Assembly (NCBI RefSeq): GCF_029338255.1
Contig: NZ_CP119787.1
Location: 2,232,001 to 2,296,000 of the forward strand
Reading direction: 5' to 3'
DNA length: 64,000 bases
DNA from: Haloarcula halobia
GTDB lineage: Archaea; Halobacteriota; Halobacteria; Halobacteriales; Haloarculaceae
Part shown: positions 1-64,000 of the stretch, in pieces
Position numbering within the stretch: position 1 is the stretch's first letter
Layout of the letters: each line of letters starts with the position of its first letter
Program-made: the position numbers and the translations under genes
The notes under the pieces: model-generated
What the model saw: only the letters and a program-made list of their open reading frames with translations
What the model was told of the DNA's origin: nothing
Database searches by the model: none

Positions 1-542
1 GGCGGGTCGTCCGGGTGGAGCGCGAGTTTCACGCCGGCCTCCTCGGCGACGGGCGTGACCTCCTGCAGGAAGTACTCCAGGGCCTCCCAGAGGTCCTCGT
101 GGGTCGCACTGGCCGCGTCCGACGGCGGCCCGCCCTGGACCTTCGCGTTGTCGAACTCGGTCGTGTACGAGCCGCCGCGCGATTCGACGTGGGCGGCGGT
201 CCGGGCCCACCGCACGCCGGCCATCCAGTCGTAGGCGACGACGGGGATGCCCACCTCGCCGCAGGCCCGGAGGAACCGCTTGAACGTCTCGATGTCCTCG
301 TCACGTCCGTCCCGGCCGAGTCTGACCCGGTCGGAGATGGGGACCGAGCCCTCCAGGACCGAGAACTCGAGACCCGCGTCGGTGAGCCAGTTGTCGAGAC
401 CCAGGAGGTCGTCGTACGACCAGTGTATCCGGCCGTCGCCGATCTCGAGTGGGTGGATGACGGTCTTGCGAACCCCCATCTGTTTCGCGAGCTGCCATCG
501 TTCGTCCGGTTCTGGCGGCAATACGAGTGCTGGATCGACCAT
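1..542 (-). CDS. UxuA-family (mannonate dehydratase-like) protein, C-terminus cut by window edge
   Basis: Probable cytoplasmic sugar-acid dehydratase of the UxuA family, which dehydrates hexonates such as D-mannonate to 2-keto-3-deoxy acids. About 180 residues are readable from the ATG at 542 (MVDPALVLPPEPDERW); the rest lies outside the window. The xylose-isomerase-like barrel shows WEALEYFLQEVTPVAEEAG followed at the very edge by LALHPDDPP, matching the UxuA HPxDPP segment. The same segment order occurs in the paralogue at 8249-9301 (KVCLHPNDPP). It is divergent from the rhamnose mutarotase at 623, which suggests a shared carbohydrate role. Exact substrate is inferred only; a related sugar-phosphate isomerase/epimerase activity is possible. 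Confidence 0.8.
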   Translation of the reverse strand, partial: MVDPALVLPPEPDERWQLAKQMGVRKTVIHPLEIGDGRIHWSYDDLLGLDNWLTDAGLEFSVLEGSVPISDRVRLGRDGRDEDIETFKRFLRACGEVGIPVVAYDWMAGVRWARTAAHVESRGGSYTTEFDNAKVQGGPPSDAASATHEDLWEALEYFLQEVTPVAEEAGVKLALHPDDP

Positions 543-561
543 ACCGGGGCTGGGAGTGGGG

Positions 562-571
562 GTATTGTAAG
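562..571 (-). promoter_or_regulatory. TATA box for the partial UxuA gene
   Basis: Read on the minus strand this is CTTACAATAC, centred about 25 bases before the start codon at 542. That is the normal archaeal TATA spacing for a leaderless transcript. Confidence 0.45.
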
Positions 572-622
572 TCTCACGGTGGGCCCGAAGACTCTTCGGC
601 GGGGAAGCCCTCGCCCCCAAAT

Positions 623-958
623 ATGACCGAACGAGCAGTCTACATCCAGCGGCTCGACCCCGACCGGCGAGACGAGTACGTCACGGCCCACGAGGACGTA
701 CCCGAGGGAGTGACAGACGCGATGGAGCGGGGTGGCGTCGAGGCGTTCGAACTCTACCTCAGAGACGACATCGCGGTCTGTATCCTCGAGTGTGCGGACG
801 TAGAGGAGTACCTCGAGGCCGTCGACGGGGACGAGGCGGTCGCCGAGTGGGAGCGCCACACCGGTCAGTTCAAGCGGGAGGGCGTCGACCCCGACGCCGA
901 CCCCGAGTCCGGCATCCCGTTCATGGACCGTATCTGGCGGTTCGAACCGGAGGACTGA
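623..958 (+). CDS. rhaM: L-rhamnose mutarotase
   Basis: Interconverts the alpha and beta anomers of L-rhamnose (or a similar 6-deoxyhexose) so that the cytoplasmic catabolic enzyme receives the right anomer. The 111 residues match the RhaM/YiiL family in length and pattern. YIQRLDPDRRDEYVTAHEDV carries the family Tyr (Y19) and His (H23), and EAVAEWERHT corresponds to the aromatic/acidic segment of the sugar pocket. I chose the ATG at 623 because homology starts at MTERAVYIQRL; a longer in-frame reading from 527 would add unrelated residues. It is divergent from the UxuA-like gene. No rhamnose isomerase, kinase or aldolase is visible, which favours an oxidative rhamnose route (inference). Confidence 0.88.
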   Translation: MTERAVYIQRLDPDRRDEYVTAHEDVPEGVTDAMERGGVEAFELYLRDDIAVCILECADVEEYLEAVDGDEAVAEWERHTGQFKREGVDPDADPESGIPFMDRIWRFEPED

Positions 959-1063
959 AAGCGGCCACCGACGGCGGACCCGACCCACAATACTGAGAGA
1001 GGTCGCCCGACTCGGCACCACTTTCGGCCCGACGGCGTCCTCACCATCTGGTAACGACCGGAG

Positions 1064-1073
1064 GTATTTTTTC
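1064..1073 (+). promoter_or_regulatory. TATA box for the UspA gene
   Basis: GTATTTTTTC lies 25-34 bases before the ATG at 1098, in an otherwise GC-rich gap between two genes. Confidence 0.45.
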
Positions 1074-1097
1074 GGACCCCCGAGAACCACCACCCGT

Positions 1098-1553
1098 ATG
1101 GATACTTCGTTCGATACTCTCGTACTGGCCATCGGCCCACGTGACGACGACAGACTCGAAACGCTCGCACAGACGGTCCTCCAGGTCGCGAAACCGACCG
1201 GCGCGACGGTCATCCTCTCACACGTGTTCACCGGCGACGAGTTCAAGGAGTTCGCCCGGGAACTGGACTACCCCCGCGCCACGGAGGAAGACATCGACGA
1301 CATCGTCGACCGGCACAAGTCGGTCCGCTACATGGAGGACGTGTTCGACGAACACGACGTCGACTACGAGGTCGAGGGGTTCGTCGGCGACGCGGCCGAG
1401 AAGCTGGTCGACCTCGCCGATAAGCGCGGGGCGGACCGCGTCGTCATCTCCGGCCGGACGCGAACGCCGGTCGGGAAAGCCGTCTTCGGGAGCACGTCAC
1501 AGACGGTCCTGCTCGACGCGCCCTGTCCCGTCACCTACGTCAAGCCCAACTGA
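1098..1553 (+). CDS. Universal stress protein (UspA family)
   Basis: A 151-residue single-domain UspA protein with the alpha/beta Rossmann-like fold, probably a cytoplasmic nucleotide-binding stress protein. It begins with the hydrophobic strand DTLVLAIGPRDDDR. It ends with the family ATP-loop pattern: VVISGRTRTPVGKAVFGS corresponds to GxxGxxxxxxxGS(T), followed by the usual terminal strand CPVTYVKPN. Length is normal. It stands alone with its own TATA box, between the sugar genes and the convergent aldo/keto reductase (7 bases after its stop). The specific stress is unknown. Confidence 0.93.
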   Translation: MDTSFDTLVLAIGPRDDDRLETLAQTVLQVAKPTGATVILSHVFTGDEFKEFARELDYPRATEEDIDDIVDRHKSVRYMEDVFDEHDVDYEVEGFVGDAAEKLVDLADKRGADRVVISGRTRTPVGKAVFGSTSQTVLLDAPCPVTYVKPN

Positions 1554-1560
1554 GGCGCGC

Positions 1561-2583
1561 TCAGCCCCAGAGGTCGCCCTCGGGGTCGTAGCGGGCGTCC
1601 ATGATGCGGTCCCACTGCGCGTCCGAGAGATCGACGTCGGCGGCGGCCACGTTCTCCTCGAGCTGCTCGGGCGTCCGGGCGCCGACGATGGGGACACAGG
1701 TGAACTCGTCCCAGTCCATCACCCAGCGCAACGCCACCTGAGCGGGCGTCGCGTCCACCTCGTCGGCGACGGTGCGGACCGCCTCGAGGACCTTCCAGCC
1801 CCGCTCGGAGGCGTACCAGTCGCCGAAGAAGTCGTCGAAGCTCCCGCGTGCGCCGTCGGGGGCCTCGACGGCCTCGGGGCCGTCGGGGTCGGCCCGCTCG
1901 TACTTCCCGGTGAGGAAACCGCCGGCCAGCGGCGAGTAGTTACAGACCGCGAGGTCCTGGTCCGCACAGACCTCGAGGTACTCTTTCACGTCCTCGTAGT
2001 AGCCGGCGTGGTGGAGCGGCTGGGTGACCTCGAAGCGCTCGAGGCCCTCGACGTCGCTCGTCCACAGCGCCTTGGTCAGTTGCCAGGCGGCCATCGTCGA
2101 CGCGCCCAGGTAGTGGACCTTCCCCTCGTGGACCAGGTCGTCGAGGGTCCGCAGCGTCTCCTCGATAGGGGTCTCGTCGTCCCAGCGGTGGATGTAGTAG
2201 ACGTCGAGGTAGTTCGTCCCCAGTCGGTCCAGGGTCCCCTCTACCTGGGCGCGGATGTGCTTGCGGCCCAGCCCCCGGTCGTTCGGGCCCGGTTCCCCGT
2301 CGCCGTTGTACGGGAAGTACACCTTCGACGTGATAACGAAGTCCTCCCGGTCGTGGTCTTCGAGCCAGTCGCCGACGTACTCCTCGCTCAGGCCGTGGGG
2401 CGTCCCGTAGACGTTCGCGGAGTCGATGAAGTTGATGCCGTGTTCCCACGCCGCATCGAGCAGTTCGTGTGCCGCCTCGCGGTCCGTCTCGACGACGCCG
2501 TTTGTCTCTTTGCCGAAGCGCCACGTCCCGAAACAGAGTTCGGAGACGCGGGTGCCCGTGTTGCCCAGCTGTCTGTAATCCAT
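1561..2583 (-). CDS. Aldo/keto reductase
   Basis: NADPH-dependent oxidoreductase of aldehydes, ketones or aldoses, 340 residues, (beta/alpha)8 barrel. The catalytic tetrad is visible: D54 and Y59 in NFIDSANVYG, K87 in VITSKVYF and H132 in VYYIHRWDD. The C-terminal cofactor region reads FTCVPIVGARTPEQLEENV, the usual NADP-binding segment. The start is taken at MDYRQLGNTG (2583), where AKR homology begins; an upstream in-frame start would add 11 poorly conserved residues. It lies downstream of the MaoC-like gene with the same orientation, with 54 bases between them. In this context it probably reduces or oxidises a sugar or sugar-derived aldehyde (inference). Confidence 0.93.
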   Translation of the reverse strand: MDYRQLGNTGTRVSELCFGTWRFGKETNGVVETDREAAHELLDAAWEHGINFIDSANVYGTPHGLSEEYVGDWLEDHDREDFVITSKVYFPYNGDGEPGPNDRGLGRKHIRAQVEGTLDRLGTNYLDVYYIHRWDDETPIEETLRTLDDLVHEGKVHYLGASTMAAWQLTKALWTSDVEGLERFEVTQPLHHAGYYEDVKEYLEVCADQDLAVCNYSPLAGGFLTGKYERADPDGPEAVEAPDGARGSFDDFFGDWYASERGWKVLEAVRTVADEVDATPAQVALRWVMDWDEFTCVPIVGARTPEQLEENVAAADVDLSDAQWDRIMDARYDPEGDLWG

Positions 2584-2637
2584 CTCGTCGAGGTGTCCGT
2601 CTGGTTCGGTAAACAACCTTTCGCCACACCGCGGGGA

Positions 2638-3096
2638 TCACTCGGCGGTCTCGCGCTCGACGAGCGTGATGTGCTCGCAGGCCAGCAGCGTCGTCCCCTC
2701 CTGGTCCTCGACGACGTACTCGTAGACCACCCGCCCCAGGTCGTCGTTGTAAGCTTCGGTCTCGACGACCTCCCGGTGGACAGTCAGCGTCGTCCCGATG
2801 CCGACGGGGTTGACGAAGCGCAGCGAGTCGTAGCCATAGGAGAACGAGCGGGGGTTCATGTCGGCGACGAGCGCCTCCGCCACCGAGAACACGAGGTTGC
2901 CGTGGGCGATTCGCTCCCCGAAGTCCGACGCCTCGCCGCGTTCTGCGCTCATATGGAGCGGGTGGAAGTCCCCCGAGAGGCCCGCGAAGTTCACGATGTC
3001 GGCTTCCGTGATGGTCCGGGCTGCCTCGACGGTGAAGGTCTCGCCCTCCTCGATGGCCTCGAAGTACCGGTCGGTATCCTTGGCGGGTGCGTCCAT
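2638..3096 (-). CDS. MaoC-like (R)-hydratase
   Basis: A hot-dog-fold hydratase of 152 residues. The family hydrates enoyl-CoA esters or related unsaturated acids. The hydratase-2 signature is clear: ITEADIVNFAGLSGDFHPLH places the catalytic Asp and His in the AxxxGDxxPLH motif, and RIAHGNLVFSVAEAL follows. Start at MDAPAKDTDRYF (3096), supported by a TATA box 22-31 bases upstream; a longer reading from 3174 adds a non-conserved tail. Being beside sugar enzymes and a few kb from a CoA-transferase and an acyl-CoA ligase, it may act on a CoA-activated sugar-derived acid (inference). Haloarchaeal MaoC proteins also serve in polyhydroxyalkanoate or mesaconyl-CoA metabolism. Confidence 0.9.
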   Translation of the reverse strand: MDAPAKDTDRYFEAIEEGETFTVEAARTITEADIVNFAGLSGDFHPLHMSAERGEASDFGERIAHGNLVFSVAEALVADMNPRSFSYGYDSLRFVNPVGIGTTLTVHREVVETEAYNDDLGRVVYEYVVEDQEGTTLLACEHITLVERETAE

Positions 3097-3117
3097 GTCT
3101 CCAGTGACGCCGGAGAC

Positions 3118-3127
3118 GATAATAAAT
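3118..3127 (-). promoter_or_regulatory. TATA box for the MaoC-like gene
   Basis: Minus-strand ATTTATTATC, 22-31 bases before the start at 3096. Confidence 0.5.
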
Positions 3128-3193
3128 CCAGGCGGCGACGCTGCCTGCGGTGAGGGGCCGTGAGAGACCTCCAACGGTTACCCGACCCAAAGG

Positions 3194-3201
3194 GATTATG
3201 C
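3194..3201 (+). promoter_or_regulatory. TATA box for the luciferase-like oxidoreductase gene
   Basis: GATTATGC lies 23-30 bases before the ATG at 3224. Confidence 0.4.
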
Positions 3202-3223
3202 ACTCCAGTCCGATTGGGCGCAT

Positions 3224-4225
3224 ATGCAGTTCGATTGGATGGTCCAGTGTTACGCCGGCGCGGGCGTCCACCGGGACACGCCGATGCTCGAGACCGTGGA
3301 GCGCGAGACAGTACTGAACGGCGTCGACGCCGCCGTCGACACCGGCCTGGAGGGTCTGTGGGCCCCCGACCACTTCATGCTCGGCCCGAAGGCCGAGGAG
3401 TACGAGGTGTGGACGCTGCTCAGTGCGCTGGCCGAACGCACCGACGACGTGGACATCGGCCCCCTCGTCGGGTCGGTGACGTACCGCAACCCGGCGCTGC
3501 TGGCGAAGATGGCGACCACCGTGGACATCCTCTCGGAGGGGCGACTCAAACTCGGCCTGGGTGCCGGCTGGCACGAGGAGGAACACCACGCGTACGGCTT
3601 CGACTTCCCCGACATCGGAACCCGCATCGAGATGCTGGAGGAGACGATACACGTCGTGAAGGCGATGTTCACCGAGGAGCACCCGACCTACGAGGGCGAG
3701 CACTACCAGATCGACGACGCGCTCAACAATCCGAAACCGCCGAGCGAGCCCCATCCCCCCATCGTCATCGGCGGCGCCGGTCCCCGGATGCTCCGTCTCA
3801 TCGCCCGCCACGCAGACGAGTGGAACGTCGAGATCAGCGCCCGGGCCCGGGGGAAGCCCATCGACTTCAAGGTGCGCAAGTTCGACGAGTACTTGGAGAA
3901 CGAGGGGCGGGACCCCGACGACGTCCGCCGGTCCTGGCTCGCCCACGTCCTCGTCCGCGAGGACGAGGCGGCCGTCGAGGAGGCGGTCGACGACATCTTC
4001 CCGCTGCCGTGGGGCGAGGAGGCCGACATGAACGAGGAGCTCAGCGACGCCGACGACGCCCGCGAGAAGGGCAGCATGCTCATCGGGACGCCCTCGCAGG
4101 TCGCCTCCCAGATAGAACGCATCCAGGACCTGGGATTCGACCGCCTCCAGCTGATGTTCCTGGACTTCCCCAGCGAGCGGAGCATGGAACTGTTCGGCGA
4201 CGAAGTGGCCCCCGAGTTCCAGTAA
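3224..4225 (+). CDS. Luciferase-like (LLM) F420/flavin-dependent oxidoreductase
   Basis: A 333-residue TIM-barrel oxidoreductase of the bacterial-luciferase-like superfamily. In archaea most members use coenzyme F420. Visible hallmarks are GLWAPDHFMLGP near the N-terminus, GPLVGSVTYRNPALLAKM, the phosphate-binding KLGLGAGWHEEEHHAYG, and HPPIVIGGAGPRMLRLIARH, which is the conserved GG.G...L.....AD stretch. The start ATG has a properly spaced TATA box. The gene is followed 43 bases later by the aldose-epimerase-like gene on the same strand. Its substrate is unknown. The location suggests a sugar or sugar-alcohol dehydrogenase similar in fold to F420-dependent glucose-6-phosphate dehydrogenase (inference). 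Confidence 0.9.
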   Translation: MQFDWMVQCYAGAGVHRDTPMLETVERETVLNGVDAAVDTGLEGLWAPDHFMLGPKAEEYEVWTLLSALAERTDDVDIGPLVGSVTYRNPALLAKMATTVDILSEGRLKLGLGAGWHEEEHHAYGFDFPDIGTRIEMLEETIHVVKAMFTEEHPTYEGEHYQIDDALNNPKPPSEPHPPIVIGGAGPRMLRLIARHADEWNVEISARARGKPIDFKVRKFDEYLENEGRDPDDVRRSWLAHVLVREDEAAVEEAVDDIFPLPWGEEADMNEELSDADDAREKGSMLIGTPSQVASQIERIQDLGFDRLQLMFLDFPSERSMELFGDEVAPEFQ

Positions 4226-4238
4226 CCCGCCGACCGAG

Positions 4239-4248
4239 CTATTTATCG
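4239..4248 (+). promoter_or_regulatory. TATA box for the aldose-epimerase-like gene
   Basis: CTATTTATCG, 21-30 bases before the ATG at 4269. This gene therefore probably has its own promoter even though it follows another gene closely. Confidence 0.5.
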
Positions 4249-4268
4249 CCCGGCGTCGAAGGCCGCCC

Positions 4269-5279
4269 ATGGGCTGTACGGTCACCGACGAGTACCAGCG
4301 TCGTGGCATCGACACCGTCTTCCTGGAGAACGACCATCTCCGCGTCGAGGTGCTCGCCGGCAAGGGGAGCGACGTCACGGAGATTCGGGACAAGCGCACG
4401 GACACGAACGTCCTGTTCGAGTCGCCACACGAGTGGCGGCCGCCGGATGCCGGCCCGACCGCCGCGCCGGACGCTGAATTCGCCTTCCTCGATCACTACC
4501 CTGGCGGGTGGCAGACCGTCCTCCCGGCGGCGGGCGGGCCGACGTCGGTCGCCGGGGCGACCCTCACGCTCCACGGCGAGTCGAGCCTCGTCCCGTGGGA
4601 CGCCCGAATCACCGCCGACGCCGACGAACGGGTGGCCGTCGAGTTCTCGACGTCGCTGACGCGCTACCCGTTCACCGTCGAGCGCGAGATGACGCTGGCG
4701 GCCGGCGAGGCCGCGCTGACGGTCACGGAGACGGTCCGGAACGAGGGGGAAGTATCTGTCCCCTACTCGTGGCTCCAGCACGTCGCGCTCGGCGAACCGC
4801 TCGTCGGCCCGGACGCACGCCTGACGGTCCCCTGCGAGACGGTGCTCGTCGATCCCGACCAGACCAGCGACAACGCGCGGCTTCCGCCCGGCGAGACCTA
4901 CGCGTGGCCGGTCTGTGAGACGCCCGAGGGCCCCGTCGACCTGCGGGTGTTCCCGCCCCGCTCGGAGCGGGTCCACGACCTGGTGGCACTGACCGACCTC
5001 GCAGAGGGACGCTACACCGTCTCGAACCCGACGCTCGACCTCGGGGTGACCGTCCGCTTCCCCGAATCACTCTACGAGTACCTCTGGTACTGGCAACCCT
5101 TCGGCGGGTTCGACGAGGCGCCCTTCTTCGGGCGCACCTACAACGTCGGCCTCGAACCGTGTACGTCGATACCCAACGCCGGCCTCGAGGAGGCCATAGA
5201 GAACGGCACCGCGGAGTCACTCGACCCCGGCGAGACCCGGACGTCGACGGTGACCCTCGAGACCCACCCCGTCGAGTAG
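4269..5279 (+). CDS. Aldose 1-epimerase-like (DUF4432-type) galactose-mutarotase-fold protein
   Basis: A 336-residue beta-sandwich protein resembling the galactose mutarotase superfamily. These enzymes equilibrate sugar anomers or bind oligosaccharides. Evidence includes the N-terminal FLENDHLRVEVLAGKGSDVT, a typical opening strand pair with the Gly-Lys-Gly-Ser-Asp turn, the central FTVEREMTL..ALTVTETVRNEG strands found in the superfamily, and a C-terminal YLWYWQPFGG aromatic patch. There is no signal peptide, so it should be cytoplasmic. It is convergent with the AGE-family epimerase, only 2 bases apart. With RhaM and the AGE protein it makes a third sugar-isomerising enzyme in the island. 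Catalysis is inferred, not proven. Confidence 0.7.
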   Translation: MGCTVTDEYQRRGIDTVFLENDHLRVEVLAGKGSDVTEIRDKRTDTNVLFESPHEWRPPDAGPTAAPDAEFAFLDHYPGGWQTVLPAAGGPTSVAGATLTLHGESSLVPWDARITADADERVAVEFSTSLTRYPFTVEREMTLAAGEAALTVTETVRNEGEVSVPYSWLQHVALGEPLVGPDARLTVPCETVLVDPDQTSDNARLPPGETYAWPVCETPEGPVDLRVFPPRSERVHDLVALTDLAEGRYTVSNPTLDLGVTVRFPESLYEYLWYWQPFGGFDEAPFFGRTYNVGLEPCTSIPNAGLEEAIENGTAESLDPGETRTSTVTLETHPVE

Positions 5280-5281
5280 GC

Positions 5282-6466
5282 TCACTCGCCGAAGGCACCC
5301 ATCGCGACCCAGGCGTTGTTCAGCGGGTGGTACCCCGGTTCGACGGCGACGCCGCGGTTCGGGTCGTCGCGTTCGTGGGCGCGGGTCAGCCGCCCGTACC
5401 AGTTCCCGTGGCGCGGGTTGACGAAGTGAGCCATTGAGTGTTCCCAGATCCGGTCGTACCACTCGAGGTAGGCGTCGTCGTGCTGGGCGAGCAGGGCGGC
5501 GGCGCCGATGGCCTCGGTGAGTTCCCAGCTGTACTTGTCGTCGACGACCGGGTCGCCGTCGCCATCGACGGTGTAGTAGAACCCGCCGTGCTCGTCGTCC
5601 CAGCCCGTCTCGACCGCGACGTCGAACAGTTCCGTGGCTCGTCGGACCTGCCAGTTCGCCGGGTCGTGTTCGTGGAGGACGAGCAAGAGCTTCGCCCACT
5701 CGGCGTGATGGCCCGGCTGGTAGCCCCAGGGACGGAACTGGTGGGCCGGGTCGTCGCGGTTGTACGCCATGTCGGGGTCCCAGTCCTCGGTGAAGTGCTC
5801 CCAGAGCCGGCCGGTGTCGTCCTCGGCGAGGTCCCTGGTCACCGTCGACGCGATGGTGCGCGCCCGGTCGAGGTAGCGGTCCTCACCGGTGGCCTCGTAG
5901 GCCGCCAGCAGGGCCTCGCAGGTGTGCATGTTCGCGTTCAGGCCACGGTAAGGCGACAGGTCGCTCCAGTCGCCGCTGGCCTCGTCGGCACAGAGGCCGT
6001 GGCCGGGCTCCCAGAACCGCTCGTCGACGACGTCGTAGGCGCGTTCCAGCGTCTCCTGGCCGCCCTCGATGCCGGCCTGGTGGGCGCGCGCGCCGGCCAG
6101 CATCACGAAGCCGTGGCCGTAGCAGTGTCGCGTCGAGTCGACCGTCTCGCGGCCCTCGAGGAGCCAGTCGTACCCCTCGTGGGTCTCGTCCCAGTGCCCG
6201 GACTCGAGGAAGGTGAGCCCGTGTTCCGCCGCGGCACGACACCAGACCGGGCCGTCGAGCATGGCACCGACGCTGAAGTTGTGGACGGCTCGCGCCGTCG
6301 CGACGAGGTGTTTCGTCCGCCCGTCGTAGCGGTGGCCGTCACGTTCGTCCAGCTGTGCGGTGTAGCCGCCGTAGTGGATGTCGACACACGAGGGGTAGTA
6401 GAAGGACAGGACGTCACGGATCTGCTGGCGGAGCCAGTCGGGGTCCCGATAGCGTGAACCGGACAT
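5282..6466 (-). CDS. AGE-family epimerase/isomerase (N-acylglucosamine 2-epimerase-like)
   Basis: A 394-residue (alpha/alpha)6-barrel sugar isomerase of the AGE superfamily, which includes N-acylglucosamine 2-epimerase, cellobiose 2-epimerase, mannose isomerase and sulfoquinovose isomerase. Landmarks in order are TRHCYGHGFVMLAGARA, NANMHTCEALLAAYEATGE, WGYQPGHHAEWAKLLLVLHE and KYSWELTEAIGAAALL. The His residues in these segments correspond to the catalytic and substrate-binding His of the family. Length is normal. It starts with its own TATA box, divergent from the RraA-family gene. Which sugar it converts cannot be read from sequence; mannose/fructose-type isomerisation would fit the neighbouring UxuA-like enzymes (inference). 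Confidence 0.88.
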   Translation of the reverse strand: MSGSRYRDPDWLRQQIRDVLSFYYPSCVDIHYGGYTAQLDERDGHRYDGRTKHLVATARAVHNFSVGAMLDGPVWCRAAAEHGLTFLESGHWDETHEGYDWLLEGRETVDSTRHCYGHGFVMLAGARAHQAGIEGGQETLERAYDVVDERFWEPGHGLCADEASGDWSDLSPYRGLNANMHTCEALLAAYEATGEDRYLDRARTIASTVTRDLAEDDTGRLWEHFTEDWDPDMAYNRDDPAHQFRPWGYQPGHHAEWAKLLLVLHEHDPANWQVRRATELFDVAVETGWDDEHGGFYYTVDGDGDPVVDDKYSWELTEAIGAAALLAQHDDAYLEWYDRIWEHSMAHFVNPRHGNWYGRLTRAHERDDPNRGVAVEPGYHPLNNAWVAMGAFGE

Positions 6467-6487
6467 GGACGTCGGTACCAGCGGACG

Positions 6488-6497
6488 GCATAAAACT
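6488..6497 (-). promoter_or_regulatory. TATA box for the AGE-family gene
   Basis: Minus-strand AGTTTTATGC, 22-31 bases before the start at 6466. Confidence 0.5.
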
Positions 6498-6560
6498 CTA
6501 CGTGGCTGTCATCGACGCGCTTCGGGCGGACGGTCACCCCGGGACAGATACGGTGGCGTA

Positions 6561-6570
6561 CTGTTAAGCC
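6561..6570 (+). promoter_or_regulatory. TATA-like box for the RraA-family gene
   Basis: CTGTTAAGCC, 22-31 bases before the ATG at 6592. Together with the box at 6488-6497 it makes the 125-base gap a divergent promoter region. Confidence 0.4.
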
Positions 6571-6591
6571 GTTGCCGGCCGACCCGGGAGT

Positions 6592-7257
6592 ATGGACGAC
6601 CCGTCACTCGCGGAACTGACCAGCAGGTACGAGCGGCTCTATCCCGGGGCCGTCGTCGACGTGCTCGACGACCGGGGGTTCGAGGACCAGACGATGCGGG
6701 CCGGCATCGCGCCGCTCCGCGACGGGATGCGGACGGCGGGCATCGCGTACCCGGTGGTCGGCCGGCCGAACCGGAGCGTCGACCCCGAGGCGAACATGCG
6801 CCAGATACTCCGGATGCTCGGTGAGGCGCCCGAGCACGGAGTACTCGCCTACCAGACCAACGACGACGGCGACGCGGCTCAGCTGGGCGAACTCTCCGTC
6901 GTCGCGCTGAAAGCCGCCGGCGTCAACGGAGCCGTGGTCGACGGCGGGGTACGCGACGTCTCGTACATCCTCGAGGAGGACTTCCCGGTGTTCTCGGAGT
7001 ACCGGACGCCGGCCGACGCGGTGCCCCGGTGGGAGATACTGGAGTGGGGCGACAGCGCTGTCGTCGGCGGGGTCGACGTCTCCGCGGGCGACGTGATCCT
7101 CGGCGACGTCGACGGCGTCGTGGTCGTCCCCGGGGAGGCGCGACAGTCGGTCCTCGAGGAGGCCGAGGAGCTCGCTGCGACGGAGAACGATGTCCGGGAC
7201 GCCGTCCGCAGCGGGATGGCGCCGCTCGACGCCTACGACGAGTACGGCGTCTTCTAG
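6592..7257 (+). CDS. RraA-family aldolase-like protein
   Basis: A 221-residue member of the RraA/HMG-aldolase family. Family enzymes perform metal-dependent retro-aldol cleavage of 4-hydroxy-2-oxo acids or decarboxylation of oxaloacetate; some are RNase E inhibitors, which is irrelevant here. The core motif is intact: GELSVVALKAAGVNGAVVDG followed by GVRD gives the G-E and D-G-x-x-R-D residues that bind substrate and metal, and GDVDGVVVVP closes the barrel. In a cluster of sugar-acid dehydratases it is a plausible final aldolase yielding pyruvate plus an aldehyde or acid (inference). Its stop overlaps the convergent SDR gene stop by 4 bases. Confidence 0.88.
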   Translation: MDDPSLAELTSRYERLYPGAVVDVLDDRGFEDQTMRAGIAPLRDGMRTAGIAYPVVGRPNRSVDPEANMRQILRMLGEAPEHGVLAYQTNDDGDAAQLGELSVVALKAAGVNGAVVDGGVRDVSYILEEDFPVFSEYRTPADAVPRWEILEWGDSAVVGGVDVSAGDVILGDVDGVVVVPGEARQSVLEEAEELAATENDVRDAVRSGMAPLDAYDEYGVF

Positions 7258-8042
7258 AGGCCGCTGTGGGCCAGCCAGCCGCCGTCGACGGGCACGTTCG
7301 CGCCGGTCATGAACGACGCCTCCTCGCTGGCGAGGAAGACAGCGACGTCCCCGATGTCCTCCGGCGTGCCAAAGCGGGGCAGGAGGGTGTGCTCGGCTGA
7401 CTGCGCGATATCCTCCTCGGAGAGGTAGTCCTGCAACGGTGTCTCGACGTACCCCGGGTTGATGCAGTTGACGCGCACGTCGTCGTCACCGAGTTCGACG
7501 GCCAGGTCCCGCGTCATGTTCACGACGCCGCCCTTCGCGGCGGCGTAGGCGGGGCCGCCACCGCCCTCGAAGCCCCGCACCGACCCGATGTTGATGATCT
7601 GGCCGCTCCGCTCGACGATGTGGGGGACGGCATACTTCACGGCGTAGAAGACGCCGCTGAGGTCGACATCGAGCGAGCGCGCCCAGTCCTCGACGTCGGT
7701 CGTCTGTGAGTCGCCGACGACCTGGATGCCCGCGTTGTTGACGAGCACGTCGATACCGCCGTAGGTGTCGACGGCCGTCTCGACCATCGCCTCGACGCTC
7801 CCGGGGTCGCCGACGTCCGTCTCGACGAACGTGCCGTCGCCACTGGTCTCCTCGGTGACGACCTGGGCTGTGGGCACCGTCTCGTCGCTGTCGTAGCGGT
7901 CGCCCTGTTTCGGGTCGCGGCGGACGTCCGCGACGACGACGTTGGCGCCCTCCGTCCCGAACCGCCGTGCGATGCCTCGACCGATGCCGCTGGCCGCGCC
8001 GGTGACGATGACCGTCCGGTCGGCATGTCGCTGGGCTTCCAT
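7254..8042 (-). CDS. SDR-family NAD(P)-dependent dehydrogenase
   Basis: A 262-residue classical short-chain dehydrogenase. It shows the Rossmann motif TGAASGIG (residues 14-21), NNAG (102-105), catalytic S154 in NIGSVRG, and Y166/K170 in AYAAAKGG, all in normal positions. The C-terminal VPVDGGWLAHSG is usual for the glucose/gluconate/KduD-like group. In this island it could be a sugar 1-dehydrogenase or a KduD-type 2-keto-3-deoxygluconate dehydrogenase; the latter would process the product of a GH88 hydrolase (inference). An insertion around residues 42-70, with DSDETVPTAQ, is longer than in minimal SDRs, as seen in actinobacterial mycofactocin-type SDRs. It has its own TATA box. Confidence 0.92.
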   Translation of the reverse strand: MEAQRHADRTVIVTGAASGIGRGIARRFGTEGANVVVADVRRDPKQGDRYDSDETVPTAQVVTEETSGDGTFVETDVGDPGSVEAMVETAVDTYGGIDVLVNNAGIQVVGDSQTTDVEDWARSLDVDLSGVFYAVKYAVPHIVERSGQIINIGSVRGFEGGGGPAYAAAKGGVVNMTRDLAVELGDDDVRVNCINPGYVETPLQDYLSEEDIAQSAEHTLLPRFGTPEDIGDVAVFLASEEASFMTGANVPVDGGWLAHSGL

Positions 8043-8064
8043 ACAGGTAACTCGACCGGGACCG

Positions 8065-8073
8065 GCTTATAGG
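8065..8073 (-). promoter_or_regulatory. TATA box for the SDR gene
   Basis: Minus-strand CCTATAAGC, 23-31 bases before the start at 8042. The rest of the 206-base gap up to 8249 holds a small GC hairpin (ccgg...ccgg near 8171-8185) and no convincing gene. Confidence 0.5.
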
Positions 8074-8248
8074 TTCGTCGCCGGGCGTCAGGGGTAGTAG
8101 ATGCGCGTCATCCTGCGGCGCCGGACAGTCACGCTCGCCAGCACGTCGACGGGACGGTACTGAAAGGGGCCGGGGGGTTTCCGGCTGGTTGCTCCGCACC
8201 GCCTCGATGAAACAGTACCCCGGCGTCTGCCGACAGTCCGTGGCGGAA

Positions 8249-9301
8249 CTACGACTGACCGCGCTCGTGGCGAATCGCCGAAAGCAGCCCGTTGAGGTAG
8301 CCGACGGCGTGGGCGCGCCCGCGATGGTCCCAGTCGGTGTCGTCGTCGACGTGGGGCGTGTGGTCGGGGATGACCATGCCCGAGAAACCGACCTCCTCGA
8401 GCAGCGAGAGGATCTCGTAGGCGTCGTAGTTGCCCTGGTCGATGAACGTCTCGGTGAACTTCGGGACGGTGCCGTCGACGTCGCGGAAGTGGACGTAGAA
8501 CAGCTCGTCGCGCTCGCCGAAGTACCGGATGACCGCCGCTAAGTCCTCGCCCATCTCGGACCAGCAGCCGAGACAGAACTCGAGGCCGTGGTTCTCGCTG
8601 GGGACGAGGTCCATCGCCCGCTTGAAGTTCTCGAAGTTGCGGAACAGTTGCGGGATGCCGCCCAGCGACTCGACGGGCGGGTCGTTGGGGTGCAGACACA
8701 CCTTCACGCCGGCCGCCTCGGCGACCGGGAGGAGTTCCGAGAGGAAGTACTCGTAGTTCTCCCAGAGTTCGTCTTCTGTGTACGCCCGGTCGTGGGTGAG
8801 TTCGTCGTCGACGGCCTCGAGGTCGAAGCCCGAGGCGCTGGCACCGCCACGGACCTCGACGTCGACGTTCCGCCAGACGCCGCTTGGCATCCAGTGGTAG
8901 CCGAACATCGGGATGCCGGCCCGACCCATGTTGCGAATCGTCGTCTTGACGTGGTCCATCTGTTCTTCCTTGCCCTCCTTGCCGAGCATGATCTTGTCGT
9001 AGAAGGAGATGGGGATGTTCTCGATGGCGTTCAGCCGGAGGCCGTGGGACTCGACGCGTTCGCGGAGTTCGAGGAGGTTCTCGTAGGACCACTCCTCGTC
9101 GCCCTCCAGGGGGATTCGCTCGTTGTCGGGCATGTGCGGGTAGTCGGGCGTGTACCGGTACATGTTCAGGAGGACGTCGTCGACGCCGAGTTGCTTGGCA
9201 AAGCGGAGTTTGTCCGCGGTCGGGTCCATGAACTGCCCGAGACCGACCCGGAGCGGGAGGTTCTCGAAGTCGGTCGCGAGGCTCTCTGACTGCTGGCTCA
9301 T
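8249..9301 (-). CDS. uxuA: Mannonate dehydratase family protein (UxuA-like)
   Basis: A 350-residue UxuA-family dehydratase, expected to convert D-mannonate or a similar aldonate to a 2-keto-3-deoxy acid using Mn2+ in the cytoplasm. Family marks: LGLGQFMDPTADKL-type start (here RVGLGQFMDPTADKL), the long insertion with SFYDKIMLGKEGKEEQ typical of UxuA, KVCLHPNDPPVESLGGIPQL, and the metal-site segments LEFCLGCWSEMG and VHFRDVDG. PDHTPHVDDDTDWDHRGR near the C-terminus matches the UxuA ending with its metal-proximal D-H. It lies downstream of the solute-binding-like gene with a 55-base gap but has a separate TATA box. It is a paralogue of the partial gene at 1-542. Confidence 0.9.
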   Translation of the reverse strand: MSQQSESLATDFENLPLRVGLGQFMDPTADKLRFAKQLGVDDVLLNMYRYTPDYPHMPDNERIPLEGDEEWSYENLLELRERVESHGLRLNAIENIPISFYDKIMLGKEGKEEQMDHVKTTIRNMGRAGIPMFGYHWMPSGVWRNVDVEVRGGASASGFDLEAVDDELTHDRAYTEDELWENYEYFLSELLPVAEAAGVKVCLHPNDPPVESLGGIPQLFRNFENFKRAMDLVPSENHGLEFCLGCWSEMGEDLAAVIRYFGERDELFYVHFRDVDGTVPKFTETFIDQGNYDAYEILSLLEEVGFSGMVIPDHTPHVDDDTDWDHRGRAHAVGYLNGLLSAIRHERGQS

Positions 9302-9321
9302 ACAGAGACAAGTCCGAACGC

Positions 9322-9331
9322 GAGTATAAGC
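9322..9331 (-). promoter_or_regulatory. TATA box for the UxuA gene
   Basis: Minus-strand GCTTATACTC, 21-30 bases before the start at 9301. Confidence 0.5.
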
Positions 9332-9356
9332 GTTTTCCAGGGGGTTGCAGGTTCGG

Positions 9357-10592
9357 CTACGCGAGCAACCGCTCGGCGCGCTCGCTCGCGTCGGCGATGG
9401 CCTCCTCGACGGGGACTGACCGCTCGACGACCGCCGCCTCGACCATCTCGTCGAGTATCTCGTTGAGGTCGACGTACTCGGGGATGCGCGGCAGTGTGTT
9501 GACCGGGCCCGTGTTGACCTCCTCGACCATCGAGTAAAAGGAGTTCTCCCGGAGGATCTCCGGGTCGCGCCAGGTCGAGAACCGCGTCCCGGAGGCGCCC
9601 TCCCTCGTCGTCACCAGGTCGTTCTCGGGGGACGCGGCGTGGCGGATGAAGTCGTACGCCAGGTCGGCGTGTTCGCTCCCGCTCGGGACCGTCAGGCCGT
9701 ACGTCACGGTCAGCGAGGTGTGCTCGCCGGCATCGCTGTCGGCCCGCGGGATGAGGCCGTAGTTCGTCCGCCCGAAGACGTCCGAGTCCGGGGCCTCGGC
9801 CATCGCGCCAAAGCCCGACCAGTTCCACATCATCGCGGCCTTCCCGTCGGCGTAGAACTGGCCAGTCTCGACGCTCTCCATCTCGAGGGACTCGGGTGGG
9901 ACCACCTCGTGTTCGTGGATCAGGTCGTGGTAGTACTGGAGCGCCGCCCGCCCCTCGGGGCTGTCGAAGGCGGGCAGCCCGTCGTCGTCGAGCAGGCGGC
10001 CGCCGCGGCTCCACAGCTGGATACAGAAGTCGTAGACGTCGTTGTGCCCGTCGGGTTTCGCCGCCACGACGGTCCCCCACATGTCCTCGTCGGGCCGGGT
10101 GAAGAACTCGGCCACCTCGAGGAACTCGTCCCAGGTGCGTGGCACCGAGAGCGGGCGTCCGTACTCGGCGCGGAAGGCGCGCTGTTCGACGACACTCTCG
10201 AAGCAGTCCTCGCGGTAGTGGAATATCTCCGGGCCGTCGTGGTACGGGACGCCGTAGGTCGTCCCCTCGTAGGCCATCAGCTCGCGGAGGCTCGCTGCCC
10301 ACCCGTCCGGCCAGTCTACCGGTGGGTCGCTCTCGAGGGAGCCGTCGATCGGTCGCAGGTAGCCTGCGTCGGCGAGCATCGGAAGCCAGTCGCTCAGACA
10401 GAGCAGGAGGTCGTACGTCCCGTCGGCGATGTCACCGGTGGCGACGAGTTCCTCGTGTATCTCCGGCAACGGGCGGTGCTCCCGTTCGAACGTCACGTCG
10501 GCGTCGACCGACGCGGTAAAGGAGTCCATCTGGCGCTGCAGCGCGTGCTCGAACCCCTCGAAGGGGCGCCCGACGAACCGTAGGGTTACCAT
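9357..10592 (-). CDS. Solute-binding-protein-like protein without signal peptide
   Basis: A 411-residue protein with the fold of ABC sugar-binding proteins (family 1): FEREHRPLPEIHEELVATGD, YDLLLCLSDWLPMLADAGYL, WPDGWAASLRELMAYEGTTY, YFHDLIHEHEV-like hinge (here YYHDLIHEHEVVPP) and FYADGKAAMMWNWSGFG. The start at MVTLRFVGRPFEG (10592) is fixed by a TATA box 24-32 bases upstream. There is no Tat or Sec signal and no lipobox Cys; the protein begins directly with the first strand of the mature domain. No permease or ATPase gene is adjacent. It may be a cytoplasmic ligand sensor, or secreted by an unknown route. The divergent CoA-transferase shares its promoter region. Confidence 0.85.
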   Translation of the reverse strand: MVTLRFVGRPFEGFEHALQRQMDSFTASVDADVTFEREHRPLPEIHEELVATGDIADGTYDLLLCLSDWLPMLADAGYLRPIDGSLESDPPVDWPDGWAASLRELMAYEGTTYGVPYHDGPEIFHYREDCFESVVEQRAFRAEYGRPLSVPRTWDEFLEVAEFFTRPDEDMWGTVVAAKPDGHNDVYDFCIQLWSRGGRLLDDDGLPAFDSPEGRAALQYYHDLIHEHEVVPPESLEMESVETGQFYADGKAAMMWNWSGFGAMAEAPDSDVFGRTNYGLIPRADSDAGEHTSLTVTYGLTVPSGSEHADLAYDFIRHAASPENDLVTTREGASGTRFSTWRDPEILRENSFYSMVEEVNTGPVNTLPRIPEYVDLNEILDEMVEAAVVERSVPVEEAIADASERAERLLA

Positions 10593-10615
10593 AGAGTTGC
10601 TGACACGAGAGGGCA

Positions 10616-10624
10616 CTTTAATTT
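10616..10624 (-). promoter_or_regulatory. TATA box for the solute-binding-like gene
   Basis: Minus-strand AAATTAAAG, 24-32 bases before the start at 10592. Confidence 0.5.
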
Positions 10625-10631
10625 CACTGTT

Positions 10632-10660
10632 GCACGACTGTCGACAGTAGCGCCTCGTGC
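10632..10660. promoter_or_regulatory. Palindromic site between divergent promoters (candidate operator)
   Basis: A perfect 10-base palindrome CTGTCGACAG (10638-10647) is nested inside the inverted pair GCACGA (10632-10637) and TCGTGC (10655-10660). It lies midway between the two TATA boxes of the divergent solute-binding-like and CoA-transferase genes, where a repressor could act on both. Function is inferred from symmetry and position. Confidence 0.4.
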
Positions 10661-10700
10661 TGCACGCAGGTCGGCAGCGTCACCCGAACGTGGCGAAGAA

Positions 10701-10709
10701 GATATACAC
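10701..10709 (+). promoter_or_regulatory. TATA box for the CoA-transferase gene
   Basis: GATATACAC, 23-31 bases before the ATG at 10732. Confidence 0.5.
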
Positions 10710-10731
10710 GCTGGCAGTGAGTACAACGCGT

Positions 10732-11922
10732 ATGGACCGCGCTCTCGAAGACGTCGTCGTCGCGGATTTCACCCAGATGATGCAGGGGCCGTGGGCGACA
10801 CAGAAGCTGGGGGACATGGGTGCCGACGTCGTGAAGATCGAGCGACTGGGGGGCGAGTGGGAGCGGACCCTCGAGGCGGGCGGCCGGTTGCTCGACGACG
10901 TGAGTCCCTTCTTCCTCGCGATGAATCGGAACAAGCGAAGCATCACGGTCGACCTGACGGCCGACGATGGCAGGGAGGTGGCCCTCGACGTCGTCCGGGA
11001 GGCCGACGTGCTGGTCGAGAACTTCCGGCCGGGCGTCATGGACCGGTTCGGCCTGGGCTACGAGGACGTCCGCGAGGTCAACGCGGACCTCGTCTACGTC
11101 TCTGCGACCGGGTTCGGCAGCGACGGCCCGTACGTCGGGCGCCCGGGCCAGGACCTCCTCCTCCAGTCGATGAGCGGCCTGGCGAACTACACCGGCCGGA
11201 AGGGCGAGCCGCCGACGCCGGCCGGCACCGCCGTCGTCGACGAACACGCGGCGATGCTCATCGCGTTCCACACGATGGTGGCCCTGTTCCACAGGGAACG
11301 CACCGGGGAGGGACAGCGCGTCGACGTGAACCTGCTGAACGCGGCGCTGGACTTCCAGTGTCAGGAGATCACCGCCGCGCTCAACATGGACGTCGACTTC
11401 GAGCGCAGCGAGGCGGGCATCGCCCAGGCCTGGCTCGGGGCGCCGTACGGCATCTACGAGACGGCCGACGACCACGTGGCCATCGCCATGGCCCCGATGG
11501 ACGCGCTCGCGGAGACGCTGGACCTCCCGGAACTGGCCGAGTACGAGACGCCCGAGGAGACGTTCGAGCACCGCGACGAGATAAAACGGACGCTGGAGGC
11601 CTACACGCGCGAGCGTCCGGCCGACGAGCTGCTCGAGACCCTGCTCGAGGCAGACGTCTGGGCCGCCGAGGTCAACGATTTCCAGGACGTCGCCGCGGAC
11701 CCGCAGGTCGAGCACAACGGGATGCTCGTCGAACTGGACCACCCCGAGGACGGGACGTTCACGACCACCGGCATCCCGGCGGCGATGTCCGAGACGCCGG
11801 GCGACGTCCGCTCACCCCCGCCTCGTCCCGGCGAACACACGGACGAGGTACTCGCCGAGCTCGGCTACGACGAGAGCGAGCGCGAGGAACTGGTCGCGGC
11901 CGGGGTCGTCGGACGTCCCTGA
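10732..11922 (+). CDS. Family III CoA-transferase (CaiB/BaiF type)
   Basis: Moves CoA between carboxylic acids; 396 residues, cytoplasmic. Family marks: LEDVVVADFTQMMQGPWATQ at the start, LGDMGADVVKIERLGG, the Asn-Arg-x-Lys segment AMNRNKRSITVDL, VENFRPGVMDRFGLGY, and GTAVVDEHAAM, whose D170 aligns with the catalytic Asp of formyl-CoA transferase. RTGEGQRVDVNL is the usual TG.GQ.VDV stretch. The start is supported by the TATA box at 10701-10709; the in-frame reading from 10657 is not conserved. It probably forms a unit with GH88 and the acyl-CoA ligase downstream, although GH88 has its own TATA box. Substrate unknown; a CoA-transferase inside a uronate island is unusual. Confidence 0.92.
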   Translation: MDRALEDVVVADFTQMMQGPWATQKLGDMGADVVKIERLGGEWERTLEAGGRLLDDVSPFFLAMNRNKRSITVDLTADDGREVALDVVREADVLVENFRPGVMDRFGLGYEDVREVNADLVYVSATGFGSDGPYVGRPGQDLLLQSMSGLANYTGRKGEPPTPAGTAVVDEHAAMLIAFHTMVALFHRERTGEGQRVDVNLLNAALDFQCQEITAALNMDVDFERSEAGIAQAWLGAPYGIYETADDHVAIAMAPMDALAETLDLPELAEYETPEETFEHRDEIKRTLEAYTRERPADELLETLLEADVWAAEVNDFQDVAADPQVEHNGMLVELDHPEDGTFTTTGIPAAMSETPGDVRSPPPRPGEHTDEVLAELGYDESEREELVAAGVVGRP

Positions 11923-11940
11923 ACTGCCGTCCGGGGCGGA

Positions 11941-11950
11941 GTTTAAATAC
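11941..11950 (+). promoter_or_regulatory. TATA box for the GH88 gene
   Basis: GTTTAAATAC, a near-ideal haloarchaeal box, 23-32 bases before the ATG at 11973. It should drive GH88 and the overlapping ligase. Confidence 0.6.
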
Positions 11951-11972
11951 CAGCACCGGCAGAGTTACGCGT

Positions 11973-13148
11973 ATGGATTCGGGGAACCACGAGTCACACA
12001 CGAGGGCACTGGCCGCACTGCTCGACCGTGTCGAGAGTACGCTCGAAGCCACGGGCCCGCGGTTCCCCTACGTGTTCGACCGGGAGGACGGAGCCTGGGA
12101 GACGACGGCCGACGGCAACTGGTGTGGCGGCCACTGGGTCGGCCTCCTCTGGCTGGCGAGCGCCCACGCCGAGGCCCCGGCGGACCGCGAGCGGTTCGAG
12201 CGGGCGGCCCGGACCCACACCGAGCGACTGCGTGCGGCGATGCCACGCGACTCGATGTTCTGCGGGATGAACTTCGCCTACGCCGGCTTCCGGGCGTACG
12301 ACCACAGCGGCGACCGGACGCTGTTCGGCGTCGGCCTGGAGGGCGCCGACGCGATGGCCGACGCGTTCCACGAAGGTGCGCGACAGGTGCCCCTCGGAAA
12401 GCTCGCCATCAAGGGACCCGAACAGTTCCGCGGCCCCGACACCGACCACGGGCCGCCGGGGGACCGCATCGGCGCGGTCGACAACCTCTACACCGCCGTC
12501 GCGCCGCTCTGGCGCGCCTACGAGGCGGTGGGCGACCCGCGGTTTCGCGACGTCGCCGTCTCCCACGCCGACCGGCACCTCGACTGGTACGTCCGCGAGG
12601 ACGGCCGGACCTGGCACCACGCGGTGTTCGACGCCGACGGGGAGCTCGAGCGCCAGTACAACGAACTGGCCCACAGCGACGACACCTGCTGGGCGCGCGG
12701 CCAGGGGTGGAGCATCGCCGGTCTCTCGGCGGCCTACGCGGCGACCGGGGCCGAACGCTACCTGGACGCTCTCGAGGCCAACGTCGAGTACTACCTCGAC
12801 CACGTCCCCGACGACCTGGTCCCTCACTGGGACTTCGAGGTCCCGGACCCCGAGGGCGAACCCCGGGACAGCAGCGCCGCCGCGCTGGCAGCGTACGGCC
12901 TGCTCGTCCACCTCGAGGATCGGACGACTGGCGATCAGGACCCCCGGGTCGCGAACCTCCGGGCGGTCGGGTCGGACGTCCTCGACTCGCTGATCGAGTC
13001 GTACCTCCGCACTGACCCGGACGACCCGGCCCGCGGTCGGGTCGAACACGGCTGTTTCAACCGGCCGGGCGGGTACGCCACCGACACGGAACTCGTCTGG
13101 TCGACGTACTACCTGGCCGAGACGCTCGCGAGCGTGCTCGAGGAATGA
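11973..13148 (+). CDS. GH88 unsaturated glucuronyl hydrolase
   Basis: Removes the 4,5-unsaturated uronic acid left at oligosaccharide ends by polysaccharide lyases, releasing a keto-uronate that opens spontaneously. The 391 residues form an (alpha/alpha)6 barrel. Evidence: WETTADGNWCGGHWVGLLWL, GAVDNLYTAVAPLW with D170 in the place of the catalytic Asp (D149 in Bacillus UGL), the GH88 hallmark CWARGQGWSIAGL (residues 239-251), and DSSAAALAAYGLL near the C-terminus. It has no signal peptide, as is usual for UGLs acting on imported oligosaccharides. The final codons overlap the ligase start (ATGA at 13145-13148), so the two are translationally coupled. No lyase gene is present in the window. 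Confidence 0.9.
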   Translation: MDSGNHESHTRALAALLDRVESTLEATGPRFPYVFDREDGAWETTADGNWCGGHWVGLLWLASAHAEAPADRERFERAARTHTERLRAAMPRDSMFCGMNFAYAGFRAYDHSGDRTLFGVGLEGADAMADAFHEGARQVPLGKLAIKGPEQFRGPDTDHGPPGDRIGAVDNLYTAVAPLWRAYEAVGDPRFRDVAVSHADRHLDWYVREDGRTWHHAVFDADGELERQYNELAHSDDTCWARGQGWSIAGLSAAYAATGAERYLDALEANVEYYLDHVPDDLVPHWDFEVPDPEGEPRDSSAAALAAYGLLVHLEDRTTGDQDPRVANLRAVGSDVLDSLIESYLRTDPDDPARGRVEHGCFNRPGGYATDTELVWSTYYLAETLASVLEE

Positions 13149-14803
13149 CCGGGAACTGGACCGGATACGCGATACCGGAGGCCCCCACCGACTACGAGGC
13201 GCTGCGCGATGGGTTCACGTGGCAGATTCCCGAGACGTACAACATCGCGGCCGTCGCCCTCGACGGCGACCCCGACGCCGTCGCACTCCGTCACGTCCCC
13301 GACCAGGGGAGCGCGGCCGCCGTCAGTGGGCCGACGCGGACCCTCACCTACGGCGACCTCGCGTCGGCGTCGGCCGCCGTCTCGCTCCGACTGGCCGCCG
13401 ACGGCGTGACCCCGGGCGATCGGATTGCGGTCTGTCTCCCGCAGTGTCCCGAACAGGTCGTGGTCCACCTCGCGGCCTATCGCCTCGGGGCCGTCGTCGT
13501 CCCGGTGTCGATGCTCCTGGGCGACGGGGCCTTCGACCACCAGCTGACGCACGCCGAGCCCTCGACCCTGTTCGTCGACGAGCGGCGCTGGGACCGCGCG
13601 GACCTGAACCGCATCCGGCGGCCCGAGACGACGGTGACAGTCAGGGTCGACGCGGACCGGTCGGCGCTGGGCGGCCTCTCGCGGTTCGCCAGCGACGCCC
13701 CCGGCGCCGCGGCCCCGCCGATGGCCGAGACGGCGCCCGAGGACCCCGCGCTCGTCCTCTATACCTCCGGCACGTCCAGCGACCCGAAGGGCGTCGTCCA
13801 GGGCCACCAGTACCTCCTCGGGTCGATGCCGGGGTATCACTGCTGGTACGACCTCTTCGACCCCGAGGCGGCCGCGGCGGCCCGGGTGTGGACGCCCTCG
13901 GAGTGGGCGTGGGCGGGAGCGCTGTTCGACGTCGTGTTCCCGACGCTCGCCGTCGGGGGCACCGTCGTCTCTTCCGTCCGTCGGCGGGGGTTCGACCCGG
14001 ACCGGGCGCTTGACGTAGTCGAGCACCAGCGCGTCTCACACGCCTTCCTCCCGCCGACCGCACTCCGGAAGCTCCGCGAGTCGACGACCCCGAGCACGGA
14101 CCGGGCCGCCTCCCTGTCGGTCGTGATGAGCGGCGGGGAACCGCTCCCCGACGCCGTCGCGACGTGGGCCGAGGAAACGCTCGGCGTACAGGTCAACGAC
14201 GCCTACGGACAGACGGAGGCCAACGCGCTCGCGGGCGAGGCCCAGAGTGTCTACCCGCGGGTCGGGGACGGGCTCGGGCGGCCCTATCCCGGCCACGAGG
14301 TCGCCGTGGTGGACGACGACGGCGACCCGGTCGCCGACGGCGAGGTGGGCGAGATCGCCGTCGCCCGCCCGGACCCGGTCGTGATGGTGGGGTACCTCGA
14401 CGACCCCGACGCGACACAGGCGGTCCTCGACGACCGATGGCTCGGGACAGGGGACCTCGGCCGCGTCGCCGCCGACGGCACCCTGGAACACCTGGGCAGG
14501 GCGGACGAGCTCGTCGTCTCGTCCGGGTACCGCATCAGCCCGCTCGAGGTCGAGTCCGTCCTGACGGACCACCCGTCGGTCGCGGCGGCGCTCGTCCGGG
14601 GCGAACCCGACCCCGAACGTGGCCAGCGCGTCGTCGCGTCCGTCGTCCTCACGGGCGAGGTGAGCGGGGACGAGGACCTGAAAGGCACGCTCAGGGACGC
14701 TGTCGCCGACCAGCTGGGCGCCCACAAGAGACCCCACGCGGTCGAGTTCGTCTCGGACCTCACCACGACGCGGACCGGCAAGACGGACCGGTCGGGAACC
14801 TGA
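13145..14803 (+). CDS. AMP-forming acyl-CoA synthetase
   Basis: Activates a carboxylic acid with ATP and CoA, forming acyl-CoA, AMP and PPi; 552 residues. The ANL-superfamily motifs are complete: P-loop YTSGTSSDPKG (206-216), the A5 motif NDAYGQTEANAL, A7 WLGTGDLG, A8 GRADELVVSSGYRISPLEVE, and A10 TRTGKTDR with the adenylation Lys. It resembles the acetyl/medium-chain acyl-CoA synthetase branch (WTPSEWAWAGALFDVVFP). Its ATG overlaps the GH88 stop codon, so co-translation with GH88 is almost certain. The natural acid is unknown; the linkage implies a sugar-derived or uronate-side-chain acid (inference). Confidence 0.92.
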   Translation: MTGNWTGYAIPEAPTDYEALRDGFTWQIPETYNIAAVALDGDPDAVALRHVPDQGSAAAVSGPTRTLTYGDLASASAAVSLRLAADGVTPGDRIAVCLPQCPEQVVVHLAAYRLGAVVVPVSMLLGDGAFDHQLTHAEPSTLFVDERRWDRADLNRIRRPETTVTVRVDADRSALGGLSRFASDAPGAAAPPMAETAPEDPALVLYTSGTSSDPKGVVQGHQYLLGSMPGYHCWYDLFDPEAAAAARVWTPSEWAWAGALFDVVFPTLAVGGTVVSSVRRRGFDPDRALDVVEHQRVSHAFLPPTALRKLRESTTPSTDRAASLSVVMSGGEPLPDAVATWAEETLGVQVNDAYGQTEANALAGEAQSVYPRVGDGLGRPYPGHEVAVVDDDGDPVADGEVGEIAVARPDPVVMVGYLDDPDATQAVLDDRWLGTGDLGRVAADGTLEHLGRADELVVSSGYRISPLEVESVLTDHPSVAAALVRGEPDPERGQRVVASVVLTGEVSGDEDLKGTLRDAVADQLGAHKRPHAVEFVSDLTTTRTGKTDRSGT

Positions 14804-14880
14804 GCGGCCGGTGGCCGCGCTGTCGGTCTGGGACACATCTTCGCGGTCGACAGCGTCGTCGGCCGCCCGCTCGCTGTCAC

Positions 14881-15250
14881 CGGGTCGGCGTCGTCTACGG
14901 ACTCGTCGCCAGTCTCCTGCTCGGCGTCGTCCTCCTCGGGGTCTTCCCGCGGTTCTCGGCTGGTGTGGCCTCGAGAGTCAGAGAAGAGTCCCTCCAGAGC
15001 GGCGGAGTCGGGCTGCTCACACTGATCGTCGTGCCCGTACGACTCGTGTTGCTGGCGATCACCATCGTCGGCATCCCGCAGACGAACCTCGGGGCCGTCG
15101 CGTTCGGTATCGCCGTCTGTATCGGGAGCGTCTACGGCCGGTACGCGGTCACCGCGTGGGCGCTGGCCCGGCTCGGTCTGTCCTTCGCTGGTCCCGTATG
15201 CGACGAGGAACGCAGACTTGGATACTCCCCGACCAGTCGTTCGGCCTACA
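14881..15250 (+). pseudogene. Fragment of a haloarchaeal multi-span membrane protein (bactofilin-type membrane domain)
   Basis: A stretch without a start codon translates to convincing membrane helices: VVYGLVASLLLGVVLLGVFP, then SLQSGGVGLLTLIVVPVRLV, LLAITIVGIPQTNLGAVAFG and IGSVYGRYAVTAWALARLG. This is the pattern of the C-terminal membrane region of haloarchaeal polymer-forming cytoskeletal (bactofilin-like) proteins. The N-terminal part and the usual last helix are missing, and reading continues into unrelated sequence (about 15200 on), so I call it a decayed remnant. The 5' junction is abrupt, 78 bases after the ligase stop. Confidence 0.6.
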
Positions 15251-15316
15251 CTATTTCAGCGGTGGGTGGTCCGTGCTCTCGCGGTCTGACCGGCCGTGAG
15301 CGAACAGGGAACCCCG

Positions 15317-15336
15317 GCGGACCGCATTCGGTCCGC
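15317..15336. terminator. Perfect hairpin between the gene remnant and the mini-gene
   Basis: GCGGACCG (15317-15324), loop catt, CGGTCCGC (15329-15336): an 8-base perfect stem 35 bases before the TATA box of the 30-residue gene. It may be a terminator or an operator. The remainder of the 602-base stretch 14804-15405, outside the remnant, shows nothing else. Confidence 0.35.
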
Positions 15337-15371
15337 ACGGACCGTCCGGCCTCCTCAGACGTGACACGAAT

Positions 15372-15380
15372 GTTTATACA
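15372..15380 (+). promoter_or_regulatory. TATA box for the 30-residue mini-gene
   Basis: GTTTATACA, 26-34 bases before the ATG at 15406. Confidence 0.45.
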
Positions 15381-15405
15381 CCTCTCGGACGGACGTATAT
15401 CTGTC

Positions 15406-15498
15406 ATGTCCCGAATGAAACTCATCGCAATCGTCGCAATCGTCGCAATCGTCGCCATCGCTGCCCGCCGTCGTGGCGGGGACGAAACCGAGGAGTGA
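15406..15498 (+). CDS. 30-residue single-span membrane mini-protein
   Basis: I do not recognise this protein. From the ATG at 15406 it reads MSRMKLIAIVAIVAIVAIAA followed by RRRGGDETEE. This is a basic N-tip, one hydrophobic helix of repeated Ile-Val-Ala units and an Arg-then-acidic C-tip, as expected for a small single-span membrane protein with cytoplasmic Arg residues. A second ATG at 15415 could be the true start. A TATA box is correctly spaced and the gene stands alone. The DNA under the helix repeats the unit cgcaatcgt three times (from about 15424), so slippage could vary helix length. Confidence is limited by size. Confidence 0.55.
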   Translation: MSRMKLIAIVAIVAIVAIAARRRGGDETEE

Positions 15499-15820
15499 GC
15501 GATCCAGGAGAGACAGCAAATCTGATCAGATCACGGTTCGATAGTCGAATATTTCCAATTCGATAAACACAGTTATCGCACTTGACGCGCATTCTCGATA
15601 CGTTCAGACATCAATAGACATATACTGGCGAATCCCGATTTGCAACCTCTCCCTACGGGAGCCGATATCCAAAACCTGGTACCGATACATCTATATTTGC
15701 CATATATCGTCTCATAGTTACGTATTCGAATTCTCGATGCTCGGGCAGGGAAGTACCGACCGGCTGCGTCGAGTGGGCAGACTCCGGACTGGTCGGTCCG
15801 GGGCCGCCCCCACTGACGAC
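15499..15820. other. AT-rich gene-free patch
   Basis: About 240 bases (15499-15740) are visibly AT-rich against the GC-rich background, with runs such as gaatatttccaattcgataa and catctatatttgccatatat. I find no reading frame of quality, no tRNA and no clear terminal repeats. The remaining part up to 15820 is the 3' flank of the halocyanin gene. It could be the scar of a lost element. Confidence 0.4.
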
Positions 15821-16348
15821 TCACTCGACGGCGATCCCGCCTTTCATCCCGAGGGAGAAGTGCGGTTCGCAGTGGTAGAGGGCGATACCCGGTTCCTCGA
15901 ATGTCCGCGTGTACTTCACGCCGGACCCACCCGCCGCCTCGCCCGAGCTGAACTCGTAGTCCGACTCGCCCAGTTGCTCCTCGGGCAGGGCTTCGACGTT
16001 GTGGGGGTTCCCCTCGCCGGTCCAGCGCCACTCGACGGTGGTGCCCGCATCGACCACGACGGCCGCCGGTCCGTAGGCGAAGGCCCCGCCGTTGCCCTCC
16101 GCTCCCACGTCGACAGTCACGGTGTCTGTGCCCCGTTCGTCGGCGAAGGTACCGTCGTAGTTGTCCGCCGCACCCCCGAGGTCCGTCTCCGTGAGCCACC
16201 GGTCGATGACCGGGTAGTCGTCTCCGGTGACGCCGCCCCCACCGCTCCCGCCGTCACCGCCGTCGCTCGAACAGCCCGCCACCCCCGCCACCGTACCCCC
16301 GAGTACCCCCCGCAGTACGTGTCGCCGTGTCAGTCTGTGACCCGCCAT
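15821..16348 (-). CDS. Halocyanin (type I copper lipoprotein)
   Basis: A membrane-attached blue-copper electron carrier, 175 residues. It has a Tat signal (TRRHVLRGVLGG) ending in the lipobox VAGC with C26 as lipid site, then a Gly/Ser/Asp linker. The cupredoxin domain at about 75-175 carries all four type I ligands: H116 in GNPHNVEA, and C160, H163 and M168 in YHCEPHFSLGM. It should hand electrons between respiratory complexes on the outer face of the membrane. A TATA box is visible upstream. It stands alone between the AT-rich patch and glpK; the nos cassette, which also deals with copper, is 31 kb away. Confidence 0.95.
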   Translation of the reverse strand: MAGHRLTRRHVLRGVLGGTVAGVAGCSSDGGDGGSGGGGVTGDDYPVIDRWLTETDLGGAADNYDGTFADERGTDTVTVDVGAEGNGGAFAYGPAAVVVDAGTTVEWRWTGEGNPHNVEALPEEQLGESDYEFSSGEAAGGSGVKYTRTFEEPGIALYHCEPHFSLGMKGGIAVE

Positions 16349-16373
16349 GAGGGAGGGGCGACCGCCAAATGGA

Positions 16374-16384
16374 TAGTTATTTGT
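16374..16384 (-). promoter_or_regulatory. TATA box for the halocyanin gene
   Basis: Minus-strand TTACAAATAAC, about 26-36 bases before the start at 16348. Confidence 0.45.
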
Positions 16385-16509
16385 AACTTTCCCACCCCGT
16401 GCTCGAGAACGTCGGGCTTACCGCAGAGAGCACACGTTTCGGGGCGATCGAGGAGGTGCGGTCACCTCCGCGACGACCGTTCGAGGCGGGCAGACGGCGT
16501 GGTAGCGCC

Positions 16510-18042
16510 TCACTCCTCGTTGGCCCAGTCGAGCGAACGCTCGACCGCCTCGCCCCACCGGTCGTGCATCCGGTCGGCCGCCGCCGCGTCCATCTCCGGG
16601 GCGAACTCGCGGTCCATCTGCCAGTTCTGCCGGAGTTCGTCGACGGAGTCCCAGTAGCCGACGGCCAGCCCGGCGGCGTAGGCAGATCCCAATGCCGTCG
16701 TCTCGTCGACTTCGGGCCGCTCTATCGTCGTCTGGATGATGTCCGACTGGAGCTGACAGAGGAAGTTGTTCTTGACGGCCCCACCGTCGACCCGGAGGCT
16801 GGTCGTCTCGACGCCGGAGTCGGCTTCCATCGCCTCGGCGACGTCGCGCGTCTGGTAGGCGATGGCCTCGAGCGTCGCCCGGACGATGTGCTCGCGTCGG
16901 GTGCCCCGCGTCATCCCGACGATGGTCCCGCGGGCCCGCCCGTCCCAGTGTGGCGCACCCAGGCCGGTGAACGCCGGCACCACGTAGACGCCGTCCGTCG
17001 AGTCGACCGACCGTGCCAGCTCCTCCGTCTCGGCGGCGTTCTCGATGAGGTCGACGTCCTCCAGCCACTCGATTGCCGCACCCGTGATGAAGATGGCTCC
17101 CTCGAGGGCGTACTGCACGGGTTCGCCCGAGAGCTGGAAGCCGATGGTCGTCAGCAGGCCGTGGTCGGATTCCACCGCGTCCGTCCCCGTGTTCATCAGG
17201 TAAAACGAGCCGGTGCCGTAGGTGTTCTTCGCGTCGCCCTCGTCGAAGCAGGTCTGGCCGAACAGCGCGGCCTGCTGGTCACCCAGCGCCCCCGCGACTG
17301 GCACCTCGGTGCCGAGGAAGCCGTCCGGGTCGGTGGTCCCGTAGTAGTCCTCGTCGGATGACGGGCGGACCTCGGGGACCATCGACGCGGGGACGCCGAA
17401 CTCCTCGAGCAGTTCCTCGTCCCACTCGAGGTCACGGATGTTGTACAGCATCGTCCGCGAGGCGTTCGAGACGTCCGTGATGTGGTTGCCCGTCAGGTTG
17501 TAGATGAGCCAGGAGTCGATAGTCCCCATGAGGAGCTCGCCGTTCTCGGCGCGTTCGCGGGTGTCCTCCGGACGGGAGCGTTCGGTCTTTATCGGGTCGG
17601 CGTTCTCGAGGATCCACTCCGTCTTGGTAGCCGAGAAGTACGCGTCACACTCCAGCCCGGTCTTCTCTCGAATCCACTCACCCTTCCCTTCCTCCTTGAG
17701 TGCCTCGATGCGGTCGGTGGTGCGGCGGTCCTGCCAGACCAGCGCGTTGTGGACCGGTTTCCCGGTCTCCTTGTCCCAGACGATGGTGGTCTCGCGCTGG
17801 TTCGTGATGCCGAGCGCCTCGAGCTGGCTGGCCGACAGGCCGGCGGCCTCGAGGCCGTCCCGGACGACCTGCTTCGTGTTGTCCCAGATCACCATCGGGT
17901 CGTGTTCGACCCAGCCCGGCTCGGGGTATATCTGCTCGTGTTTCTGGTAGGCGTTCGCGACGACCTGGCCGCTGTGGTCGAAGACCATGAACCGTGTCCC
18001 GGTCGTCCCCTGGTCTATCGAACCGATGTATGTCTCAGTCAT
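16510..18042 (-). CDS. glpK: Glycerol kinase
   Basis: Phosphorylates glycerol to sn-glycerol 3-phosphate with ATP; glycerol is a major carbon source for haloarchaea. 510 residues, normal for the FGGY family. Start at MTETYIGSIDQGTTGTRF, which carries the ATP-binding GxIDQGTTxxR. Further marks are NQRETTIVWDKETGKPVHNA and DRRTTDRIEALKEEG, the glycerol-site GALGDQQAALFGQTCFDEGD, GTGSFYLMNTG, and LRVDGGAVKNNFLCQLQSD. The glpABC dehydrogenase genes that often accompany haloarchaeal glpK are not adjacent here. A TATA-like minus-strand ATACTTATC at about 18112-18120 would give a leader of about 45 bases. Confidence 0.96.
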   Translation of the reverse strand: MTETYIGSIDQGTTGTRFMVFDHSGQVVANAYQKHEQIYPEPGWVEHDPMVIWDNTKQVVRDGLEAAGLSASQLEALGITNQRETTIVWDKETGKPVHNALVWQDRRTTDRIEALKEEGKGEWIREKTGLECDAYFSATKTEWILENADPIKTERSRPEDTRERAENGELLMGTIDSWLIYNLTGNHITDVSNASRTMLYNIRDLEWDEELLEEFGVPASMVPEVRPSSDEDYYGTTDPDGFLGTEVPVAGALGDQQAALFGQTCFDEGDAKNTYGTGSFYLMNTGTDAVESDHGLLTTIGFQLSGEPVQYALEGAIFITGAAIEWLEDVDLIENAAETEELARSVDSTDGVYVVPAFTGLGAPHWDGRARGTIVGMTRGTRREHIVRATLEAIAYQTRDVAEAMEADSGVETTSLRVDGGAVKNNFLCQLQSDIIQTTIERPEVDETTALGSAYAAGLAVGYWDSVDELRQNWQMDREFAPEMDAAAADRMHDRWGEAVERSLDWANEE

Positions 18043-18360
18043 GGGTATCTCCAGCACCTCGCGAAAGACGCGACAGAGGCGTCGTGTTCACCCGAGACTC
18101 AGATGGAGCGCAGATAAGTATTGTCCATCGGGCCACGCGAGCGGCACGTAGACCGGTGTTCAGAGACGAGCGACACCCGGACCCGTCGTCGCGCTTCGGA
18201 GGGCGGAAGTGACGCCCCGGGCCCGGACTGACCGGAGCTTCGCTTCGGGACTCGGCGCGACCTGGGAGTGGCGACGGCAGAGAGATGTGGTCGGCTGTGA
18301 CGAGGGACCGTCCCGGCCAGACCGGACCGCGTCCGAGGCGTCGGTCATCGAACGCTGACC
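18043..18360. other. Gene-free gap upstream of glpK
   Basis: 318 bases between two minus-strand genes. It contains the probable glpK promoter near 18110-18122 (minus-strand caatacttatctgc). I see no repeat, RNA-like hairpin or short gene in the rest. Confidence 0.4.
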
Positions 18361-19935
18361 TCACCGGGTGCCCTCGCCGGCAAGCCGTTTTCGGAGGTGT
18401 TGCATCCGCGGGACGACACTCCGGTAGCCCCAGGCCGTCAACAGTCCCAGCGAGAGGCCCCAGACGACGTGGCTCACCAGTATCGAGACCGAGAAGCGCG
18501 GGACGGGCGCAGGAATCCCGAGCAGGCGCAGCCACACCGGCCCGACGACGCTCGCCGCGACGGCCCAGAGCACCACGCCCCAGGCGAGGCCGACGCCGAC
18601 GTACGTCGAGAGGTCGTCCCGGCGGTCCGCCGGGGCCAGCGTCACCAGGCTCACGAAGATGAACCCGAAGACGACGCTGTGGAACTCGTGGGTTATCCAG
18701 CCGACGAGCGGATTCGCGACGCCGTAGAAGACGCCGATGCCGGCGATGGAGCCCCCGAGCAGTTCTGAGACGACGCCGTAGATGACGCCGGCGAGGAGCG
18801 CGCTGACACCCGTGACCAGCAGGTGCGGCGCGGCCGGCCGGAGCCGAGAGAGGGTCTCCCGGGACGGCCGGAGGCCGGCGGCGCCCGGCGTGACGCGAGC
18901 GAGGTCGACGGTGACCTCCGTCCCGGACTCGCCCGTCGCCGTCTCGATGTCCCCCGCGTAGCTCTCGGCGAGGAGGCGGACGACGTTCAGACCGTACCCG
19001 CCTCGTGGGTCGTCGAACTCCCCGATATCGCCGGTCTCGAGCAGCCTGCGCTGTCTTCGGGGGAGGCCGGGTCCCCGGTCGCTGACGCTGATGCGGACCC
19101 GCGGGCCCGTGACGGTGACGGATATCTCGGGGGCCTGGTCGTCGGCGTGGACGACGGCGTTCTCGAGCAGGTTCGTGAACACGTTGGACAGGCGATCGTT
19201 GGCGTACACCTTCAGGTCAGGCGGACAGTCCACCGGCGGGATCTCGGTGTCCGGATACCGCGCCTCGATGGTCTCGACGCTCTCCTCGATGGCCGCCTCG
19301 AGATTGACTGGGGCGCCGGCGGCCCGCGCGGGGCCCGCGTGCCTGACCAGATACTTCACCTCCTCGACGGTCTGCTGGATGTCGTCGAGCCGGTCGTTGA
19401 CGACCCGTTCTGCCTGCGGGTGGTCCGCGGGGTCGACGGTGGCGAACCCGCGCAGCGGCGTGAGCGCGTTGAGAATCTCGTGGCGGAGGATGCGGTTGAG
19501 GATGACCAGCCGGTTCGTCTGTTGCTGGAGCGTGCCGCGCTGGCGCCGGTTGCGCGCGGCGTAGATGCCCGTCAGCGTCCCCCCGACGCTCCCCCCGATG
19601 AGGAACGTCGACAGGTACGACTGGGACCGTATCGTCGCCAGGTTGGACATGTCGGCCGTCTTCGACCCCAGCACCGTCAGGACGAGCAGGACCGTCATCG
19701 CGGCGGTCCCGAGGACACACCACAGCGCGGTCGTCCGGACGGTGGCCCCGTCGACGTCGGCGACGAAGAGCGCGACCCCGAACGCTGCCAGGCCCAGGCC
19801 GAGTGCGAGCGGTGCGATGCCCGCCAGAAAGAACCGCACCGGATCCTCGTAGATCGCGAGCGCGACGGTGAACCTGGTGAGCACGAACCCGATGATCGCG
19901 ATGACGAGTCCGCTGGCGTTGAGCCGTCGCCCCAT
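18361..19935 (-). CDS. Histidine kinase with N- and C-terminal membrane domains
   Basis: A 524-residue sensor kinase. Residues 8-125 contain about four membrane helices (VIAIIGFVLTRFTVALAIYE and following). The kinase core follows: H-box LNRILRHEILNALTPLRGFA with H152, N-box NVFTNLLENAVVHADD, G1 SDRGPGLP and GGYGLNVVRLLAE. After the ATPase domain a second membrane module (about 375-500) starts with LLVTGVSALLAGVIYGVVSE and has about four more helices. A C-terminal membrane domain after the catalytic domain is uncommon. The start is ATG at 19935, with a TATA box upstream. No response regulator is adjacent. The signal is unknown. Confidence 0.9.
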   Translation of the reverse strand: MGRRLNASGLVIAIIGFVLTRFTVALAIYEDPVRFFLAGIAPLALGLGLAAFGVALFVADVDGATVRTTALWCVLGTAAMTVLLVLTVLGSKTADMSNLATIRSQSYLSTFLIGGSVGGTLTGIYAARNRRQRGTLQQQTNRLVILNRILRHEILNALTPLRGFATVDPADHPQAERVVNDRLDDIQQTVEEVKYLVRHAGPARAAGAPVNLEAAIEESVETIEARYPDTEIPPVDCPPDLKVYANDRLSNVFTNLLENAVVHADDQAPEISVTVTGPRVRISVSDRGPGLPRRQRRLLETGDIGEFDDPRGGYGLNVVRLLAESYAGDIETATGESGTEVTVDLARVTPGAAGLRPSRETLSRLRPAAPHLLVTGVSALLAGVIYGVVSELLGGSIAGIGVFYGVANPLVGWITHEFHSVVFGFIFVSLVTLAPADRRDDLSTYVGVGLAWGVVLWAVAASVVGPVWLRLLGIPAPVPRFSVSILVSHVVWGLSLGLLTAWGYRSVVPRMQHLRKRLAGEGTR

Positions 19936-19962
19936 AGTATCCGGATGGTTACGAACCACGTA

Positions 19963-19972
19963 CAATAAAGTT
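19963..19972 (-). promoter_or_regulatory. TATA box for the histidine kinase gene
   Basis: Minus-strand AACTTTATTG, 28-37 bases before the start at 19935. Confidence 0.45.
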
Positions 19973-20091
19973 CGTCATCGAATACCAATGGTGAGAATCG
20001 TTGGCTGGACCCGCAGGCCCGCGTCGACCGCCTCCTGTCGCTGGGAGATACTACCGACAGCTGTTCCTCGCTGGACCACGAACCCCCGCCG

Positions 20092-21318
20092 ATGCCCGTT
20101 CGAGTACCCTGTGGAGACGGGGACGTCCCTGTGTCGCTGCCGGACTGCTCGGTGACGGTGTGTCGCCCGTCGGGCGGGGAGGCCGTCGACCCGGGCGAGG
20201 CGGCCGCCGCGGCGATGGCCGGCCCCCACGGGCCATCGCTCCAGGCGCGAGTCGACCCCGACGACACGGTCGCCGTCGTCGTGACGGACGTGACGCGGGC
20301 GACGCCCGACGACGTGCTCGTAGAGCACCTGCTGAAAGCACTCACCGGCGCGGGCGTCCACCGCGAGCAGGTGACAGTCGTCGTGGGGCTGGGGCTGCAC
20401 CGGCCGATGACCGACGACGAACTGGCAGCGGCGCTGGGCGAGCACGCCGACCTGGCGGTGAACCACGACCCCGAGGCGACGGTCACGGTCGGTCAGGTCG
20501 AGGGCGTCGACGTCGACGTTCACGGGACGGTGGCGGCCGCCGACCGCGTCGTCGCGACGGGGATGGTCGAACCCCACCAGTACGCGGGCTTTTCCGGCGG
20601 CGCGAAGACCGTCGTCGTCGGCGCCGGCGGCGAGTCACAGATCGGCTACACCCACGGCCCGGACCTCATCGGGCGAGCGGGGGTCCGCCTGGGCCGCGTC
20701 GAGGGGAACCCGTTCCGCTCGTTCCTGGACCGGGCCGGGGACGCCGTCGGGATCGACTTCTGCCTGAACGTCACGCACGGCCCCGCCGGCGTCCTCGACG
20801 CGGCGGCCGGCGACCCGCGGGCCGTCGTCCGGGACCTCGCGGCCAGCGCACGCGAGGCACTCTCGGTCTCCGTCGAGAGGACCTACGACACCGTGGTGGC
20901 CGGCGTCGGGGCGCCCAAGGACGCGAACCTCTACCAGGCGACCCGGGCCGCGACGTACGTCGCGCTGGGCGACGACGACCCGCTGGCCGACGGCGGCCGC
21001 ATCGTCGTCCCGGCCGAACTCGGGGAGGGCGTCGGCCGGGGCACCGGCGAACGACGCTTCTACGACTGGCTCTCGGGCGCGGACAGCGCCGAGGCCCTCT
21101 ACGGGACGATGGCCGAGGGGTACGAACCGGGGGCGCAGCGCGCCTTCGTCGTCGCACGGGTCCTGCGGGACTACGACGTCTGGGTGACAAACAGCGAGGC
21201 GCCGGGCGTCGTCGACGAGTGTCTGATGCGCGCCGCGGACGACGTGGCCGACGCCATCGAACCCGGGAGCGACGTCCTCGTCGTCCCCGATGCACTGAAC
21301 ACGCTACTCGTCAGGTGA
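20092..21318 (+). CDS. LarA-family nickel-dependent racemase/epimerase
   Basis: A cytoplasmic 2-hydroxyacid racemase or epimerase of the LarA family, 408 residues. The residues holding the nickel-pincer cofactor and substrate are present with family spacing: H103 in GLGLHRPMT, H162 in VEPHQYAG, K172 in FSGGAKTVV, which would bear the pincer, and H188 in GYTHGP. The 10 and 16 residue intervals equal those of Lactiplantibacillus LarA (H174, K184, H200). Characterised family members act on lactate, malate, phenyllactate or gluconate-type acids, so substrate cannot be assigned; sugar-acid or lactate epimerisation would suit the nearby island (inference). Cofactor genes larB/C/E are absent from the window. 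The stop overlaps the convergent PH-domain gene by 15 bases. Confidence 0.85.
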   Translation: MPVRVPCGDGDVPVSLPDCSVTVCRPSGGEAVDPGEAAAAAMAGPHGPSLQARVDPDDTVAVVVTDVTRATPDDVLVEHLLKALTGAGVHREQVTVVVGLGLHRPMTDDELAAALGEHADLAVNHDPEATVTVGQVEGVDVDVHGTVAAADRVVATGMVEPHQYAGFSGGAKTVVVGAGGESQIGYTHGPDLIGRAGVRLGRVEGNPFRSFLDRAGDAVGIDFCLNVTHGPAGVLDAAAGDPRAVVRDLAASAREALSVSVERTYDTVVAGVGAPKDANLYQATRAATYVALGDDDPLADGGRIVVPAELGEGVGRGTGERRFYDWLSGADSAEALYGTMAEGYEPGAQRAFVVARVLRDYDVWVTNSEAPGVVDECLMRAADDVADAIEPGSDVLVVPDALNTLLVR

Positions 21319-23046
21319 GTCGTCGGTCCTCTCCGGGGCAGGGTCGTCCGTCGCGACCGAGTCCGCTTCGTCCGTCCCCTCCGTCAGCGGCCCCCACTCG
21401 TCGTCCGGCCAGTCGTCGCTGGGGTCGGCCCCGGGAGACGACCGCTCTTCCATGTCGCCCGCTGTCTCCGCGGCCGCCTCGTCAACGCTGGAGCGTCTTC
21501 GGGCCGCAGCCTTCCGTTCCAGGAGGTCCGTCCGGAGGCGCTCGCGCAGTTCGTCGCGCAGGTCGCCGGCGACGTCGGCGTCGACGTCGTAGGCGCTCGC
21601 GCTCCCCCCGACGAGACTCGAGGAACTGGCCGTATCGGCGGTCACGGTGGCGAGGCGACGGCGGCGCTGGAACGGCGTCCGGCGGACGAAGACGGTCTGG
21701 ATGCGGTAGTACGGCACGACCCGCGTGGTCCGCCGCCAGAAGCCCGTCCGGGTCGCGAGCACGTCGTCCTCAAGCGCGTACCCGCGGTGGACCCAGTGGT
21801 AGTACGCACCCGGCACCACGACGGCGAACAGGCCCAGCAACACCCACCAGCGGCCGGACTCGAGGACGAACGTGTCGACTGCGTACCCCACGGCGACGAG
21901 GACGGCGGCGACGAATCCGTACCGGAACGCGTAGCGGCGGCGGGCGCGTGTGGGCGGCCGCTCGAACGACAGGTCGCCGAAGGGCGCGACGTCGCGGGCC
22001 AGTTCGTACACCTCCTCGCGGGGCGCCATCGGCACGGCGACGCCCTGGCTCGACTGCTGGCTCTGTGGTCCGTACCCGGCCGTCTCGACGACGAGCGTCG
22101 CGTACCCGAACCGGCGCATCAGCGCGTTCTCGCGGACGCTGACCGTCTGGACCTTCCCGACGGGGATGGTCCCGCTGTACCGGCGCAACAGGCCCCGCTC
22201 GTAGCGCAGGTCGTCGTCCTCGCGGGTGAGCGTGAACTGGTAGTACTCCACGACGGTCAGGACGGCGCTGACGACCAGCGCGACGAACACGAACTGGGCG
22301 CCGGTCAGCACGGCGAGCGCGACCAGCCGCGGCGTCGCCATCTCGCGGAGCAGCGGCAGTCCGACGCTCCCGTTCGCGGCGAGGAGGCGGAGGTTGAACC
22401 GCAGCACCGCGACGACGACGTCCGACCCCAGCGGCAGGCCGACGAGGGTCAGCACCGGCGCGGCCGGTCGCACCGAGACGACGGCGTACGTGAGCAGGTC
22501 CCGCCAGGAGAACGTAAAGAGCAGTTCCGCGGCGACGCCGGGCGATTCGTCCGTGGCCGCCGTCTCACCTCGGTCCGTCGCGTCGGCGGCCCGGGCGTGG
22601 TCGGCCCCCCGGCGGTCGTACCCCTGGACGAGTCGCCTGAGTCGATCGGCCTCGGCCACGCCGACGGCGTCGAGGGTGGCCTCCGTCGCGCTCCCACCGG
22701 CCGTCTCGAACTCGACCACGGTGAGGCCCAGCAGCCGGTTGAACACGCCCTGCCGGGTGTCGACGTTCTGGACGCGACCGAGCGGAATCTCGCGGGACTG
22801 GCGGGCGACGACGCCCGACTCCACCCTGAGCGTGTCGTCGTCGACCTCGTACCGGAATCGGAGGTAACGGAGCAATCCGTAGCCACCGACGAGCATCGCC
22901 GCGAGCGGGGCAAAGAGCGGGACGACAGCGGCGGAAAGTCCGAGCGCGCCCGCGAGGGCCGTACCGACGAAAAAGCCGAAGATGGCGCCCTGTAAGGCCG
23001 CCCGCGCGACCCGCAGAACCGCGCTCCGTGGGTGCAGGCGTCTCAT
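21304..23046 (-). CDS. Triple bPH2-domain membrane protein (YdbT-like)
   Basis: A 580-residue integral membrane protein with three bacterial-PH (DUF304/bPH2) repeats. Each shows the same pattern: RYEVDDDTLRVESGVVARQS..IPLGRVQNVD (about 65-110), DDDLRYERGLLRRYSGTIPV..KVQTV (about 285-330) and YALEDDVLATRTGFWRRTTR..IQTV (about 425-470). Hydrophobic helix pairs separate them. The acidic C-terminal tail (from about 520) is low-complexity. It overlaps the preceding small PH-domain gene by ATGA (23043-23046), giving the YdbS/YdbT pair known from Bacillus, where the genes are linked to envelope stress and antimicrobial resistance. The archaeal role is unknown. Confidence 0.9.
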   Translation of the reverse strand: MRRLHPRSAVLRVARAALQGAIFGFFVGTALAGALGLSAAVVPLFAPLAAMLVGGYGLLRYLRFRYEVDDDTLRVESGVVARQSREIPLGRVQNVDTRQGVFNRLLGLTVVEFETAGGSATEATLDAVGVAEADRLRRLVQGYDRRGADHARAADATDRGETAATDESPGVAAELLFTFSWRDLLTYAVVSVRPAAPVLTLVGLPLGSDVVVAVLRFNLRLLAANGSVGLPLLREMATPRLVALAVLTGAQFVFVALVVSAVLTVVEYYQFTLTREDDDLRYERGLLRRYSGTIPVGKVQTVSVRENALMRRFGYATLVVETAGYGPQSQQSSQGVAVPMAPREEVYELARDVAPFGDLSFERPPTRARRRYAFRYGFVAAVLVAVGYAVDTFVLESGRWWVLLGLFAVVVPGAYYHWVHRGYALEDDVLATRTGFWRRTTRVVPYYRIQTVFVRRTPFQRRRRLATVTADTASSSSLVGGSASAYDVDADVAGDLRDELRERLRTDLLERKAAARRRSSVDEAAAETAGDMEERSSPGADPSDDWPDDEWGPLTEGTDEADSVATDDPAPERTDDSPDE

Positions 23047-23504
23047 ACTGCGTCGGTGGCCTCGCTCTCGCCGGCGAGGTCACGGAGGCGTTCGCGCAGT
23101 TCGGTCGCCCGCTCGGGCCGGAGTCCCGGGATGGTGATATCGGCCCCGCGCGAGCCCGCCGTGTAGACGACGACGCTCGACAGGCCGGCCGTCCGCTCGA
23201 TGGGCCCCCGCCGCGTGTCGACGTGCTGGACGCGGACGTAGGGGACAGAGGTGTCGGTCCTGGTGACCACGCCCCGGACGAGATAGAGGGCGTCGTCCTG
23301 GAGTTCGAACCGCCAGATGCGGTGGGCGGCGACGGCGTGGACAGTCCCCAGGACGACGAGGACGAACCAGCCGGTGGCGACCAGCGTGGGCGGGACGGTG
23401 GCGAAAAACCGGTCGACGGCGAGAGCGATTCCGGCCAGCACCGTCGCCTGTATCACCCGCCGGCCCACCCAGAGAAACCTGACGCGGGGATGTAACGACT
23501 CCAT
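23043..23504 (-). CDS. Single bPH2-domain membrane protein (YdbS-like)
   Basis: 153 residues. Two N-terminal membrane helices (about 15-60) are followed by one bPH2 domain: RFELQDDALYLVRGVVTRTD, VPYVRVQHVDTRRGPIER and VVVYTAGSRGADITIPGL. It is the first gene of the two-gene PH-domain operon, with TATA-like minus-strand CAATTAATCC at 23528-23537, 24-33 bases before the start. Haloarchaeal homologues are always membrane proteins without catalytic residues, so a scaffold or export-related role is likely (inference). Confidence 0.9.
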   Translation of the reverse strand: MESLHPRVRFLWVGRRVIQATVLAGIALAVDRFFATVPPTLVATGWFVLVVLGTVHAVAAHRIWRFELQDDALYLVRGVVTRTDTSVPYVRVQHVDTRRGPIERTAGLSSVVVYTAGSRGADITIPGLRPERATELRERLRDLAGESEATDAV

Positions 23505-23527
23505 ACAACTCCCGTGTACCGAGAGCC

Positions 23528-23537
23528 GGATTAATTG
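23528..23537 (-). promoter_or_regulatory. TATA box for the PH-domain operon
   Basis: Minus-strand CAATTAATCC, 24-33 bases before the start at 23504. Confidence 0.5.
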
Positions 23538-23576
23538 TTTGGACCGCGGACGCCGATTTCGTCGGTCCCCGGGTGC

Positions 23577-26324
23577 TCAGTCCGTGGTCGCAGCCGTCTC
23601 GCCGGACCGGTCGTCGTCTATCTCGGCCAGGACGCGGCGGTGGAACTCCGCGAGGACCGCCGACTCGTCGTCGGCGAGCACGACGTCGCTGGCCATCAGC
23701 GTCGCGAGGCCGAAGGCCCTGGGCGACGGCGACTCGACGCGGGTCGAGACCACCTCGAGCGCGCCGCGGTCGATGTCCGTGACGACGGCCTCGATGCCGT
23801 CGACGTGGAGCTTGTCCTCCAGTATCTCCCGGTAGGTCTCCTCGACGACGGCGAACTCGCCGAGGTCCTGGGCGAACCCGAGCAGCATCTCCGAGGAGAC
23901 CTGCTGTTCGCTGGCGGACTTCTCGTAGCCCTTGTAGCGCTTGAGTATCATCAGCGACCGGGTGGCGTTGATCCGGAAGTACCGCTGGAGCAGGTCCGTC
24001 CCCTCGAGGCTGGCTCTGAGGTCTTCGCGCACGTCGGCCGGGTCGATGGTCTCGACGAGCCCCGCGACGTCGACTTTCCGGTTCAGCGGCATCGAGAGGG
24101 TAAAGCCGTGGTCCGCGACCGCCACCTGCACGTTGGCGGTGGCGCGCTGGGCGACGTAGTAGGCCACCAGCCGCGAGAACCCGTCGTTGAACCGGCGGCC
24201 GTACGTCGAGTGGACGTAGTAGTGGCGCTCGTACTCGTCGTGGTCCAGTGCCTCCTCGACGACAAGGCGGTCCGGCGTCGAGACGCTCTGCGGACCGGCG
24301 TAGGCCACCTGTTCGCGGAACATCCGGGCGATGGCGCGCACCGTGTTCTCGTCGACGGGGAAGGTCCGGAGCCAGTTGCGCACCTCGGACATCCCGCCCG
24401 CCTCCAGCTTCTCGAGCAGCGTCGCCTGGAAGCCGAGCATCTGGCGACCCATGTCGTAGGACAGCGGGAGGCGCTCGGAGAACCACGAGGGCACCGTCGG
24501 CCGGGCACTGGTCGGGTCGACGTGCACCTTCGACCCGCGGCGGTAGCGGTACTCGAAGCGGTCCCCACCCAGGACGAACACGTCGCCCTGCTCCAGCGTG
24601 TCGAGGTACTGTTCGTCGAGCTGGCCCACCCAGCGGCTGTCGCTGCGCGTGTAGACGTCACAGGTAAAGGAGTCCGGAATCGTGCCCACGTTGGTCATGT
24701 AGATGACCCGGGCGAGGCGCCCCCGCTTCCCGACCAGCGGTTCGCCGACGGCGTACTCGTCGTAGTGGTACTCGCCGTCCGGCGAGTCGTTGGTGTCCCG
24801 CCAGATCTTCGCGTAGACGTTCTTGTCCTCCAGGCCGGCGTAGTCGGCCGTGAGATAGCGACACAGCTGTTCCCAGTCCGCGTCGGTGTAGTTCCGGTAC
24901 GGGTAGGCCCGCTCGAGGATGGCCCGGACCTCCCGCTCGGGGCGGACCTTGTTGATGGCCATGCCGTAGACCTGCTGGGCGGCGACGTCCTGTGCGTTCT
25001 CCGGGACGAACACCCGGTCGACGAACCCCGACTCGGCCTTCTGGAGCATGACAGCACACTCGATTAGTTCGTCCCGGTCGAGCGCGACGACCCGGCCCTC
25101 GACCGTCTCGCCCAGCTGGTGGCCTGCCCGGCCGATGCGCTGGAGGAGCGCAGCGACGGACTTCGGGGACCCGACCTGGACGACCAGGTCGATGTGGGGC
25201 ATGTCGATGCCGAGTTCCAGACTCGTCGAGGTGGTCACCACGTCGAGGTCGCCGGCCTTCAGCGCCGCCTCGACCTCGTGGCGCTTGTCCTTCGAGAGCG
25301 ACCCGTGGTGACACCCCGAGTTCGTCTCGTCGTAGTCGTCGAACTGCTCGCGGAGGTTCTGGAGGACGCGTTCGGCCCCCGAGCGCGTGTTGGTGAACAC
25401 GAGCGTGTTCGTGTGGGACTGGATCTGGTCGTGCAGCTGCTGATAGAACCGGCCCGTGACGACGTCTCGGGATGTGTCGATGAGGTCGTCGGTCGGACAG
25501 GTCAGCTCGACGTCGAAGTCCCGGGTGAACCGCGTGTCGACGAGCTCGTAGTCGCGGGGCGGCCCGCCCGGCTCCGTGCGACCGACGAGGAACTCCGCGA
25601 CGTCTTCGAGCGGTTCGACCGTCGCCGAGCAGCCGATTCGCGTCGGCGAAGTCTCGGCCATCGCCTCCAGACGTTCGAGCGACACCGAGAGGTGGGTCCC
25701 GCGCTTGTTCTCGGCGAGGCTGTGTATCTCGTCGACGATGACGTACTCCACCGTCTCGAGTTTCCGCTTGAACTTCGGGGAGTTGAGCAGTATCGCCAGC
25801 GTCTCGGGGGTCGTGTTGAGGATGTGGGGCGTCGTCTCGAGCATGGCCTGGCGCTCGCTGTCGCTGGTGTCGCCGTGGCGGATGGCGTGGCGGATGTCGA
25901 CGTCCTCGCCCCGCTCGGCCAGGCGGTCGGTGATGTCGCCAAGCGGCACCTCCAGGTTCCGGTGGATGTCGTTGGCCAGGGACTTCAGCGGCGAGACATA
26001 GAGGCAGTAGACGGAGTTCTCCAGGGCGTCCTCGCGGGCCTTCGCGAACAGCTCGTTGATGATGCCGGTAAAGGACGCGAGCGTCTTGCCCGACCCCGTC
26101 GGCGCACAGATGAGCGCGTTCTCCCCCTCGTGGATGAGCGGGATGGCGTCCTTCTGTGGCGGGGTAAAGAAGCCGCCGTTGCCGGGGACGAACTCACCGA
26201 ACTGCTCGATCCACCACTCCTGGACGACGGGCGCCAGCAGGTCGAGCACCGGCTCGTCGTCGATATCGACGGTAGCGGGGTCGAACGCCAGGTCCAGCTC
26301 CGCCAGGTGGGCTCGTCCTCCCAT
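23577..26324 (-). CDS. lhr: Large helicase-related protein Lhr
   Basis: A 915-residue superfamily 2 DNA helicase thought to act in DNA repair or replication-fork remodelling. Visible motifs: Q/WA FFTPPQKDAIPLI and APTGSGKTLASF (74-85), the DEAH-type box VIVDEIHSLAEN, motif III GCSATVEPLEDV, motif V TTSTSLELGIDMPHIDLVVQ and motif VI LLQRIGRAGHQLGE. The long C-terminal winged-helix and Lhr-specific domains follow and give the usual length. Start at MGGRAHLAELDLAF (26324); a longer reading would run into IS-derived sequence. The insertion element lies 55 bases upstream on the same strand, so the native promoter may have been displaced. Confidence 0.93.
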   Translation of the reverse strand: MGGRAHLAELDLAFDPATVDIDDEPVLDLLAPVVQEWWIEQFGEFVPGNGGFFTPPQKDAIPLIHEGENALICAPTGSGKTLASFTGIINELFAKAREDALENSVYCLYVSPLKSLANDIHRNLEVPLGDITDRLAERGEDVDIRHAIRHGDTSDSERQAMLETTPHILNTTPETLAILLNSPKFKRKLETVEYVIVDEIHSLAENKRGTHLSVSLERLEAMAETSPTRIGCSATVEPLEDVAEFLVGRTEPGGPPRDYELVDTRFTRDFDVELTCPTDDLIDTSRDVVTGRFYQQLHDQIQSHTNTLVFTNTRSGAERVLQNLREQFDDYDETNSGCHHGSLSKDKRHEVEAALKAGDLDVVTTSTSLELGIDMPHIDLVVQVGSPKSVAALLQRIGRAGHQLGETVEGRVVALDRDELIECAVMLQKAESGFVDRVFVPENAQDVAAQQVYGMAINKVRPEREVRAILERAYPYRNYTDADWEQLCRYLTADYAGLEDKNVYAKIWRDTNDSPDGEYHYDEYAVGEPLVGKRGRLARVIYMTNVGTIPDSFTCDVYTRSDSRWVGQLDEQYLDTLEQGDVFVLGGDRFEYRYRRGSKVHVDPTSARPTVPSWFSERLPLSYDMGRQMLGFQATLLEKLEAGGMSEVRNWLRTFPVDENTVRAIARMFREQVAYAGPQSVSTPDRLVVEEALDHDEYERHYYVHSTYGRRFNDGFSRLVAYYVAQRATANVQVAVADHGFTLSMPLNRKVDVAGLVETIDPADVREDLRASLEGTDLLQRYFRINATRSLMILKRYKGYEKSASEQQVSSEMLLGFAQDLGEFAVVEETYREILEDKLHVDGIEAVVTDIDRGALEVVSTRVESPSPRAFGLATLMASDVVLADDESAVLAEFHRRVLAEIDDDRSGETAATTD

Positions 26325-26388
26325 CTCGCACTCTGGTGCGGACGTGGGGCCGTGCAGGGAAGTGGGTTGCGACCGTGGAGTGACTTCT

Positions 26389-26408
26389 CCCACGACTAAA
26401 GTCGTGGG
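26389..26408. repeat. Right-end hairpin of the IS element
   Basis: CCCACGAC, loop taaa, GTCGTGGG. The tnpB stop codon (26396-26398) lies inside it. In related elements the 3' end of tnpB plus this hairpin forms the guide-RNA scaffold. Confidence 0.85.
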
Positions 26409-27568
26409 CTTCCCTCACTGAGGGTTAGGCCCACGCCGTCTGGGGAGTTCGCAGGTTCCATCTCACCGTTGGTTCCCTTGAGTACGACCTGCGTTTCGGG
26501 CTGAGCCACAACAGCCCCCACCGTCGATAGCGGACTCTGAATGTTCTTACCGACGGCTCGTTTGCCGATGTTCGTCGCGCCATTCTTGTCGCCGTTGTCG
26601 TCCAGCCCACAGTCGTGGCACTCGACACGCCCCTGCACTTTCCGCGATGTGTTCTGCGACCCACACCGCCAGCATGTCACAGACGTGTCGTACTCGTTTA
26701 CAGGGAGGCACTCTCTCCCGTCAAGATGGGCTTTGTACGTGAGGATGTTCGCCATCTTCGCGTATGGCATCTTGTGGGTCTTGTCGTTCACGTACCGACC
26801 CTTGTCGTTGTCGAAGCGCAACCCGGTCATATCACCGAACACGATGACGGCGTTGCGCTCCCGAGCGCGAGCGACGAGTTCGTTCGCCACTTGGTGCAGT
26901 TCGTGTTCGACCGTTCTGGATTCCTTGTCTCCGAGGCGTTCGATGACCTGCGCTCCCGAACGCACCTTCGCCTTCCCGATGCTCTTGCGGAGTTGCTTGT
27001 AGTGTTCGCGGACGCGCCGGACTTCTGCGCCGTGGAACTGCGTGTCGCGGTCTGAGAGGAACGTGCTGACGGCTATCCACTTCGCACCCATATCGACGGC
27101 GAGAACGTCATCGTATTCGTCTGCGACGGCCACAGACCGCTTGCAGACGAGGTGGACGTACCACTCGCCGTCCCGGTGGACGAGTTCCGAATCGCGGATG
27201 TACTCGTCTTCGAGGAGGTTCGTGTCCTTCTCGGGGACGCGGACGGGAACCCAGATGCTATCCCCGCGTTCCTTCTCAGGGTTGTAGACGGGGAGTTTGA
27301 ACCACCACGACGAGAGAACCGTGTCCTCGTCGTGTTCGATGGTGATACAGTCGTTGCGGAGGACGACAGGCTGTTCGGTGTCCTCTCGCGGGTTCTTCTT
27401 CGAGCGGACTTTGCCCGCCTGTTGCTTAGTGGCGGAGTAGAGGTTCGCGTTGCCGTCACCGTGAACGGCATCTTGGAACGCGCCGTACTCGCGTTCGATG
27501 AGTCGGGCTTTCCACTCGGTGAGCGAGTGGAGTTTAACCCGTACCGTAGTGGTGACTTCTCGATGCAT
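26396..27568 (-). CDS. tnpB: TnpB, IS605-type RNA-guided nuclease homologue with altered RuvC-II residue
   Basis: 390 residues. TnpB proteins are guide-RNA-directed nucleases that keep the element in place after excision. Seen here: RuvC-I D159 in LAVDMGAKW, a zinc ribbon CWRC...CHDC (C299, C302, C317, C320) and RuvC-III D327 in GDKNGATNIG. At RuvC-II, where most TnpBs have E in a V-L-E-D-L motif, this one has VIVFGDMTGLR, so the Glu is replaced by G245. It may be nuclease-weakened or use D246. Start at MHREVTTTVRV (27568), 2 bases after the tnpA stop, so the genes are co-translated. Confidence 0.92.
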   Translation of the reverse strand: MHREVTTTVRVKLHSLTEWKARLIEREYGAFQDAVHGDGNANLYSATKQQAGKVRSKKNPREDTEQPVVLRNDCITIEHDEDTVLSSWWFKLPVYNPEKERGDSIWVPVRVPEKDTNLLEDEYIRDSELVHRDGEWYVHLVCKRSVAVADEYDDVLAVDMGAKWIAVSTFLSDRDTQFHGAEVRRVREHYKQLRKSIGKAKVRSGAQVIERLGDKESRTVEHELHQVANELVARARERNAVIVFGDMTGLRFDNDKGRYVNDKTHKMPYAKMANILTYKAHLDGRECLPVNEYDTSVTCWRCGSQNTSRKVQGRVECHDCGLDDNGDKNGATNIGKRAVGKNIQSPLSTVGAVVAQPETQVVLKGTNGEMEPANSPDGVGLTLSEGSPRL

Positions 27569-27570
27569 CG

Positions 27571-27960
27571 TTATCGTCCGGTCTGTGCTTCGATGTACTC
27601 CTCGATGGTCTGACTCGACACCTCTCCTGCTGAGGAGACGAAGTACGAACGCGTCCACAGCGATGGGAGGCCGAAGTCGAACTCCTCGCGGAGGTTCCGT
27701 GAGGTGTAGCCCTTGACCTGTTGAATGATTTTGTTCGGGGCGAGTTTCGGGTTGCCCGTAATGAACAGGTGAACGTGGTCGGGCTGGATTGCCAGTCGGA
27801 GGATGTCGAGGTCGAGTTCGTCGACTTTCTCCGTGATGAGTTGTTCGAGGCGGTCGGCAACCTCGTCCGTCAGCACCGGTTTGCGGTACTTCGGACACCA
27901 CACGAAGTGGTAGTGGAGGTTGTGAACCGACGTTCGTTCTTGACTATACCCCCGTGGCAT
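27571..27960 (-). CDS. tnpA: TnpA, Y1 HUH transposase of the IS200/IS605 family
   Basis: 129 residues, full length. This transposase cuts and rejoins single-stranded DNA at the hairpin ends through a covalent phosphotyrosine. The start LHYHFVWCPKYRKPVL is diagnostic. The metal-binding HUH motif is PDHVHLFI (H62, H64) and the nucleophile is Y122 in TIEEYIEAQTG, the usual SS..I..YI..Q setting. All catalytic residues are intact, so the element may still be mobile. ATG at 27960; the stop is 2 bases before the tnpB start. Confidence 0.95.
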   Translation of the reverse strand: MPRGYSQERTSVHNLHYHFVWCPKYRKPVLTDEVADRLEQLITEKVDELDLDILRLAIQPDHVHLFITGNPKLAPNKIIQQVKGYTSRNLREEFDFGLPSLWTRSYFVSSAGEVSSQTIEEYIEAQTGR

Positions 27961-28057
27961 ACCGTTAGATGGACACCAATCTATATTAGGTATTTTGATT
28001 TCATCAACCCTTGGCCGGCTATCGTGGATGGTTTGTGTCGTGTGTAGTCGGATTCAT

Positions 28058-28077
28058 CCCACGACTGAAGTCGTGGG
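28058..28077. repeat. Left-end hairpin of the IS element
   Basis: CCCACGAC, loop tgaa, GTCGTGGG: the same stem as at 26389-26408, in the same orientation relative to the element. Confidence 0.85.
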
Positions 28078-28146
28078 CTTTCTCCTCGATTCTGTGTAAA
28101 CGTGGGCCCCCCGGGAACCGTGAAATTTCCATCGCAGTCTCCACGA

Positions 28147-28156
28147 GATATATACC
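28147..28156 (+). promoter_or_regulatory. TATA box for the membrane-anchored winged-helix gene
   Basis: GATATATACC, 23-32 bases before the ATG at 28179. The IS left end is about 50 bases further upstream, so the core promoter survived the insertion. Confidence 0.55.
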
Positions 28157-28178
28157 GCTGGGGGTCACTGATTCCGAT

Positions 28179-28982
28179 ATGTCCCTGCTACCCTCGCGCG
28201 GTCCCGAGGCGAGCACCTCCCAGGACGGCGAACTGGAGATCGTCGGCGTCGACGAGGACGTCTCCGCCGTCATCGAAGCGCTCTCCTCCGAGACGGCCCG
28301 CGAGATACTCAACGCGGTATACGACGACCCGGGAACGCCCTCCGAACTGGCCGACCGGCTCGGGATGTCAATCCAGAAGGTCTCCTACCACCTCGAGAAA
28401 CTCGAAGAGGAGGAGCTCATCGCCGTCGCCGGCACCCGCTACTCCGAGAAGGGCCAGGAGATGAAGGTGTACCAGCCGCCCGACGACCCGCTCGTGCTGT
28501 TCGTCGGGACCCGTGATCGAAAGCGGTCGCTCCGCGCGCTCGCGAAGCGACTCGTGCCCGTCGTCGGCCTCCTCACGGCCGCCAGTGTCGCCGTCCAGGT
28601 CATCACCGAGGGTGTCCCCTTCGTCGGGCAGTCCGCGAGCGGCGACGGCGGTGAGGCCCCAAGTGGGGGCGGCGACGCCGGCGCAGACCCCGCGCTCTCG
28701 ACGACTGCCGAGACCACAGCCGAACCCACGGCGACGGCGACGCCCAGCGGCGACGACGGCGGGGTCAGCATCGCCGAGGCGACGGAGACGCCGACGCCCA
28801 CGGAGGCCCCGACCGAGACCCCAGTGCCCGAACCGACGACGACGCCCACGGACGTCGCCACCGAACTCGCGGAGGTGTCCGGCGCCGCCGGCGGGTTCGA
28901 CGTCCCGCCGGGCCTCGTCTTCTTCCTCGGCGGCCTGCTGGTCGTCGCCGTCGTCGCCGCCGTCTGGGTGTACGACGTCTGA
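28179..28982 (+). CDS. Membrane-anchored ArsR-type winged-helix regulator
   Basis: 267 residues. The N-terminal winged helix (about 28-95) reads ALSSETAREILNAVYDDPGT, MSIQKVSYHLEKLEEEELIA and GTRYSEKGQEMKVYQP. A first membrane helix VPVVGLLTAASVAVQVIT (about 120-145), then a Thr/Pro/Glu-rich linker of about 90 residues (TATPSGDDGG, TPTPTEAPTETPVPEPTTTP), then a final helix LVFFLGGLLVVAVVAAVWVY. With two spans, the linker would be outside the cell and the DNA-binding domain inside, so an extracellular or envelope signal could control transcription directly (inference). This layout recurs in haloarchaea; target genes are unknown. Confidence 0.88.
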   Translation: MSLLPSRGPEASTSQDGELEIVGVDEDVSAVIEALSSETAREILNAVYDDPGTPSELADRLGMSIQKVSYHLEKLEEEELIAVAGTRYSEKGQEMKVYQPPDDPLVLFVGTRDRKRSLRALAKRLVPVVGLLTAASVAVQVITEGVPFVGQSASGDGGEAPSGGGDAGADPALSTTAETTAEPTATATPSGDDGGVSIAEATETPTPTEAPTETPVPEPTTTPTDVATELAEVSGAAGGFDVPPGLVFFLGGLLVVAVVAAVWVYDV

Positions 28983-29247
28983 CGGTCGCTCAAACGCCGA
29001 TTTTACCGTAAGGTGGCCTTTTGATACTCCCCTCCCTACGTCTATCTGCGCCGTCGACGGGGTCGGGAACCGCCGCCCTGGTTCCCCGCTCCCCGACGAT
29101 GGCCGCACCTGCCCGAGCCATCGCCGTTCTCTCCGGAACGGCCCCTTTCCCCCCACTCCGCTGGCGCCCCCACGCTGGTCCCTGGCATCCCAGTGTCACC
29201 CTCCACCGACACAAACGCCTATTCCCGTCCGGTCGTTCTCTCCCGCT

Positions 29248-30012
29248 ATGCGACTCACGTTCCTCGGGACCGGCAGTGCTATGCCGACCGGGACGCGCGC
29301 ACAGACCGGCTACCTCGTCGAATCCGGCGAGCGATCGCTCCTCGTCGACTGCGGGAGCGGCGTCCTCTCGGCGCTGGCCCGGACCGACGTCGGCTACGAG
29401 GGTGTCGACACGGTCCTGCTGAGCCACCACCATCTCGACCACGTCTCGGACCTGGACGTCCTGTTGAAGGCCCGCTGGCTGGCCGGCGAGACCGACCTCA
29501 CCGTCGTCGGCCCGCCGGGCACCGGGCAGCTGGTCCGTGACCTCCTCTCGGTCCACGAGTACATGCAGGGGCGACTCGACCTGACGCTGCGCGACGTGGA
29601 CGCCGGCGCGTTCGACCTCCCCGGGTTCGCCCTCGAGGCCACCGAGACGCGCCACTCGATGGAGTGTTTCGCCTACCGCGTCGAACCGGCCGGCGGCGGG
29701 CCGACCGTGACACTCAGCGGCGACTCCGAGGCCGTCACCGACCTCGTCGAGTTCGCGGACGGGTCGGCCGTCCTCGTCCACGACTGTTCGTTCCCCGACG
29801 ACGTCGACGTCTCGAACCACCCGACGCCGGCCGTGCTCGGCGAGACGCTCGAGGCCGCCGACGCCGACCTCGGGCGCGTCTATCTGACACACCTCTATCC
29901 ACACACCGAGGGGCGACACGACGAGATGCTGGCGTCGCTCGGGCGCCACTACGACGGCGACGTCCGCTTCGCCGAGGACGGCCTGACGATATCGCTTTCC
30001 GACGCCGACTGA
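29248..30012 (+). CDS. Metallo-beta-lactamase-fold hydrolase (RNase Z-like branch)
   Basis: 254 residues. Two-metal hydrolase fold: MRLTFLGTGSAMPTGTRAQT at the start with the LGTGsa..P motif of the RNase Z/PhnP branch, LLVDCGSG, the metal motif LSHHHLDHVSDL, TRHSMECFAYRV and VYLTHLYPH near the end. Start at ATG 29248 where homology begins. The preceding 265-base gap holds nothing I recognise. It lacks the tRNA-binding exosite of true RNase Z, so phosphodiesterase or general hydrolase activity is more likely. It is convergent with the histidine kinase at 30017 (4-base gap). Confidence 0.88.
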   Translation: MRLTFLGTGSAMPTGTRAQTGYLVESGERSLLVDCGSGVLSALARTDVGYEGVDTVLLSHHHLDHVSDLDVLLKARWLAGETDLTVVGPPGTGQLVRDLLSVHEYMQGRLDLTLRDVDAGAFDLPGFALEATETRHSMECFAYRVEPAGGGPTVTLSGDSEAVTDLVEFADGSAVLVHDCSFPDDVDVSNHPTPAVLGETLEAADADLGRVYLTHLYPHTEGRHDEMLASLGRHYDGDVRFAEDGLTISLSDAD

Positions 30013-30016
30013 GCGC

Positions 30017-31171
30017 TCACACCCGGTCGAGCGTGACATCGAAGGCCGCGCCGCCGGCCTCGCTGTCGCCGACGCTGACGGTCCCGCCGTAGGACTCCGT
30101 CAGCGCCCGGACGAACCCGAGGCCGAACCCGCTGCCCGAGCTGTCGGGGCCCTTGCGCCCCATCTGGAAGAGCTCGTCCCGGACGGCCTCGTCAACGCCA
30201 GACCCGTCGTCGGCGACGGTGACGACCACCTCGTCCTGGGTGCTCTCGACGTGCAGCTCGACGGTCACCTCGCCCTCGTTGTGGACGGCGGCGTTCGAGA
30301 CGACGTTCCGGAACACCGAGTCCAGCAGGTCGCCACCGTACACCCGGTAGTCGGCCGCTCCGGGGTCGAACTCGACGGTGAGCGACGGGTAGGACGCCTC
30401 GACGTCGGCCACGACCGCCGACAGAATCGCCTGCAGGTCACGCGGTTGGGGTTCGTCCTGGGACTCGAGCGACGAGACGAGGTCGCCCACGCGCTCGATG
30501 AGGTCGGCGGCGTTCTCGGCGGCCCGCTGTATCTTCTCGGCGTGGTCGGCCGTCTGGCCGTCGCTGTCGGTGGCGACGGCGTCGGCGAACCCGGCGATGA
30601 CCTGGAGGTCGTTGCCGAGGTCGTGGCGGAGCAGGCGGTCGTACATCTCGATGAGTTCCTTCCGGGTCTCGAGGTCCCGCCGGGCCCGTTCCAGTCGCTC
30701 GCGCGAGCGGATGTTGCTGATGGCCGTCGCCGCGTGGGAGGCGAGGATGGTCATCGGCCGGCGGTGCTCGTCCCCGAACGACTCGGCGGACGTCGAGCGC
30801 GTCTCGAGGATCGCGGTCACGTCGTCGCCCATCTGGGCCGGGACGGCAAGCGCCGCGGTCACGTCCGAGTCGTCGCTGACGCCGGCCCCGGCCCCCGTCT
30901 CGGTGGCGACGCTCCCCGTCTCGAAGGCTCGCATCGCGATGTCGGAGGGTGGGTCGCCCGGGGCCAGGTTGGGGTTCGTGCTGTGGACGACGCGCGGGTC
31001 GCCGCCCCGGACCTCGACGAACGTCGAGTCCGAGAACTTGAACAGCACGGACATCGCCTCCAGCGTCAGCGAGACGACCTCCTCGACAGTCGAACACTGG
31101 TTGAGTGCCTGGCCGTACTTGTTGAGGTCAGCGACCTGGCTCGCGAAATCACGCTGGTCTTCGAATGACAT
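30017..31171 (-). CDS. Soluble GAF-domain histidine kinase
   Basis: 384 residues, no membrane segment. A GAF-like sensor domain (about 20-155) is followed by the dimerisation helix with H183 in YDRLLRHDLGNDLQVIAG, the N-box DSVFRNVVSNAAVHNEG, G1 VADDGSGVD and G2 GSGFGLGFVRALTESYGGTV. It is a typical haloarchaeal cytoplasmic kinase that senses small molecules or redox/light through GAF. The start is taken at MSFEDQRDF (31171); two codons upstream there is another ATG. No receiver protein is adjacent, so the partner must be elsewhere. Confidence 0.9.
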   Translation of the reverse strand: MSFEDQRDFASQVADLNKYGQALNQCSTVEEVVSLTLEAMSVLFKFSDSTFVEVRGGDPRVVHSTNPNLAPGDPPSDIAMRAFETGSVATETGAGAGVSDDSDVTAALAVPAQMGDDVTAILETRSTSAESFGDEHRRPMTILASHAATAISNIRSRERLERARRDLETRKELIEMYDRLLRHDLGNDLQVIAGFADAVATDSDGQTADHAEKIQRAAENAADLIERVGDLVSSLESQDEPQPRDLQAILSAVVADVEASYPSLTVEFDPGAADYRVYGGDLLDSVFRNVVSNAAVHNEGEVTVELHVESTQDEVVVTVADDGSGVDEAVRDELFQMGRKGPDSSGSGFGLGFVRALTESYGGTVSVGDSEAGGAAFDVTLDRV

Positions 31172-31286
31172 TGTGTGCAACCCCCGGCCCGCACCGTGGT
31201 TGTCCGAACTTGGGACCGCCGGTAATTACCGGTTTGGATAGTTCCCGGCGAGCGAGAACGCGCCGCGGGCGACCGGAGACGCACGT

Positions 31287-32354
31287 TCAGTCGAGTCGAT
31301 ACCGGAGGAGCGCCGCGATGCCGCCCAGGTTGGACAGTTGCTGGCCCGGGGCGAACTCGGCGGAGAAGACGGTCACCGACCCCCCCTTCTGTTCGGTCGT
31401 CTCGATGATGCGGTCGACGTCGACGTCCCAGTCACCCTCGCCGGCCCGCTCCAGCCGGAGTCGCTCGTCGAGGACGAGCAGCGTCTCGATGGCGCCGAAG
31501 TCGGCGGCCCTGGCGACGTCCGCTGGGCCGTAGGCGGCCTCGCTCCCCTGTGCGATTCGGGCCATCAGCTCGTCGATGAGATCCGCCTCCTCGGCGATTC
31601 GGGTCCGCTGCTGGACGTCTTCGACGGCTCCCCGCTTGAGTACCTCGTGGACGCCGCGGTCGCCGACGCTGGCGGTGTCGACCACCGTCATCTGCTCGGC
31701 GATGTCGGGAATCTCCTCCCGGAAGTAGTCCAGCGCGTCCTGCTTGGTGAACCCGGGGCCGGCGAGGATGTAGGCGTCGACGTCCTGGCGGCGGACGACC
31801 TCCGCGAGCTCGGCGAACAGTTCCGTCCGGGGACGGGCGTACTCGCCTTTGCCGGTCGTCGACGTGATGCTCGCGCGTTCCTCGGTGCCGTACTGGGCGA
31901 CAGTGTGGACGTGTGCCTCGCCCTCCTCGACGGTCACGATGGCGACGTCCGGGTTCTCGGCGGCTTCCTCGGCCTCCGCCAGGCGGTCGTTCTGGTCGGG
32001 CTTCCAGCGTTTCTCGATTTCCAGTTCGGTGTGCTCCTCGACGTTGAGCGTGTGGTGAAAGCCCAGCTGGTCCTCCCGGGAGCAATCGACGATCTCGCCG
32101 CCGACGCGCAGGCGGTTGGCGAACTTCGCGAACTCGACGTCGGTGACCTCGATCTTCAGCCACATGTGCTCGCGCTCGCCGCCCGTGTCCCGGAGGGTGT
32201 CGTCCTCGCGCTGGATGCGCCGGGTCGTGTCGCCCGCAACCAGGTCGCCCGGCTCGACGATGTACGAGAGATGCCAGAGGTCGTCGAGCGTCTCGGGCAC
32301 CACCTCGACGCGTTCGCGCCCCTCGGTGGTCGCCACCCGATGCTTGACTTGCAT
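31287..32354 (-). CDS. pelA: Pelota, mRNA surveillance and ribosome rescue factor
   Basis: 355 residues. Archaeal Pelota (aPelota/Dom34) enters the A site of stalled ribosomes and, with aEF1A and ABCE1, splits them; it mimics release factor aRF1 but lacks the GGQ loop. Domain A starts [20 protein letters not shown] with [16 protein letters not shown]; the middle domain shows [19 protein letters not shown] (the conserved GPGF.K); the C-terminal domain shows [20 protein letters not shown] and [14 protein letters not shown]. It follows a DUF4013 gene by 39 bases on the same strand and lies 2 kb from rqcH, another stalled-ribosome factor. Confidence 0.96.
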
Positions 32355-32393
32355 ACGACCCTCTCGACTGCGGTGACGGAAGTGCCCTGCTAT

Positions 32394-33116
32394 TCAGACC
32401 GCCGGTTGGCCGGCCGCAGTATCGTCGAGCGGCTCGCCGGGGAGGTCCGTCTCCCGGATCCCCCGGCCGATGGCGTAGGCGGCGGCCACGTTGCCGTAGA
32501 ACCCCACGAACGGAACAAGTATGAGGCCGATGACGGTCAGAGCGATGGCGCCGCCGACGATCTGTGCGACCAGCGCGATGACGAGCGCGACGACCCACGC
32601 GGTGGCGTACGTGTCCGTCGTCCCCACCGCCCTGAGCACCGCGGGGGAGAACGCCGCCCGGACCGAGCCGGTGCGGGCGTAGACGGCGATGGCAGCGGGG
32701 AACAGGTAGAACGCGGCGACGAGTGCGAGCAGGGCGACGACACCGGTGGCGACCGCCAGGAGGACGCCGACGACGGCGAGCGAGTTCCCGCCCGACCCGC
32801 CGATACCGGTGCCGACGCTGACCGGAACGATCCACGCCACGGCGGCCACAGTGATGACGAGCGCCGGCACGAGGAAGTACACAAGCGAGATGGCGAAGGC
32901 GACGACGCCGTCGACGAGCAGGTCGGCCCACTCGTCGAAGGTCGGCGGTTTCGCGTCGTCGCCGGCCGCCACCTGCCGGACGACCCTGACGAGGTAGCCA
33001 TAGACGAGGAGTGTCGGCACGAAAAAGACCCCCAGGAGGCTCAGGACCCCGCCGACGAGGATGGTCTCTACGTTCTGTTCGCCGGTCCACGGATATCGTA
33101 TCGCGTCGTCTAGCAT
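32394..33116 (-). CDS. DUF4013 membrane protein, copy 1
   Basis: 240 residues, about five or six membrane helices (ILVGGVLSLLGVFFVPTLLV, GVVAFAISLVYFLVPALVIT and others). The family signature is the short soluble loop with KPPTFDEWADLLVDGVVAF, matching the DUF4013 P.W..l..dG pattern. Function unknown. It is probably the first gene of a unit with pelota. It is paralogous to the copy at 33327-34028, both ending with SHAIGEAIRE/YAIGRGIRE-type segments. Both are preceded by a short stretch resembling minus-strand gttgttgg. Confidence 0.85.
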   Translation of the reverse strand: MLDDAIRYPWTGEQNVETILVGGVLSLLGVFFVPTLLVYGYLVRVVRQVAAGDDAKPPTFDEWADLLVDGVVAFAISLVYFLVPALVITVAAVAWIVPVSVGTGIGGSGGNSLAVVGVLLAVATGVVALLALVAAFYLFPAAIAVYARTGSVRAAFSPAVLRAVGTTDTYATAWVVALVIALVAQIVGGAIALTVIGLILVPFVGFYGNVAAAYAIGRGIRETDLPGEPLDDTAAGQPAV

Positions 33117-33326
33117 TGGGAATCGACCACCGCTGTCGGCCGGGTCGGTCCGAGCGCGGGACAGCAGTACACCAACGATCGCCCGGCATCGTCATCAAGT
33201 TTATCCAACAACTTCGGACACGGCACGTTCGAATCGTTGAGCGGGCAGCGTCCGGGTACACCTACGGCTCGTCGACCACGGAAGAATGAGAGAACCGTCC
33301 GGACCGAGGCGTCGACCTGGCCCGTC

Positions 33327-34028
33327 TCAGACCGCGGCCTGGCCGGCGGTCGAGTCGGAGCCGTCCTCGAAGGCGGGCATCTCGCGGATGGCCTCGCCGA
33401 TGGCGTGGCTCCCGGCGAGGTTCGCGTAGAACGACACGAACGGGGCCAGGATGACGCCGATGACGACGGCGTTGAGCACGCTGATGACCACGCCGCTCAG
33501 GATGGCGATACCGAACGCCACCAGCCAGCCGGTCGCGTAGGTGCGGCTGAACAGCATCGGGCGCAGTTCGCCGTACGAGAACGCCGCGCCGATGCTGTCG
33601 TTACGGGCGAAGGCAACGACGGCGGCCGGCAGCACGTACGCGAGCGCCAGCGAGACGACGAACAGGACCAGCGACGCCACGAGGAAGATGAGCCCCGCGG
33701 CGAGGCCGCCGACCGCGCTGTCGCCGCCGAGGCCGAGAGAGGCGCCACTCGCTATCACCGCCACGAGGGCGATGATAGCGGGGACGAGCGCGTAGACGAA
33801 CCCGATGACGAACACCTTCAGCCCGTCGGTGAGCAACTCGCCCCACTCGTCGAACTCCGGCGGTTCATCCTCGCCGTCCATGACCATCCGGAGCGCCCGG
33901 ACGATGTAGCCCATGACGAAGAACGTCGGGACGAGCAAGAAGCTAAAGAGCAGCAAGAGACCGCCGATAGCGATGTTCTTGATCGCGCTGTCACCGTTTC
34001 GTGGATAGTTGAGTGCTTCTTGGAACAT
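33327..34028 (-). CDS. DUF4013 membrane protein, copy 2
   Basis: 233 residues with the same topology as copy 1: NIAIGGLLLLFSFLLVPTFF, then EPPEFDEWGELLTDGLKVFV as the DUF4013 signature, several long hydrophobic helices and a conserved ending NLAGSHAIGEAIREM. The likely TATA box (minus-strand GTTATATACT, 34124-34133) is about 100 bases before the ATG, giving a leader of about 70 bases. That is unusual in this window, where most transcripts look leaderless. Function unknown; tandem copies separated by 210 bases suggest local duplication and divergence. Confidence 0.85.
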   Translation of the reverse strand: MFQEALNYPRNGDSAIKNIAIGGLLLLFSFLLVPTFFVMGYIVRALRMVMDGEDEPPEFDEWGELLTDGLKVFVIGFVYALVPAIIALVAVIASGASLGLGGDSAVGGLAAGLIFLVASLVLFVVSLALAYVLPAAVVAFARNDSIGAAFSYGELRPMLFSRTYATGWLVAFGIAILSGVVISVLNAVVIGVILAPFVSFYANLAGSHAIGEAIREMPAFEDGSDSTAGQAAV

Positions 34029-34123
34029 TGTGATCCTCCAGTGGGTTCGGGATGCCAGGGTACCGGGAACTCGTCGCTCCGCAGCTACCTCGTGGTACCT
34101 TCATTCTTCTAGTACGACCAACA

Positions 34124-34133
34124 AGTATATAAC
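34124..34133 (-). promoter_or_regulatory. TATA box for DUF4013 copy 2, with long leader
   Basis: Minus-strand GTTATATACT. The distance to the start at 34028 is about 96-105 bases, so an untranslated leader of about 70 bases is implied. Confidence 0.45.
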
Positions 34134-34194
34134 GGTACGTATCAGGTGAGTGTCAGTATCACGCTACAGCATGGCGGCCGTCGCGGGGGTCCGA

Positions 34195-36318
34195 TCAGTC
34201 GTCGACCATCCGACTCCCGCCGGGCGGGAGGAACTCCTGGATCCGGTCGGGGCTGGCGACCTTCCGGACGAACGTCTCGTCGGCAAAGCGGGACTTGAAC
34301 TCCCGGTAGAGTCGCTTGGCGATGTCGTTCTGGGCGTACTGGCCCGGTTCGACGGTGATGCTCGTCGCCGCCTGCGGACGGATGGCGGTCGGCGGGCCGC
34401 CGACGACCCGCGTCTCGTCCTCGCAGGTGATGCCGACGGCGACGCCGACTTCGGTGTCCTCGAAGTAGGTCCGGTCGCCCCGGATGGCGAACCCGCCTTT
34501 CTCCAGGTACTCGCCGCTCTCGGGGGTCTTCGAGACCTGGTCTTTCTCGACCATGTAGACGTCGCCGGCGAACGTCCCGTCCTTCCAGACCGAGGAGTAC
34601 GAGACGGCGAACTGTGCGGCCTCCCGGAGCGACGAGTCGGGGAAGTCGACGTCCTTCGAGGGTTCGCTCGGACCCGTGGCCTTCAGCACGGTCACCGGGC
34701 CGCCGTGGGCCTGCGCGTGAAAGAACTTGTCACCGCGTTCGAGGTACTTCTTGACGAGTTGCTCGTTCTCGTCGGCGTCCCGGCCGCCGATGACCAGGAA
34801 GCCATCGGAGGTGTGGAACCAGCGGAACTGTTCGTACCACTGCTCGGTCTGGCGGACCGGTATCGAGGGTTCCGCGAGCCAGTCGGTCGGTTCGTCGTCG
34901 TCGGCCGCCTCGTCCGGTTCCGCCTCCCCGTCGTCTGCCTCCCAGGCGTCACGACGGTCCTTGACGTCGGCGAGGTCCTCACGCGTGTCCTCGATGGCGG
35001 CCATCGCGCCTTCCTTCTTCGACTCGATGCGCTTTGCCTCCTGGTAGAGGCGGTCGGCGTTCTTCTCGACGCCCGTCGACGCGTCGACGGTCACCTGGGT
35101 GCCGCCGATCTCCAGCGTGACCGTCCCCTCGCTGCCGTCGACGTCGACGACGGCCTCTGCGGCGGCGATACTACGGTCGGCCCCCTCCCGGAACGTCTGT
35201 CGAATCTCGTCCCAGGACACGTCGTCGGCCCTGGCGGCCTGGACGGTCGAGAGCACCTCGTCGACCAGGTCGTAGCGGGCATAGAGCAGCTCGGCCTTCT
35301 CGCGTTCGGCCTCGGCGTCGGCCTCGAAGTCCTCGATGGCCTGCTCCTGCTGGCGGATGATGTGCTCGTGCTTCTGTATCTCGGACTCGAAGTCCGGCCG
35401 TTTCGCCTCGCCGCCCTCGACCTCGCTCTCGCGCTGGACGTGGAAGAAGTAGTCGTCCAGCGCCGCGTTGAACGCGTCGTAGGGTTCGCTGTGGAGATGT
35501 TCGTACTCGACTAGCGGGACCGGCGTGACGTCTACCCGACGGCGCGACTCCTCGTCCTCTCCGGTCGACTCGTAGTAGACGCGCGGGTCGAGGTTCCCCT
35601 CCCGCAACTGTGTCGAGAGGTCGGTGACGACCTCGTAGAGCCGTTCGAGCTGCTCGTCGGTGACCTCGTCGACGGCGACGTTGTACTCGATGTCGGCCCG
35701 CGAACAGAGCTCCTCGCCGTAGAGGCCGCCGAAGTTCAGCTGGGTCGCCAGCGTCCGCACCAGGTCGGCGTCGGAGTCGCGGATGCGTGCGACGAACCCC
35801 TCGTAGTCGACTGTCAGCGGGTTGAACCGCGCCGAGGGGAACTCGTAGGCCGCGCCGGGCGCGACGGTCCGGGACTTCAGGCGGACCGTCTCCAGCGAGT
35901 CGACGACGTCGCCGTACTCGTCTACCACTGCGACGTTCCCGTCGCCGAACAGCTCCGCGACGATGGTCGTCGACCCGTCCGCCCGGTCGAACTCCAGTTC
36001 GATGATGCGGTCGAACTCGAACTGCTCGACGCGGACGAGGTCGGCCCCCGAGAGCCGGTTTCGCAGCATCATCGCGAAGTCGGGCGGGCGCCCCGGTGCG
36101 TCCGGCACGTGGTCTGGCGCGACCACGTGAGCGCGCTTGACCTCGCCGAGCTCGATGACGAACTCGACGCGCCCGCGGTCGAAGTCGCGCAGCTTCAGCC
36201 TGACGAGGTCGTCGTCGGCATAGAGGTACGCCTTGTCGAGTTTCGCGCCCTCGTAGGCCCCGAGTTCCGTCTCGAGCGCCGCGAGGTCGACGCTCGTCAG
36301 CTCCCGCTTGTGGTCCAT
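34195..36318 (-). CDS. rqcH: RqcH/NEMF family ribosome quality-control factor
   Basis: 707 residues. RqcH (Rqc2/NEMF) binds peptidyl-tRNA on split large subunits and adds Ala tails to stalled peptides. The NFACT-N domain starts MDHKRELTSVDLAALETELG and holds the conserved Asp-Arg pair (D103-R104 in EFDRIIELEF). A long coiled coil (about 305-450, EIQKHEHIIRQQEQAIEDF and IESKKEGAMAAIEDTREDLA) follows, then the NFACT-R domain with WFHTSDGFLVIGGRDADENE and GDKFFHAQAHGGPV. Length is right for archaea. It is 37 bases downstream of the FAD oxidoreductase gene on the same strand. Confidence 0.95.
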   Translation of the reverse strand: MDHKRELTSVDLAALETELGAYEGAKLDKAYLYADDDLVRLKLRDFDRGRVEFVIELGEVKRAHVVAPDHVPDAPGRPPDFAMMLRNRLSGADLVRVEQFEFDRIIELEFDRADGSTTIVAELFGDGNVAVVDEYGDVVDSLETVRLKSRTVAPGAAYEFPSARFNPLTVDYEGFVARIRDSDADLVRTLATQLNFGGLYGEELCSRADIEYNVAVDEVTDEQLERLYEVVTDLSTQLREGNLDPRVYYESTGEDEESRRRVDVTPVPLVEYEHLHSEPYDAFNAALDDYFFHVQRESEVEGGEAKRPDFESEIQKHEHIIRQQEQAIEDFEADAEAEREKAELLYARYDLVDEVLSTVQAARADDVSWDEIRQTFREGADRSIAAAEAVVDVDGSEGTVTLEIGGTQVTVDASTGVEKNADRLYQEAKRIESKKEGAMAAIEDTREDLADVKDRRDAWEADDGEAEPDEAADDDEPTDWLAEPSIPVRQTEQWYEQFRWFHTSDGFLVIGGRDADENEQLVKKYLERGDKFFHAQAHGGPVTVLKATGPSEPSKDVDFPDSSLREAAQFAVSYSSVWKDGTFAGDVYMVEKDQVSKTPESGEYLEKGGFAIRGDRTYFEDTEVGVAVGITCEDETRVVGGPPTAIRPQAATSITVEPGQYAQNDIAKRLYREFKSRFADETFVRKVASPDRIQEFLPPGGSRMVDD

Positions 36319-36355
36319 GTCGGTGGCTGACGGCCCCGACCCAAAGGCGTTCCGT

Positions 36356-37387
36356 TCAGCGCCCGGCGATGTCCACAGCGACGTCGAGACCGCTACGGAG
36401 CGCCGCGTGGATGCGGCCCGCCCCGGCGACCCAGTCGCCCGCGAAGTACAGGTCGTGGTCTCGAGCGCCCGCGAGCGCGTCGTGGTCGACCTCCCCCTCC
36501 GGTTGCGAGTAGCGCCAGTGCTGGTAGTCCGTCCAGTCGGGGTCGGCCACCCGGTCGTCGCCCACCAGCGCGGCCGCCCGCTCGGCGATGGTCTCGACCA
36601 GCGCCTCGGGGTGTCGGTCGTAGTTCGCGACGGACCACGGTTCGTTCATCTGCACGACGAGGAGCGACTCGCCGTCCGGGACGTGCCCGCGCTTGCACTC
36701 CTCGCGCGAGACCCACCCGACGTCGTGGGCCTTGTCGCGGTTGACCGCGCCGTACCACGGGACGTCGAGTTCGAAGTCGAAGTGCAGGACGCCGGCGACG
36801 ACGGTCCGGTAGGGTACCGACGCGACGGTCTGTCTGAGCGCGCGGCAGTCGTCGTGGTCCCACGACGCCTGGCCCAGGAGATCGGCCGTCTGTGGCGCCG
36901 GCGGGGTAAGGAGGAGGGCGTCGTAGGCCCCGTGGTCGGTCCCCTCGCTGTCGAGGACCCGCCAGCCATCGGCCAGCCTGTCGATCACCTCGACGCGAAC
37001 GCCGTTCTCGACCGTGGCGTCCGTCGCACCGAACAGCCGCTTGGCAAGTTGCGTGATGCCGGCCTCGTAGGTCCACTTGTGTTCGTCCGCGTCGCGGCCG
37101 GGGACGATGTCGCCGTCGGCCTCGAAGGTGTAGACCGGTTCCGCGATGTCCACGAGGCCGTCGGTCGACAGGTCCTCGGTGACGAGTTCGGTCACCCGGT
37201 CGTCGCCCGGCTTGAGGTAGTTGGCGCCGTACTCGTAGACGCAGTCGTCCGTCCTGCGGGTCGCCGCCCGCCCACAGACGCCCCGGCTCTTCTCGAAGAC
37301 GGTCACATCGATGGGGTCGTCCCGGAGGGCGTACGTCGCCGCGGCACCTGCTGCGCCGGCGCCGACGACCGCCAGTCGCTCGGTCAT
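36356..37387 (-). CDS. FAD-dependent oxidoreductase (renalase-like)
   Basis: 343 residues. The N-terminal dinucleotide fold is clear: LAVVGAGAAGAAATYAL (GxGxxG) and VTVFEKSRGVCGRAATRR (the acidic ribose-binding end plus the GGR-like motif). The C-terminal FAD motif is LYFAGDWVAGAGRIHAALRS. The middle HWRYSQPEGE matches the renalase/amine-oxidase-like W.Y..P motif. Probably an oxidase or dehydrogenase of amines or NAD(P)H isomers; the substrate is unknown. It lies between the MBL hydrolase (51-base gap) and rqcH (37-base gap) and may share their transcript. Confidence 0.9.
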   Translation of the reverse strand: MTERLAVVGAGAAGAAATYALRDDPIDVTVFEKSRGVCGRAATRRTDDCVYEYGANYLKPGDDRVTELVTEDLSTDGLVDIAEPVYTFEADGDIVPGRDADEHKWTYEAGITQLAKRLFGATDATVENGVRVEVIDRLADGWRVLDSEGTDHGAYDALLLTPPAPQTADLLGQASWDHDDCRALRQTVASVPYRTVVAGVLHFDFELDVPWYGAVNRDKAHDVGWVSREECKRGHVPDGESLLVVQMNEPWSVANYDRHPEALVETIAERAAALVGDDRVADPDWTDYQHWRYSQPEGEVDHDALAGARDHDLYFAGDWVAGAGRIHAALRSGLDVAVDIAGR

Positions 37388-37438
37388 GGAAGCTGCCAGA
37401 CGCGCTGCGAGTAAAAATCCACCCCCAAACGAGCGGAG

Positions 37439-38149
37439 TCAGTGCTCGCTCGCCAGTGCCTCGAGAGCCTCGAACCCACCGACAGAGAGCGGGTCGCCGT
37501 GGCCCATGGCAGCCACCTCAAAAGGCGGGATCCGCGCGGCCAGCTCGACGACGCTGGCCCGAAGTTCGACCATGTCGTAGGAGTCGAACCGAATCGGCGT
37601 CGTCAGGCCCCCGTCGTCTTCCCAGACCAGGTCGCCCAGGAACGCCGCTTCGACGTCCGGGTGGTAGTAGACGACGTGTCCGGGGTTGTGCCCCGGGGTG
37701 GTGTAGGCCGTGAAGCGACCGATTTCGTCCCCGTCGTGGACGGGGTAGCGGTCGAGGTCCGGCAGGGGGAACAGGTGTCGCGTGACCCGGTGGAACAGGC
37801 CCTTGTGGTGGAGCCAGGCCGGGTTGGCGTCCCCGTTGAGCAGGTCCAAATCCGCCGTCCCGACGTACACCGGCCCGTCGAACTCGGGGACCAGCCGGTT
37901 CAGCCCCCCGACGTGGTCCAGATCGTAGTGGGTGATCAGCACTCTGTCGAGGTCCGCGGGCGCGTAGCCGGCAGCCGCCAGCTCGTCGACGATGGTCGGT
38001 TCGTTCCACCACAGCCCCGCGTCGACGAGGGTGAGGTCGCCGTCCCCGTCGCCCACGGCCGTCTCGTCGACCAGGTAGGCGTTCGACGCGAGTGGGGGAA
38101 TCAGGCCGAGCTCGAGCAGCCAGATGCCGTCGCGAAGCCGACGCACCAT
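37439..38149 (-). CDS. Metallo-beta-lactamase-fold hydrolase
   Basis: 236 residues. Zinc motif VLITHYDLDHVGGLNRL (HxDxDH), then WLHHKGLFHRVTRHL, YTTPGHNPGHVVYYHPDVEA, which supplies the next metal His, FLGDLVWED with the bridging Asp, and VAAMGHGDPL with the last His. It is a glyoxalase II/quorum-lactonase-type hydrolase, but the exact substrate cannot be inferred. First gene of a possible unit with the FAD oxidoreductase and rqcH. It is divergent from the PQQ-propeller gene, sharing a 102-base promoter region. Confidence 0.9.
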   Translation of the reverse strand: MVRRLRDGIWLLELGLIPPLASNAYLVDETAVGDGDGDLTLVDAGLWWNEPTIVDELAAAGYAPADLDRVLITHYDLDHVGGLNRLVPEFDGPVYVGTADLDLLNGDANPAWLHHKGLFHRVTRHLFPLPDLDRYPVHDGDEIGRFTAYTTPGHNPGHVVYYHPDVEAAFLGDLVWEDDGGLTTPIRFDSYDMVELRASVVELAARIPPFEVAAMGHGDPLSVGGFEALEALASEH

Positions 38150-38251
38150 ACCGGGGAGAGGGGACTGAGCGGGAAAACCCTGCGGGTCTGCCGCCGAACG
38201 GCCCGCAGTGTCGCCACAAGATTCTTTCCACGTCGCTGAGAGTTCCGGTGC

Positions 38252-39532
38252 GTGTCCCCCGCAGATACCCCTCCACCCCAGCCCGGCCCTTCCTCGGCCG
38301 ATCCAGTACCGCCGGAGTCGAGCGGTCGCGACACGTCGCGCCGCAGGTTCCTCGCGACGGCCGGTGTGGCGGCCGCCACGGCAGCACTGTCCGGGTGCAG
38401 CGCCCTCGCCCCTGACTCAGGAACGGCGCCGTTCCACGACGGCGACTGGCACTCCTTCGCCAACGGCCCGACGAACCCGAGCCGGGTCCCCGGCGGCGCG
38501 CCGGAAGCCGGCGAGACAGACGTTCTCGCCGGCGCGAGCTGGCCCTACGCGCCCCCGGCCGTCCACGACGGGATCGCGTACTTCGCGAGCGAGCGCGACG
38601 TCGTCGCCGTCACCGTCGACGGAGACGAGCTGTGGTCCCAGTCCCTGCAGAGCGAGCTGTCCGGCACCCTCGCGGTCGACCCGGAACGCGCCCGACTCTA
38701 CGTCCCGACGCGGGTCGCCCCCACGGCGAGCGGTCCGGACCCCACACCGGCGCTCGTCGCCGTCCTCTCGCTCGCCGACGGGAGCGCCCGGGACCGGTAC
38801 CGCGTCGGCACGCGCCGGACGTACGGTGTCACCGTCGCCGACGGCGCCGTCTACGTCCGGAGCGCGACGGCCTGTGTGAAGCTGGCCCCCGACGGCACCG
38901 AACGCTGGCGGCGCCCGCTCGACCCGCTCGTCTACGACGCGTACAACCTCGGCGACGACACCGCTACGCAGGTCGCCCCCGCAGTGACCGGCAACGGCGT
39001 CTACGTCCCCGACCGTGACGCGCTGGTGAAACTGGATCCGGCGTCGGGCCGGGAGCGCTGGCGCGTCGGCGTCGACACGGCGTACGCGGCACCGGTCGTC
39101 ACCGACGACGGCGGGGTGGTCCAGACCGGCCACGAAGAGACCGTCGCCGTCGACCCCGGCGGCGAGGAGCGCTGGCGCCGCTCGCTCGGGACCCGCGCCG
39201 CGGCCGCGGCGGCCGACGACGTCGTCTACGTCGTTCCCGGTGACATCCACGAGCTCGACCTGGCGACCGGCGAGACGAACTGGCGAGCACACGTCCCCAG
39301 CGAGGGGACTGCCGCGCCCGTCGTGACCGACGAGTCGGTGCTCGTCGTGTCGGGCGACGTCCGCGCGTTCCGCCGGGAGGTCGGCGGCCTGTTCGAACCG
39401 GACCGCCTGCGTTGGCAGACCAGCTCGGTCCACGCCCACGAATACGTCTCGCCGGTGGTCGCAGCAGGGCGAGCGCTCGTCGTAGGGCCGATGGGGCTCC
39501 AGGTCCTCCGCCCGGGCTCGGCGGAACCCTGA
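38252..39532 (+). CDS. Tat-exported PQQ-like beta-propeller lipoprotein
   Basis: 426 residues from a GTG start. Tat signal SRRRFLATAGVAAATAALSG with lipobox LSGC (C49), so it is anchored outside the membrane. The rest is a beta-propeller of PQQ/BamB-like blades; recurring units such as DGIAYFASERDVVAVTVDGD, GTERWRRPLDP, GRERWRVGVDT and GEERWRRSLGT show the W-rich repeat. No PQQ-dehydrogenase catalytic disulfide or Ca site is visible, so it is probably a structural or binding propeller. The N-terminal tail before the Arg pair is long (about 29 residues), as in many haloarchaeal Tat substrates. Confidence 0.88.
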   Translation: MSPADTPPPQPGPSSADPVPPESSGRDTSRRRFLATAGVAAATAALSGCSALAPDSGTAPFHDGDWHSFANGPTNPSRVPGGAPEAGETDVLAGASWPYAPPAVHDGIAYFASERDVVAVTVDGDELWSQSLQSELSGTLAVDPERARLYVPTRVAPTASGPDPTPALVAVLSLADGSARDRYRVGTRRTYGVTVADGAVYVRSATACVKLAPDGTERWRRPLDPLVYDAYNLGDDTATQVAPAVTGNGVYVPDRDALVKLDPASGRERWRVGVDTAYAAPVVTDDGGVVQTGHEETVAVDPGGEERWRRSLGTRAAAAAADDVVYVVPGDIHELDLATGETNWRAHVPSEGTAAPVVTDESVLVVSGDVRAFRREVGGLFEPDRLRWQTSSVHAHEYVSPVVAAGRALVVGPMGLQVLRPGSAEP

Positions 39533-39556
39533 GTCGGCGCGGCGCTCGAAACGCAG

Positions 39557-39955
39557 TTGTCCCGAACGACCCAAGACCGGATCGTGAGCCGACTCGACCT
39601 CGTGGCGGGACTGCTCTGTCTGGGCGGCGTCGCGGTGGCTGGAGCGCTGGCCGGGCCCGGCACGCTCGCGGCGACTCCCGGGCGAGCGGTCTTCGCTGGC
39701 GGCCTGGGGCTCGCCGGGTGCCTCTTTCTGGTCGCGTCGACGGAGCGGGCCGTCCGGGTGGGGAGCCGACGGGTAGAACGCTACGCGGTGAGCGCGCTCG
39801 GCGACGCGGCCGTCGGCGTCGCGATACTCGGCGGGCTGGCGAGGGTTCCACCAGGCGCGTCCGGCCTGGCCTACACGCTGCTGGTCGTCCTGGGCGGGGC
39901 CAGCGCCGTGCTCTTCGGCGTCGTGGGGCTGGCCGAGAAGTCGGGCCGCCTGTAG
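39557..39955 (+). CDS. Four-helix membrane protein of unknown function
   Basis: 132 residues from a TTG start, or 123 from a GTG at 39584 (SRLDLVAGLLC). I do not recognise a family. It has four hydrophobic segments (LVAGLLCLGGVAVAGALAG, AVFAGGLGLAGCLFLVAS, AVGVAILGGL and LLVVLGGASAVLFGVVGLA) with a short basic loop between the second and third. It begins 24 bases after the propeller gene stop and is probably co-transcribed with it. Small membrane proteins following a lipoprotein gene are common in haloarchaea and tell little about role. Confidence 0.7.
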   Translation: MSRTTQDRIVSRLDLVAGLLCLGGVAVAGALAGPGTLAATPGRAVFAGGLGLAGCLFLVASTERAVRVGSRRVERYAVSALGDAAVGVAILGGLARVPPGASGLAYTLLVVLGGASAVLFGVVGLAEKSGRL

Positions 39956-39974
39956 TCGGCCGGTCGTCGGACAG

Positions 39975-40007
39975 TCAGTCCAACCGCTTCGAGACGTACG
40001 GTCCGTC
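39975..40007 (-). repeat. Duplicated tail of elp3
   Basis: On the minus strand this segment reads DGPYVSKRLD plus a stop codon, against DGPYVSKQLG plus stop at the true elp3 end (40108-40140). It lies 100 bases beyond the real stop, with the hairpin at 40031-40055 in between. Confidence 0.75.
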
Positions 40008-40017
40008 CGTGCTCCAC

Positions 40018-40066
40018 CTTTTTCATCTTCGGGTCGCTCGCCGCGCTCGCGACCCTCATCGAAAAA
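40018..40066. terminator. Strong bidirectional terminator-like hairpin between convergent genes
   Basis: GGGTCGC (40031-40037), an 11-base loop and GCGACCC (40049-40055) form a perfect stem. It is flanked by a T-run ending at 40023 and an A-run at 40062-40066, so transcripts from either side end in U-rich sequence. It lies between the membrane-protein gene and elp3. Confidence 0.6.
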
Positions 40067-40107
40067 TCTGGACCAAAAACACGGCTCTCACTCCGTTCGA
40101 GCCGGTC

Positions 40108-41808
40108 TCAACCTAGCTGCTTCGACACGTACGGCCCGTCCTGCTGGTAGTCGAGTTTCTCCCGGTAGTACTCGCGGACGCCGATGCCCGAGATGACCGC
40201 GAGTTTCGAGAAGCCGGCGTCGCGGGCGATCTCCTCTGCCTTCGCGAGGAGACGCCGCCCGTAGCCTCTGTGCTGGTGGTCCCCCTCACCGCCCTGCTGG
40301 CCGATACCCACGGCATTCCCGTAGACGTGGAGTTCCCGGACGAGCGCGGCGTCTTGGAGTTCCGCCCGGACGGGGTCCGCTGCCGCGGACGGTGACGAGA
40401 GACCGTCCGCGTGGGACGGGAACCGCAGGCGACAGAAGCCCACGAGCACGTCGTTCTCGAAGTCCTCGAAGGAGATGAAGTGCTCCGTGCCGCCACAGGC
40501 CTCGTAGGTCATGACGTCGAGGTCGACGGTCTCGGCGTCTTCGTCGCTGTGGCCCGCCTCGCGACAGCGGATGCAGTCGCAGGTCCAGCCGTGTTTCTCC
40601 ATCTCCTGCCAGGCGAGTTGCCGGAGGTTGGACTTCCAGACGCCGCCCTCGATGAAGTCGGCGGGGATATCGCGCTGGACGCGCTGGAGGCGGGTGTACC
40701 GGGGAATCATGTCCTTGATCTCGGCGACGAGTTCGGCGGCCTCCTGGTTGCCCAGCGGTTCGAACTCGTCTTTCTGCCACCAGTCGTAGGTGACCGTGCC
40801 GGGGACGACGAGCGTCGGGTATATCTTCAGGTAGTCGGGCCGCCACGCCGACTCCTCGAAGATGCGCCGGAAGTCCTCCAGGCACATCTCCTTCGACATG
40901 CCGGGCTGGCCGGGCATCATGTGGAAGCCGACCTTGAACGCCGAGTCCCGCAGTCGGCGGTTGGCGTCGATGGAGGCCTGGACACCGTGACCGCGGTGCA
41001 TCTCCCGGTTGATGCGCTCGAACGTGGTCTGGACGCCCACCTCGACTTTCGTCCCACCCAGGTCGAGCATCCGGTCGATCTGCTCGGGGTCACACCAGTC
41101 GGGCTTGGTCTCGAACGTCGTGGCGACGTTGCGCACGTCGGCCGTCTCGTTCTCGGCGACGACGTCCTCGAGGTACTTCCACTCGTACTCGTCGTCGGAC
41201 TCCGCAAACGAGACGCCTTCGGCGGGACTGGGCTCGGCGTCGACGTCGAAGTCGTTCATCGCCTCTAGGGCCCGCTTGACGAACCACTCCTGGTAGTCGT
41301 GGCTCCGGGCGGTCATCGTCCCGCCCATGACGATGAGTTCGGCCTTGTCGACCGGGTGGCCGATCTCACGCAACTGGTTGAGCCGGAGGGTGACCTGCCC
41401 GTACGGGTCGTAGTCGTTCTGCTCGCCGCGGGCGGCGGCCGGTTCGTGACCCGTGTAGGACTGTGCGGAGGAGAACTCCGAGTCGGGGCCGCCGGGACAG
41501 TAGAGACACTTCCCGTGGGGACAGCGCTCGGGCGAGGTCATGATGGCGATAGGGGAGACCCCCGACGCCGTCCGGACGGGCTTTCGCTGCAAGACCTCCT
41601 CCAGGACCTCGCGATGTTCCTGGGGGGCGTAGTCGAGCAGTTCGGAGTTCTGGGGGACCTTCGGCGCCGAGTACTCCCGGCAGACGTCGATCTTGGCCGA
41701 CTCCACCTCGTCGCGTTCGACCTCGCCGGCGAGGATGCGGTCGACCAGCTCCGCACAGACCTGCTGGAAGGCCTCGGTCTCCTCGGGGTCCGGCGTCTCC
41801 GTGCTCAT
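40108..41808 (-). CDS. elp3: Elp3, tRNA U34 carboxymethylating radical-SAM/GNAT enzyme
   Basis: 566 residues. It uses acetyl-CoA and SAM to make the cm5U34 modification in tRNA. The radical-SAM cluster is CPHGKCLYC (C96, C101, C104; CX4CX2C), preceded by the KPVRTASGVSPIAIMTSPER segment typical of Elp3, then GGTMTARSHDYQEWFVKRAL, KVEVGVQTTF and VGFHMMPGQPGMS. The GNAT domain (from about residue 420) shows GYGRRLLAKAEEIARDAG and VISGIGVREYYREKLDYQ. Start at MSTETPDPEE (41808). Its last ten codons are partly copied 100 bases downstream. Confidence 0.96.
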   Translation of the reverse strand: MSTETPDPEETEAFQQVCAELVDRILAGEVERDEVESAKIDVCREYSAPKVPQNSELLDYAPQEHREVLEEVLQRKPVRTASGVSPIAIMTSPERCPHGKCLYCPGGPDSEFSSAQSYTGHEPAAARGEQNDYDPYGQVTLRLNQLREIGHPVDKAELIVMGGTMTARSHDYQEWFVKRALEAMNDFDVDAEPSPAEGVSFAESDDEYEWKYLEDVVAENETADVRNVATTFETKPDWCDPEQIDRMLDLGGTKVEVGVQTTFERINREMHRGHGVQASIDANRRLRDSAFKVGFHMMPGQPGMSKEMCLEDFRRIFEESAWRPDYLKIYPTLVVPGTVTYDWWQKDEFEPLGNQEAAELVAEIKDMIPRYTRLQRVQRDIPADFIEGGVWKSNLRQLAWQEMEKHGWTCDCIRCREAGHSDEDAETVDLDVMTYEACGGTEHFISFEDFENDVLVGFCRLRFPSHADGLSSPSAAADPVRAELQDAALVRELHVYGNAVGIGQQGGEGDHQHRGYGRRLLAKAEEIARDAGFSKLAVISGIGVREYYREKLDYQQDGPYVSKQLG

Positions 41809-41960
41809 CGGTTGTGGGATTTCGTCGTCTCGCGCGAATAAGCGTGTCGCTCGGGGGCGAGCGGGGTCACTCCGGGCGACTGGACGCTGTTGCGAGACGA
41901 CGACCGGCCGGCCGTACAGCCACACAATGTTCATCCCGCCGTCGGACCAGATACGAGTCA

Positions 41961-42473
41961 GTGCTACCGCTCGAACACGTCATCGTCGCCGTCCTGCCGG
42001 TGTTCGCGTACGTCGTCGTCCGGGACCGGGACCTCCCGACGCTCGGCTTGCTCGCCGTCGTGTTCGTCGGCAGTCAGTTCCCGGACCTCGTCGACAAGCC
42101 GCTGGCCAACCAGTTCGCCCTCATCCCTTCGGGGCGGGTGTTCATGCACTCGCTCCCGTTCGCGGTGCCCATCGCGCTTGCTGTCGCCGTCTACGGCTGG
42201 AATACCGGCCGGCTCAGAGCGGGGACGGCGTTCGGGTTCGCCTACCTCTCGCACCTGCTGGCGGACAACTATCGGGCGCTGCTCGCACCCGACCCCAGCG
42301 TCCCCCCGGACCTCCTGTGGCCCTTCCTGCCGGCGGTCACGAGGTCGGCCGTCCCCCACTGGGCCGGACCGGACGGCATCAACGTCACCCTCTGGACGCT
42401 CTTCTCGGCGGTGGTGCTAGCGTCGCTGGCCTACGCGCTGGTGGCCGACCTTCGGGAACAGGTCGACGCCTGA
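41961..42473 (+). CDS. Membrane-bound metal-dependent hydrolase-like protein (YdjM/DUF457 type)
   Basis: 170 residues from GTG at 41961 (VLPLEHVIVAVLPVFAY). Four to five membrane helices carry the family's scattered metal ligands: LEHVIVAVL (H), VGSQFPDLVDKPLA (D), GRVFMHSLPFAVP (H) and YLSHLLADNY (H and D). This is the LexA-regulated YdjM / membrane-bound hydrolase pattern. The reaction is unknown; family members are linked to lipid or phospholipid cleavage by fold only. Divergent from elp3 with 152 bases between. The longer reading upstream lacks hydrophobic content, so I use the GTG. Confidence 0.75.
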   Translation: MLPLEHVIVAVLPVFAYVVVRDRDLPTLGLLAVVFVGSQFPDLVDKPLANQFALIPSGRVFMHSLPFAVPIALAVAVYGWNTGRLRAGTAFGFAYLSHLLADNYRALLAPDPSVPPDLLWPFLPAVTRSAVPHWAGPDGINVTLWTLFSAVVLASLAYALVADLREQVDA

Positions 42474-42497
42474 GACAGGCGGTCGTCCCGCGACAGG

Positions 42498-42986
42498 TTA
42501 TTCAGGCCAGTAGTCCACCTCGGCGTCCAGATCGAGCAGTTTCGAGAAGTCCCGCTCGCTCGCCTCGCCACCCGGCGGCGTGCCCGCGAAGACGTTGAGG
42601 GCGTTGCGCGTTGGCATGTACGTGACATCGGGGTCGTTCATCTCCGAGACGACGAGCAGACGGAGGCCGTCCTCACCGGCCTCCACTTCGTGCGTGTACC
42701 CCGTCCCGGTCGGCAACGCGACGTAGTCGCCGGGTTCGAGTGCGTGCTCGTCGCCGTCCTCTCCGAGAAAGAGCGTGCCGCCACCGTCGAGGACGAAGAT
42801 GGCCTCCTCGTTGGCGAAGTGACTGTGTGGCGGCCAGGTGCGCTTGCCGGCGGGAATCTGGTAGAGACTCGCACCGAGGTCCTCGCCGCCGGCGGCCGCG
42901 CCGAGTTGCTTGCGCCGGAACTGCCGGTCGCCGTGGTCGTAGTCGATCCACTCGACGTCCGCGACGTTGACGGGGCCGTCGCTCAT
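42498..42986 (-). CDS. Cupin-domain protein
   Basis: 162 residues, one double-stranded beta-helix. Cupin motif 1 is PPHSHFANEEAIFVLDGGGT (two His and Glu) and motif 2 is the AL-PGDYVALPTGTGYTHEVE stretch with the last His. AGEDGLRLLVVSEMNDPD follows. No fused domain or signal. Possible roles include sugar-isomerase-like or sensor functions; the neighbours give no hint. It is convergent with the YdjM-like gene (24-base gap). Confidence 0.88.
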   Translation of the reverse strand: MSDGPVNVADVEWIDYDHGDRQFRRKQLGAAAGGEDLGASLYQIPAGKRTWPPHSHFANEEAIFVLDGGGTLFLGEDGDEHALEPGDYVALPTGTGYTHEVEAGEDGLRLLVVSEMNDPDVTYMPTRNALNVFAGTPPGGEASERDFSKLLDLDAEVDYWPE

Positions 42987-43027
42987 GGCACGGACGACGA
43001 CGCCGGCCGCAAAAAAGGCTCGCCGCG

Positions 43028-45241
43028 TTACAGGCGGTCCGAGAGGACCTTCAGCGTCGCGTCGAGGACGGCACCGCGCTCGCCGGCGAGGTAGCGGACC
43101 GACCCCTCACGGACACTCCGGGTGGCCACGCCGCCTTCGGGAGCTTCCGCGGCGACCGCCTCCGCCAGGTCGTGCAGGTCGACGTCGGCGTCGGTGCGGA
43201 CGTACAGCGTGTCAGTCGAGATGCCGACCAGCGCGTCGGCCTCTCCGCGGACGTCGCGGTGGAGTTCGTCGAGCAGGAGCGTCTCGGGCGGGAACTCGTA
43301 CTGGTGGGAGAACGCGTCCGTATCGAGGACGGCGATGCGCGCGTCGCCGACCGTCTGGTAGTCGAGGTTCGCGCGGGCCGTCGCCACCTCGGTGTCGACC
43401 TTCTCGCGGAACTGCTCTGCGATGTGGCCCGCCAGGTCGCCGATGTCCTCGTCATCGTCGCCGAACACGAGGTCGGTGATGAGCTCGCGTTTGTCCTCGT
43501 AGGACTGGTAGAACGCCTCCAGGGCGACGGCCTCGCGCAGTTGCGAGACGGACTCGGCGTCGTAGCCCGCCTCGGCAGCGAGGGCGACGTAGGCGTCGGG
43601 GGCGTCCTCCCAGAAACTCACTGCCGGGAGGTGGCGCAGGTCCTCGCGGACCGTCTCGTTGACGTGTGCGGCGAGGTTCGCCGCCAGCGAGGTCGCCGTG
43701 GTAGTCGCCGCACCGGAGGCGGACGGCGAGACGACGGCGTCGACGGCCGCCGCGACCTCGTCGTCGACGGCGATGTCGTCGACGACAAGGGTGGGGGCGC
43801 CGTAGACCTCGAGCAGGTCGAACCCGTCGAGGCTCTCGCGCGTGCCGCCGGCGGCGACGAACACGAACAGCGGAAGCTTCTCGTCGTGGCGCTCGCGGTT
43901 GTCCAGCATGGTCGTCACGTCCTTCGTGGCGTCGTCCATGTCGTAGACGCCGCCCTCGAGCGGTCGCCGGTCGAAGTAGTGGTACTGCGCGTCGACCCGG
44001 CGGTGCTCGTCGGTGACGAGCGGGAGCGTCGCGCGTTCGAGCGCGCTCCCCGCCAGGTAGCCGTCGGCGGTGTTGGCGTGGCGGACGATGACCGGGCGGT
44101 CGGTGAGAACGGCGCGACGGATGAGCGTCGCGGCCTCGACGAGTTCCGCGCCCAGGCGATCGACGACCTCGTCTTCGGCCAGCGGGTCGACGGCCTCGGG
44201 TCGGGCCTGCTCGTCTAAGGCGTCGGCGAGGCGCTGTTCGACCTCGTCGCGCGCCTCGGCTTCGAGCACCGTCAGGTCCGACGTCTCGACCTGGATCTCG
44301 CCGCGACGCCGGCGGACCTCGCCTTCGAGCGTAACCAGGTCGGCCTCGACGACGTCCGGGTACGCCCGGACGCCGGGCTCCACGAACGCGGCGCAGTCGA
44401 CGGTGCCGGTCGTGTCCTGGAGCTCGAAGACGGTCGGCCCGGAGGTCTGTCGGATGCCGACGACCTCGCCCTCGAGCCGGACGTCCTCGCCGACGTGGGC
44501 CTCCAGGTCGCCGATGTCGGCGGCGACCGGTTCGGCTGCCGTCTCGGACTCCGACTCGGACTGCTCGACGACGGCGGCTCCGCCGCCGGTCGACGGCGTG
44601 CTCTCGCTCTCCTCGCTCGTCCCGACAGTCCCGCCAGCACCCTCGATCCGGTCGGCGTCGCCGGTCTGGCTCACTTCGCCGGCGGAGTGGTCGGGCGTCG
44701 GTTCATCGTCGTCTCCCGACGCGTCGTCGTCGGCTTGCGAGTCGTCAGCCTGCGCTTCGTCGGTCTGCGCTTCGTCGGCCTGCGATTCGTCACTTGAGGG
44801 TCGGTCGTCGGTCTGTGCCTCCTCAGCATCTGTGTCGTCCGTCTCCCCGTCGACTTCCTCGAGCTCGACCGCGTGGCCGATCTCGGGGTCGTCGACGAGG
44901 ACGCCGCGGAACTCGCGCTCGGACTGGCGGATGGACCAGCCGAGGTCGATGTTCCCGTTGTCCCGGACGTTCTTGACCTGGACGTAGACGGTGTCGCCCG
45001 GCTCCCAGTCGAGGGAGTCGAGCCGTCGGTCCAGTTCACTCCGGTGGAGGAGGCCGGTGACGCTGTCGCCGATGTTGACGAAGACGCCGAACTCGGCGAA
45101 GCCGTCCACGTTGCCACGGTAGTACCGGCCGACCGTCAGCTGGTCGGGGCGGTGGCCGCGGAACTCGAACAGCGCGTCCTCTTCGTGGATGTTACAGATG
45201 CTTCCGTCGACAGATTTGCCGCAGATGATACACGAACCCAT
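43028..45241 (-). CDS. S1/OB-fold nucleic-acid-binding protein with degenerate DHH-like domain
   Basis: 737 residues. N-terminal zinc finger MGSCIICGKSVDGSICNIHE; S1 domain (about 30-105) with YYRGNVDGFAEFGVFVNIGD; then an extremely acidic low-complexity linker (about 120-240) built of Q-A-D-D / T-D-E-A units; an OB fold (about 250-340) with VRLEGEVVGIRQTSGPTVFE; and a C-terminal RecJ/DHH-like region. In the last, the usual HHDADG is replaced by RHANTADG and the DHH triad site reads VVDDIAV, so nuclease activity is doubtful. Start at ATG 45241 with a TATA box (45265-45273). Related haloarchaeal proteins are annotated as RecJ-like. It probably handles RNA or ssDNA (inference). Confidence 0.87.
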   Translation of the reverse strand: MGSCIICGKSVDGSICNIHEEDALFEFRGHRPDQLTVGRYYRGNVDGFAEFGVFVNIGDSVTGLLHRSELDRRLDSLDWEPGDTVYVQVKNVRDNGNIDLGWSIRQSEREFRGVLVDDPEIGHAVELEEVDGETDDTDAEEAQTDDRPSSDESQADEAQTDEAQADDSQADDDASGDDDEPTPDHSAGEVSQTGDADRIEGAGGTVGTSEESESTPSTGGGAAVVEQSESESETAAEPVAADIGDLEAHVGEDVRLEGEVVGIRQTSGPTVFELQDTTGTVDCAAFVEPGVRAYPDVVEADLVTLEGEVRRRRGEIQVETSDLTVLEAEARDEVEQRLADALDEQARPEAVDPLAEDEVVDRLGAELVEAATLIRRAVLTDRPVIVRHANTADGYLAGSALERATLPLVTDEHRRVDAQYHYFDRRPLEGGVYDMDDATKDVTTMLDNRERHDEKLPLFVFVAAGGTRESLDGFDLLEVYGAPTLVVDDIAVDDEVAAAVDAVVSPSASGAATTTATSLAANLAAHVNETVREDLRHLPAVSFWEDAPDAYVALAAEAGYDAESVSQLREAVALEAFYQSYEDKRELITDLVFGDDDEDIGDLAGHIAEQFREKVDTEVATARANLDYQTVGDARIAVLDTDAFSHQYEFPPETLLLDELHRDVRGEADALVGISTDTLYVRTDADVDLHDLAEAVAAEAPEGGVATRSVREGSVRYLAGERGAVLDATLKVLSDRL

Positions 45242-45264
45242 TGAGAGGAGTGAATAGTTCGGCC

Positions 45265-45273
45265 CTAAAACTG
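45265..45273 (-). promoter_or_regulatory. TATA box for the S1/DHH-like gene
   Basis: Minus-strand CAGTTTTAG, 24-32 bases before the start at 45241. Confidence 0.45.
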
Positions 45274-45317
45274 TTGTCGAATTTCCTGCGAGCACCTCGT
45301 CCGAGCTGACCGGGCAC

Positions 45318-45581
45318 TCACTCGGGCTGGTCGCTCCCGTATTCGAGCAGTTCCAGGCCGTCAGCGACCGCCTGGGCCTGTTCCGGGAACAGCGCAACCT
45401 CCACGACGCTGCCCTGGTCGTCCTCGAAGGCGAGTTTCACGCGTTCGTCGCCGAACTCCCGAACGTCCACGCCCTCGACGTCGTAGAGCTTGACCGTCGC
45501 CCGCTTGTTCGACGCGCCGATGTTCTTGAACGCGCCGTCCTTCAGTTCGAGCATGAAGTCGTCGATGTCGAGACTCAGCAT
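45318..45581 (-). CDS. Small acidic protein of unknown function
   Basis: 87 residues from ATG 45581 (MLSLDIDDFMLELKDGAFKN). I do not recognise the family. It has alternating strands (ATVKLYDVEG, ERVKLAFEDD, SVVEVALFPEQ) and a C-terminal helix, with strong D/E bias, and looks like a small beta-sheet protein conserved in haloarchaea. A longer frame upstream is a shadow of the Yip1-like gene, so the short start is preferred. It lies 38 bases downstream of that gene on the same strand. Confidence 0.7.
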   Translation of the reverse strand: MLSLDIDDFMLELKDGAFKNIGASNKRATVKLYDVEGVDVREFGDERVKLAFEDDQGSVVEVALFPEQAQAVADGLELLEYGSDQPE

Positions 45582-45619
45582 AGCCGAAGGCGGGCGCCCC
45601 TCGCATAAAAACCCCGTCG

Positions 45620-46237
45620 TCAGATCAGCACCGAGAGCGCGAGGAAGCCACGGAACCCGTAGCCGAAGACGATGGCGGCGGGGATCGCGCCGACGAGGAC
45701 GGCCTTCCCGATGCCGACGTCGTGGACCACCGTCGTCCCCACCAGGTACAGCGCCGCGGCCCACGCGGTCACAAACACTCTGACCTCCGGATACGGGAGG
45801 CCGGCGAGGACGCACGGCGCCATCGCGTAGCACAGCACCTGGACCGTCTCGCTGACCCCGCCGCGGTTCTCGGCGACGGGGGCCAGCAGAAGCGTCTGGA
45901 GCGCCGCGGTCAGGTGCACCGTCGCGGGCATCACGAAGACGACGACGGCCAGCATCGCCAGGAGGGCCACGCCGGGCGCGAACTCGCCGATGGCCGGGTA
46001 CGCGAACGGACCGGTCGAGACGACGCCCCGCGCTGCCAGTCTCGCCACCGCGAACCGGCTGGCCTCCTCGAGCAAGACGACGCCCGCGGCGAACACGAGA
46101 CCGGGCGCCTGGTCGCCGGGCGCGACGCCCACCTCGAAGAACCGGCGCGGGCGGACGAGAATCTCCGCCCACGCGCGCAGGACTGCGGCCGGACCGCGGT
46201 CGCGCCCACCGGTCGGGTTCTCGACCCACTGAGTCAC
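45620..46237 (-). CDS. Yip1-domain membrane protein
   Basis: 205 residues with five or six membrane helices. The start RAWAEILVRPRRFFEVGVAP is the typical Yip1-family lead (P..ff......), and ETVQVLCYAMAPCVLAGLPY contains the conserved Y-P/Y-A-P turn of the domain. In eukaryotes Yip1 proteins work in vesicle traffic; in haloarchaea the role is unknown. The preceding 254 bases (46238-46491) hold the tandem repeat described below. Confidence 0.82.
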   Translation of the reverse strand: MTQWVENPTGGRDRGPAAVLRAWAEILVRPRRFFEVGVAPGDQAPGLVFAAGVVLLEEASRFAVARLAARGVVSTGPFAYPAIGEFAPGVALLAMLAVVVFVMPATVHLTAALQTLLLAPVAENRGGVSETVQVLCYAMAPCVLAGLPYPEVRVFVTAWAAALYLVGTTVVHDVGIGKAVLVGAIPAAIVFGYGFRGFLALSVLI

Positions 46238-46360
46238 GTCCGGCAGTTAGGGGCGGGTGGCTTTGACGGTTTCCCTCTCTGCCCGCATGGCCGGCGTTCG
46301 ACGGCGATGTTGGCGTTCAGCGTGCGACAGGGGAGCCTGCGGCTCAGACGCACAGCGATC

Positions 46361-46503
46361 CTCCCGGCTACTTTTCCGCGCCTGCGGGGCGCAAAACCAC
46401 GGGTCTGGAACGCAACGCGGCCCTCCCGGCTACTTTTCCGCGCCTGCGGGGCGCAAAACCACGGGTCTGGAACGCAACGCGGCCCTCCCGGCTACTTTTC
46501 CGC
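46361..46503. repeat. 62-base direct tandem repeat, 2.3 copies
   Basis: Units 46361-46422 and 46423-46484 appear identical; a third, 19-base partial copy starts at 46485 and contains the stop codon of the FMN-reductase gene (46492-46494). Each unit carries the hairpin GCGCC tgcgg GGCGC between a T-run and an A-run, plus a copy of the reductase gene end (minus strand GCGGAAAAGTAG). Confidence 0.95.
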
Positions 46504-47070
46504 CCCGACGTTCTCCGTGCTCTCGAAGCTCGGCGGGTCCGGTTCGATGTTCGCGAACTGGACGGCCTCCTCGCCGAGTTTGACCACGCGGTCCTCGATG
46601 CCGTCGTCGGCGATCTGGCCGTCCTCGACGACGTCTCTGGCGCGCGGAATGGCCGCCTGGTGGGGGATGACCCAGCAGTCGAGGGCCCGGCAGACCGACC
46701 GGAGGTGTTCGAGGGCGGTGATTGGGAAGCCGCCGCCGGCCACCGCCAGCAGGCCGACCGTCTTGTGCTCGAACTCGTCGAACCCGCAGTAGTCGAGCGC
46801 GTTCTTCAGCGGCGCCGAGAACGACCCGTGGTAGACCGGCGTCCCCAGGAGTATCGAGTCGGCGTCGCGCACCCGGCGCGCGAACGCGCCGGCGTCGCCG
46901 GCCGTCCGGTCGTCCGCGTCGAAGACGGGCAGGTCGAACGTCCGGAGGTCGAGCAGTTCCGTCGTCGCGCCCGTCGCCTGAGCGGCCGCGAGTGCCCGTT
47001 CGATGCCGACGCGCGTGTAACTCTCGTCTCTGAGGCTTCCGACGATACCGACGACGTGTGGGGCAGACAT
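46492..47070 (-). CDS. NAD(P)H-dependent FMN reductase
   Basis: 192 residues, flavodoxin-like fold. The FMN phosphate loop is VVGIVGSLRDESYTR; PLPVFD-type TFDLPVFDADD and SILLGTPVYHGSFSAPLKNA (the conserved P.Y..s....LKn.iD) follow, then KTVGLLAVAGGG. Start at MSAPHVVGIVGS (47070); the longer frame is not conserved. It reduces FMN, quinones or chromate-like acceptors with NAD(P)H. Its 3' end lies within the tandem repeat. It is divergent from the nos cassette with 114 bases between. Confidence 0.92.
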   Translation of the reverse strand: MSAPHVVGIVGSLRDESYTRVGIERALAAAQATGATTELLDLRTFDLPVFDADDRTAGDAGAFARRVRDADSILLGTPVYHGSFSAPLKNALDYCGFDEFEHKTVGLLAVAGGGFPITALEHLRSVCRALDCWVIPHQAAIPRARDVVEDGQIADDGIEDRVVKLGEEAVQFANIEPDPPSFESTENVGAEK

Positions 47071-47153
47071 ACCCGGGTGAACGCGTGCCAGGGATAAACG
47101 ACCAGCGGTGGCGGCGACCCGCCGCAGTGCGTTTTCGACGCCTGCACCATAGC

Positions 47154-47163
47154 GTACAATACT
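47154..47163 (+). promoter_or_regulatory. TATA box for the HiPIP-NosL fusion gene
   Basis: GTACAATACT, 22-31 bases before the ATG at 47185. Confidence 0.5.
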
Positions 47164-47184
47164 GTCAGTCACGTACGAGTTCGT

Positions 47185-48042
47185 ATGGAAGACCGACCCT
47201 CCGACACCGACCGACGGCGGTTACTCGCCCTGCTCGGAGGCGGGCTCGCAACCGGGCTCGCCGGGTGTGGTGGCGACGGCGGGCCCACCCCCACCGAGAC
47301 GGCCACGCCGACCGAGAGCGAGGGCGTCCCGGCAGCCTACGAGACGGCGACCAGCCTGGGCGGCAGCCAGCGCGACCCCTCGTCGCTCGTCTCGAAGTCG
47401 GCCGTCAGTTACCAGGAGGAACCGAGCGACGGACAGCAGTGCTCGAACTGCCAGCTCTACATCCCCGACAAGAACGGTGACGGCCTGGGCGCGTGTGCCG
47501 TCGTCGAGGGGACCATCGCCCCCGAGGCCTGGTGTACGAGTTACGCCGCCCACGAGTCGACGACCACCGGGACCGAGACCGGGACGGCCGCGGCGTCGCT
47601 CGACGGACCGGTCACGGTCCCGGCCGAGGCGTCCTGCCCGGTCTGTCAGATGGTCCCCGCGGACTATCCCGACTGGAACGCGCAGGTGGTCCACGAGGAC
47701 GGCGAGCGGGCCTTCTTCGACACGAGCGGTTGTCTGGTCGCCTACTACGCGGTGCCCGACCGGTTCGCCGCCACCGACGCGCCGGTCGATGGCGTCTGGG
47801 TCACCGACTTCGAGACCCGCGAGACCATCGACGGCCTGACCGCCCACTACGCGCTGGAGACCGACCCCGACCGGGTTGACGACCCGATGATGCGCAACCC
47901 GGCGCCATTCGCCGACCGGGCGGACGCCGAGGCGTACGTCGACGCCGTGGACTACCTGACGACCGACGACGTGGTCGCCATCGAGGCCTTCGACCGCGAA
48001 CTGGCCGAACAGTACCGCAGCCGGTTCTTCGATGAGGAGTGA
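47185..48042 (+). CDS. HiPIP-NosL fusion lipoprotein
   Basis: 285 residues, two modules on one lipoprotein. The Tat signal DRRRLLALLGGG leads to lipobox LAGC (C28) and a Thr/Pro linker. Module 1 (about 75-125) is a high-potential iron-sulfur protein: C86 and C89 in QQCSNCQLYIPDK, C104 in GLGACAVVEG and C117 in PEAWCTSYA would hold a 4Fe-4S cluster. Module 2 (about 145-285) is NosL-like, with the Cu(I) motif CPVCQM (C151, C154, M156) and FFDTSGCLVAYYAV. It could couple electron delivery to copper loading of N2O reductase on the outer membrane face (inference). Heads the nos cassette. Confidence 0.9.
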   Translation: MEDRPSDTDRRRLLALLGGGLATGLAGCGGDGGPTPTETATPTESEGVPAAYETATSLGGSQRDPSSLVSKSAVSYQEEPSDGQQCSNCQLYIPDKNGDGLGACAVVEGTIAPEAWCTSYAAHESTTTGTETGTAAASLDGPVTVPAEASCPVCQMVPADYPDWNAQVVHEDGERAFFDTSGCLVAYYAVPDRFAATDAPVDGVWVTDFETRETIDGLTAHYALETDPDRVDDPMMRNPAPFADRADAEAYVDAVDYLTTDDVVAIEAFDRELAEQYRSRFFDEE

Positions 48043-48144
48043 CCGGGTGATGCGGCGTGCGGGGGCGGTGTCGCGAGGCGGCCCGCTGGTCGAACGGCCA
48101 CCGCGAGGATTTTCACCCGCCCCGAGAGTAGACAGGACACACTG

Positions 48145-50073
48145 ATGTGGCTCGAGGACACGACCGTCGAGGACATGGCCGTCGCCACCGCCGTGGTGGT
48201 CGTCGTGAGCGTCGCCGTCGGGTCGTTCGCGGTGGACGTGAGCGCGGCCACGCCGGACCCGGTGCCGTTCGAGGACACCGTCGAACTCGGCGCGTCGATG
48301 GAGACCGAACAGGCGGCGGCCCACCGCGACCTCTCGATTCCGAAGGCCGAGATATTCTACTCGCAGTACCGCTTCGTCGTCGGGTACGCCGGCGTGGGAC
48401 AGGCGGTGGCCGCGCTGAACGAACCAGGCCGCGAGCAGCAGTTCGGCTACCCGCTCGCCGTCTACGTCTCCGACTACAGCGAGGTGACGCCGACGTGTCG
48501 GGACGACGGGTCCCTGACGGCCTCACGCGAACCCGACTGGGTGACGGCCCAGGACGCGACGTTCGTCGTCGGGAGCGACGCGCGCGTCCCGTCCGGGCCC
48601 GTGGTCGTGCCGTTCGCGTCGCCCGACAGCGCTGCCGCGTTCGCCGACCGGTGTGGCGGCGAGACGGTCGACTGGGCGACCCTCCGCGAGCGGGACTTCG
48701 AACTGCTCCGGGCGACCGACGTGCGCGAACAGGTCGACGACCGGCGTGCCCAGGCAGACCGGCGCGTCGAGGCGCTCGCACCCACGCTCGACCGCCCAGT
48801 GTCCGTCGTCGTGGGCCGTGACGCCCCGACGATACAGGCAGCCATCGACTCGGCGCCCCCGAACACGACCGTCCTCGTCCCCGCGGGGACCTACCGCGAG
48901 GGGGTGCGGATAGCCAAGCCGGTCACCGTCCGGGGGCAGAACGCGAGCATCGTCGGGTCCGGGAACGGGACCGTCGTCCGGGTGACGGCCGACCGGGTTG
49001 CCCTGACCGGCCTCTCTATCTCCGGCGTCGGGAACGCCACGCTGAACCGCTCGACCCGCACCGAGGGCACCGACGGCACGGGTGGCTGGGACACCAAGAT
49101 TCTGCACAGTTACGGCGGCGGTGACGCCGGCGTCGCCGCGGTGAACGCATCCTCGCTGCTCGTTGCGGACGTGACCGTCGAGACGCCCGCCAACGGCATC
49201 CTGTTGCGCCGGAGCGAGGGGACCGTCGTTCGGGACGTCACCGTCGACGGGACCGCCGAGTGGCGCGACGGGTTCATGGGCGTCATCGCGATGAACGCGC
49301 CGGTGGTCGTCCAGGACTCGACGTTCCGGGGCGGCCGCGACGGCGTCTACCTCCACCGCGCCCACGGTACCGTCGTCAGGAACAACACCTTCCTGAGCGG
49401 ACGGTTCGGGACACATCTGATGTACACGTCTGACGCGCTGATCTCGGACAACCGGGCCCGCGAGCAGCTGTACTCCGGCATCGTCGTCATGACCGAACCG
49501 ACCGGGAACGCCGTCGTCGGCAACGACGTGCGCCACGCGGGCAGCGGCATCGCCACCGCCGGGTCCCGGAGTTACGTCGCCGAGAACGTCGTCGTCGACA
49601 CCCGGCGGGGCATCACGACCAACGCCATCCAGTCACTGTACGAGCACAACGTGCTCTACGACAACGACGTCGGCGTCGTCGCCGAGAACGTCATCCCCTC
49701 GAACCGCGTCGTCGCGAACGACTTCGTCGCGAACGACCGCCACGCCACCGCCGGCACCGGGCCGCTGCGCATCTACACTCACGACGGCCAGGGCAACTAC
49801 TGGTCGGGCGCGTACGACATGGCCGGGACGGGTGCCACGCTCGACCGGGGCTACTCGCCCACGGACGCCGTCGACAGGCAGCTCCACCGGACCGACGCGG
49901 CCGTGACGCTGAGCGCCGCACCGAGCGTCCGCGGCGTCCGGGCGCTCCGGGGGACGACGCCGGGCTTCCGCAAGGCGAGCATCGTCGACCTGGCCCCGCT
50001 CCGTGACCCGGCGAACCCGAGGTTGCTGGCGTCGGCGCGAAACGAGACCGAGACGGGAGGTGCGCCGGCGTGA
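48145..50073 (+). CDS. nosD: NosD, nitrous oxide reductase maturation protein, with NosL-like N-terminus
   Basis: 642 residues. A single hydrophobic N-terminal segment (AVATAVVVVVSVAVGSFAV) anchors or exports it. Residues about 50-205 resemble a NosL fold: YPLAVYVSDYSEVTPTC, VVVPFASPDSAAAFADRCGG and VDWATLRERDFE, but without CxxCxM. From about 220 the CASH/parallel beta-helix begins: TIQAAIDSAPPNTTVLVPAG and repeated units GILLRRSEGTVVRDVTV, GVYLHRAHGTVVRNNTF and HLMYTSDALISDNRA. NosD works with the NosFY transporter to supply sulfur for the Cu-S clusters of NosZ. It overlaps nosF by 4 bases. Confidence 0.92.
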   Translation: MWLEDTTVEDMAVATAVVVVVSVAVGSFAVDVSAATPDPVPFEDTVELGASMETEQAAAHRDLSIPKAEIFYSQYRFVVGYAGVGQAVAALNEPGREQQFGYPLAVYVSDYSEVTPTCRDDGSLTASREPDWVTAQDATFVVGSDARVPSGPVVVPFASPDSAAAFADRCGGETVDWATLRERDFELLRATDVREQVDDRRAQADRRVEALAPTLDRPVSVVVGRDAPTIQAAIDSAPPNTTVLVPAGTYREGVRIAKPVTVRGQNASIVGSGNGTVVRVTADRVALTGLSISGVGNATLNRSTRTEGTDGTGGWDTKILHSYGGGDAGVAAVNASSLLVADVTVETPANGILLRRSEGTVVRDVTVDGTAEWRDGFMGVIAMNAPVVVQDSTFRGGRDGVYLHRAHGTVVRNNTFLSGRFGTHLMYTSDALISDNRAREQLYSGIVVMTEPTGNAVVGNDVRHAGSGIATAGSRSYVAENVVVDTRRGITTNAIQSLYEHNVLYDNDVGVVAENVIPSNRVVANDFVANDRHATAGTGPLRIYTHDGQGNYWSGAYDMAGTGATLDRGYSPTDAVDRQLHRTDAAVTLSAAPSVRGVRALRGTTPGFRKASIVDLAPLRDPANPRLLASARNETETGGAPA

Positions 50074-50792
50074 CCGACCCGTCGCTGACGGCGGAGGGCG
50101 TGACACGGCGCTTCGGCGATGTCACCGCCCTCTCGGACGTGACTGCCGAGGTGCCCGCCGACGCCATCACGGCGCTCGTCGGCCCGAACGGGTCCGGGAA
50201 GACCACGCTGTTGCGCTTGCTCGTCGGCCTCGATTCGCCGACGTCGGGCACCATCGCCTACGAAGGGCCGTCGGCGACGCGCCGGATCGGGTACCTGCCA
50301 CAGCGCCCGACCTTCCGGCCGGGCTTTACCGCCCGCGAGACGCTGGCCTTCTACGCCGACCTGGTCGACGACGACCCCGACCGACTGCTCGAACGCGTCG
50401 GCCTGGGCGCCGTGGCCGACCGGCGCGTCGAGGCGCTCTCGGGGGGGATGACCAGGTTGCTCGGCATCGGGCAGGCGCTGACCGGCGACCCGCCGGTGGT
50501 CGCGCTCGACGAGCCGGCCAGCGGCCTCGACCCGGAGATGAGCCGACACGTCTTCGACGTGGTCGACTCCATCGCGGCGGACGGCCGGGCCGTCGTGCTC
50601 TGCTCGCACGAGCTACCGCTGGTCGAGGCGACGGCCGACCGCGTGGTCGTCCTGGACCAGGGGGCCGTCGTCGCGACGGACACGCCGACGGCGCTCCGCG
50701 AGCGAACCGGCGGCCCGCTCCACGAGACGTTCGCGGCGCTCCTCGACCGCGACGCCGAACCCGTCCGGGCACAGGTGGAGGGGGGCGAATGA
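50070..50792 (+). CDS. nosF: NosF, ABC transporter ATP-binding protein
   Basis: 240 residues. Walker A VGPNGSGKTTLL (37-48), Q-loop IGYLPQRPTF, signature EALSGGMTRLLGIGQAL, Walker B VVALDEPASGLDPE and H-loop VVLCSHELP. It powers NosY in maturation of nitrous oxide reductase. It overlaps nosD at the 5' end and nosY at the 3' end (ATGA-type overlaps), so the three genes are translated together. The short VALDEPASGLDPEMSRHVFD region is typical of NosF/CcmA-type ATPases. Confidence 0.94.
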   Translation: MTDPSLTAEGVTRRFGDVTALSDVTAEVPADAITALVGPNGSGKTTLLRLLVGLDSPTSGTIAYEGPSATRRIGYLPQRPTFRPGFTARETLAFYADLVDDDPDRLLERVGLGAVADRRVEALSGGMTRLLGIGQALTGDPPVVALDEPASGLDPEMSRHVFDVVDSIAADGRAVVLCSHELPLVEATADRVVVLDQGAVVATDTPTALRERTGGPLHETFAALLDRDAEPVRAQVEGGE

Positions 50793-51607
50793 CGGGAACG
50801 CGAGCCCGGTTGTGGACGGTCGTCCGGCGCGAACTGAGCGGGGCTGTCCGGACGCGGACGTATCTCTTCCTGGCCCTTGCGTTGACCGGCGTGGCCTTCG
50901 GCGTGGCCCGTGCGGGCGGCGGCCCGTCCGGGGGCTACGTCCCGACCGTCGTCGACGTCCTGCTCGTCGTGGAGGTGCTCGTCCCAACCGTCGCCTTTGC
51001 CGTCGGCTACCGCGCCATCGTGGACGAAGCGGTCCGGGGCGAACTCGACGTCCTCAGGACGTACCCGCTGCCGACGTGGGTTTACGTCACCGGCGTCTAC
51101 GTCGGCCGGGCGGTCGCACTGCTCGCGGTCACGGTGGTCCCGCTGGCCCTGCTTGGCGTCCACGTCGCGACGACGTCGGGCCCGGAGGTGACCGTCTTCG
51201 CGAGCCACCGGGGCATCGACTCCCCGTTCCTCTACGTGCGCTTTCTGACGCTGACGGCGCTGCTGGCGCTGGTGTCGCTGGCCATCGCGCTGGCGCTGTC
51301 GGCCGTGGCGGGGTCGGGCCGGAGCGCCATCCTGCTGGCCGTCGCGGGCCTGCTGCTGGTCGTCGTCGGGACGGACGTCGCCCTCTTCGGGGCCCTCGAC
51401 GCGGGGCTGGCGAGCGGAGGCGGGTTGGGCGCCGCGCTGGCACTCTCGCCGACCAGCGCCTATCGCGGCCTCGTCTTCGAGACGGTGCTGTACGTCGCCT
51501 TCGAGGGACGGTCGGGGTTCGTCGCCCCGATACTCGCGTGGGTCAGCCTCGTCGGCTGGGTGGTCCTCTCGCTCGCCGGGGCCACGGCCGCCGTCGAGTA
51601 CCGCTGA
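50789..51607 (+). CDS. nosY: NosY, ABC transporter permease
   Basis: 272 residues, six membrane helices: residues about 20-40, then VVDVLLVVEVLVPTVAFAVG, WVYVTGVYVGRAVALLAVTV, FLTLTALLALVSLAIALALS, ILLAVAGLLLVVVGTDVALF and WVSLVGWVVLSLAGATAAVE. ELDVLRTYPLPTWVYV is the coupling segment found in ABC-2/NosY permeases. It is encoded directly after nosF with a 4-base overlap and is convergent with nosL. Confidence 0.93.
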   Translation: MTGTRARLWTVVRRELSGAVRTRTYLFLALALTGVAFGVARAGGGPSGGYVPTVVDVLLVVEVLVPTVAFAVGYRAIVDEAVRGELDVLRTYPLPTWVYVTGVYVGRAVALLAVTVVPLALLGVHVATTSGPEVTVFASHRGIDSPFLYVRFLTLTALLALVSLAIALALSAVAGSGRSAILLAVAGLLLVVVGTDVALFGALDAGLASGGGLGAALALSPTSAYRGLVFETVLYVAFEGRSGFVAPILAWVSLVGWVVLSLAGATAAVEYR

Positions 51608-51647
51608 GAGGGCGGTTTCCCGTCGGAACGTCGACTGCCGCACTCGT

Positions 51648-52211
51648 TCAGAGACTCTCGAGGAGTTCGCGCGAGATGGACTCCGCGGGGATGCGCTCCC
51701 CGCCGTAGGACTCGATGAACGCGTCGGCGGCGTCGGGGTCGCTGAAGGGGACCAGCGCGGGCCCCATCGCCCCGACGACGTCGGACCCGACGACCACCTC
51801 AAGCTCGTCGCTGGGCGCGAAGACCTCGGCACCCAGGTGCGCGGAGATGAACTGCGACCCGCCCTCGGTCTGGACGGAGTAGTCGACGGTCGCGTAGTCG
51901 CTGAGGTACGTGATCTGGACCTGCCACCCCCGGTCGCTCGCGGCGAAGCGGTGCCGGTAGGTGCAGATGGTGCTGCAGAACCTGGCCGGCGGGTCGTGTC
52001 CCGCCGGCGAGTTCTCGCGGTAGTACGTCTGTCCCGACGGGCCGGGGTGCTGGTCGACGACCATCCCGCACTGGTCGCAGTGCTGGCCGCCGTCGAGCGC
52101 GATTGGTTCCGGACTGTCGCCGCCGCGCAGACAGCCGGCGACGGCGACGAGGCCGGCCCCGGCCACCAGGACGCTGCGACGGGACACGCCGGTGGGCGCG
52201 TGATCGCTCAT
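51648..52211 (-). CDS. nosL: NosL, copper chaperone lipoprotein
   Basis: 187 residues from ATG 52211. Tat signal SRRSVLVAGAGLVAVAGC with lipid Cys C27, followed by the Cu(I) motif CDQCGM (C45, C48, M50). The NosL core is ARFCSTICTYRHRF, AEVFAPSDELEVVVGSDVVG, MGPALVPFSDPDAADAFIE and YGGERIPAESI. It delivers Cu(I) to NosZ. It is transcribed toward nosY, unlike the rest of the cassette, and makes a third NosL-type module within 5 kb. Confidence 0.93.
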   Translation of the reverse strand: MSDHAPTGVSRRSVLVAGAGLVAVAGCLRGGDSPEPIALDGGQHCDQCGMVVDQHPGPSGQTYYRENSPAGHDPPARFCSTICTYRHRFAASDRGWQVQITYLSDYATVDYSVQTEGGSQFISAHLGAEVFAPSDELEVVVGSDVVGAMGPALVPFSDPDAADAFIESYGGERIPAESISRELLESL

Positions 52212-52297
52212 GTGTGATTCTACGCGACACCGGCACAAAGCACTCGTGGTGCAGCCGTCGAAACTGTCGTGGCCGGCTACGGAACGCTATCGACGCG

Positions 52298-53233
52298 TCA
52301 GGACCGGAGTCGGGCGACGTGCCGTCCGTCCCGGCGGTCCAGTTCGACCAGGCCGTCGGCAGCCAGGTCGCTGCACAGGTCGCGCAACCACGCTCGTCCG
52401 TGCTCGCCGTCGGGGGCGTAGTCCACCCGGACTCGCGGCCCGAGGTCGTCCAGGGGCAGTTCGTCGTACTCCTTTAGCACCGAGACGACGCGGCCCCGCA
52501 TCTGCCGGCGACTCCCCTCGAACGCCGGCTGGGTGGGCACGTCGGGCGCGGTGAAGTCGCCAGACTGGTACGCCCCGCACCACTCTCGCCACGGGCAGGC
52601 CTGCTGGTCACACCGCGGCGTCTTCCCACAGGCCACGCCGCCAAGTTCCATGATGGCGTTGTTCCAGGTGCGTGACTCGCCCTCGGGCATGAGGTGGGCC
52701 GCCCCGGTCTCGAAGGCCGACTCGTCGTCGGGGACGCCGAACGCGCGGTAGAGCACCCGTTTGACGTTGGTGTCGACGACCGCACCCCCGTTGTTGAACG
52801 CGAACGAGGCGACGGCGTTTGCCGTGTAGGGACCGACTCCCATCAGGTCCGCGAGGCCGTCGGGGTCGCGGGGCCACTCCCCGTCGTACTCCATCGTGAC
52901 CTGTCGCGCGGCCTCGTGGAGGTACTTCGCCCGGTTGTTGTAGCCCAGCGAGTGGTCCGTCCAGAACCCGACGACGTCGGCCCGGTCGGCGGCGGCCAGG
53001 TCCTCGACCGACGGCCACTTCTCGAGGAAGTCCGTCCAGGCCTCGACCACCCGGTCGAGCTGGGTCTGCTGGCTCATCACCTCCGAGACGAGAACCGGGT
53101 AGGGGTCGTCGGTCCGGCGCCACGGGTAGTCCCGGTGGTCGTCCTCGTACCACTCGACGAGCGCCCGCTGGACGGCCGAGGGGTCGGCCGGCAGGTCGCC
53201 GGGCAGGTCGGTCGCTGTCGACTGGTCGGTCAT
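52298..53233 (-). CDS. mutY: A/G-specific adenine DNA glycosylase MutY
   Basis: 311 residues. It removes adenine opposite 8-oxoguanine. The HhH-GPD core is complete: catalytic Glu E51 in VSEVMSQQTQLDRV, hairpin LMGVGPYTANAVASFAF and catalytic Asp D154 in AVVDTNVKRVLYRAFG. The iron-sulfur loop is C202, C208, C213 and C219 (spacing 5, 4, 5), unlike the usual 6, 2, 5. The C-terminal tail (about 235-311) is a small winged-helix-like domain instead of the bacterial MutT-like one. Start at MTDQSTATDLPGD (53233). It overlaps no gene but abuts the kinase gene end. Confidence 0.93.
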   Translation of the reverse strand: MTDQSTATDLPGDLPADPSAVQRALVEWYEDDHRDYPWRRTDDPYPVLVSEVMSQQTQLDRVVEAWTDFLEKWPSVEDLAAADRADVVGFWTDHSLGYNNRAKYLHEAARQVTMEYDGEWPRDPDGLADLMGVGPYTANAVASFAFNNGGAVVDTNVKRVLYRAFGVPDDESAFETGAAHLMPEGESRTWNNAIMELGGVACGKTPRCDQQACPWREWCGAYQSGDFTAPDVPTQPAFEGSRRQMRGRVVSVLKEYDELPLDDLGPRVRVDYAPDGEHGRAWLRDLCSDLAADGLVELDRRDGRHVARLRS

Positions 53234-53289
53234 CCAGCGATTGTTGAGCGGGTCCCGGTATGGACCTGGCGGTCCGGGACGGGAGCGAG

Positions 53290-55176
53290 TCACCGCTCGC
53301 CCGATCCGCCCCACTCGAACCGCTCGTCGGCGGTGTCCTCGCCGTCGGTCACGTCCGCGAAGACGAACATCGCCCCGCCCGCGTAGGTGGTATCCACGTA
53401 CAGGCGCCAGCCGTGAGCCTGCGCGATGGTCTCGGCGATAGAGAGCCCCAGGCCCGTCCCCGCCTCGCTGGTCGTGTACCCGTAGTCGAAGACGTCTCCG
53501 GCCGCGTCTTCGTCGATGCCGGGGCCGTCGTCGGCGACGTAGAACCCGTCGTCGCGGTCGCCGACTTCGACCGAGACGTCCGGGCCGCCGTGCTCGACGG
53601 CGTTCCGGAAGAGGTTCTCGAGCGCGCGGAGCAACCGCGAGCGGTCGGCCTCGACGGTCCGGTCGGCCGTGACGGTGAGCGTCGCCGCCTCGCTGTCGAC
53701 GGTCGCCCAGGCGTCCTCGGCGGCCTCGCGAAGCGAGACGGGCGACGGGTCCCGGACGGTCGCCCCCTCGCGGGCCAGTGTCAGCACGTCCTCGATTATC
53801 GCTTCCATCCGGTCGTGGGCGCGTTCGAGCGACTCGGTGTGCTCCCGGAGCGCCTCCCGGTCGGCCGCCTCGAGGGACGCCAGTTCCGCCTCGAGGAGTT
53901 CGACCTGTCCGCGGGCGACCGTCAGCGGGTTGCGGAGATCGTGCGAGAGCGTCGAGGCGAACTGTTCCAGTCGCTCGTTCTGCCGTTCCAGCTTCTGGTT
54001 CGACCGCTCGGCCGCCCGCCGGGCCCGCTCTGCCTCGCGGATCTGCTCGCGGAGGGCGTCGCGCATGCTGGAAAGCGACGTGAACAGGCGCCCGACCTCG
54101 TCGTCGCGGTCGGTCTCGAGGTCGACGTCTAGGTTCCCCTGCTCCATCTCGCGGGTCCGTCGCCGGAGTTCGATCAGTGGCGTGACCGTCAGTCTGCCGA
54201 TGACGACGCCGACGAGCGCGAGCGAGGCCACGGCCGTCCCGACGAGCAGCACCACTGCGCTCCGGACGGTCCGGGCGGTGTCATAGAGGGTCGACGCCTC
54301 GGCGGCGGTGACGGCCACCCAGCGCGTGTTGCCCACCGGAGCGTAGGCCAGCACCGTGTCGCCGCGGTGGTCGGTCGTCGCGATCCCGCGTCGCGCCCGT
54401 TCGACTTTCTCGTCGGCGACCGGGATGTCCACGGTCGCCCCGTCGGCCCCGAACACCGGGACGCCCGACCCGTTCAGCACCATCGACGGCAGCTCGTCGT
54501 CCCCCGTCCGGAGGAGACGGCGCTGTTCCGCGGCGCTGGCGACCAGCACGAGCACGCCGGAGTCGTTCCTGACGGGGCTCGCGACCGACAGTACGAGCGA
54601 CCCGTCGCGTTCGTATGCGGTGCCCGAAACGCCGACCGTCGTGGTGGCCGAGGCGTTTGTCGCTACCCGCTCGACCAGGGCGTGCCAGTCAGCGTGCCGT
54701 GGCGCGCCCGTCTCGCCCGCGGCCGATTCCGTGCTGGCCACGACGCGGTGCTCGGGCCCGGAGGTGTCCACGTAGTGAAGCGCGAGGACCGGCCCGTCCG
54801 CCGTCGCGTGGGCTTCGTGCAGGTAGCGGGTCGTCGCCTCCGGGCCGCTCCCGTACACGTCGGCGACGGAGTAATCACGGACCTGCTCTTCGAGCGTCGC
54901 GCGCCACTCGCCGACCGACGCCGCCCGCCGTTCCGTGGTCGCCTCCAGGTTCTCCGTCGCCTCCGCCGAGACGTCGTCGTAGGTCTGGACGTAACTCACT
55001 GCCCCGGCCGTGGAGACAAACAGCACGACGAGCAGGAGTGCGAGCGCGAGCTTCGCCACGTAGCGGTTCGCGAACGCGTCCAGGCGAGTGCCGGCCGAAT
55101 CGAGAGGGCCGTCACTCCCCGACCCACTCACACCTGCCCCGCTGTCGGACGACCCATGCTCCCCGTCGTTCCCCAT
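53290..55176 (-). CDS. HAMP-domain sensor histidine kinase with extracellular Cache-like domain
   Basis: 628 residues. Membrane helices at about 41-63 (AKLALALLLVVLFVSTAGAV) and 307-329 flank a 240-residue external sensor of Cache type (VLALHYVDTSGPEHRVVAST, GVSGTAYERDGSLVLSVASP). A HAMP domain (ELRRRTREMEQGNLDVDL) and coiled coil follow, then H412 in STLSHDLRNPLTVARGQVEL, N-box LLRALENLFRNAVEHGG, VADDGPGIDED and TGLGLSIAETIAQAHG. The external domain probably binds a small metabolite. No response regulator lies nearby. An AT-rich stretch at about 55226-55245 (minus-strand ttaatataaaatcgg) is the likely promoter. Confidence 0.93.
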   Translation of the reverse strand: MGNDGEHGSSDSGAGVSGSGSDGPLDSAGTRLDAFANRYVAKLALALLLVVLFVSTAGAVSYVQTYDDVSAEATENLEATTERRAASVGEWRATLEEQVRDYSVADVYGSGPEATTRYLHEAHATADGPVLALHYVDTSGPEHRVVASTESAAGETGAPRHADWHALVERVATNASATTTVGVSGTAYERDGSLVLSVASPVRNDSGVLVLVASAAEQRRLLRTGDDELPSMVLNGSGVPVFGADGATVDIPVADEKVERARRGIATTDHRGDTVLAYAPVGNTRWVAVTAAEASTLYDTARTVRSAVVLLVGTAVASLALVGVVIGRLTVTPLIELRRRTREMEQGNLDVDLETDRDDEVGRLFTSLSSMRDALREQIREAERARRAAERSNQKLERQNERLEQFASTLSHDLRNPLTVARGQVELLEAELASLEAADREALREHTESLERAHDRMEAIIEDVLTLAREGATVRDPSPVSLREAAEDAWATVDSEAATLTVTADRTVEADRSRLLRALENLFRNAVEHGGPDVSVEVGDRDDGFYVADDGPGIDEDAAGDVFDYGYTTSEAGTGLGLSIAETIAQAHGWRLYVDTTYAGGAMFVFADVTDGEDTADERFEWGGSGER

Positions 55177-55328
55177 GGTCGAATCTCACCGAGAACCGGT
55201 CGGCGAGTCAGATGCCGGCACTTACGCCGATTTTATATTAAACGTTGTCATATCTGGGCGCCGGCACGACCGACAGCGACCGGACGCGAGTCGCAAGGCG
55301 TTTGTCCGGCCGCCTGCTGATTCGTCTC

Positions 55329-55652
55329 ATGTCACTCGATGACCTGCAGGACGACGTCACGGACGCCTACGCCGACTTCGGTTCGGAACTCGCCGTTGGC
55401 CTGGACCGGGAGACCAAGAACGAACTGGCGATGCTGTCGGTGGCACTCGACCCCGCAGACACCGACGAACTGGTCCGGCGGGCCGTCCACGTGCTGTTCC
55501 AGTCGGCCGTCGAGCGCGGGACGCTCGACTTCCACCTCCGGTCGGGGTACGACTGTACCTACGACGAGTACCTCTCGGGGATGACCTACGACGAGATGAC
55601 CGGGGGCCCGACGCCCCAGCAGGACGACGACGACAGGCGCTACCAGTTCTGA
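55329..55652 (+). CDS. Small conserved haloarchaeal protein of unknown function
   Basis: 107 residues from ATG 55329 (MSLDDLQDDVTDAYADFGSE). I do not recognise the family. It is helical and acidic; the core LAMLSVALDPADTDELVRRA followed by VHVLFQSAVERGTLDFHLR looks like a small helical bundle, and the tail YDCTYDEYLSGMTYDEMTGG is Tyr/Asp-rich. A longer reading from 55245 lies in promoter-like DNA and is less likely. Convergent with the MgtC-like gene. Confidence 0.75.
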   Translation: MSLDDLQDDVTDAYADFGSELAVGLDRETKNELAMLSVALDPADTDELVRRAVHVLFQSAVERGTLDFHLRSGYDCTYDEYLSGMTYDEMTGGPTPQQDDDDRRYQF

Positions 55653-55667
55653 GCGACGACTCGCCGG

Positions 55668-56933
55668 TCAGACGAGCAACACGACGGCCGACAGCCCGGC
55701 CACCGCGAGGACGGCCACACTCCAGAGAGCGACCCGTCGGGCCAGTCGTCGATCGGGCCCGGTCGCCGTGAGCGCGGCCTTGACGAGGACGCTCGCGGCC
55801 GTCGCGGCCAGTATCGAGACCATCGCAGTCTGCTTGCCGATTTCGCCGGCCCGGTAGAGCAGGACCGCCGAGGTGGTCGCGCCCGCGCTCGAGACCAGGC
55901 CGGTGACGGCCGAGGTCACCGCCAGTCCCGCCGACCCGAACCGCGTGCTGGCCACGCCGCCGACGACGACGACCACGAGGAAGATCCCGCCGAACACGAG
56001 TGCGTTCCGGAGCGAGAAGGGACTCTCGAGGTGCATCTCGACCGTCTCCGACCAGTCGGCCGTATAGGTCGCGACGGCCACCGTCCCGACGACGATGGCC
56101 ACCAGCGGGACGAGGGCGGCGAGGAGCATCCTCCCCTGGAGGGTGAAGACAAGCGCGATGAGGAGGTTCCGGAACGCCATCGCCGCGTCGGCCAGCAGGA
56201 TGGCCGCGAGCGCGTACGTGGCCGCGGCCGGATGCTGGTCGACGTGGTCGAGCATCGTGCCGACCACGGCCGTCGAGGAGGCGAAGCCGCCGAAGAATCC
56301 GGTGACGACGATGCCCCGCCCGCCGTACGACTGGACGATGGCGTAGTTGACGATGCCGATGCCGGCGACGAACACAACCATCAGCCAGATGACGCGGAGC
56401 TCGAGGGTGACCTCGGAGAGTGGTCCCGGCAGAGTCACCGGTTCGTGGGGCAGGAGGGGGAAGACCACGAACGCCAGGATGGCGAACTCGGTCGCCGAGC
56501 GCAGCTCGGTCCGACTCAGCCCCCAGGCGAACCCGTGCAGTTCCCGCTTGAGCACGAGCAACAGCGAGGAGAACACGGTGACGACGACGCCCTCCAGGAT
56601 GTAGTCGTTGGCGACGAGGACGCCGATGCCGTAGGAGACCAGAAGCGAGACGGACGTCGTCAGCGCCAGGCTCTCCTCCTCGCCGGTCACCAGTCCCTCG
56701 ACGGCCAGCAGGACACCGTGGACGATGACGAGCACGCCGCCCAGGGCCAGCAGCGTCTCGTTCCCGACGATAGTGAAGACCACGCCCAGCAGGCTGAAGA
56801 GGGCGAAGGTCCGGATGCCGGCGGACTTGTGCGACCACTCGCGTTCGAGCCCCAGGAACATCCCGAGCGCCGCCGCGAGCGAGATCCGCAGCACCGCCGT
56901 GTCGAGGGGAATCGCCCCGAGCTGGAGTCCCAT
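55668..56933 (-). CDS. MgtC/DUF4010-family integral membrane protein
   Basis: 421 residues with about 12 hydrophobic helices. The N-terminal MgtC/SapB part shows LRISLAAALGMFLGLEREWS followed by HKSAGIRTFALFSLLG, the conserved G-x-E-R ... G-x-R-T pattern. The C-terminal half is the DUF4010 part (VVTGFFGGFASSTAVVGTML, a Ser-Ser-Thr motif, and GLVSSAGATTSAVLLYR repeating it). Probably involved in Mg2+ homeostasis or unknown transport. No metal-binding loop beyond these is visible. Confidence 0.88.
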   Translation of the reverse strand: MGLQLGAIPLDTAVLRISLAAALGMFLGLEREWSHKSAGIRTFALFSLLGVVFTIVGNETLLALGGVLVIVHGVLLAVEGLVTGEEESLALTTSVSLLVSYGIGVLVANDYILEGVVVTVFSSLLLVLKRELHGFAWGLSRTELRSATEFAILAFVVFPLLPHEPVTLPGPLSEVTLELRVIWLMVVFVAGIGIVNYAIVQSYGGRGIVVTGFFGGFASSTAVVGTMLDHVDQHPAAATYALAAILLADAAMAFRNLLIALVFTLQGRMLLAALVPLVAIVVGTVAVATYTADWSETVEMHLESPFSLRNALVFGGIFLVVVVVGGVASTRFGSAGLAVTSAVTGLVSSAGATTSAVLLYRAGEIGKQTAMVSILAATAASVLVKAALTATGPDRRLARRVALWSVAVLAVAGLSAVVLLV

Positions 56934-57058
56934 CAGCGAAGGTCCTCACTGAACAGGTATAATATCACCCGGTCGTCGGCACGGATAGGGGAGACTCCCG
57001 TGGGCCAGGTCTGTCACCGCGGCACAGTTTTTTGCCCACCCGTGTGGTACGGGCGAGC

Positions 57059-58324
57059 ATGGTTTCGTCCGACCTCGACATCGACTGGCCCCGTGCCTTC
57101 TGGATCGGGTTCGGGGTGATCCTCGCGGCCGTCCTCCTGTTTGTCCTCTATTCGTTCATCGGCACGTTCGTCTTCGGGGTGTTCCTCTACTACGCGACCC
57201 GCCCCATCTACCGGCGCGTCCACAGACGGGTCCGCCAGCGGACCCTCGCGGCCGCCCTCTCGCTGTCGCTGTTCGCGCTCCCGCTCATCGTCCTGCTGTA
57301 CTACACGCTCGCCATCGCGGTCCAGGAGTTCAGCCGCTTCGCGGAGTCGGCGAACTTCGGGCCGTTCGAGGAGATCATCTCCCCGTACGTCAACGTCTCC
57401 GAGGTCGTCCAGAACCCGCAGGCGCTCGTCGCGGACGCCGGGGGGACGGGCGTGTTCGTCGACTCGGCGACCCAGTTGCTCGGCTTCATCGGCATCATCG
57501 GGACGGGACTCGTCCACGGGTTCGTGATGCTGGCCTTCGCGTTCTACATGCTCCGGGACGGCGGTCGGCTCGCGGAGTGGGGCAAGAACTACCTGGACCA
57601 CCGTGGCAACCTCGACCGGTACTTCGCCGAGGTGGACCGCAGTTTCGACCGGGTGTTCTACGGGAACATCCTCAACGCCATCGTGACCGGGGCCATCGGC
57701 GCCATCGCGTTCAGCCTCGTCGACGCAGTGGCGCCGGCCGGCCTCTCGGTTCCATATCCCGCGCTGACGGGCCTGCTGGCCGGTGCTGCCAGTCTCATCC
57801 CCATCATCGGGATGAAGATCGTCTACGTCCCGATGGCCGGCTACCTCGCGCTCGGGGCGGGCATGCAGGGCGACGGGTGGTGGTTCGTCGGCCTGTTCGT
57901 CGCCGTCGCACTCGTCGTGGTCGATACGATACCGGACCTCATCATCCGGCCCTACGTCTCGGGCGGCGGGTCGCTGTCCATCGGGCCTTTCGGAACGAAG
58001 ACGGGCCAGTTCGAGGACCAGCCGGGCCTGCATACGGGGACGCTGATGTTCGCGTACATCCTGGGGCCGTTCCTGTTTGGCTGGTACGGCATCTTCCTGG
58101 CGCCGATGATTCTCGTCCTCGTCGTCCACTTCGCCCGGTTCGTGCTCCCGGAACTGCTCGAGGGCCGGCCCATCGAACCCAAGGTGATCGACCCGACGAA
58201 CTTCGCGGGTTCGGATACGAACACGACGGCCCCGGACGCGGGGACAGAAGACGCCGACCAGTCGGGAGGGACGGCCGGCAGGCAGGGTGGGCCGGCGCCA
58301 TCCACCGACCCGGCCAGCGAGTGA
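57059..58324 (+). CDS. AI-2E family transporter-like membrane protein
   Basis: 421 residues, about eight membrane helices. The family signature occurs in the second half: FYMLRDGGRLAEWGKNYLDH, VFYGNILNAIVTGAIGAIAF, then PYPALTGLLAGAASLIPIIG, and DTIPDLIIRPYVSGG with HTGTLMFAYILGPFLFGWYG, the usual P.l.g......G....Gl.G...aP stretch. Family members export AI-2-like molecules or Na+/H+; the substrate here is unknown. The C-terminal tail is Asp/Gly-rich and soluble. Start at MVSSDLDIDWPRAF (57059). It is convergent with padR (7-base gap). Confidence 0.9.
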   Translation: MVSSDLDIDWPRAFWIGFGVILAAVLLFVLYSFIGTFVFGVFLYYATRPIYRRVHRRVRQRTLAAALSLSLFALPLIVLLYYTLAIAVQEFSRFAESANFGPFEEIISPYVNVSEVVQNPQALVADAGGTGVFVDSATQLLGFIGIIGTGLVHGFVMLAFAFYMLRDGGRLAEWGKNYLDHRGNLDRYFAEVDRSFDRVFYGNILNAIVTGAIGAIAFSLVDAVAPAGLSVPYPALTGLLAGAASLIPIIGMKIVYVPMAGYLALGAGMQGDGWWFVGLFVAVALVVVDTIPDLIIRPYVSGGGSLSIGPFGTKTGQFEDQPGLHTGTLMFAYILGPFLFGWYGIFLAPMILVLVVHFARFVLPELLEGRPIEPKVIDPTNFAGSDTNTTAPDAGTEDADQSGGTAGRQGGPAPSTDPASE

Positions 58325-58331
58325 GTTTCGG

Positions 58332-58607
58332 TCAGAGGTCGACGTACTGGTCTTCCCAGTCCCGCCGGGCGTCGATCTCGCGGCGGCCGCGACGGGTCAA
58401 CGTATAGAAGTTCGTCCGCCGGTCGCGCTGTCCCTTCTCTACGAGGCCCTTGTCGACGAGGGTATCGAGGTTCGGGTACAGTCGACCGTGGTGTATCTCC
58501 TTCTCGTAGTACGCTTCCAGTTCTTCCTTTATCGCGAGGCCGTGTGGCTCTTCTCGCCCGGAGATGACGTAGAGGAGGTCTCGCTGGAATCCCGTGAGGT
58601 CGTGCAT
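58332..58607 (-). CDS. PadR-family transcriptional regulator
   Basis: 91 residues, a winged helix. MHDLTGFQRDLLYVISGREE, then EEPHGLAIKEELEAYYEKEI (the PadR G..i...l), HHGRLYPNLDTLVDKGLVEK (recognition helix and wing start) and FYTLTRRGRREIDAR. It lacks the long C-terminal dimer helix of full-length PadR and resembles the short archaeal type. The target is unknown. The 214-base gap 58608-58821 upstream contains its promoter region (AT-rich near 58620-58672), an imperfect dyad gtta...taac at 58637-58658 that might be a self-operator, and the amphi-Trp promoter. Confidence 0.92.
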   Translation of the reverse strand: MHDLTGFQRDLLYVISGREEPHGLAIKEELEAYYEKEIHHGRLYPNLDTLVDKGLVEKGQRDRRTNFYTLTRRGRREIDARRDWEDQYVDL

Positions 58608-58791
58608 CGGTACGTTCTAGTAATCTGTTAGTGTCTGAAACGGTTAACTATTTCGAGTCCGATATATTACGGCTCGTCGGACGTTCAGGAAATCGGAGTT
58701 ATCGGGACGCAGGTGGCCGTATTCGGGCGTTCGGACCTGTCGACCATTCGAGTCAACAGGATATCATACCCGTCGAACGGTGACCCGACGG

Positions 58792-58801
58792 GATTATTAA
58801 G
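58792..58801 (+). promoter_or_regulatory. TATA box for the amphi-Trp gene
   Basis: GATTATTAAG, 21-30 bases before the ATG at 58822. Confidence 0.5.
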
Positions 58802-58821
58802 TTGGCTGACAAACATCGGGT

Positions 58822-59097
58822 ATGCCCGAAGAAGTGCTGTTCGAGACCGAACGTGTCATGGACCGAAGCGCCGTCGCCGACTACCTCCGCTCGCTCGCGG
58901 ACAACTTAGACTCGGGGTCGGACGTCACACTCCGCGCTGGCGACCAGTCGGTGACGCTCGACCCGCCGGGTCGCGTCGAGTTCGAGGTCAAAGCGGAACG
59001 CGAGGGGCCCGTCGACGGCGACGGCGAACTGAGCATCGAGGTCGAACTCGAGTGGCCCGAGAACCCGAGCGACGACGGTGAACTGAGTATCGAGTGA
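58822..59097 (+). CDS. amphi-Trp domain protein
   Basis: 91 residues. The domain is recognised by MPEEVLFETERVMDRSAVAD, then YLRSLADNLDSGSDVTLRAG, VTLDPPGRVEFEVKAEREG and the closing amphipathic strand ELSIEVELEWPEN, containing the name-giving Trp. Tandem ELSIE units at the end (GDGELSIEVE and DDGELSIE) may be a small duplication. The family is widespread in haloarchaea; function unknown. The stop is followed within 40 bases by the hairpin pair described below. Confidence 0.9.
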   Translation: MPEEVLFETERVMDRSAVADYLRSLADNLDSGSDVTLRAGDQSVTLDPPGRVEFEVKAEREGPVDGDGELSIEVELEWPENPSDDGELSIE

Positions 59098-59130
59098 GAA
59101 CGCTGTGGCTACCGGATTTCGAGCGAAGTA

Positions 59131-59217
59131 AGTGGAAAGCGGCCGCCGAAAATGCGGCCGCTTGCCGCCCTGAATTGGTCCCCGCTGACGCTTCGGCCCT
59201 CCAAGCGAAGCGTCACA
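59131..59217 (-). ncRNA. Candidate structured small RNA (two strong hairpins behind a TATA box)
   Basis: On the minus strand a TATA-like ACTTTTAAGT (59239-59248) is followed about 25 bases later by hairpin 1, TGACGCTTC/GAAGCGTCA with a 12-base loop (59186-59215). Then a 22-base unpaired stretch with accaattcagg leads to hairpin 2, AAGCGGCCGC/GCGGCCGCTT with a 7-base loop (59137-59163), and then tttcc. Both stems appear perfect. No reading frame of quality covers it. The layout fits an RNA of about 85 bases with a 3' terminator stem. Hairpin 2 could instead, or also, terminate the amphi-Trp gene. Confidence 0.45.
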
Positions 59218-59238
59218 TGGAAGGAAGTGGGAGAATAA

Positions 59239-59248
59239 CTTAAAAGTA
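59239..59248 (-). promoter_or_regulatory. TATA box of the candidate small RNA
   Basis: Minus-strand ACTTTTAAGT, about 25 bases from the outer base of hairpin 1, in a spot with no protein gene start downstream. Confidence 0.4.
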
Positions 59249-59299
59249 CCGGACCGCCGGCGACCTGCCAGTCGGGAGAGACGATTCCGGGACCGAAGT

Positions 59300-59446
59300 T
59301 CAGATGTGCTCTTCCTCCAGGACCCACCCCAGCGCCCGCTTGTAGTGTGTAAACATCATCCTGACGCGTTCGTGTCGCATCTCCTCGCTGTCCAGTTGCT
59401 CGGCCAGGAACTCGTACTGGTCCCTGATCTCGGCCTCTGAGCGCAT
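59300..59446 (-). CDS. 48-residue conserved-looking small protein
   Basis: From ATG 59446 the reading is MRSEAEIRDQYEFLAEQLDS, then EEMRHERVRMMFTHYKRALG and WVLEEEHI, stop at 59300. It looks like a genuine small helical protein: a heptad-like helix with regular charge alternation and Trp/Tyr near the end, and codon use like the neighbours (G/C third positions). Similar short helical proteins are widespread in haloarchaea. Function unknown. It is divergent from the zinc-ribbon gene, with 58 bases between starts. Confidence 0.7.
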   Translation of the reverse strand: MRSEAEIRDQYEFLAEQLDSEEMRHERVRMMFTHYKRALGWVLEEEHI

Positions 59447-59504
59447 ACCCCTGCTACGATGCGAGCGCGGAACAATCTTGAGGCCCGACCGCCGAGAAGG
59501 AGAT

Positions 59505-60224
59505 ATGAAAGTACGCGGCGAACGGGAGTGTCAGGACTGCGGGACGCGCTGGTCGTACTACGAGACCGGGAGCATCGCCTGCCCCGAGTGCGAGAGCGTC
59601 CACAGCGTCGGCGTCGACGAACCGACCCGACACACGGACGCACCGGTGACGTTGGATCTGACACCGGTCCGCGCCCGCATCGACGCCGATTCGACCCGTG
59701 ACGTCGCGACGGCTGCGGCAGAGCGGTGCCGGGAGTACACGCGCCAGCGGGGATTCATCGACGCCGGGGCCCTGGAGACGCTCGACGAGACGTTCGTCGC
59801 CGCGACCGTCCTCCAGTACGTCGGTGCCCACGTGGGTCGGGAGATGCGGGTCACCGAGGACGATGAACTGTACTTCCTGGACCTGCTGGGTGGCGCCGAC
59901 CAGGGCGACAGACCAGGCGTCGACGCGGTCCCGCCGTCGCTGCGGGTCCCCTTCGGACTGGCGATGGCCCACGCCGTGGAGGCCTACCAGCGCGACGTCC
60001 GGACCGTCCTCAACGACGACGAGGACGAGACGGCCAGGCGCCTCTCCGGGCGCATCCGCGACCACCGGAAGCGAATCGAGGCCCTCGACGGCGACGTCGA
60101 CCCGGCCGACGCGAACCGCCTGCTCCACGCCACGCGTGACCTCGGTCGGTTCGTCGCGGGCGAGGAGAGCGCGTACGTCACCGCGGACAACTGGCTCACC
60201 GGTATCGAGGGCGGCGTGCTGTGA
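59505..60224 (+). CDS. Zinc-ribbon helical protein of unknown function
   Basis: 239 residues from ATG 59505, preceded by a strong Shine-Dalgarno (gaaggag), rare in this window, which decides the start. The N-terminal ribbon is CQDCGTRWSYYETGSIACPE with a final C (CxxC...CxxC, residues 9-31), resembling TFIIB-type ribbons. The rest is all-helical: LETLDETFVAATVLQYVGAH, LLGGADQ..VPFGLAMAHAVEAY and RLSGRIRDHRKRIEALDGD. It could be a transcription- or RNA-associated factor (inference). Just past its stop, another frame stays open with coding-like composition (60227-60343). Confidence 0.82.
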   Translation: MKVRGERECQDCGTRWSYYETGSIACPECESVHSVGVDEPTRHTDAPVTLDLTPVRARIDADSTRDVATAAAERCREYTRQRGFIDAGALETLDETFVAATVLQYVGAHVGREMRVTEDDELYFLDLLGGADQGDRPGVDAVPPSLRVPFGLAMAHAVEAYQRDVRTVLNDDEDETARRLSGRIRDHRKRIEALDGDVDPADANRLLHATRDLGRFVAGEESAYVTADNWLTGIEGGVL

Positions 60225-60344
60225 CTCCGGCCCGCTGTGCGGTCTCCTCGACGGGCTGGACGACGACGGCACCCCGGACCCCTCGAAGCCCATCTGGCAG
60301 GTCCCACCGGAGGACTGGCCGACCGCGTGGCTCGGGGTCCCGTC

Positions 60345-61238
60345 TCAGGGCAGGTCGACGTCGACGTCGTGCTGGAGGCTGGCCGCCTTGACCGTGTTGT
60401 ACAGCAGCATCGCGCGGGTCATCGGCCCGACGCCGCCGGGGACGGGGGTGATGGCACCGGCCTTCGCTTTCGCGCTCTCGAAGTCGACGTCGCCGACCAG
60501 TTCGTAGCCCTTCTCGGTGTCGGCCTCGACGCGGTTGATGCCGACGTCGATGACCGTCGCGCCCTCGGCGAGCATGGCGCCGTCTATCATCTCGGGGACG
60601 CCGGCCGCGGCGACGACGATGTCCGCCTCGCGGGTCTTCGCCGCCAGGTCCCGGGTTCGGGAGTGACACACCGTCGTGGTCGCGTTCCCGCCGGGGGCCT
60701 TCTGGATGAGGAGGTTCGCCATCGGCTTGCCCACGATGTCCGAGCGCCCGACGACCACGGCGTCCGTGCCCTCGGTGTCGACGCCGGCCGACGCGATGAG
60801 CTTCTGGATGCCGTGGGGCGTGCAGGGCTTGTACCGGGCGTTGCCGGCGACGAGGCGGCCCACGTTCTCGGGGTGGAACCCGTCGACGTCCTTCAGCGGG
60901 TCGATGGCCCTGAGCACCCGCCGGTCGTCGACGTGGTCGGGGACCGGCATCTGGACGAGGATGCCGTCGACGTTGTCGTCGGCGTTGAGGTCGTCGATGG
61001 TGTCGTACAGTTCGGACCCGTCGGCCGCCGGGTCGATGTCGATGTCGATGGCCTCGATGCCGACCTCCTCGCAGTCGCTTTGCTTCATCGAGACGTACGT
61101 CTCGCTCGCAGGGTCGTCGGACATCAGGACGGTAGCCAGCGATGGGCGGACGCCGGCGTCGTCGAGCTGGTCGATGCTCTCGGCGAGCCCGTCCCGGACG
61201 GACTGGGCCAGCGCGTCGCCGTCGATAATCTCTGTCAT
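60345..61238 (-). CDS. folD: FolD, methylene-THF dehydrogenase/cyclohydrolase
   Basis: 297 residues. It converts 5,10-methylene-THF to 10-formyl-THF in two steps with NADP. Motif 1 is SDDPASETYVSMKQSDCEEV, with K52 as the cyclohydrolase Lys; motif 2 is VDGILVQMPVPDHVD; and DPLKDVDGFHPENVGRL, then VVGRSDIVGKPMANLL (the Rossmann loop) and PVPGGVGPMTRAMLLYNTV. Haloarchaea use folate C1 chemistry, so this pairs functionally with GlyA at 62659. A TATA-like minus-strand CTTAGAAAAC sits at 61262-61271. Confidence 0.96.
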   Translation of the reverse strand: MTEIIDGDALAQSVRDGLAESIDQLDDAGVRPSLATVLMSDDPASETYVSMKQSDCEEVGIEAIDIDIDPAADGSELYDTIDDLNADDNVDGILVQMPVPDHVDDRRVLRAIDPLKDVDGFHPENVGRLVAGNARYKPCTPHGIQKLIASAGVDTEGTDAVVVGRSDIVGKPMANLLIQKAPGGNATTTVCHSRTRDLAAKTREADIVVAAAGVPEMIDGAMLAEGATVIDVGINRVEADTEKGYELVGDVDFESAKAKAGAITPVPGGVGPMTRAMLLYNTVKAASLQHDVDVDLP

Positions 61239-61261
61239 TGTCTAGTGTGGCGTCACCGGGG

Positions 61262-61271
61262 GTTTTCTAAG
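61262..61271 (-). promoter_or_regulatory. TATA-like box for folD
   Basis: Minus-strand CTTAGAAAAC, 24-33 bases before the start at 61238. Confidence 0.4.
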
Positions 61272-61333
61272 GTGCGGATTCGCCCGGCGTATGCCTCGCC
61301 GTAGCACGCACGGGGCGCTGTCGACGGGGTTAT

Positions 61334-61377
61334 CCCGACGGTGAATAAAGATAGCGTCGACTACCCGACAGTGAATA
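61334..61377. repeat. Spaced direct repeat upstream of the small-gene pair
   Basis: CCCGACGGTGAATA (61334-61347) and CCCGACAGTGAATA (61364-61377) differ at one base and are 30 bases apart start to start, about three helical turns. They lie between divergent folD and the short ORF pair, so a regulator dimer could bind both (inference). Confidence 0.5.
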
Positions 61378-61429
61378 CGTATTGTCGTCACAGTCATACC
61401 CGACTCCGTTCTACGAGGGCCAACGACCC

Positions 61430-61486
61430 ATGAGCGAGCGTCCGTTCACAGCAGCGACCGGCGACTGGCGGGAGGGAGACCGATGA
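61430..61486 (+). CDS. 18-codon upstream ORF coupled to the next gene
   Basis: ATG at 61430 reads MSERPFTAATGDWREGDR and stops in TGA at 61484-61486, overlapping the ATG of the following gene (ATGA). The coupling and the G-rich stretch gggagggag inside it, which doubles as the Shine-Dalgarno of the next gene, suggest a leader peptide. Too short to prove. Confidence 0.3.
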   Translation: MSERPFTAATGDWREGDR

Positions 61487-61623
61487 CCGACGGCGAGGAA
61501 CGCGCCCCCGAACTCGCGTACGGCGAGTTCCTGTGTGCCGGCGAGCGCGTGGTCCGCATCGAGGACGTCGACCGCGAGGACGCCTGGATACGGTCGACGG
61601 TGTTCGTGCCAGTCCGGCCCTAG
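61483..61623 (+). CDS. 46-residue small protein
   Basis: ATG 61483 to TAG 61623: MTDGEERAPELAYGEFLCAG, then ERVVRIEDVDREDAWIRSTV and FVPVRP. Strong Shine-Dalgarno-like gggaggga upstream. The ending DAWIRS plus a short V-rich strand resembles small acidic haloarchaeal proteins of the kind often found near regulators. Function unknown. Its stop codon overlaps, on the opposite strand, the stop of the frameshifted lipoprotein gene. Confidence 0.6.
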   Translation: MTDGEERAPELAYGEFLCAGERVVRIEDVDREDAWIRSTVFVPVRP

Positions 61624-62176
61624 GGACAGGGCCCCTCGGCCATCGACCGGGGCTCGGGCCCCTGGTCGACGGCCCGCGTCGCACCGCTCTCGACGGCGAC
61701 CAGCATCGCCCGCCCGCCGTAACCGTGGGTCTGATCGTGGCCCCTGACGACGACACAGTCGCGGCCGCGGGGACGGTGATGGCCTCCGACCGGGTGAACG
61801 GGGCCGTCGAGTGGGCGTGGAGCAGTTTCCGCCGGCCGAGGCGCTCGCCGTCGAGCGTCTCGACCTGCCACCAGTTCGCGTAGCCGTCCTCGCCGTCGTC
61901 GTCGTGATAGATGGTCACGTCGAAGCGGACCTCGCCGTCTCCGGTCGCCTCGACGGCGACGTCGGTGACGTTCGCCTCACGGAGGTCCAGGGCCTCGCTC
62001 GGTCGCTCGTCGGTCGGTGAGGGAGACGGGACGACAGTCGATTCCGTCGGCGACGGTGTCACGGTTTCGGACGGTCGCACCGCGGGTGTGGAACCGTCAC
62101 GACACCCCGCCAGCGTCGCCAGGACCGTGGCCCCCGCCATGAGGACAGCGCGTCGGGTCCCATTGTGGTCGGTCAC
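61620..62176 (-). pseudogene. Lipoprotein gene with a frameshift in the last third
   Basis: Reading from a GTG start at 62176: Tat signal TRRAVLMAGATVLATLAGC (lipid Cys C25), a Ser/Thr/Pro linker and a small beta domain VAVEATGDGEVRFDVTIYHD, through NWWQVETLDGERLGRRKLLH and RSEAITVPAA. At about 61765-61755 the frame breaks. The neighbouring frame then continues sensibly as CVVVRGHDQTHGYGG, AMLVAVESGATRAVDQGPEP and ends GPCP, stop 61620. Losing one base or gaining two inside gcggccgcgac explains it. It is either a real pseudogene or a sequencing error in a GC-rich spot. Function of the intact family is unknown. Confidence 0.7.
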
Positions 62177-62281
62177 ACCGGCTCAACGCGGCGAGCAATG
62201 AAAAATCGGCGGGGAGCCCGGTCGGCGACTGCTTTCACTGTCAGGGACGCCAGTCATAGTGTGAGGGGACCATTCTCTCTC

Positions 62282-62626
62282 ATGGTTGTAGGACGACTCC
62301 TGCACTGGCTCGTCAGGGACACGATGCGCGAGACGGGGCGGGACGTGAGCAGAGTGAAGCGAAACGCGGTCGACATCGTCACCCACCCCGTACGGACGCT
62401 TTTGAACATCGCGTTCATGACCGTGCTGGTCGGCGTGCTCTACACCATCGTGTACGACAGCGGGGCCGTCGCCGCCGTCGACACCGCCGAGGGAGACAGC
62501 CTGGCGATGGTGCTGGCCATCCTGCCACCGCTCCCCGTACTGGCGCTCATCGGGGGTGCCATGGTCGTGCTGGTCCCGCTCACGATGCTGTTTAGAGGTG
62601 TCAGCCACGGCCGGTACTACCACTGA
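62282..62626 (+). CDS. Two-span small membrane protein
   Basis: 114 residues from ATG 62282 (MVVGRLLHWLVRDTMRETGR). A basic amphipathic N-terminus DVSRVKRNAVDIVTHPVRTL precedes helix 1 IAFMTVLVGVLYTIVYDSG; helix 2 is VLAILPPLPVLALIGGAMVV continuing LVPLTMLF. I do not recognise the family. Longer upstream frames overlap the promoter of the lipoprotein gene and are rejected. Convergent with glyA (32-base gap). Confidence 0.7.
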   Translation: MVVGRLLHWLVRDTMRETGRDVSRVKRNAVDIVTHPVRTLLNIAFMTVLVGVLYTIVYDSGAVAAVDTAEGDSLAMVLAILPPLPVLALIGGAMVVLVPLTMLFRGVSHGRYYH

Positions 62627-62658
62627 CACGGGACAACGCCGAAGGCGAGACGCGCGTT

Positions 62659-63906
62659 TCAGTCGTACAGCGGGAACTCGTCGGTCAGTTCGTCGACGCG
62701 CTGGCTTACTTCGGCGACGACGTCGTCGTCATGGGGGGCGTCGACGACCCGGTAGATGAGGTCGGCGACCTCGCGGCAAGTCTCCTCGTCGAAGCCACGG
62801 GTTGTGAGCGCGGGCGTACCCGCGCGGATGCCCGAGGGGTTGAACGCCGAGCGCGTCTCTCCGGGGACGGTGTTTGCGTTCAGGACGATGCCGGCCTCCT
62901 CCAGCGCTGCCTCCACGTCCTTGCCCGTCGTGTCCGGGTGCGAGGGGCGGAGGTCGACGAGGACGAGGTGGTTGTCGGTCCCGTCCGAGACGAGGTCGAG
63001 GCCGTGTTCCTGCAGGCGCTCGCCGAGGGCGCGCGCGTTGTCGACGGTCTGCCGGGCGTAGGTCTCGAATTCGGACTCGAGGGCCTCGCCGAAGCCGACG
63101 GCCTTGCCGGCGACGTTGTGCATCAGGGGGCCGCCCTGGGAGCCGGGGAAGACGGCCGAGTCGACGTCGTCGGCGTATTCCTCGTCGCACATGATGATGC
63201 CGCCGCGGCCGGCCCGAATCGTCTTGTGGGTCGACCCGGTGACGAAGTCGGCGACGCCGACCGGCGACTCGTGGACGCCGGCGGCGACCAGGCCGGTGAT
63301 GTGCGCGATGTCCGCCAGGTGGTAGGCGTCGACGGCGTCGGCGGCCGTCTGGATGCGCGCGAAGTCGACCTCGCGCGGGTACGCGGAGTACCCCGAGACG
63401 ATGATGTCAGGGTCGAACGCCTCGGCCTGTTCCCGCAGGCCGTCGTAGTCGATGTAGCCCGTCTCCTCGTCGACCTCGTACTGCTCTACCTCGTAGACCT
63501 GGCCGGCGAAGTTCGCGGGATGCCCGTGCGAGAGGTGGCCGCCGTGGGTCAGGTCGAGTGAGAGAATCTTGTCGCCGGGTTCGAGGACGGCCAGGTAGAC
63601 GCCCATGTTTGCCTGTGAGCCCGAATGGGGTTGGACGTTGACGTGGTTGGCGCCCCACAGCTCCTTCGCGCGGTCGATGGCGAGCTGTTCGACCTCGTCG
63701 GCGTACTCACAGCCGCCGTAGTACCGCGAACCCGGGTAGCCCTCGGCGTACTTGTTGGTCAGCTCAGAACTCTGGGCCTCCAGGACGGCCTCACTGACGT
63801 GGTTCTCGCTCGCGATCATCGCCAGCGTGTCGTTCTGTCGGGACCGTTCGCCCGCCAGTGCGTCTGCGACAGCCGGGTCCGTCTCGCGGACTGTGTCGTA
63901 GGTCAT
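62659..63906 (-). CDS. glyA: GlyA, serine hydroxymethyltransferase
   Basis: 415 residues. It makes glycine and 5,10-methylene-THF from serine, using PLP. Motifs: NDTLAMIASENHVSEAVLEA, NKYAEGYPGSRYYGGCEYAD, NVQPHSGSQANMGVYLAVLE, DIAHITGLVAAGVH and VTGSTHKTIRAGRGGIIM, where K228 binds PLP. Start at MTYDTVRETDPA (63906), with a TATA-like minus-strand GCTTATTGTC at 63929-63938. It feeds FolD, 1.4 kb away. Confidence 0.97.
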   Translation of the reverse strand: MTYDTVRETDPAVADALAGERSRQNDTLAMIASENHVSEAVLEAQSSELTNKYAEGYPGSRYYGGCEYADEVEQLAIDRAKELWGANHVNVQPHSGSQANMGVYLAVLEPGDKILSLDLTHGGHLSHGHPANFAGQVYEVEQYEVDEETGYIDYDGLREQAEAFDPDIIVSGYSAYPREVDFARIQTAADAVDAYHLADIAHITGLVAAGVHESPVGVADFVTGSTHKTIRAGRGGIIMCDEEYADDVDSAVFPGSQGGPLMHNVAGKAVGFGEALESEFETYARQTVDNARALGERLQEHGLDLVSDGTDNHLVLVDLRPSHPDTTGKDVEAALEEAGIVLNANTVPGETRSAFNPSGIRAGTPALTTRGFDEETCREVADLIYRVVDAPHDDDVVAEVSQRVDELTDEFPLYD

Positions 63907-63928
63907 ATCGGATTCTCTGGACCCGCCC

Positions 63929-63938
63929 GACAATAAGC
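63929..63938 (-). promoter_or_regulatory. TATA box for glyA
   Basis: Minus-strand GCTTATTGTC, 23-32 bases before the start at 63906. Confidence 0.45.
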
Positions 63939-64000
63939 TACCCTTTGGAGGACCGTGTGATAGCCCGTGACGGACCGGGTTTCCGACCTGTCAGGTCCGG

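Follow-up and report, generated by a model that had tools for sequence, protein, structure and literature searches.

Small RNAs of haloarchaea have been called almost unconserved, since 22 of 27 studied genes are confined to H. volcanii (PMC3956466). The same work describes hts10 (HVO_2213s), a predicted RNA that was seen by sequencing and is present in 18 other haloarchaeal genomes; it is one of many sRNAs with mild phenotypes, and its deletion has small growth effects (PMC3956466). The published accounts of hts10 that we found give no family, no structure, no invariance, no targets and no mention of the copy near fen that is called copy 1 below. Two other described RNAs are relevant for comparison. 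Haloferax rancRNA_s194 is a haloarchaeal intergenic RNA of about 100 nt that binds ribosomes and is conserved only in Haloferax. Methanosarcina mazei sRNA162, from another order, is an archaeal sRNA that acts in trans and base-pairs through two domains (PMC3510493).

The RNA that we describe here is likewise intergenic and of similar length to s194, but it occurs in nearly all Halobacteriales, and it may act by base pairing in trans as sRNA162 does. It lies on the minus strand of the window, the whole stretch of 64,000 nucleotides of Haloarcula halobia that was analysed, and the interval 59216-59129 is almost certainly a genuine RNA gene. The features of the window to which we refer are the following.

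29071-29137, plus strand: candidate target site, downstream of the HVO_1552-like gene (28179-28982, plus) and upstream of the MBL-fold hydrolase gene (29248, plus)
58332-58607, minus strand: PadR-like winged-helix gene downstream of the RNA (Pfam PadR, 1e-17)
58822-59097, plus strand: amphi-Trp gene, convergent with the RNA, an optional neighbour (Pfam Amphi-Trp, 1.9e-32)
59129-59216, minus strand: small RNA gene, predicted transcript about 88-92 nt with its 5' end near 59216 (covariance model 111 bits, E 1.5e-20)
59137-59163, minus strand: hairpin 2, a putative stability/termination hairpin followed by the pyrimidine-rich tail UUCCACUUACUUC; variable sequence, pairing kept
59163-59154 and 59146-59137, minus strand: stem 2 strands AAGCGGCCGC and GCGGCCGCUU, 10 bp
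59164-59176, minus strand: linker block C, AAUUCAGGGCGGC, exact in 129 of 205 copies
59185-59164, minus strand: linker GCGGGGACCAAUUCAGGGCGGC between hairpins 1 and 2, 22 nt
59177-59203, minus strand: proposed antisense core, UGGAGGGCCGAAGC (block A) plus GCGUCAGCGGGGACC (block B), complements of which recur in haloarchaeal noncoding DNA
59186-59215, minus strand: hairpin 1, a 10-bp stem with the ten-base loop CUUGGAGGGC, near-invariant
59215-59206 and 59195-59186, minus strand: stem 1 strands TGACGCUUCG and CGAAGCGUCA, 10 bp
59245-59238, minus strand: TATA element TTTTAAGT of the predicted promoter of the RNA, 29 nt before hairpin 1
59300-59446, minus strand: 48-aa ORF just upstream of the RNA, found upstream in 53 of 95 named loci

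A sequence-only reading of this DNA had proposed a compact structured RNA gene with no ORF, made of a minus-strand TATA box, a perfect 9-base stem, a conserved-looking single-stranded stretch and a perfect 10-base stem followed by T-rich sequence. All of these elements are found in the window, with one correction: the first stem exists, but its length is 10 bp. The minus strand folds with -47.4 kcal/mol (z -4.1), and none of 200 shuffles was equally good. Mechanical ORFs overlap the RNA interval. However, loop spacers of CTT, CTTT or TCT differ by one base between species, and such shifts break every frame; hence no ORF is conserved through the RNA. Comparative anatomy shows a stand-alone noncoding gene of about 90 nt, with its own predicted TATA promoter, a structured transcript, a terminator formed by hairpin and pyrimidine tail, and no conserved ORF, as is expected of a stand-alone trans-encoded sRNA.

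The pattern of conservation was analysed in 205 distinct copies, most of which were selected by the loop and the 3' strand of hairpin 1 only. The 5' strand GACGCTTCG, although it was not used to select most of them, is exact in 201 copies, and in three of the four that deviate an A is replaced by G so that a G-U pair is retained. A TATA-like element lies 18-40 nt upstream in 197 copies, and in 158 its distance to the GACGCTTCG stem strand is exactly 29 nt. The hairpin 1 loop spacers in this set are mostly CTT, CTTT or TCT. In 200 of the 205 copies the stretch following the linker forms a stem of 7 bp or more, and several of the pairs in hairpin 2 show compensatory changes on both sides. Since the 5' strand of hairpin 1 is exact while stem 2 compensates, hairpin 1 is fixed by its sequence and hairpin 2 by its pairing only. 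The linker belongs with hairpin 1 to the near-invariant part, so the single-stranded stretch of the sequence-only reading is indeed conserved; in Halorubrum-type copies the linker diverges after GGGGACC.

A covariance model (R1) built from 18 sequences has matches in 383 of 392 Halobacteriales genomes and in 343 of the 345 good ones, and the genomes that it misses belong to three families of small genomes. It finds no copy in the roughly 240 genomes of the phylum that lie outside the order; in the phylum sample of 295 genomes, all 52 matches fall in Halobacteriales. A BLAST search against 40 related genomes gives the same picture: most families have the RNA, and the part that matches is 84-98% identical. 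The search for covariance in other haloarchaea had been suggested with the original proposal, and its outcome, together with the fold, bears out the view that such an arrangement would hardly arise by chance. Rfam 15 has no match in the window at the gathering threshold, and a permissive search likewise returned nothing; the best score below threshold was for CC1840 (21.2 bits against the 50 required, E 0.43). Judged by these searches, the RNA is an order-wide family absent from Rfam 15, and being absent from Rfam it is also missing from routine annotation. An RNA that 99% of the good Halobacteriales genomes carry, its core near-frozen, is the opposite of what has been said about unconserved haloarchaeal sRNAs.

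Most genomes, including the present one, have a single copy. Two copies are usual in Haloferacaceae (Haloferax, Halorubrum), and a few genomes outside that family carry two or three. The order at copy 1 is 48-aa ORF, RNA, PadR-like gene, all on the same strand. Of the 95 named loci to which the neighbourhood counts refer, 58 have the PadR-like gene no more than 1.1 kb from the RNA, and only 15 have the amphi-Trp gene. Neither the PadR-like gene nor the 48-aa ORF is present at 29 loci, second Haloferax copies included; the RNA is therefore independent of the 48-aa ORF/PadR locus. The idea that only hairpin 2 might be conserved, as the terminator of the amphi-Trp gene, fails on two grounds: it is hairpin 1 and the linker that are near-invariant while hairpin 2 varies, and the amphi-Trp gene is often absent beside the RNA. 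The 48-aa protein is conserved across the order at about 66-100% identity, and no Pfam or NCBIfam model matches it. The 91-aa PadR-like regulator is linked to the RNA gene and unusually conserved; beside copy 1 its identity across the order is about 76-98%.

In four named Haloferax genomes copy 2 follows genes for an E1-alpha dehydrogenase, an Lrp-like protein, TrkA, a second Lrp-like protein and a DUF protein, and precedes an htr transducer gene. In H. volcanii, HVO_2209 is oadhA4, which is given as an E1-alpha gene with no partner (PMC8305020). Counting along the gene order from HVO_2209 places copy 2 at HVO_2213s. Hence synteny identifies the second copy of Haloferax as the H. volcanii transcript hts10; this identification is made by gene order rather than by sequence identity, and in the four genomes the RNA occupies this locus, from oadhA4 to htr. 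HM4_V of H. mediterranei, which adjoins htr18-1, agrees with the location (PMC5852579). Thus hts10 has the same locus as copy 2 and is reported as transcribed, but it is listed as 161 nt. It has been detected and deleted already, and never recognised as a member of an order-wide family. Copy 1 of Haloferax is near fen (HVO_2873), which puts it at about HVO_2868-2869. HVO_2908s of the EV paper (PMC10927574) was considered for copy 1 and rejected, since copy 1 adjoins fen. For H225.2R (HVO_1727s2), another conserved sRNA, we found no link to the RNA.

What could such an RNA do? In the BLAST search of the 40 related genomes, weak matches piled up on the loop and the 3' stem strand of hairpin 1. 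The block A 14-mer TGGAGGGCCGAAGC has 66 exact matches in 41 genomes. Of these, 38 are the RNA genes themselves and 28 are extra, against a single match for the reversed pattern. The block B 14-mer GCGTCAGCGGGGAC has 60 matches, 22 of them extra, again against one for the reversed pattern. About half of the block A extras come from a single orthologous position, the leuB upstream region of Haloarcula, and four come from one tandem repeat. As these inflate the extras, and orthologous sites are not independent, the number of independent noncoding loci is about 14. In 13 of the 14 the complement shares its strand with the gene before it and lies 5-320 nt past the stop codon of that gene, with gene calls around the sites being heuristic; among coding matches the strand bias is not significant (9 to 5). 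Sites chosen by block B often have GGAGG(G) alongside, which suggests that pairing would proceed in blocks. A contiguous 23-mer target with up to three mismatches is not enriched (5 extra matches against 2 in the control), and a 1.26-Mb sample of the own genome has no general excess of 8-10-mer complements. The signal consists of separate blocks at particular loci.

The most consistent candidate sites, as we infer them from sequence, are located after the HVO_1552-like gene and upstream of leuB in Haloarcula. The former gene encodes a winged-helix protein with a match to Pfam HVO_1552_C. In the window, the duplex of the site with the RNA core has a predicted energy of -51.0 kcal/mol (z -2.4, reached by 1 of 200 shuffles) when the first 160 nt are taken and z -2.0 over 268 nt; in the 160 nt adjoining the MBL gene the duplex is not significant. 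In the HVO_1552-like 3' regions of nine unselected Haloarcula genomes, complements cover 338 bases compared with 106 (sd 45) for shuffled cores (z 5.2, 0 of 1000 shuffles), and the sense strand of the same regions gives no signal (z 0.4). In 17 other genomes these 3' regions reach z 3.5 (2 of 1000 shuffles), but outside the family of Haloarcula the signal is weak, with z 2.5 for the complement and 1.9 for the sense strand. In Haloarcula-type regions the duplexes have predicted energies of about -51 to -66 kcal/mol, with z from -2.3 to -7.0 in 9 of 10, and the block C complement GCCCTGAATTGG is present downstream of the gene in two Haloarcula genomes. The gene that follows is an MBL-fold hydrolase in Haloarcula and a convergent phosphoesterase in four other genomes. 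Since the next gene differs, what these loci share is the region 3' of the regulator gene.

Haloarcula genomes not chosen for such sites have exact complements of 11-16 nt upstream of leuB, among them the own genome with 13 nt. For 18 leuB leaders none of 400 shuffles did as well, with ten of the 18 carrying a selection bias. The sites are found in Haloarcula only; the leuB upstream regions of other families have no long matching sites. The block A complement lies in parts, for the most part unpaired, of stems that differ between species, and the structured upstream region of Haloarcula leuB may possibly be a separate leader regulatory element. In three of these leaders (L286, L293 and L297) the stems change between species and an internal 14-nt sequence stays fixed.

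These observations suggest that the RNA acts as a housekeeping-level, trans-acting antisense sRNA on noncoding parts of mRNAs, a reading to which we give a probability of roughly 0.6. Complementarity to the mRNA strand exceeds that of composition-matched controls, and it is weaker outside the family of Haloarcula; the idea of targets was formed after the matches had been seen. In the proposed mechanism, the G-rich loop UGGAGGGC would nucleate on CCCUCC in the mRNA. Pairing would then spread into the 3' strand of hairpin 1, CGAAGCGUCA, and into the linker (GCGGGGACC, AAUUCAGGGCGGC). The complements mostly follow a stop codon or fall between co-transcribed genes. Putative targets are the region after the HVO_1552-like membrane-anchored winged-helix regulator (before the MBL-fold hydrolase in Haloarcula), the leuB upstream region of Haloarcula, and further sites that are lineage-specific. 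Pairing in the cell, repression or stabilisation of the target and the participation of a helper protein such as Lsm are putative. A need of the RNA to pair along its length, as proposed, would account for a stem sequence that is not free to drift.

Antisense action is the best-supported mechanism, and its main rival is a housekeeping ribonucleoprotein RNA, in which the invariant hairpin and linker would be recognised by a protein or by the ribosome and the complementarity to mRNAs would be incidental. Near-invariance of both stem strands over the whole order and the single copy in most genomes would suit such an RNA. So would the Shine-Dalgarno-like word GGAGG in the loop, and several abundant Haloferax sRNAs are ribosome-associated (PMC6104027; PMC12482152). 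Nevertheless, complementarity to the two rRNA operons is below the shuffle level, a result compatible with ribosome binding as well as with its absence; the Halorubrum-type linker diverges after GGGGACC; and the rival does not predict that noncoding DNA should carry block A and block B complements on the mRNA strand. We regard this explanation as unlikely.

An even less likely one is that the conserved sequence is a local element of the PadR-like gene, either a DNA operator built on the 10-bp inverted repeat or a cis-acting padR leader. The proximity of the gene at 58 of the 95 loci would be explained, as would its adjoining the RNA still in Halarchaeum, where it is divergent. Yet the 29 loci devoid of both PadR and the 48-aa ORF would be left unexplained. 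The distance from RNA to padR varies from 250 to 900 nt with a terminator-like hairpin in between, the repeat has spacers of unequal length in different species (CTT/CTTT/TCT), and conservation is asymmetric, running through loop and linker. The noncoding matches could also be relics of reverse-oriented duplicated RNA genes instead of targets. Blocks A and B, and at times C, are co-linear in them, as they would be in relics; but relics are not expected to prefer the mRNA strand at 13 of 14 loci, and block order differs at some loci (L429). Of all the alternatives this one seems to us the least probable.

Target sites turn over between genera. A more general suggestion can be made, tentatively and with rather more doubt than conviction. 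The antisense RNA may derive from an ancestor of most Halobacteriales and have kept its sequence frozen as a general regulator, reading a CCCUCC-plus-GGUCCCCGCUGACGC code in mRNA 3' regions and intergenic leaders and invading with one hairpin strand; its targets would have been rewired between genera while the RNA remained fixed. The RNA comes with named candidate targets, which makes the use of sRNAs and 3'-UTRs in haloarchaea, whose mRNAs are mostly leaderless, testable in Haloferax and Haloarcula.

Two minor observations concern pieces of the core at other places. Three Haloarcula genomes (L287, L291 and L409) have block A in sense orientation ahead of a carotenoid-oxygenase-like gene, the sole locus that breaks the strand rule. 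In one genome, short tandem repeats with units of about 43 and 32 nt are organised around pieces of the RNA core at L407 (G026:C14:1-130) and L406 (G026:C8:137889-137998).
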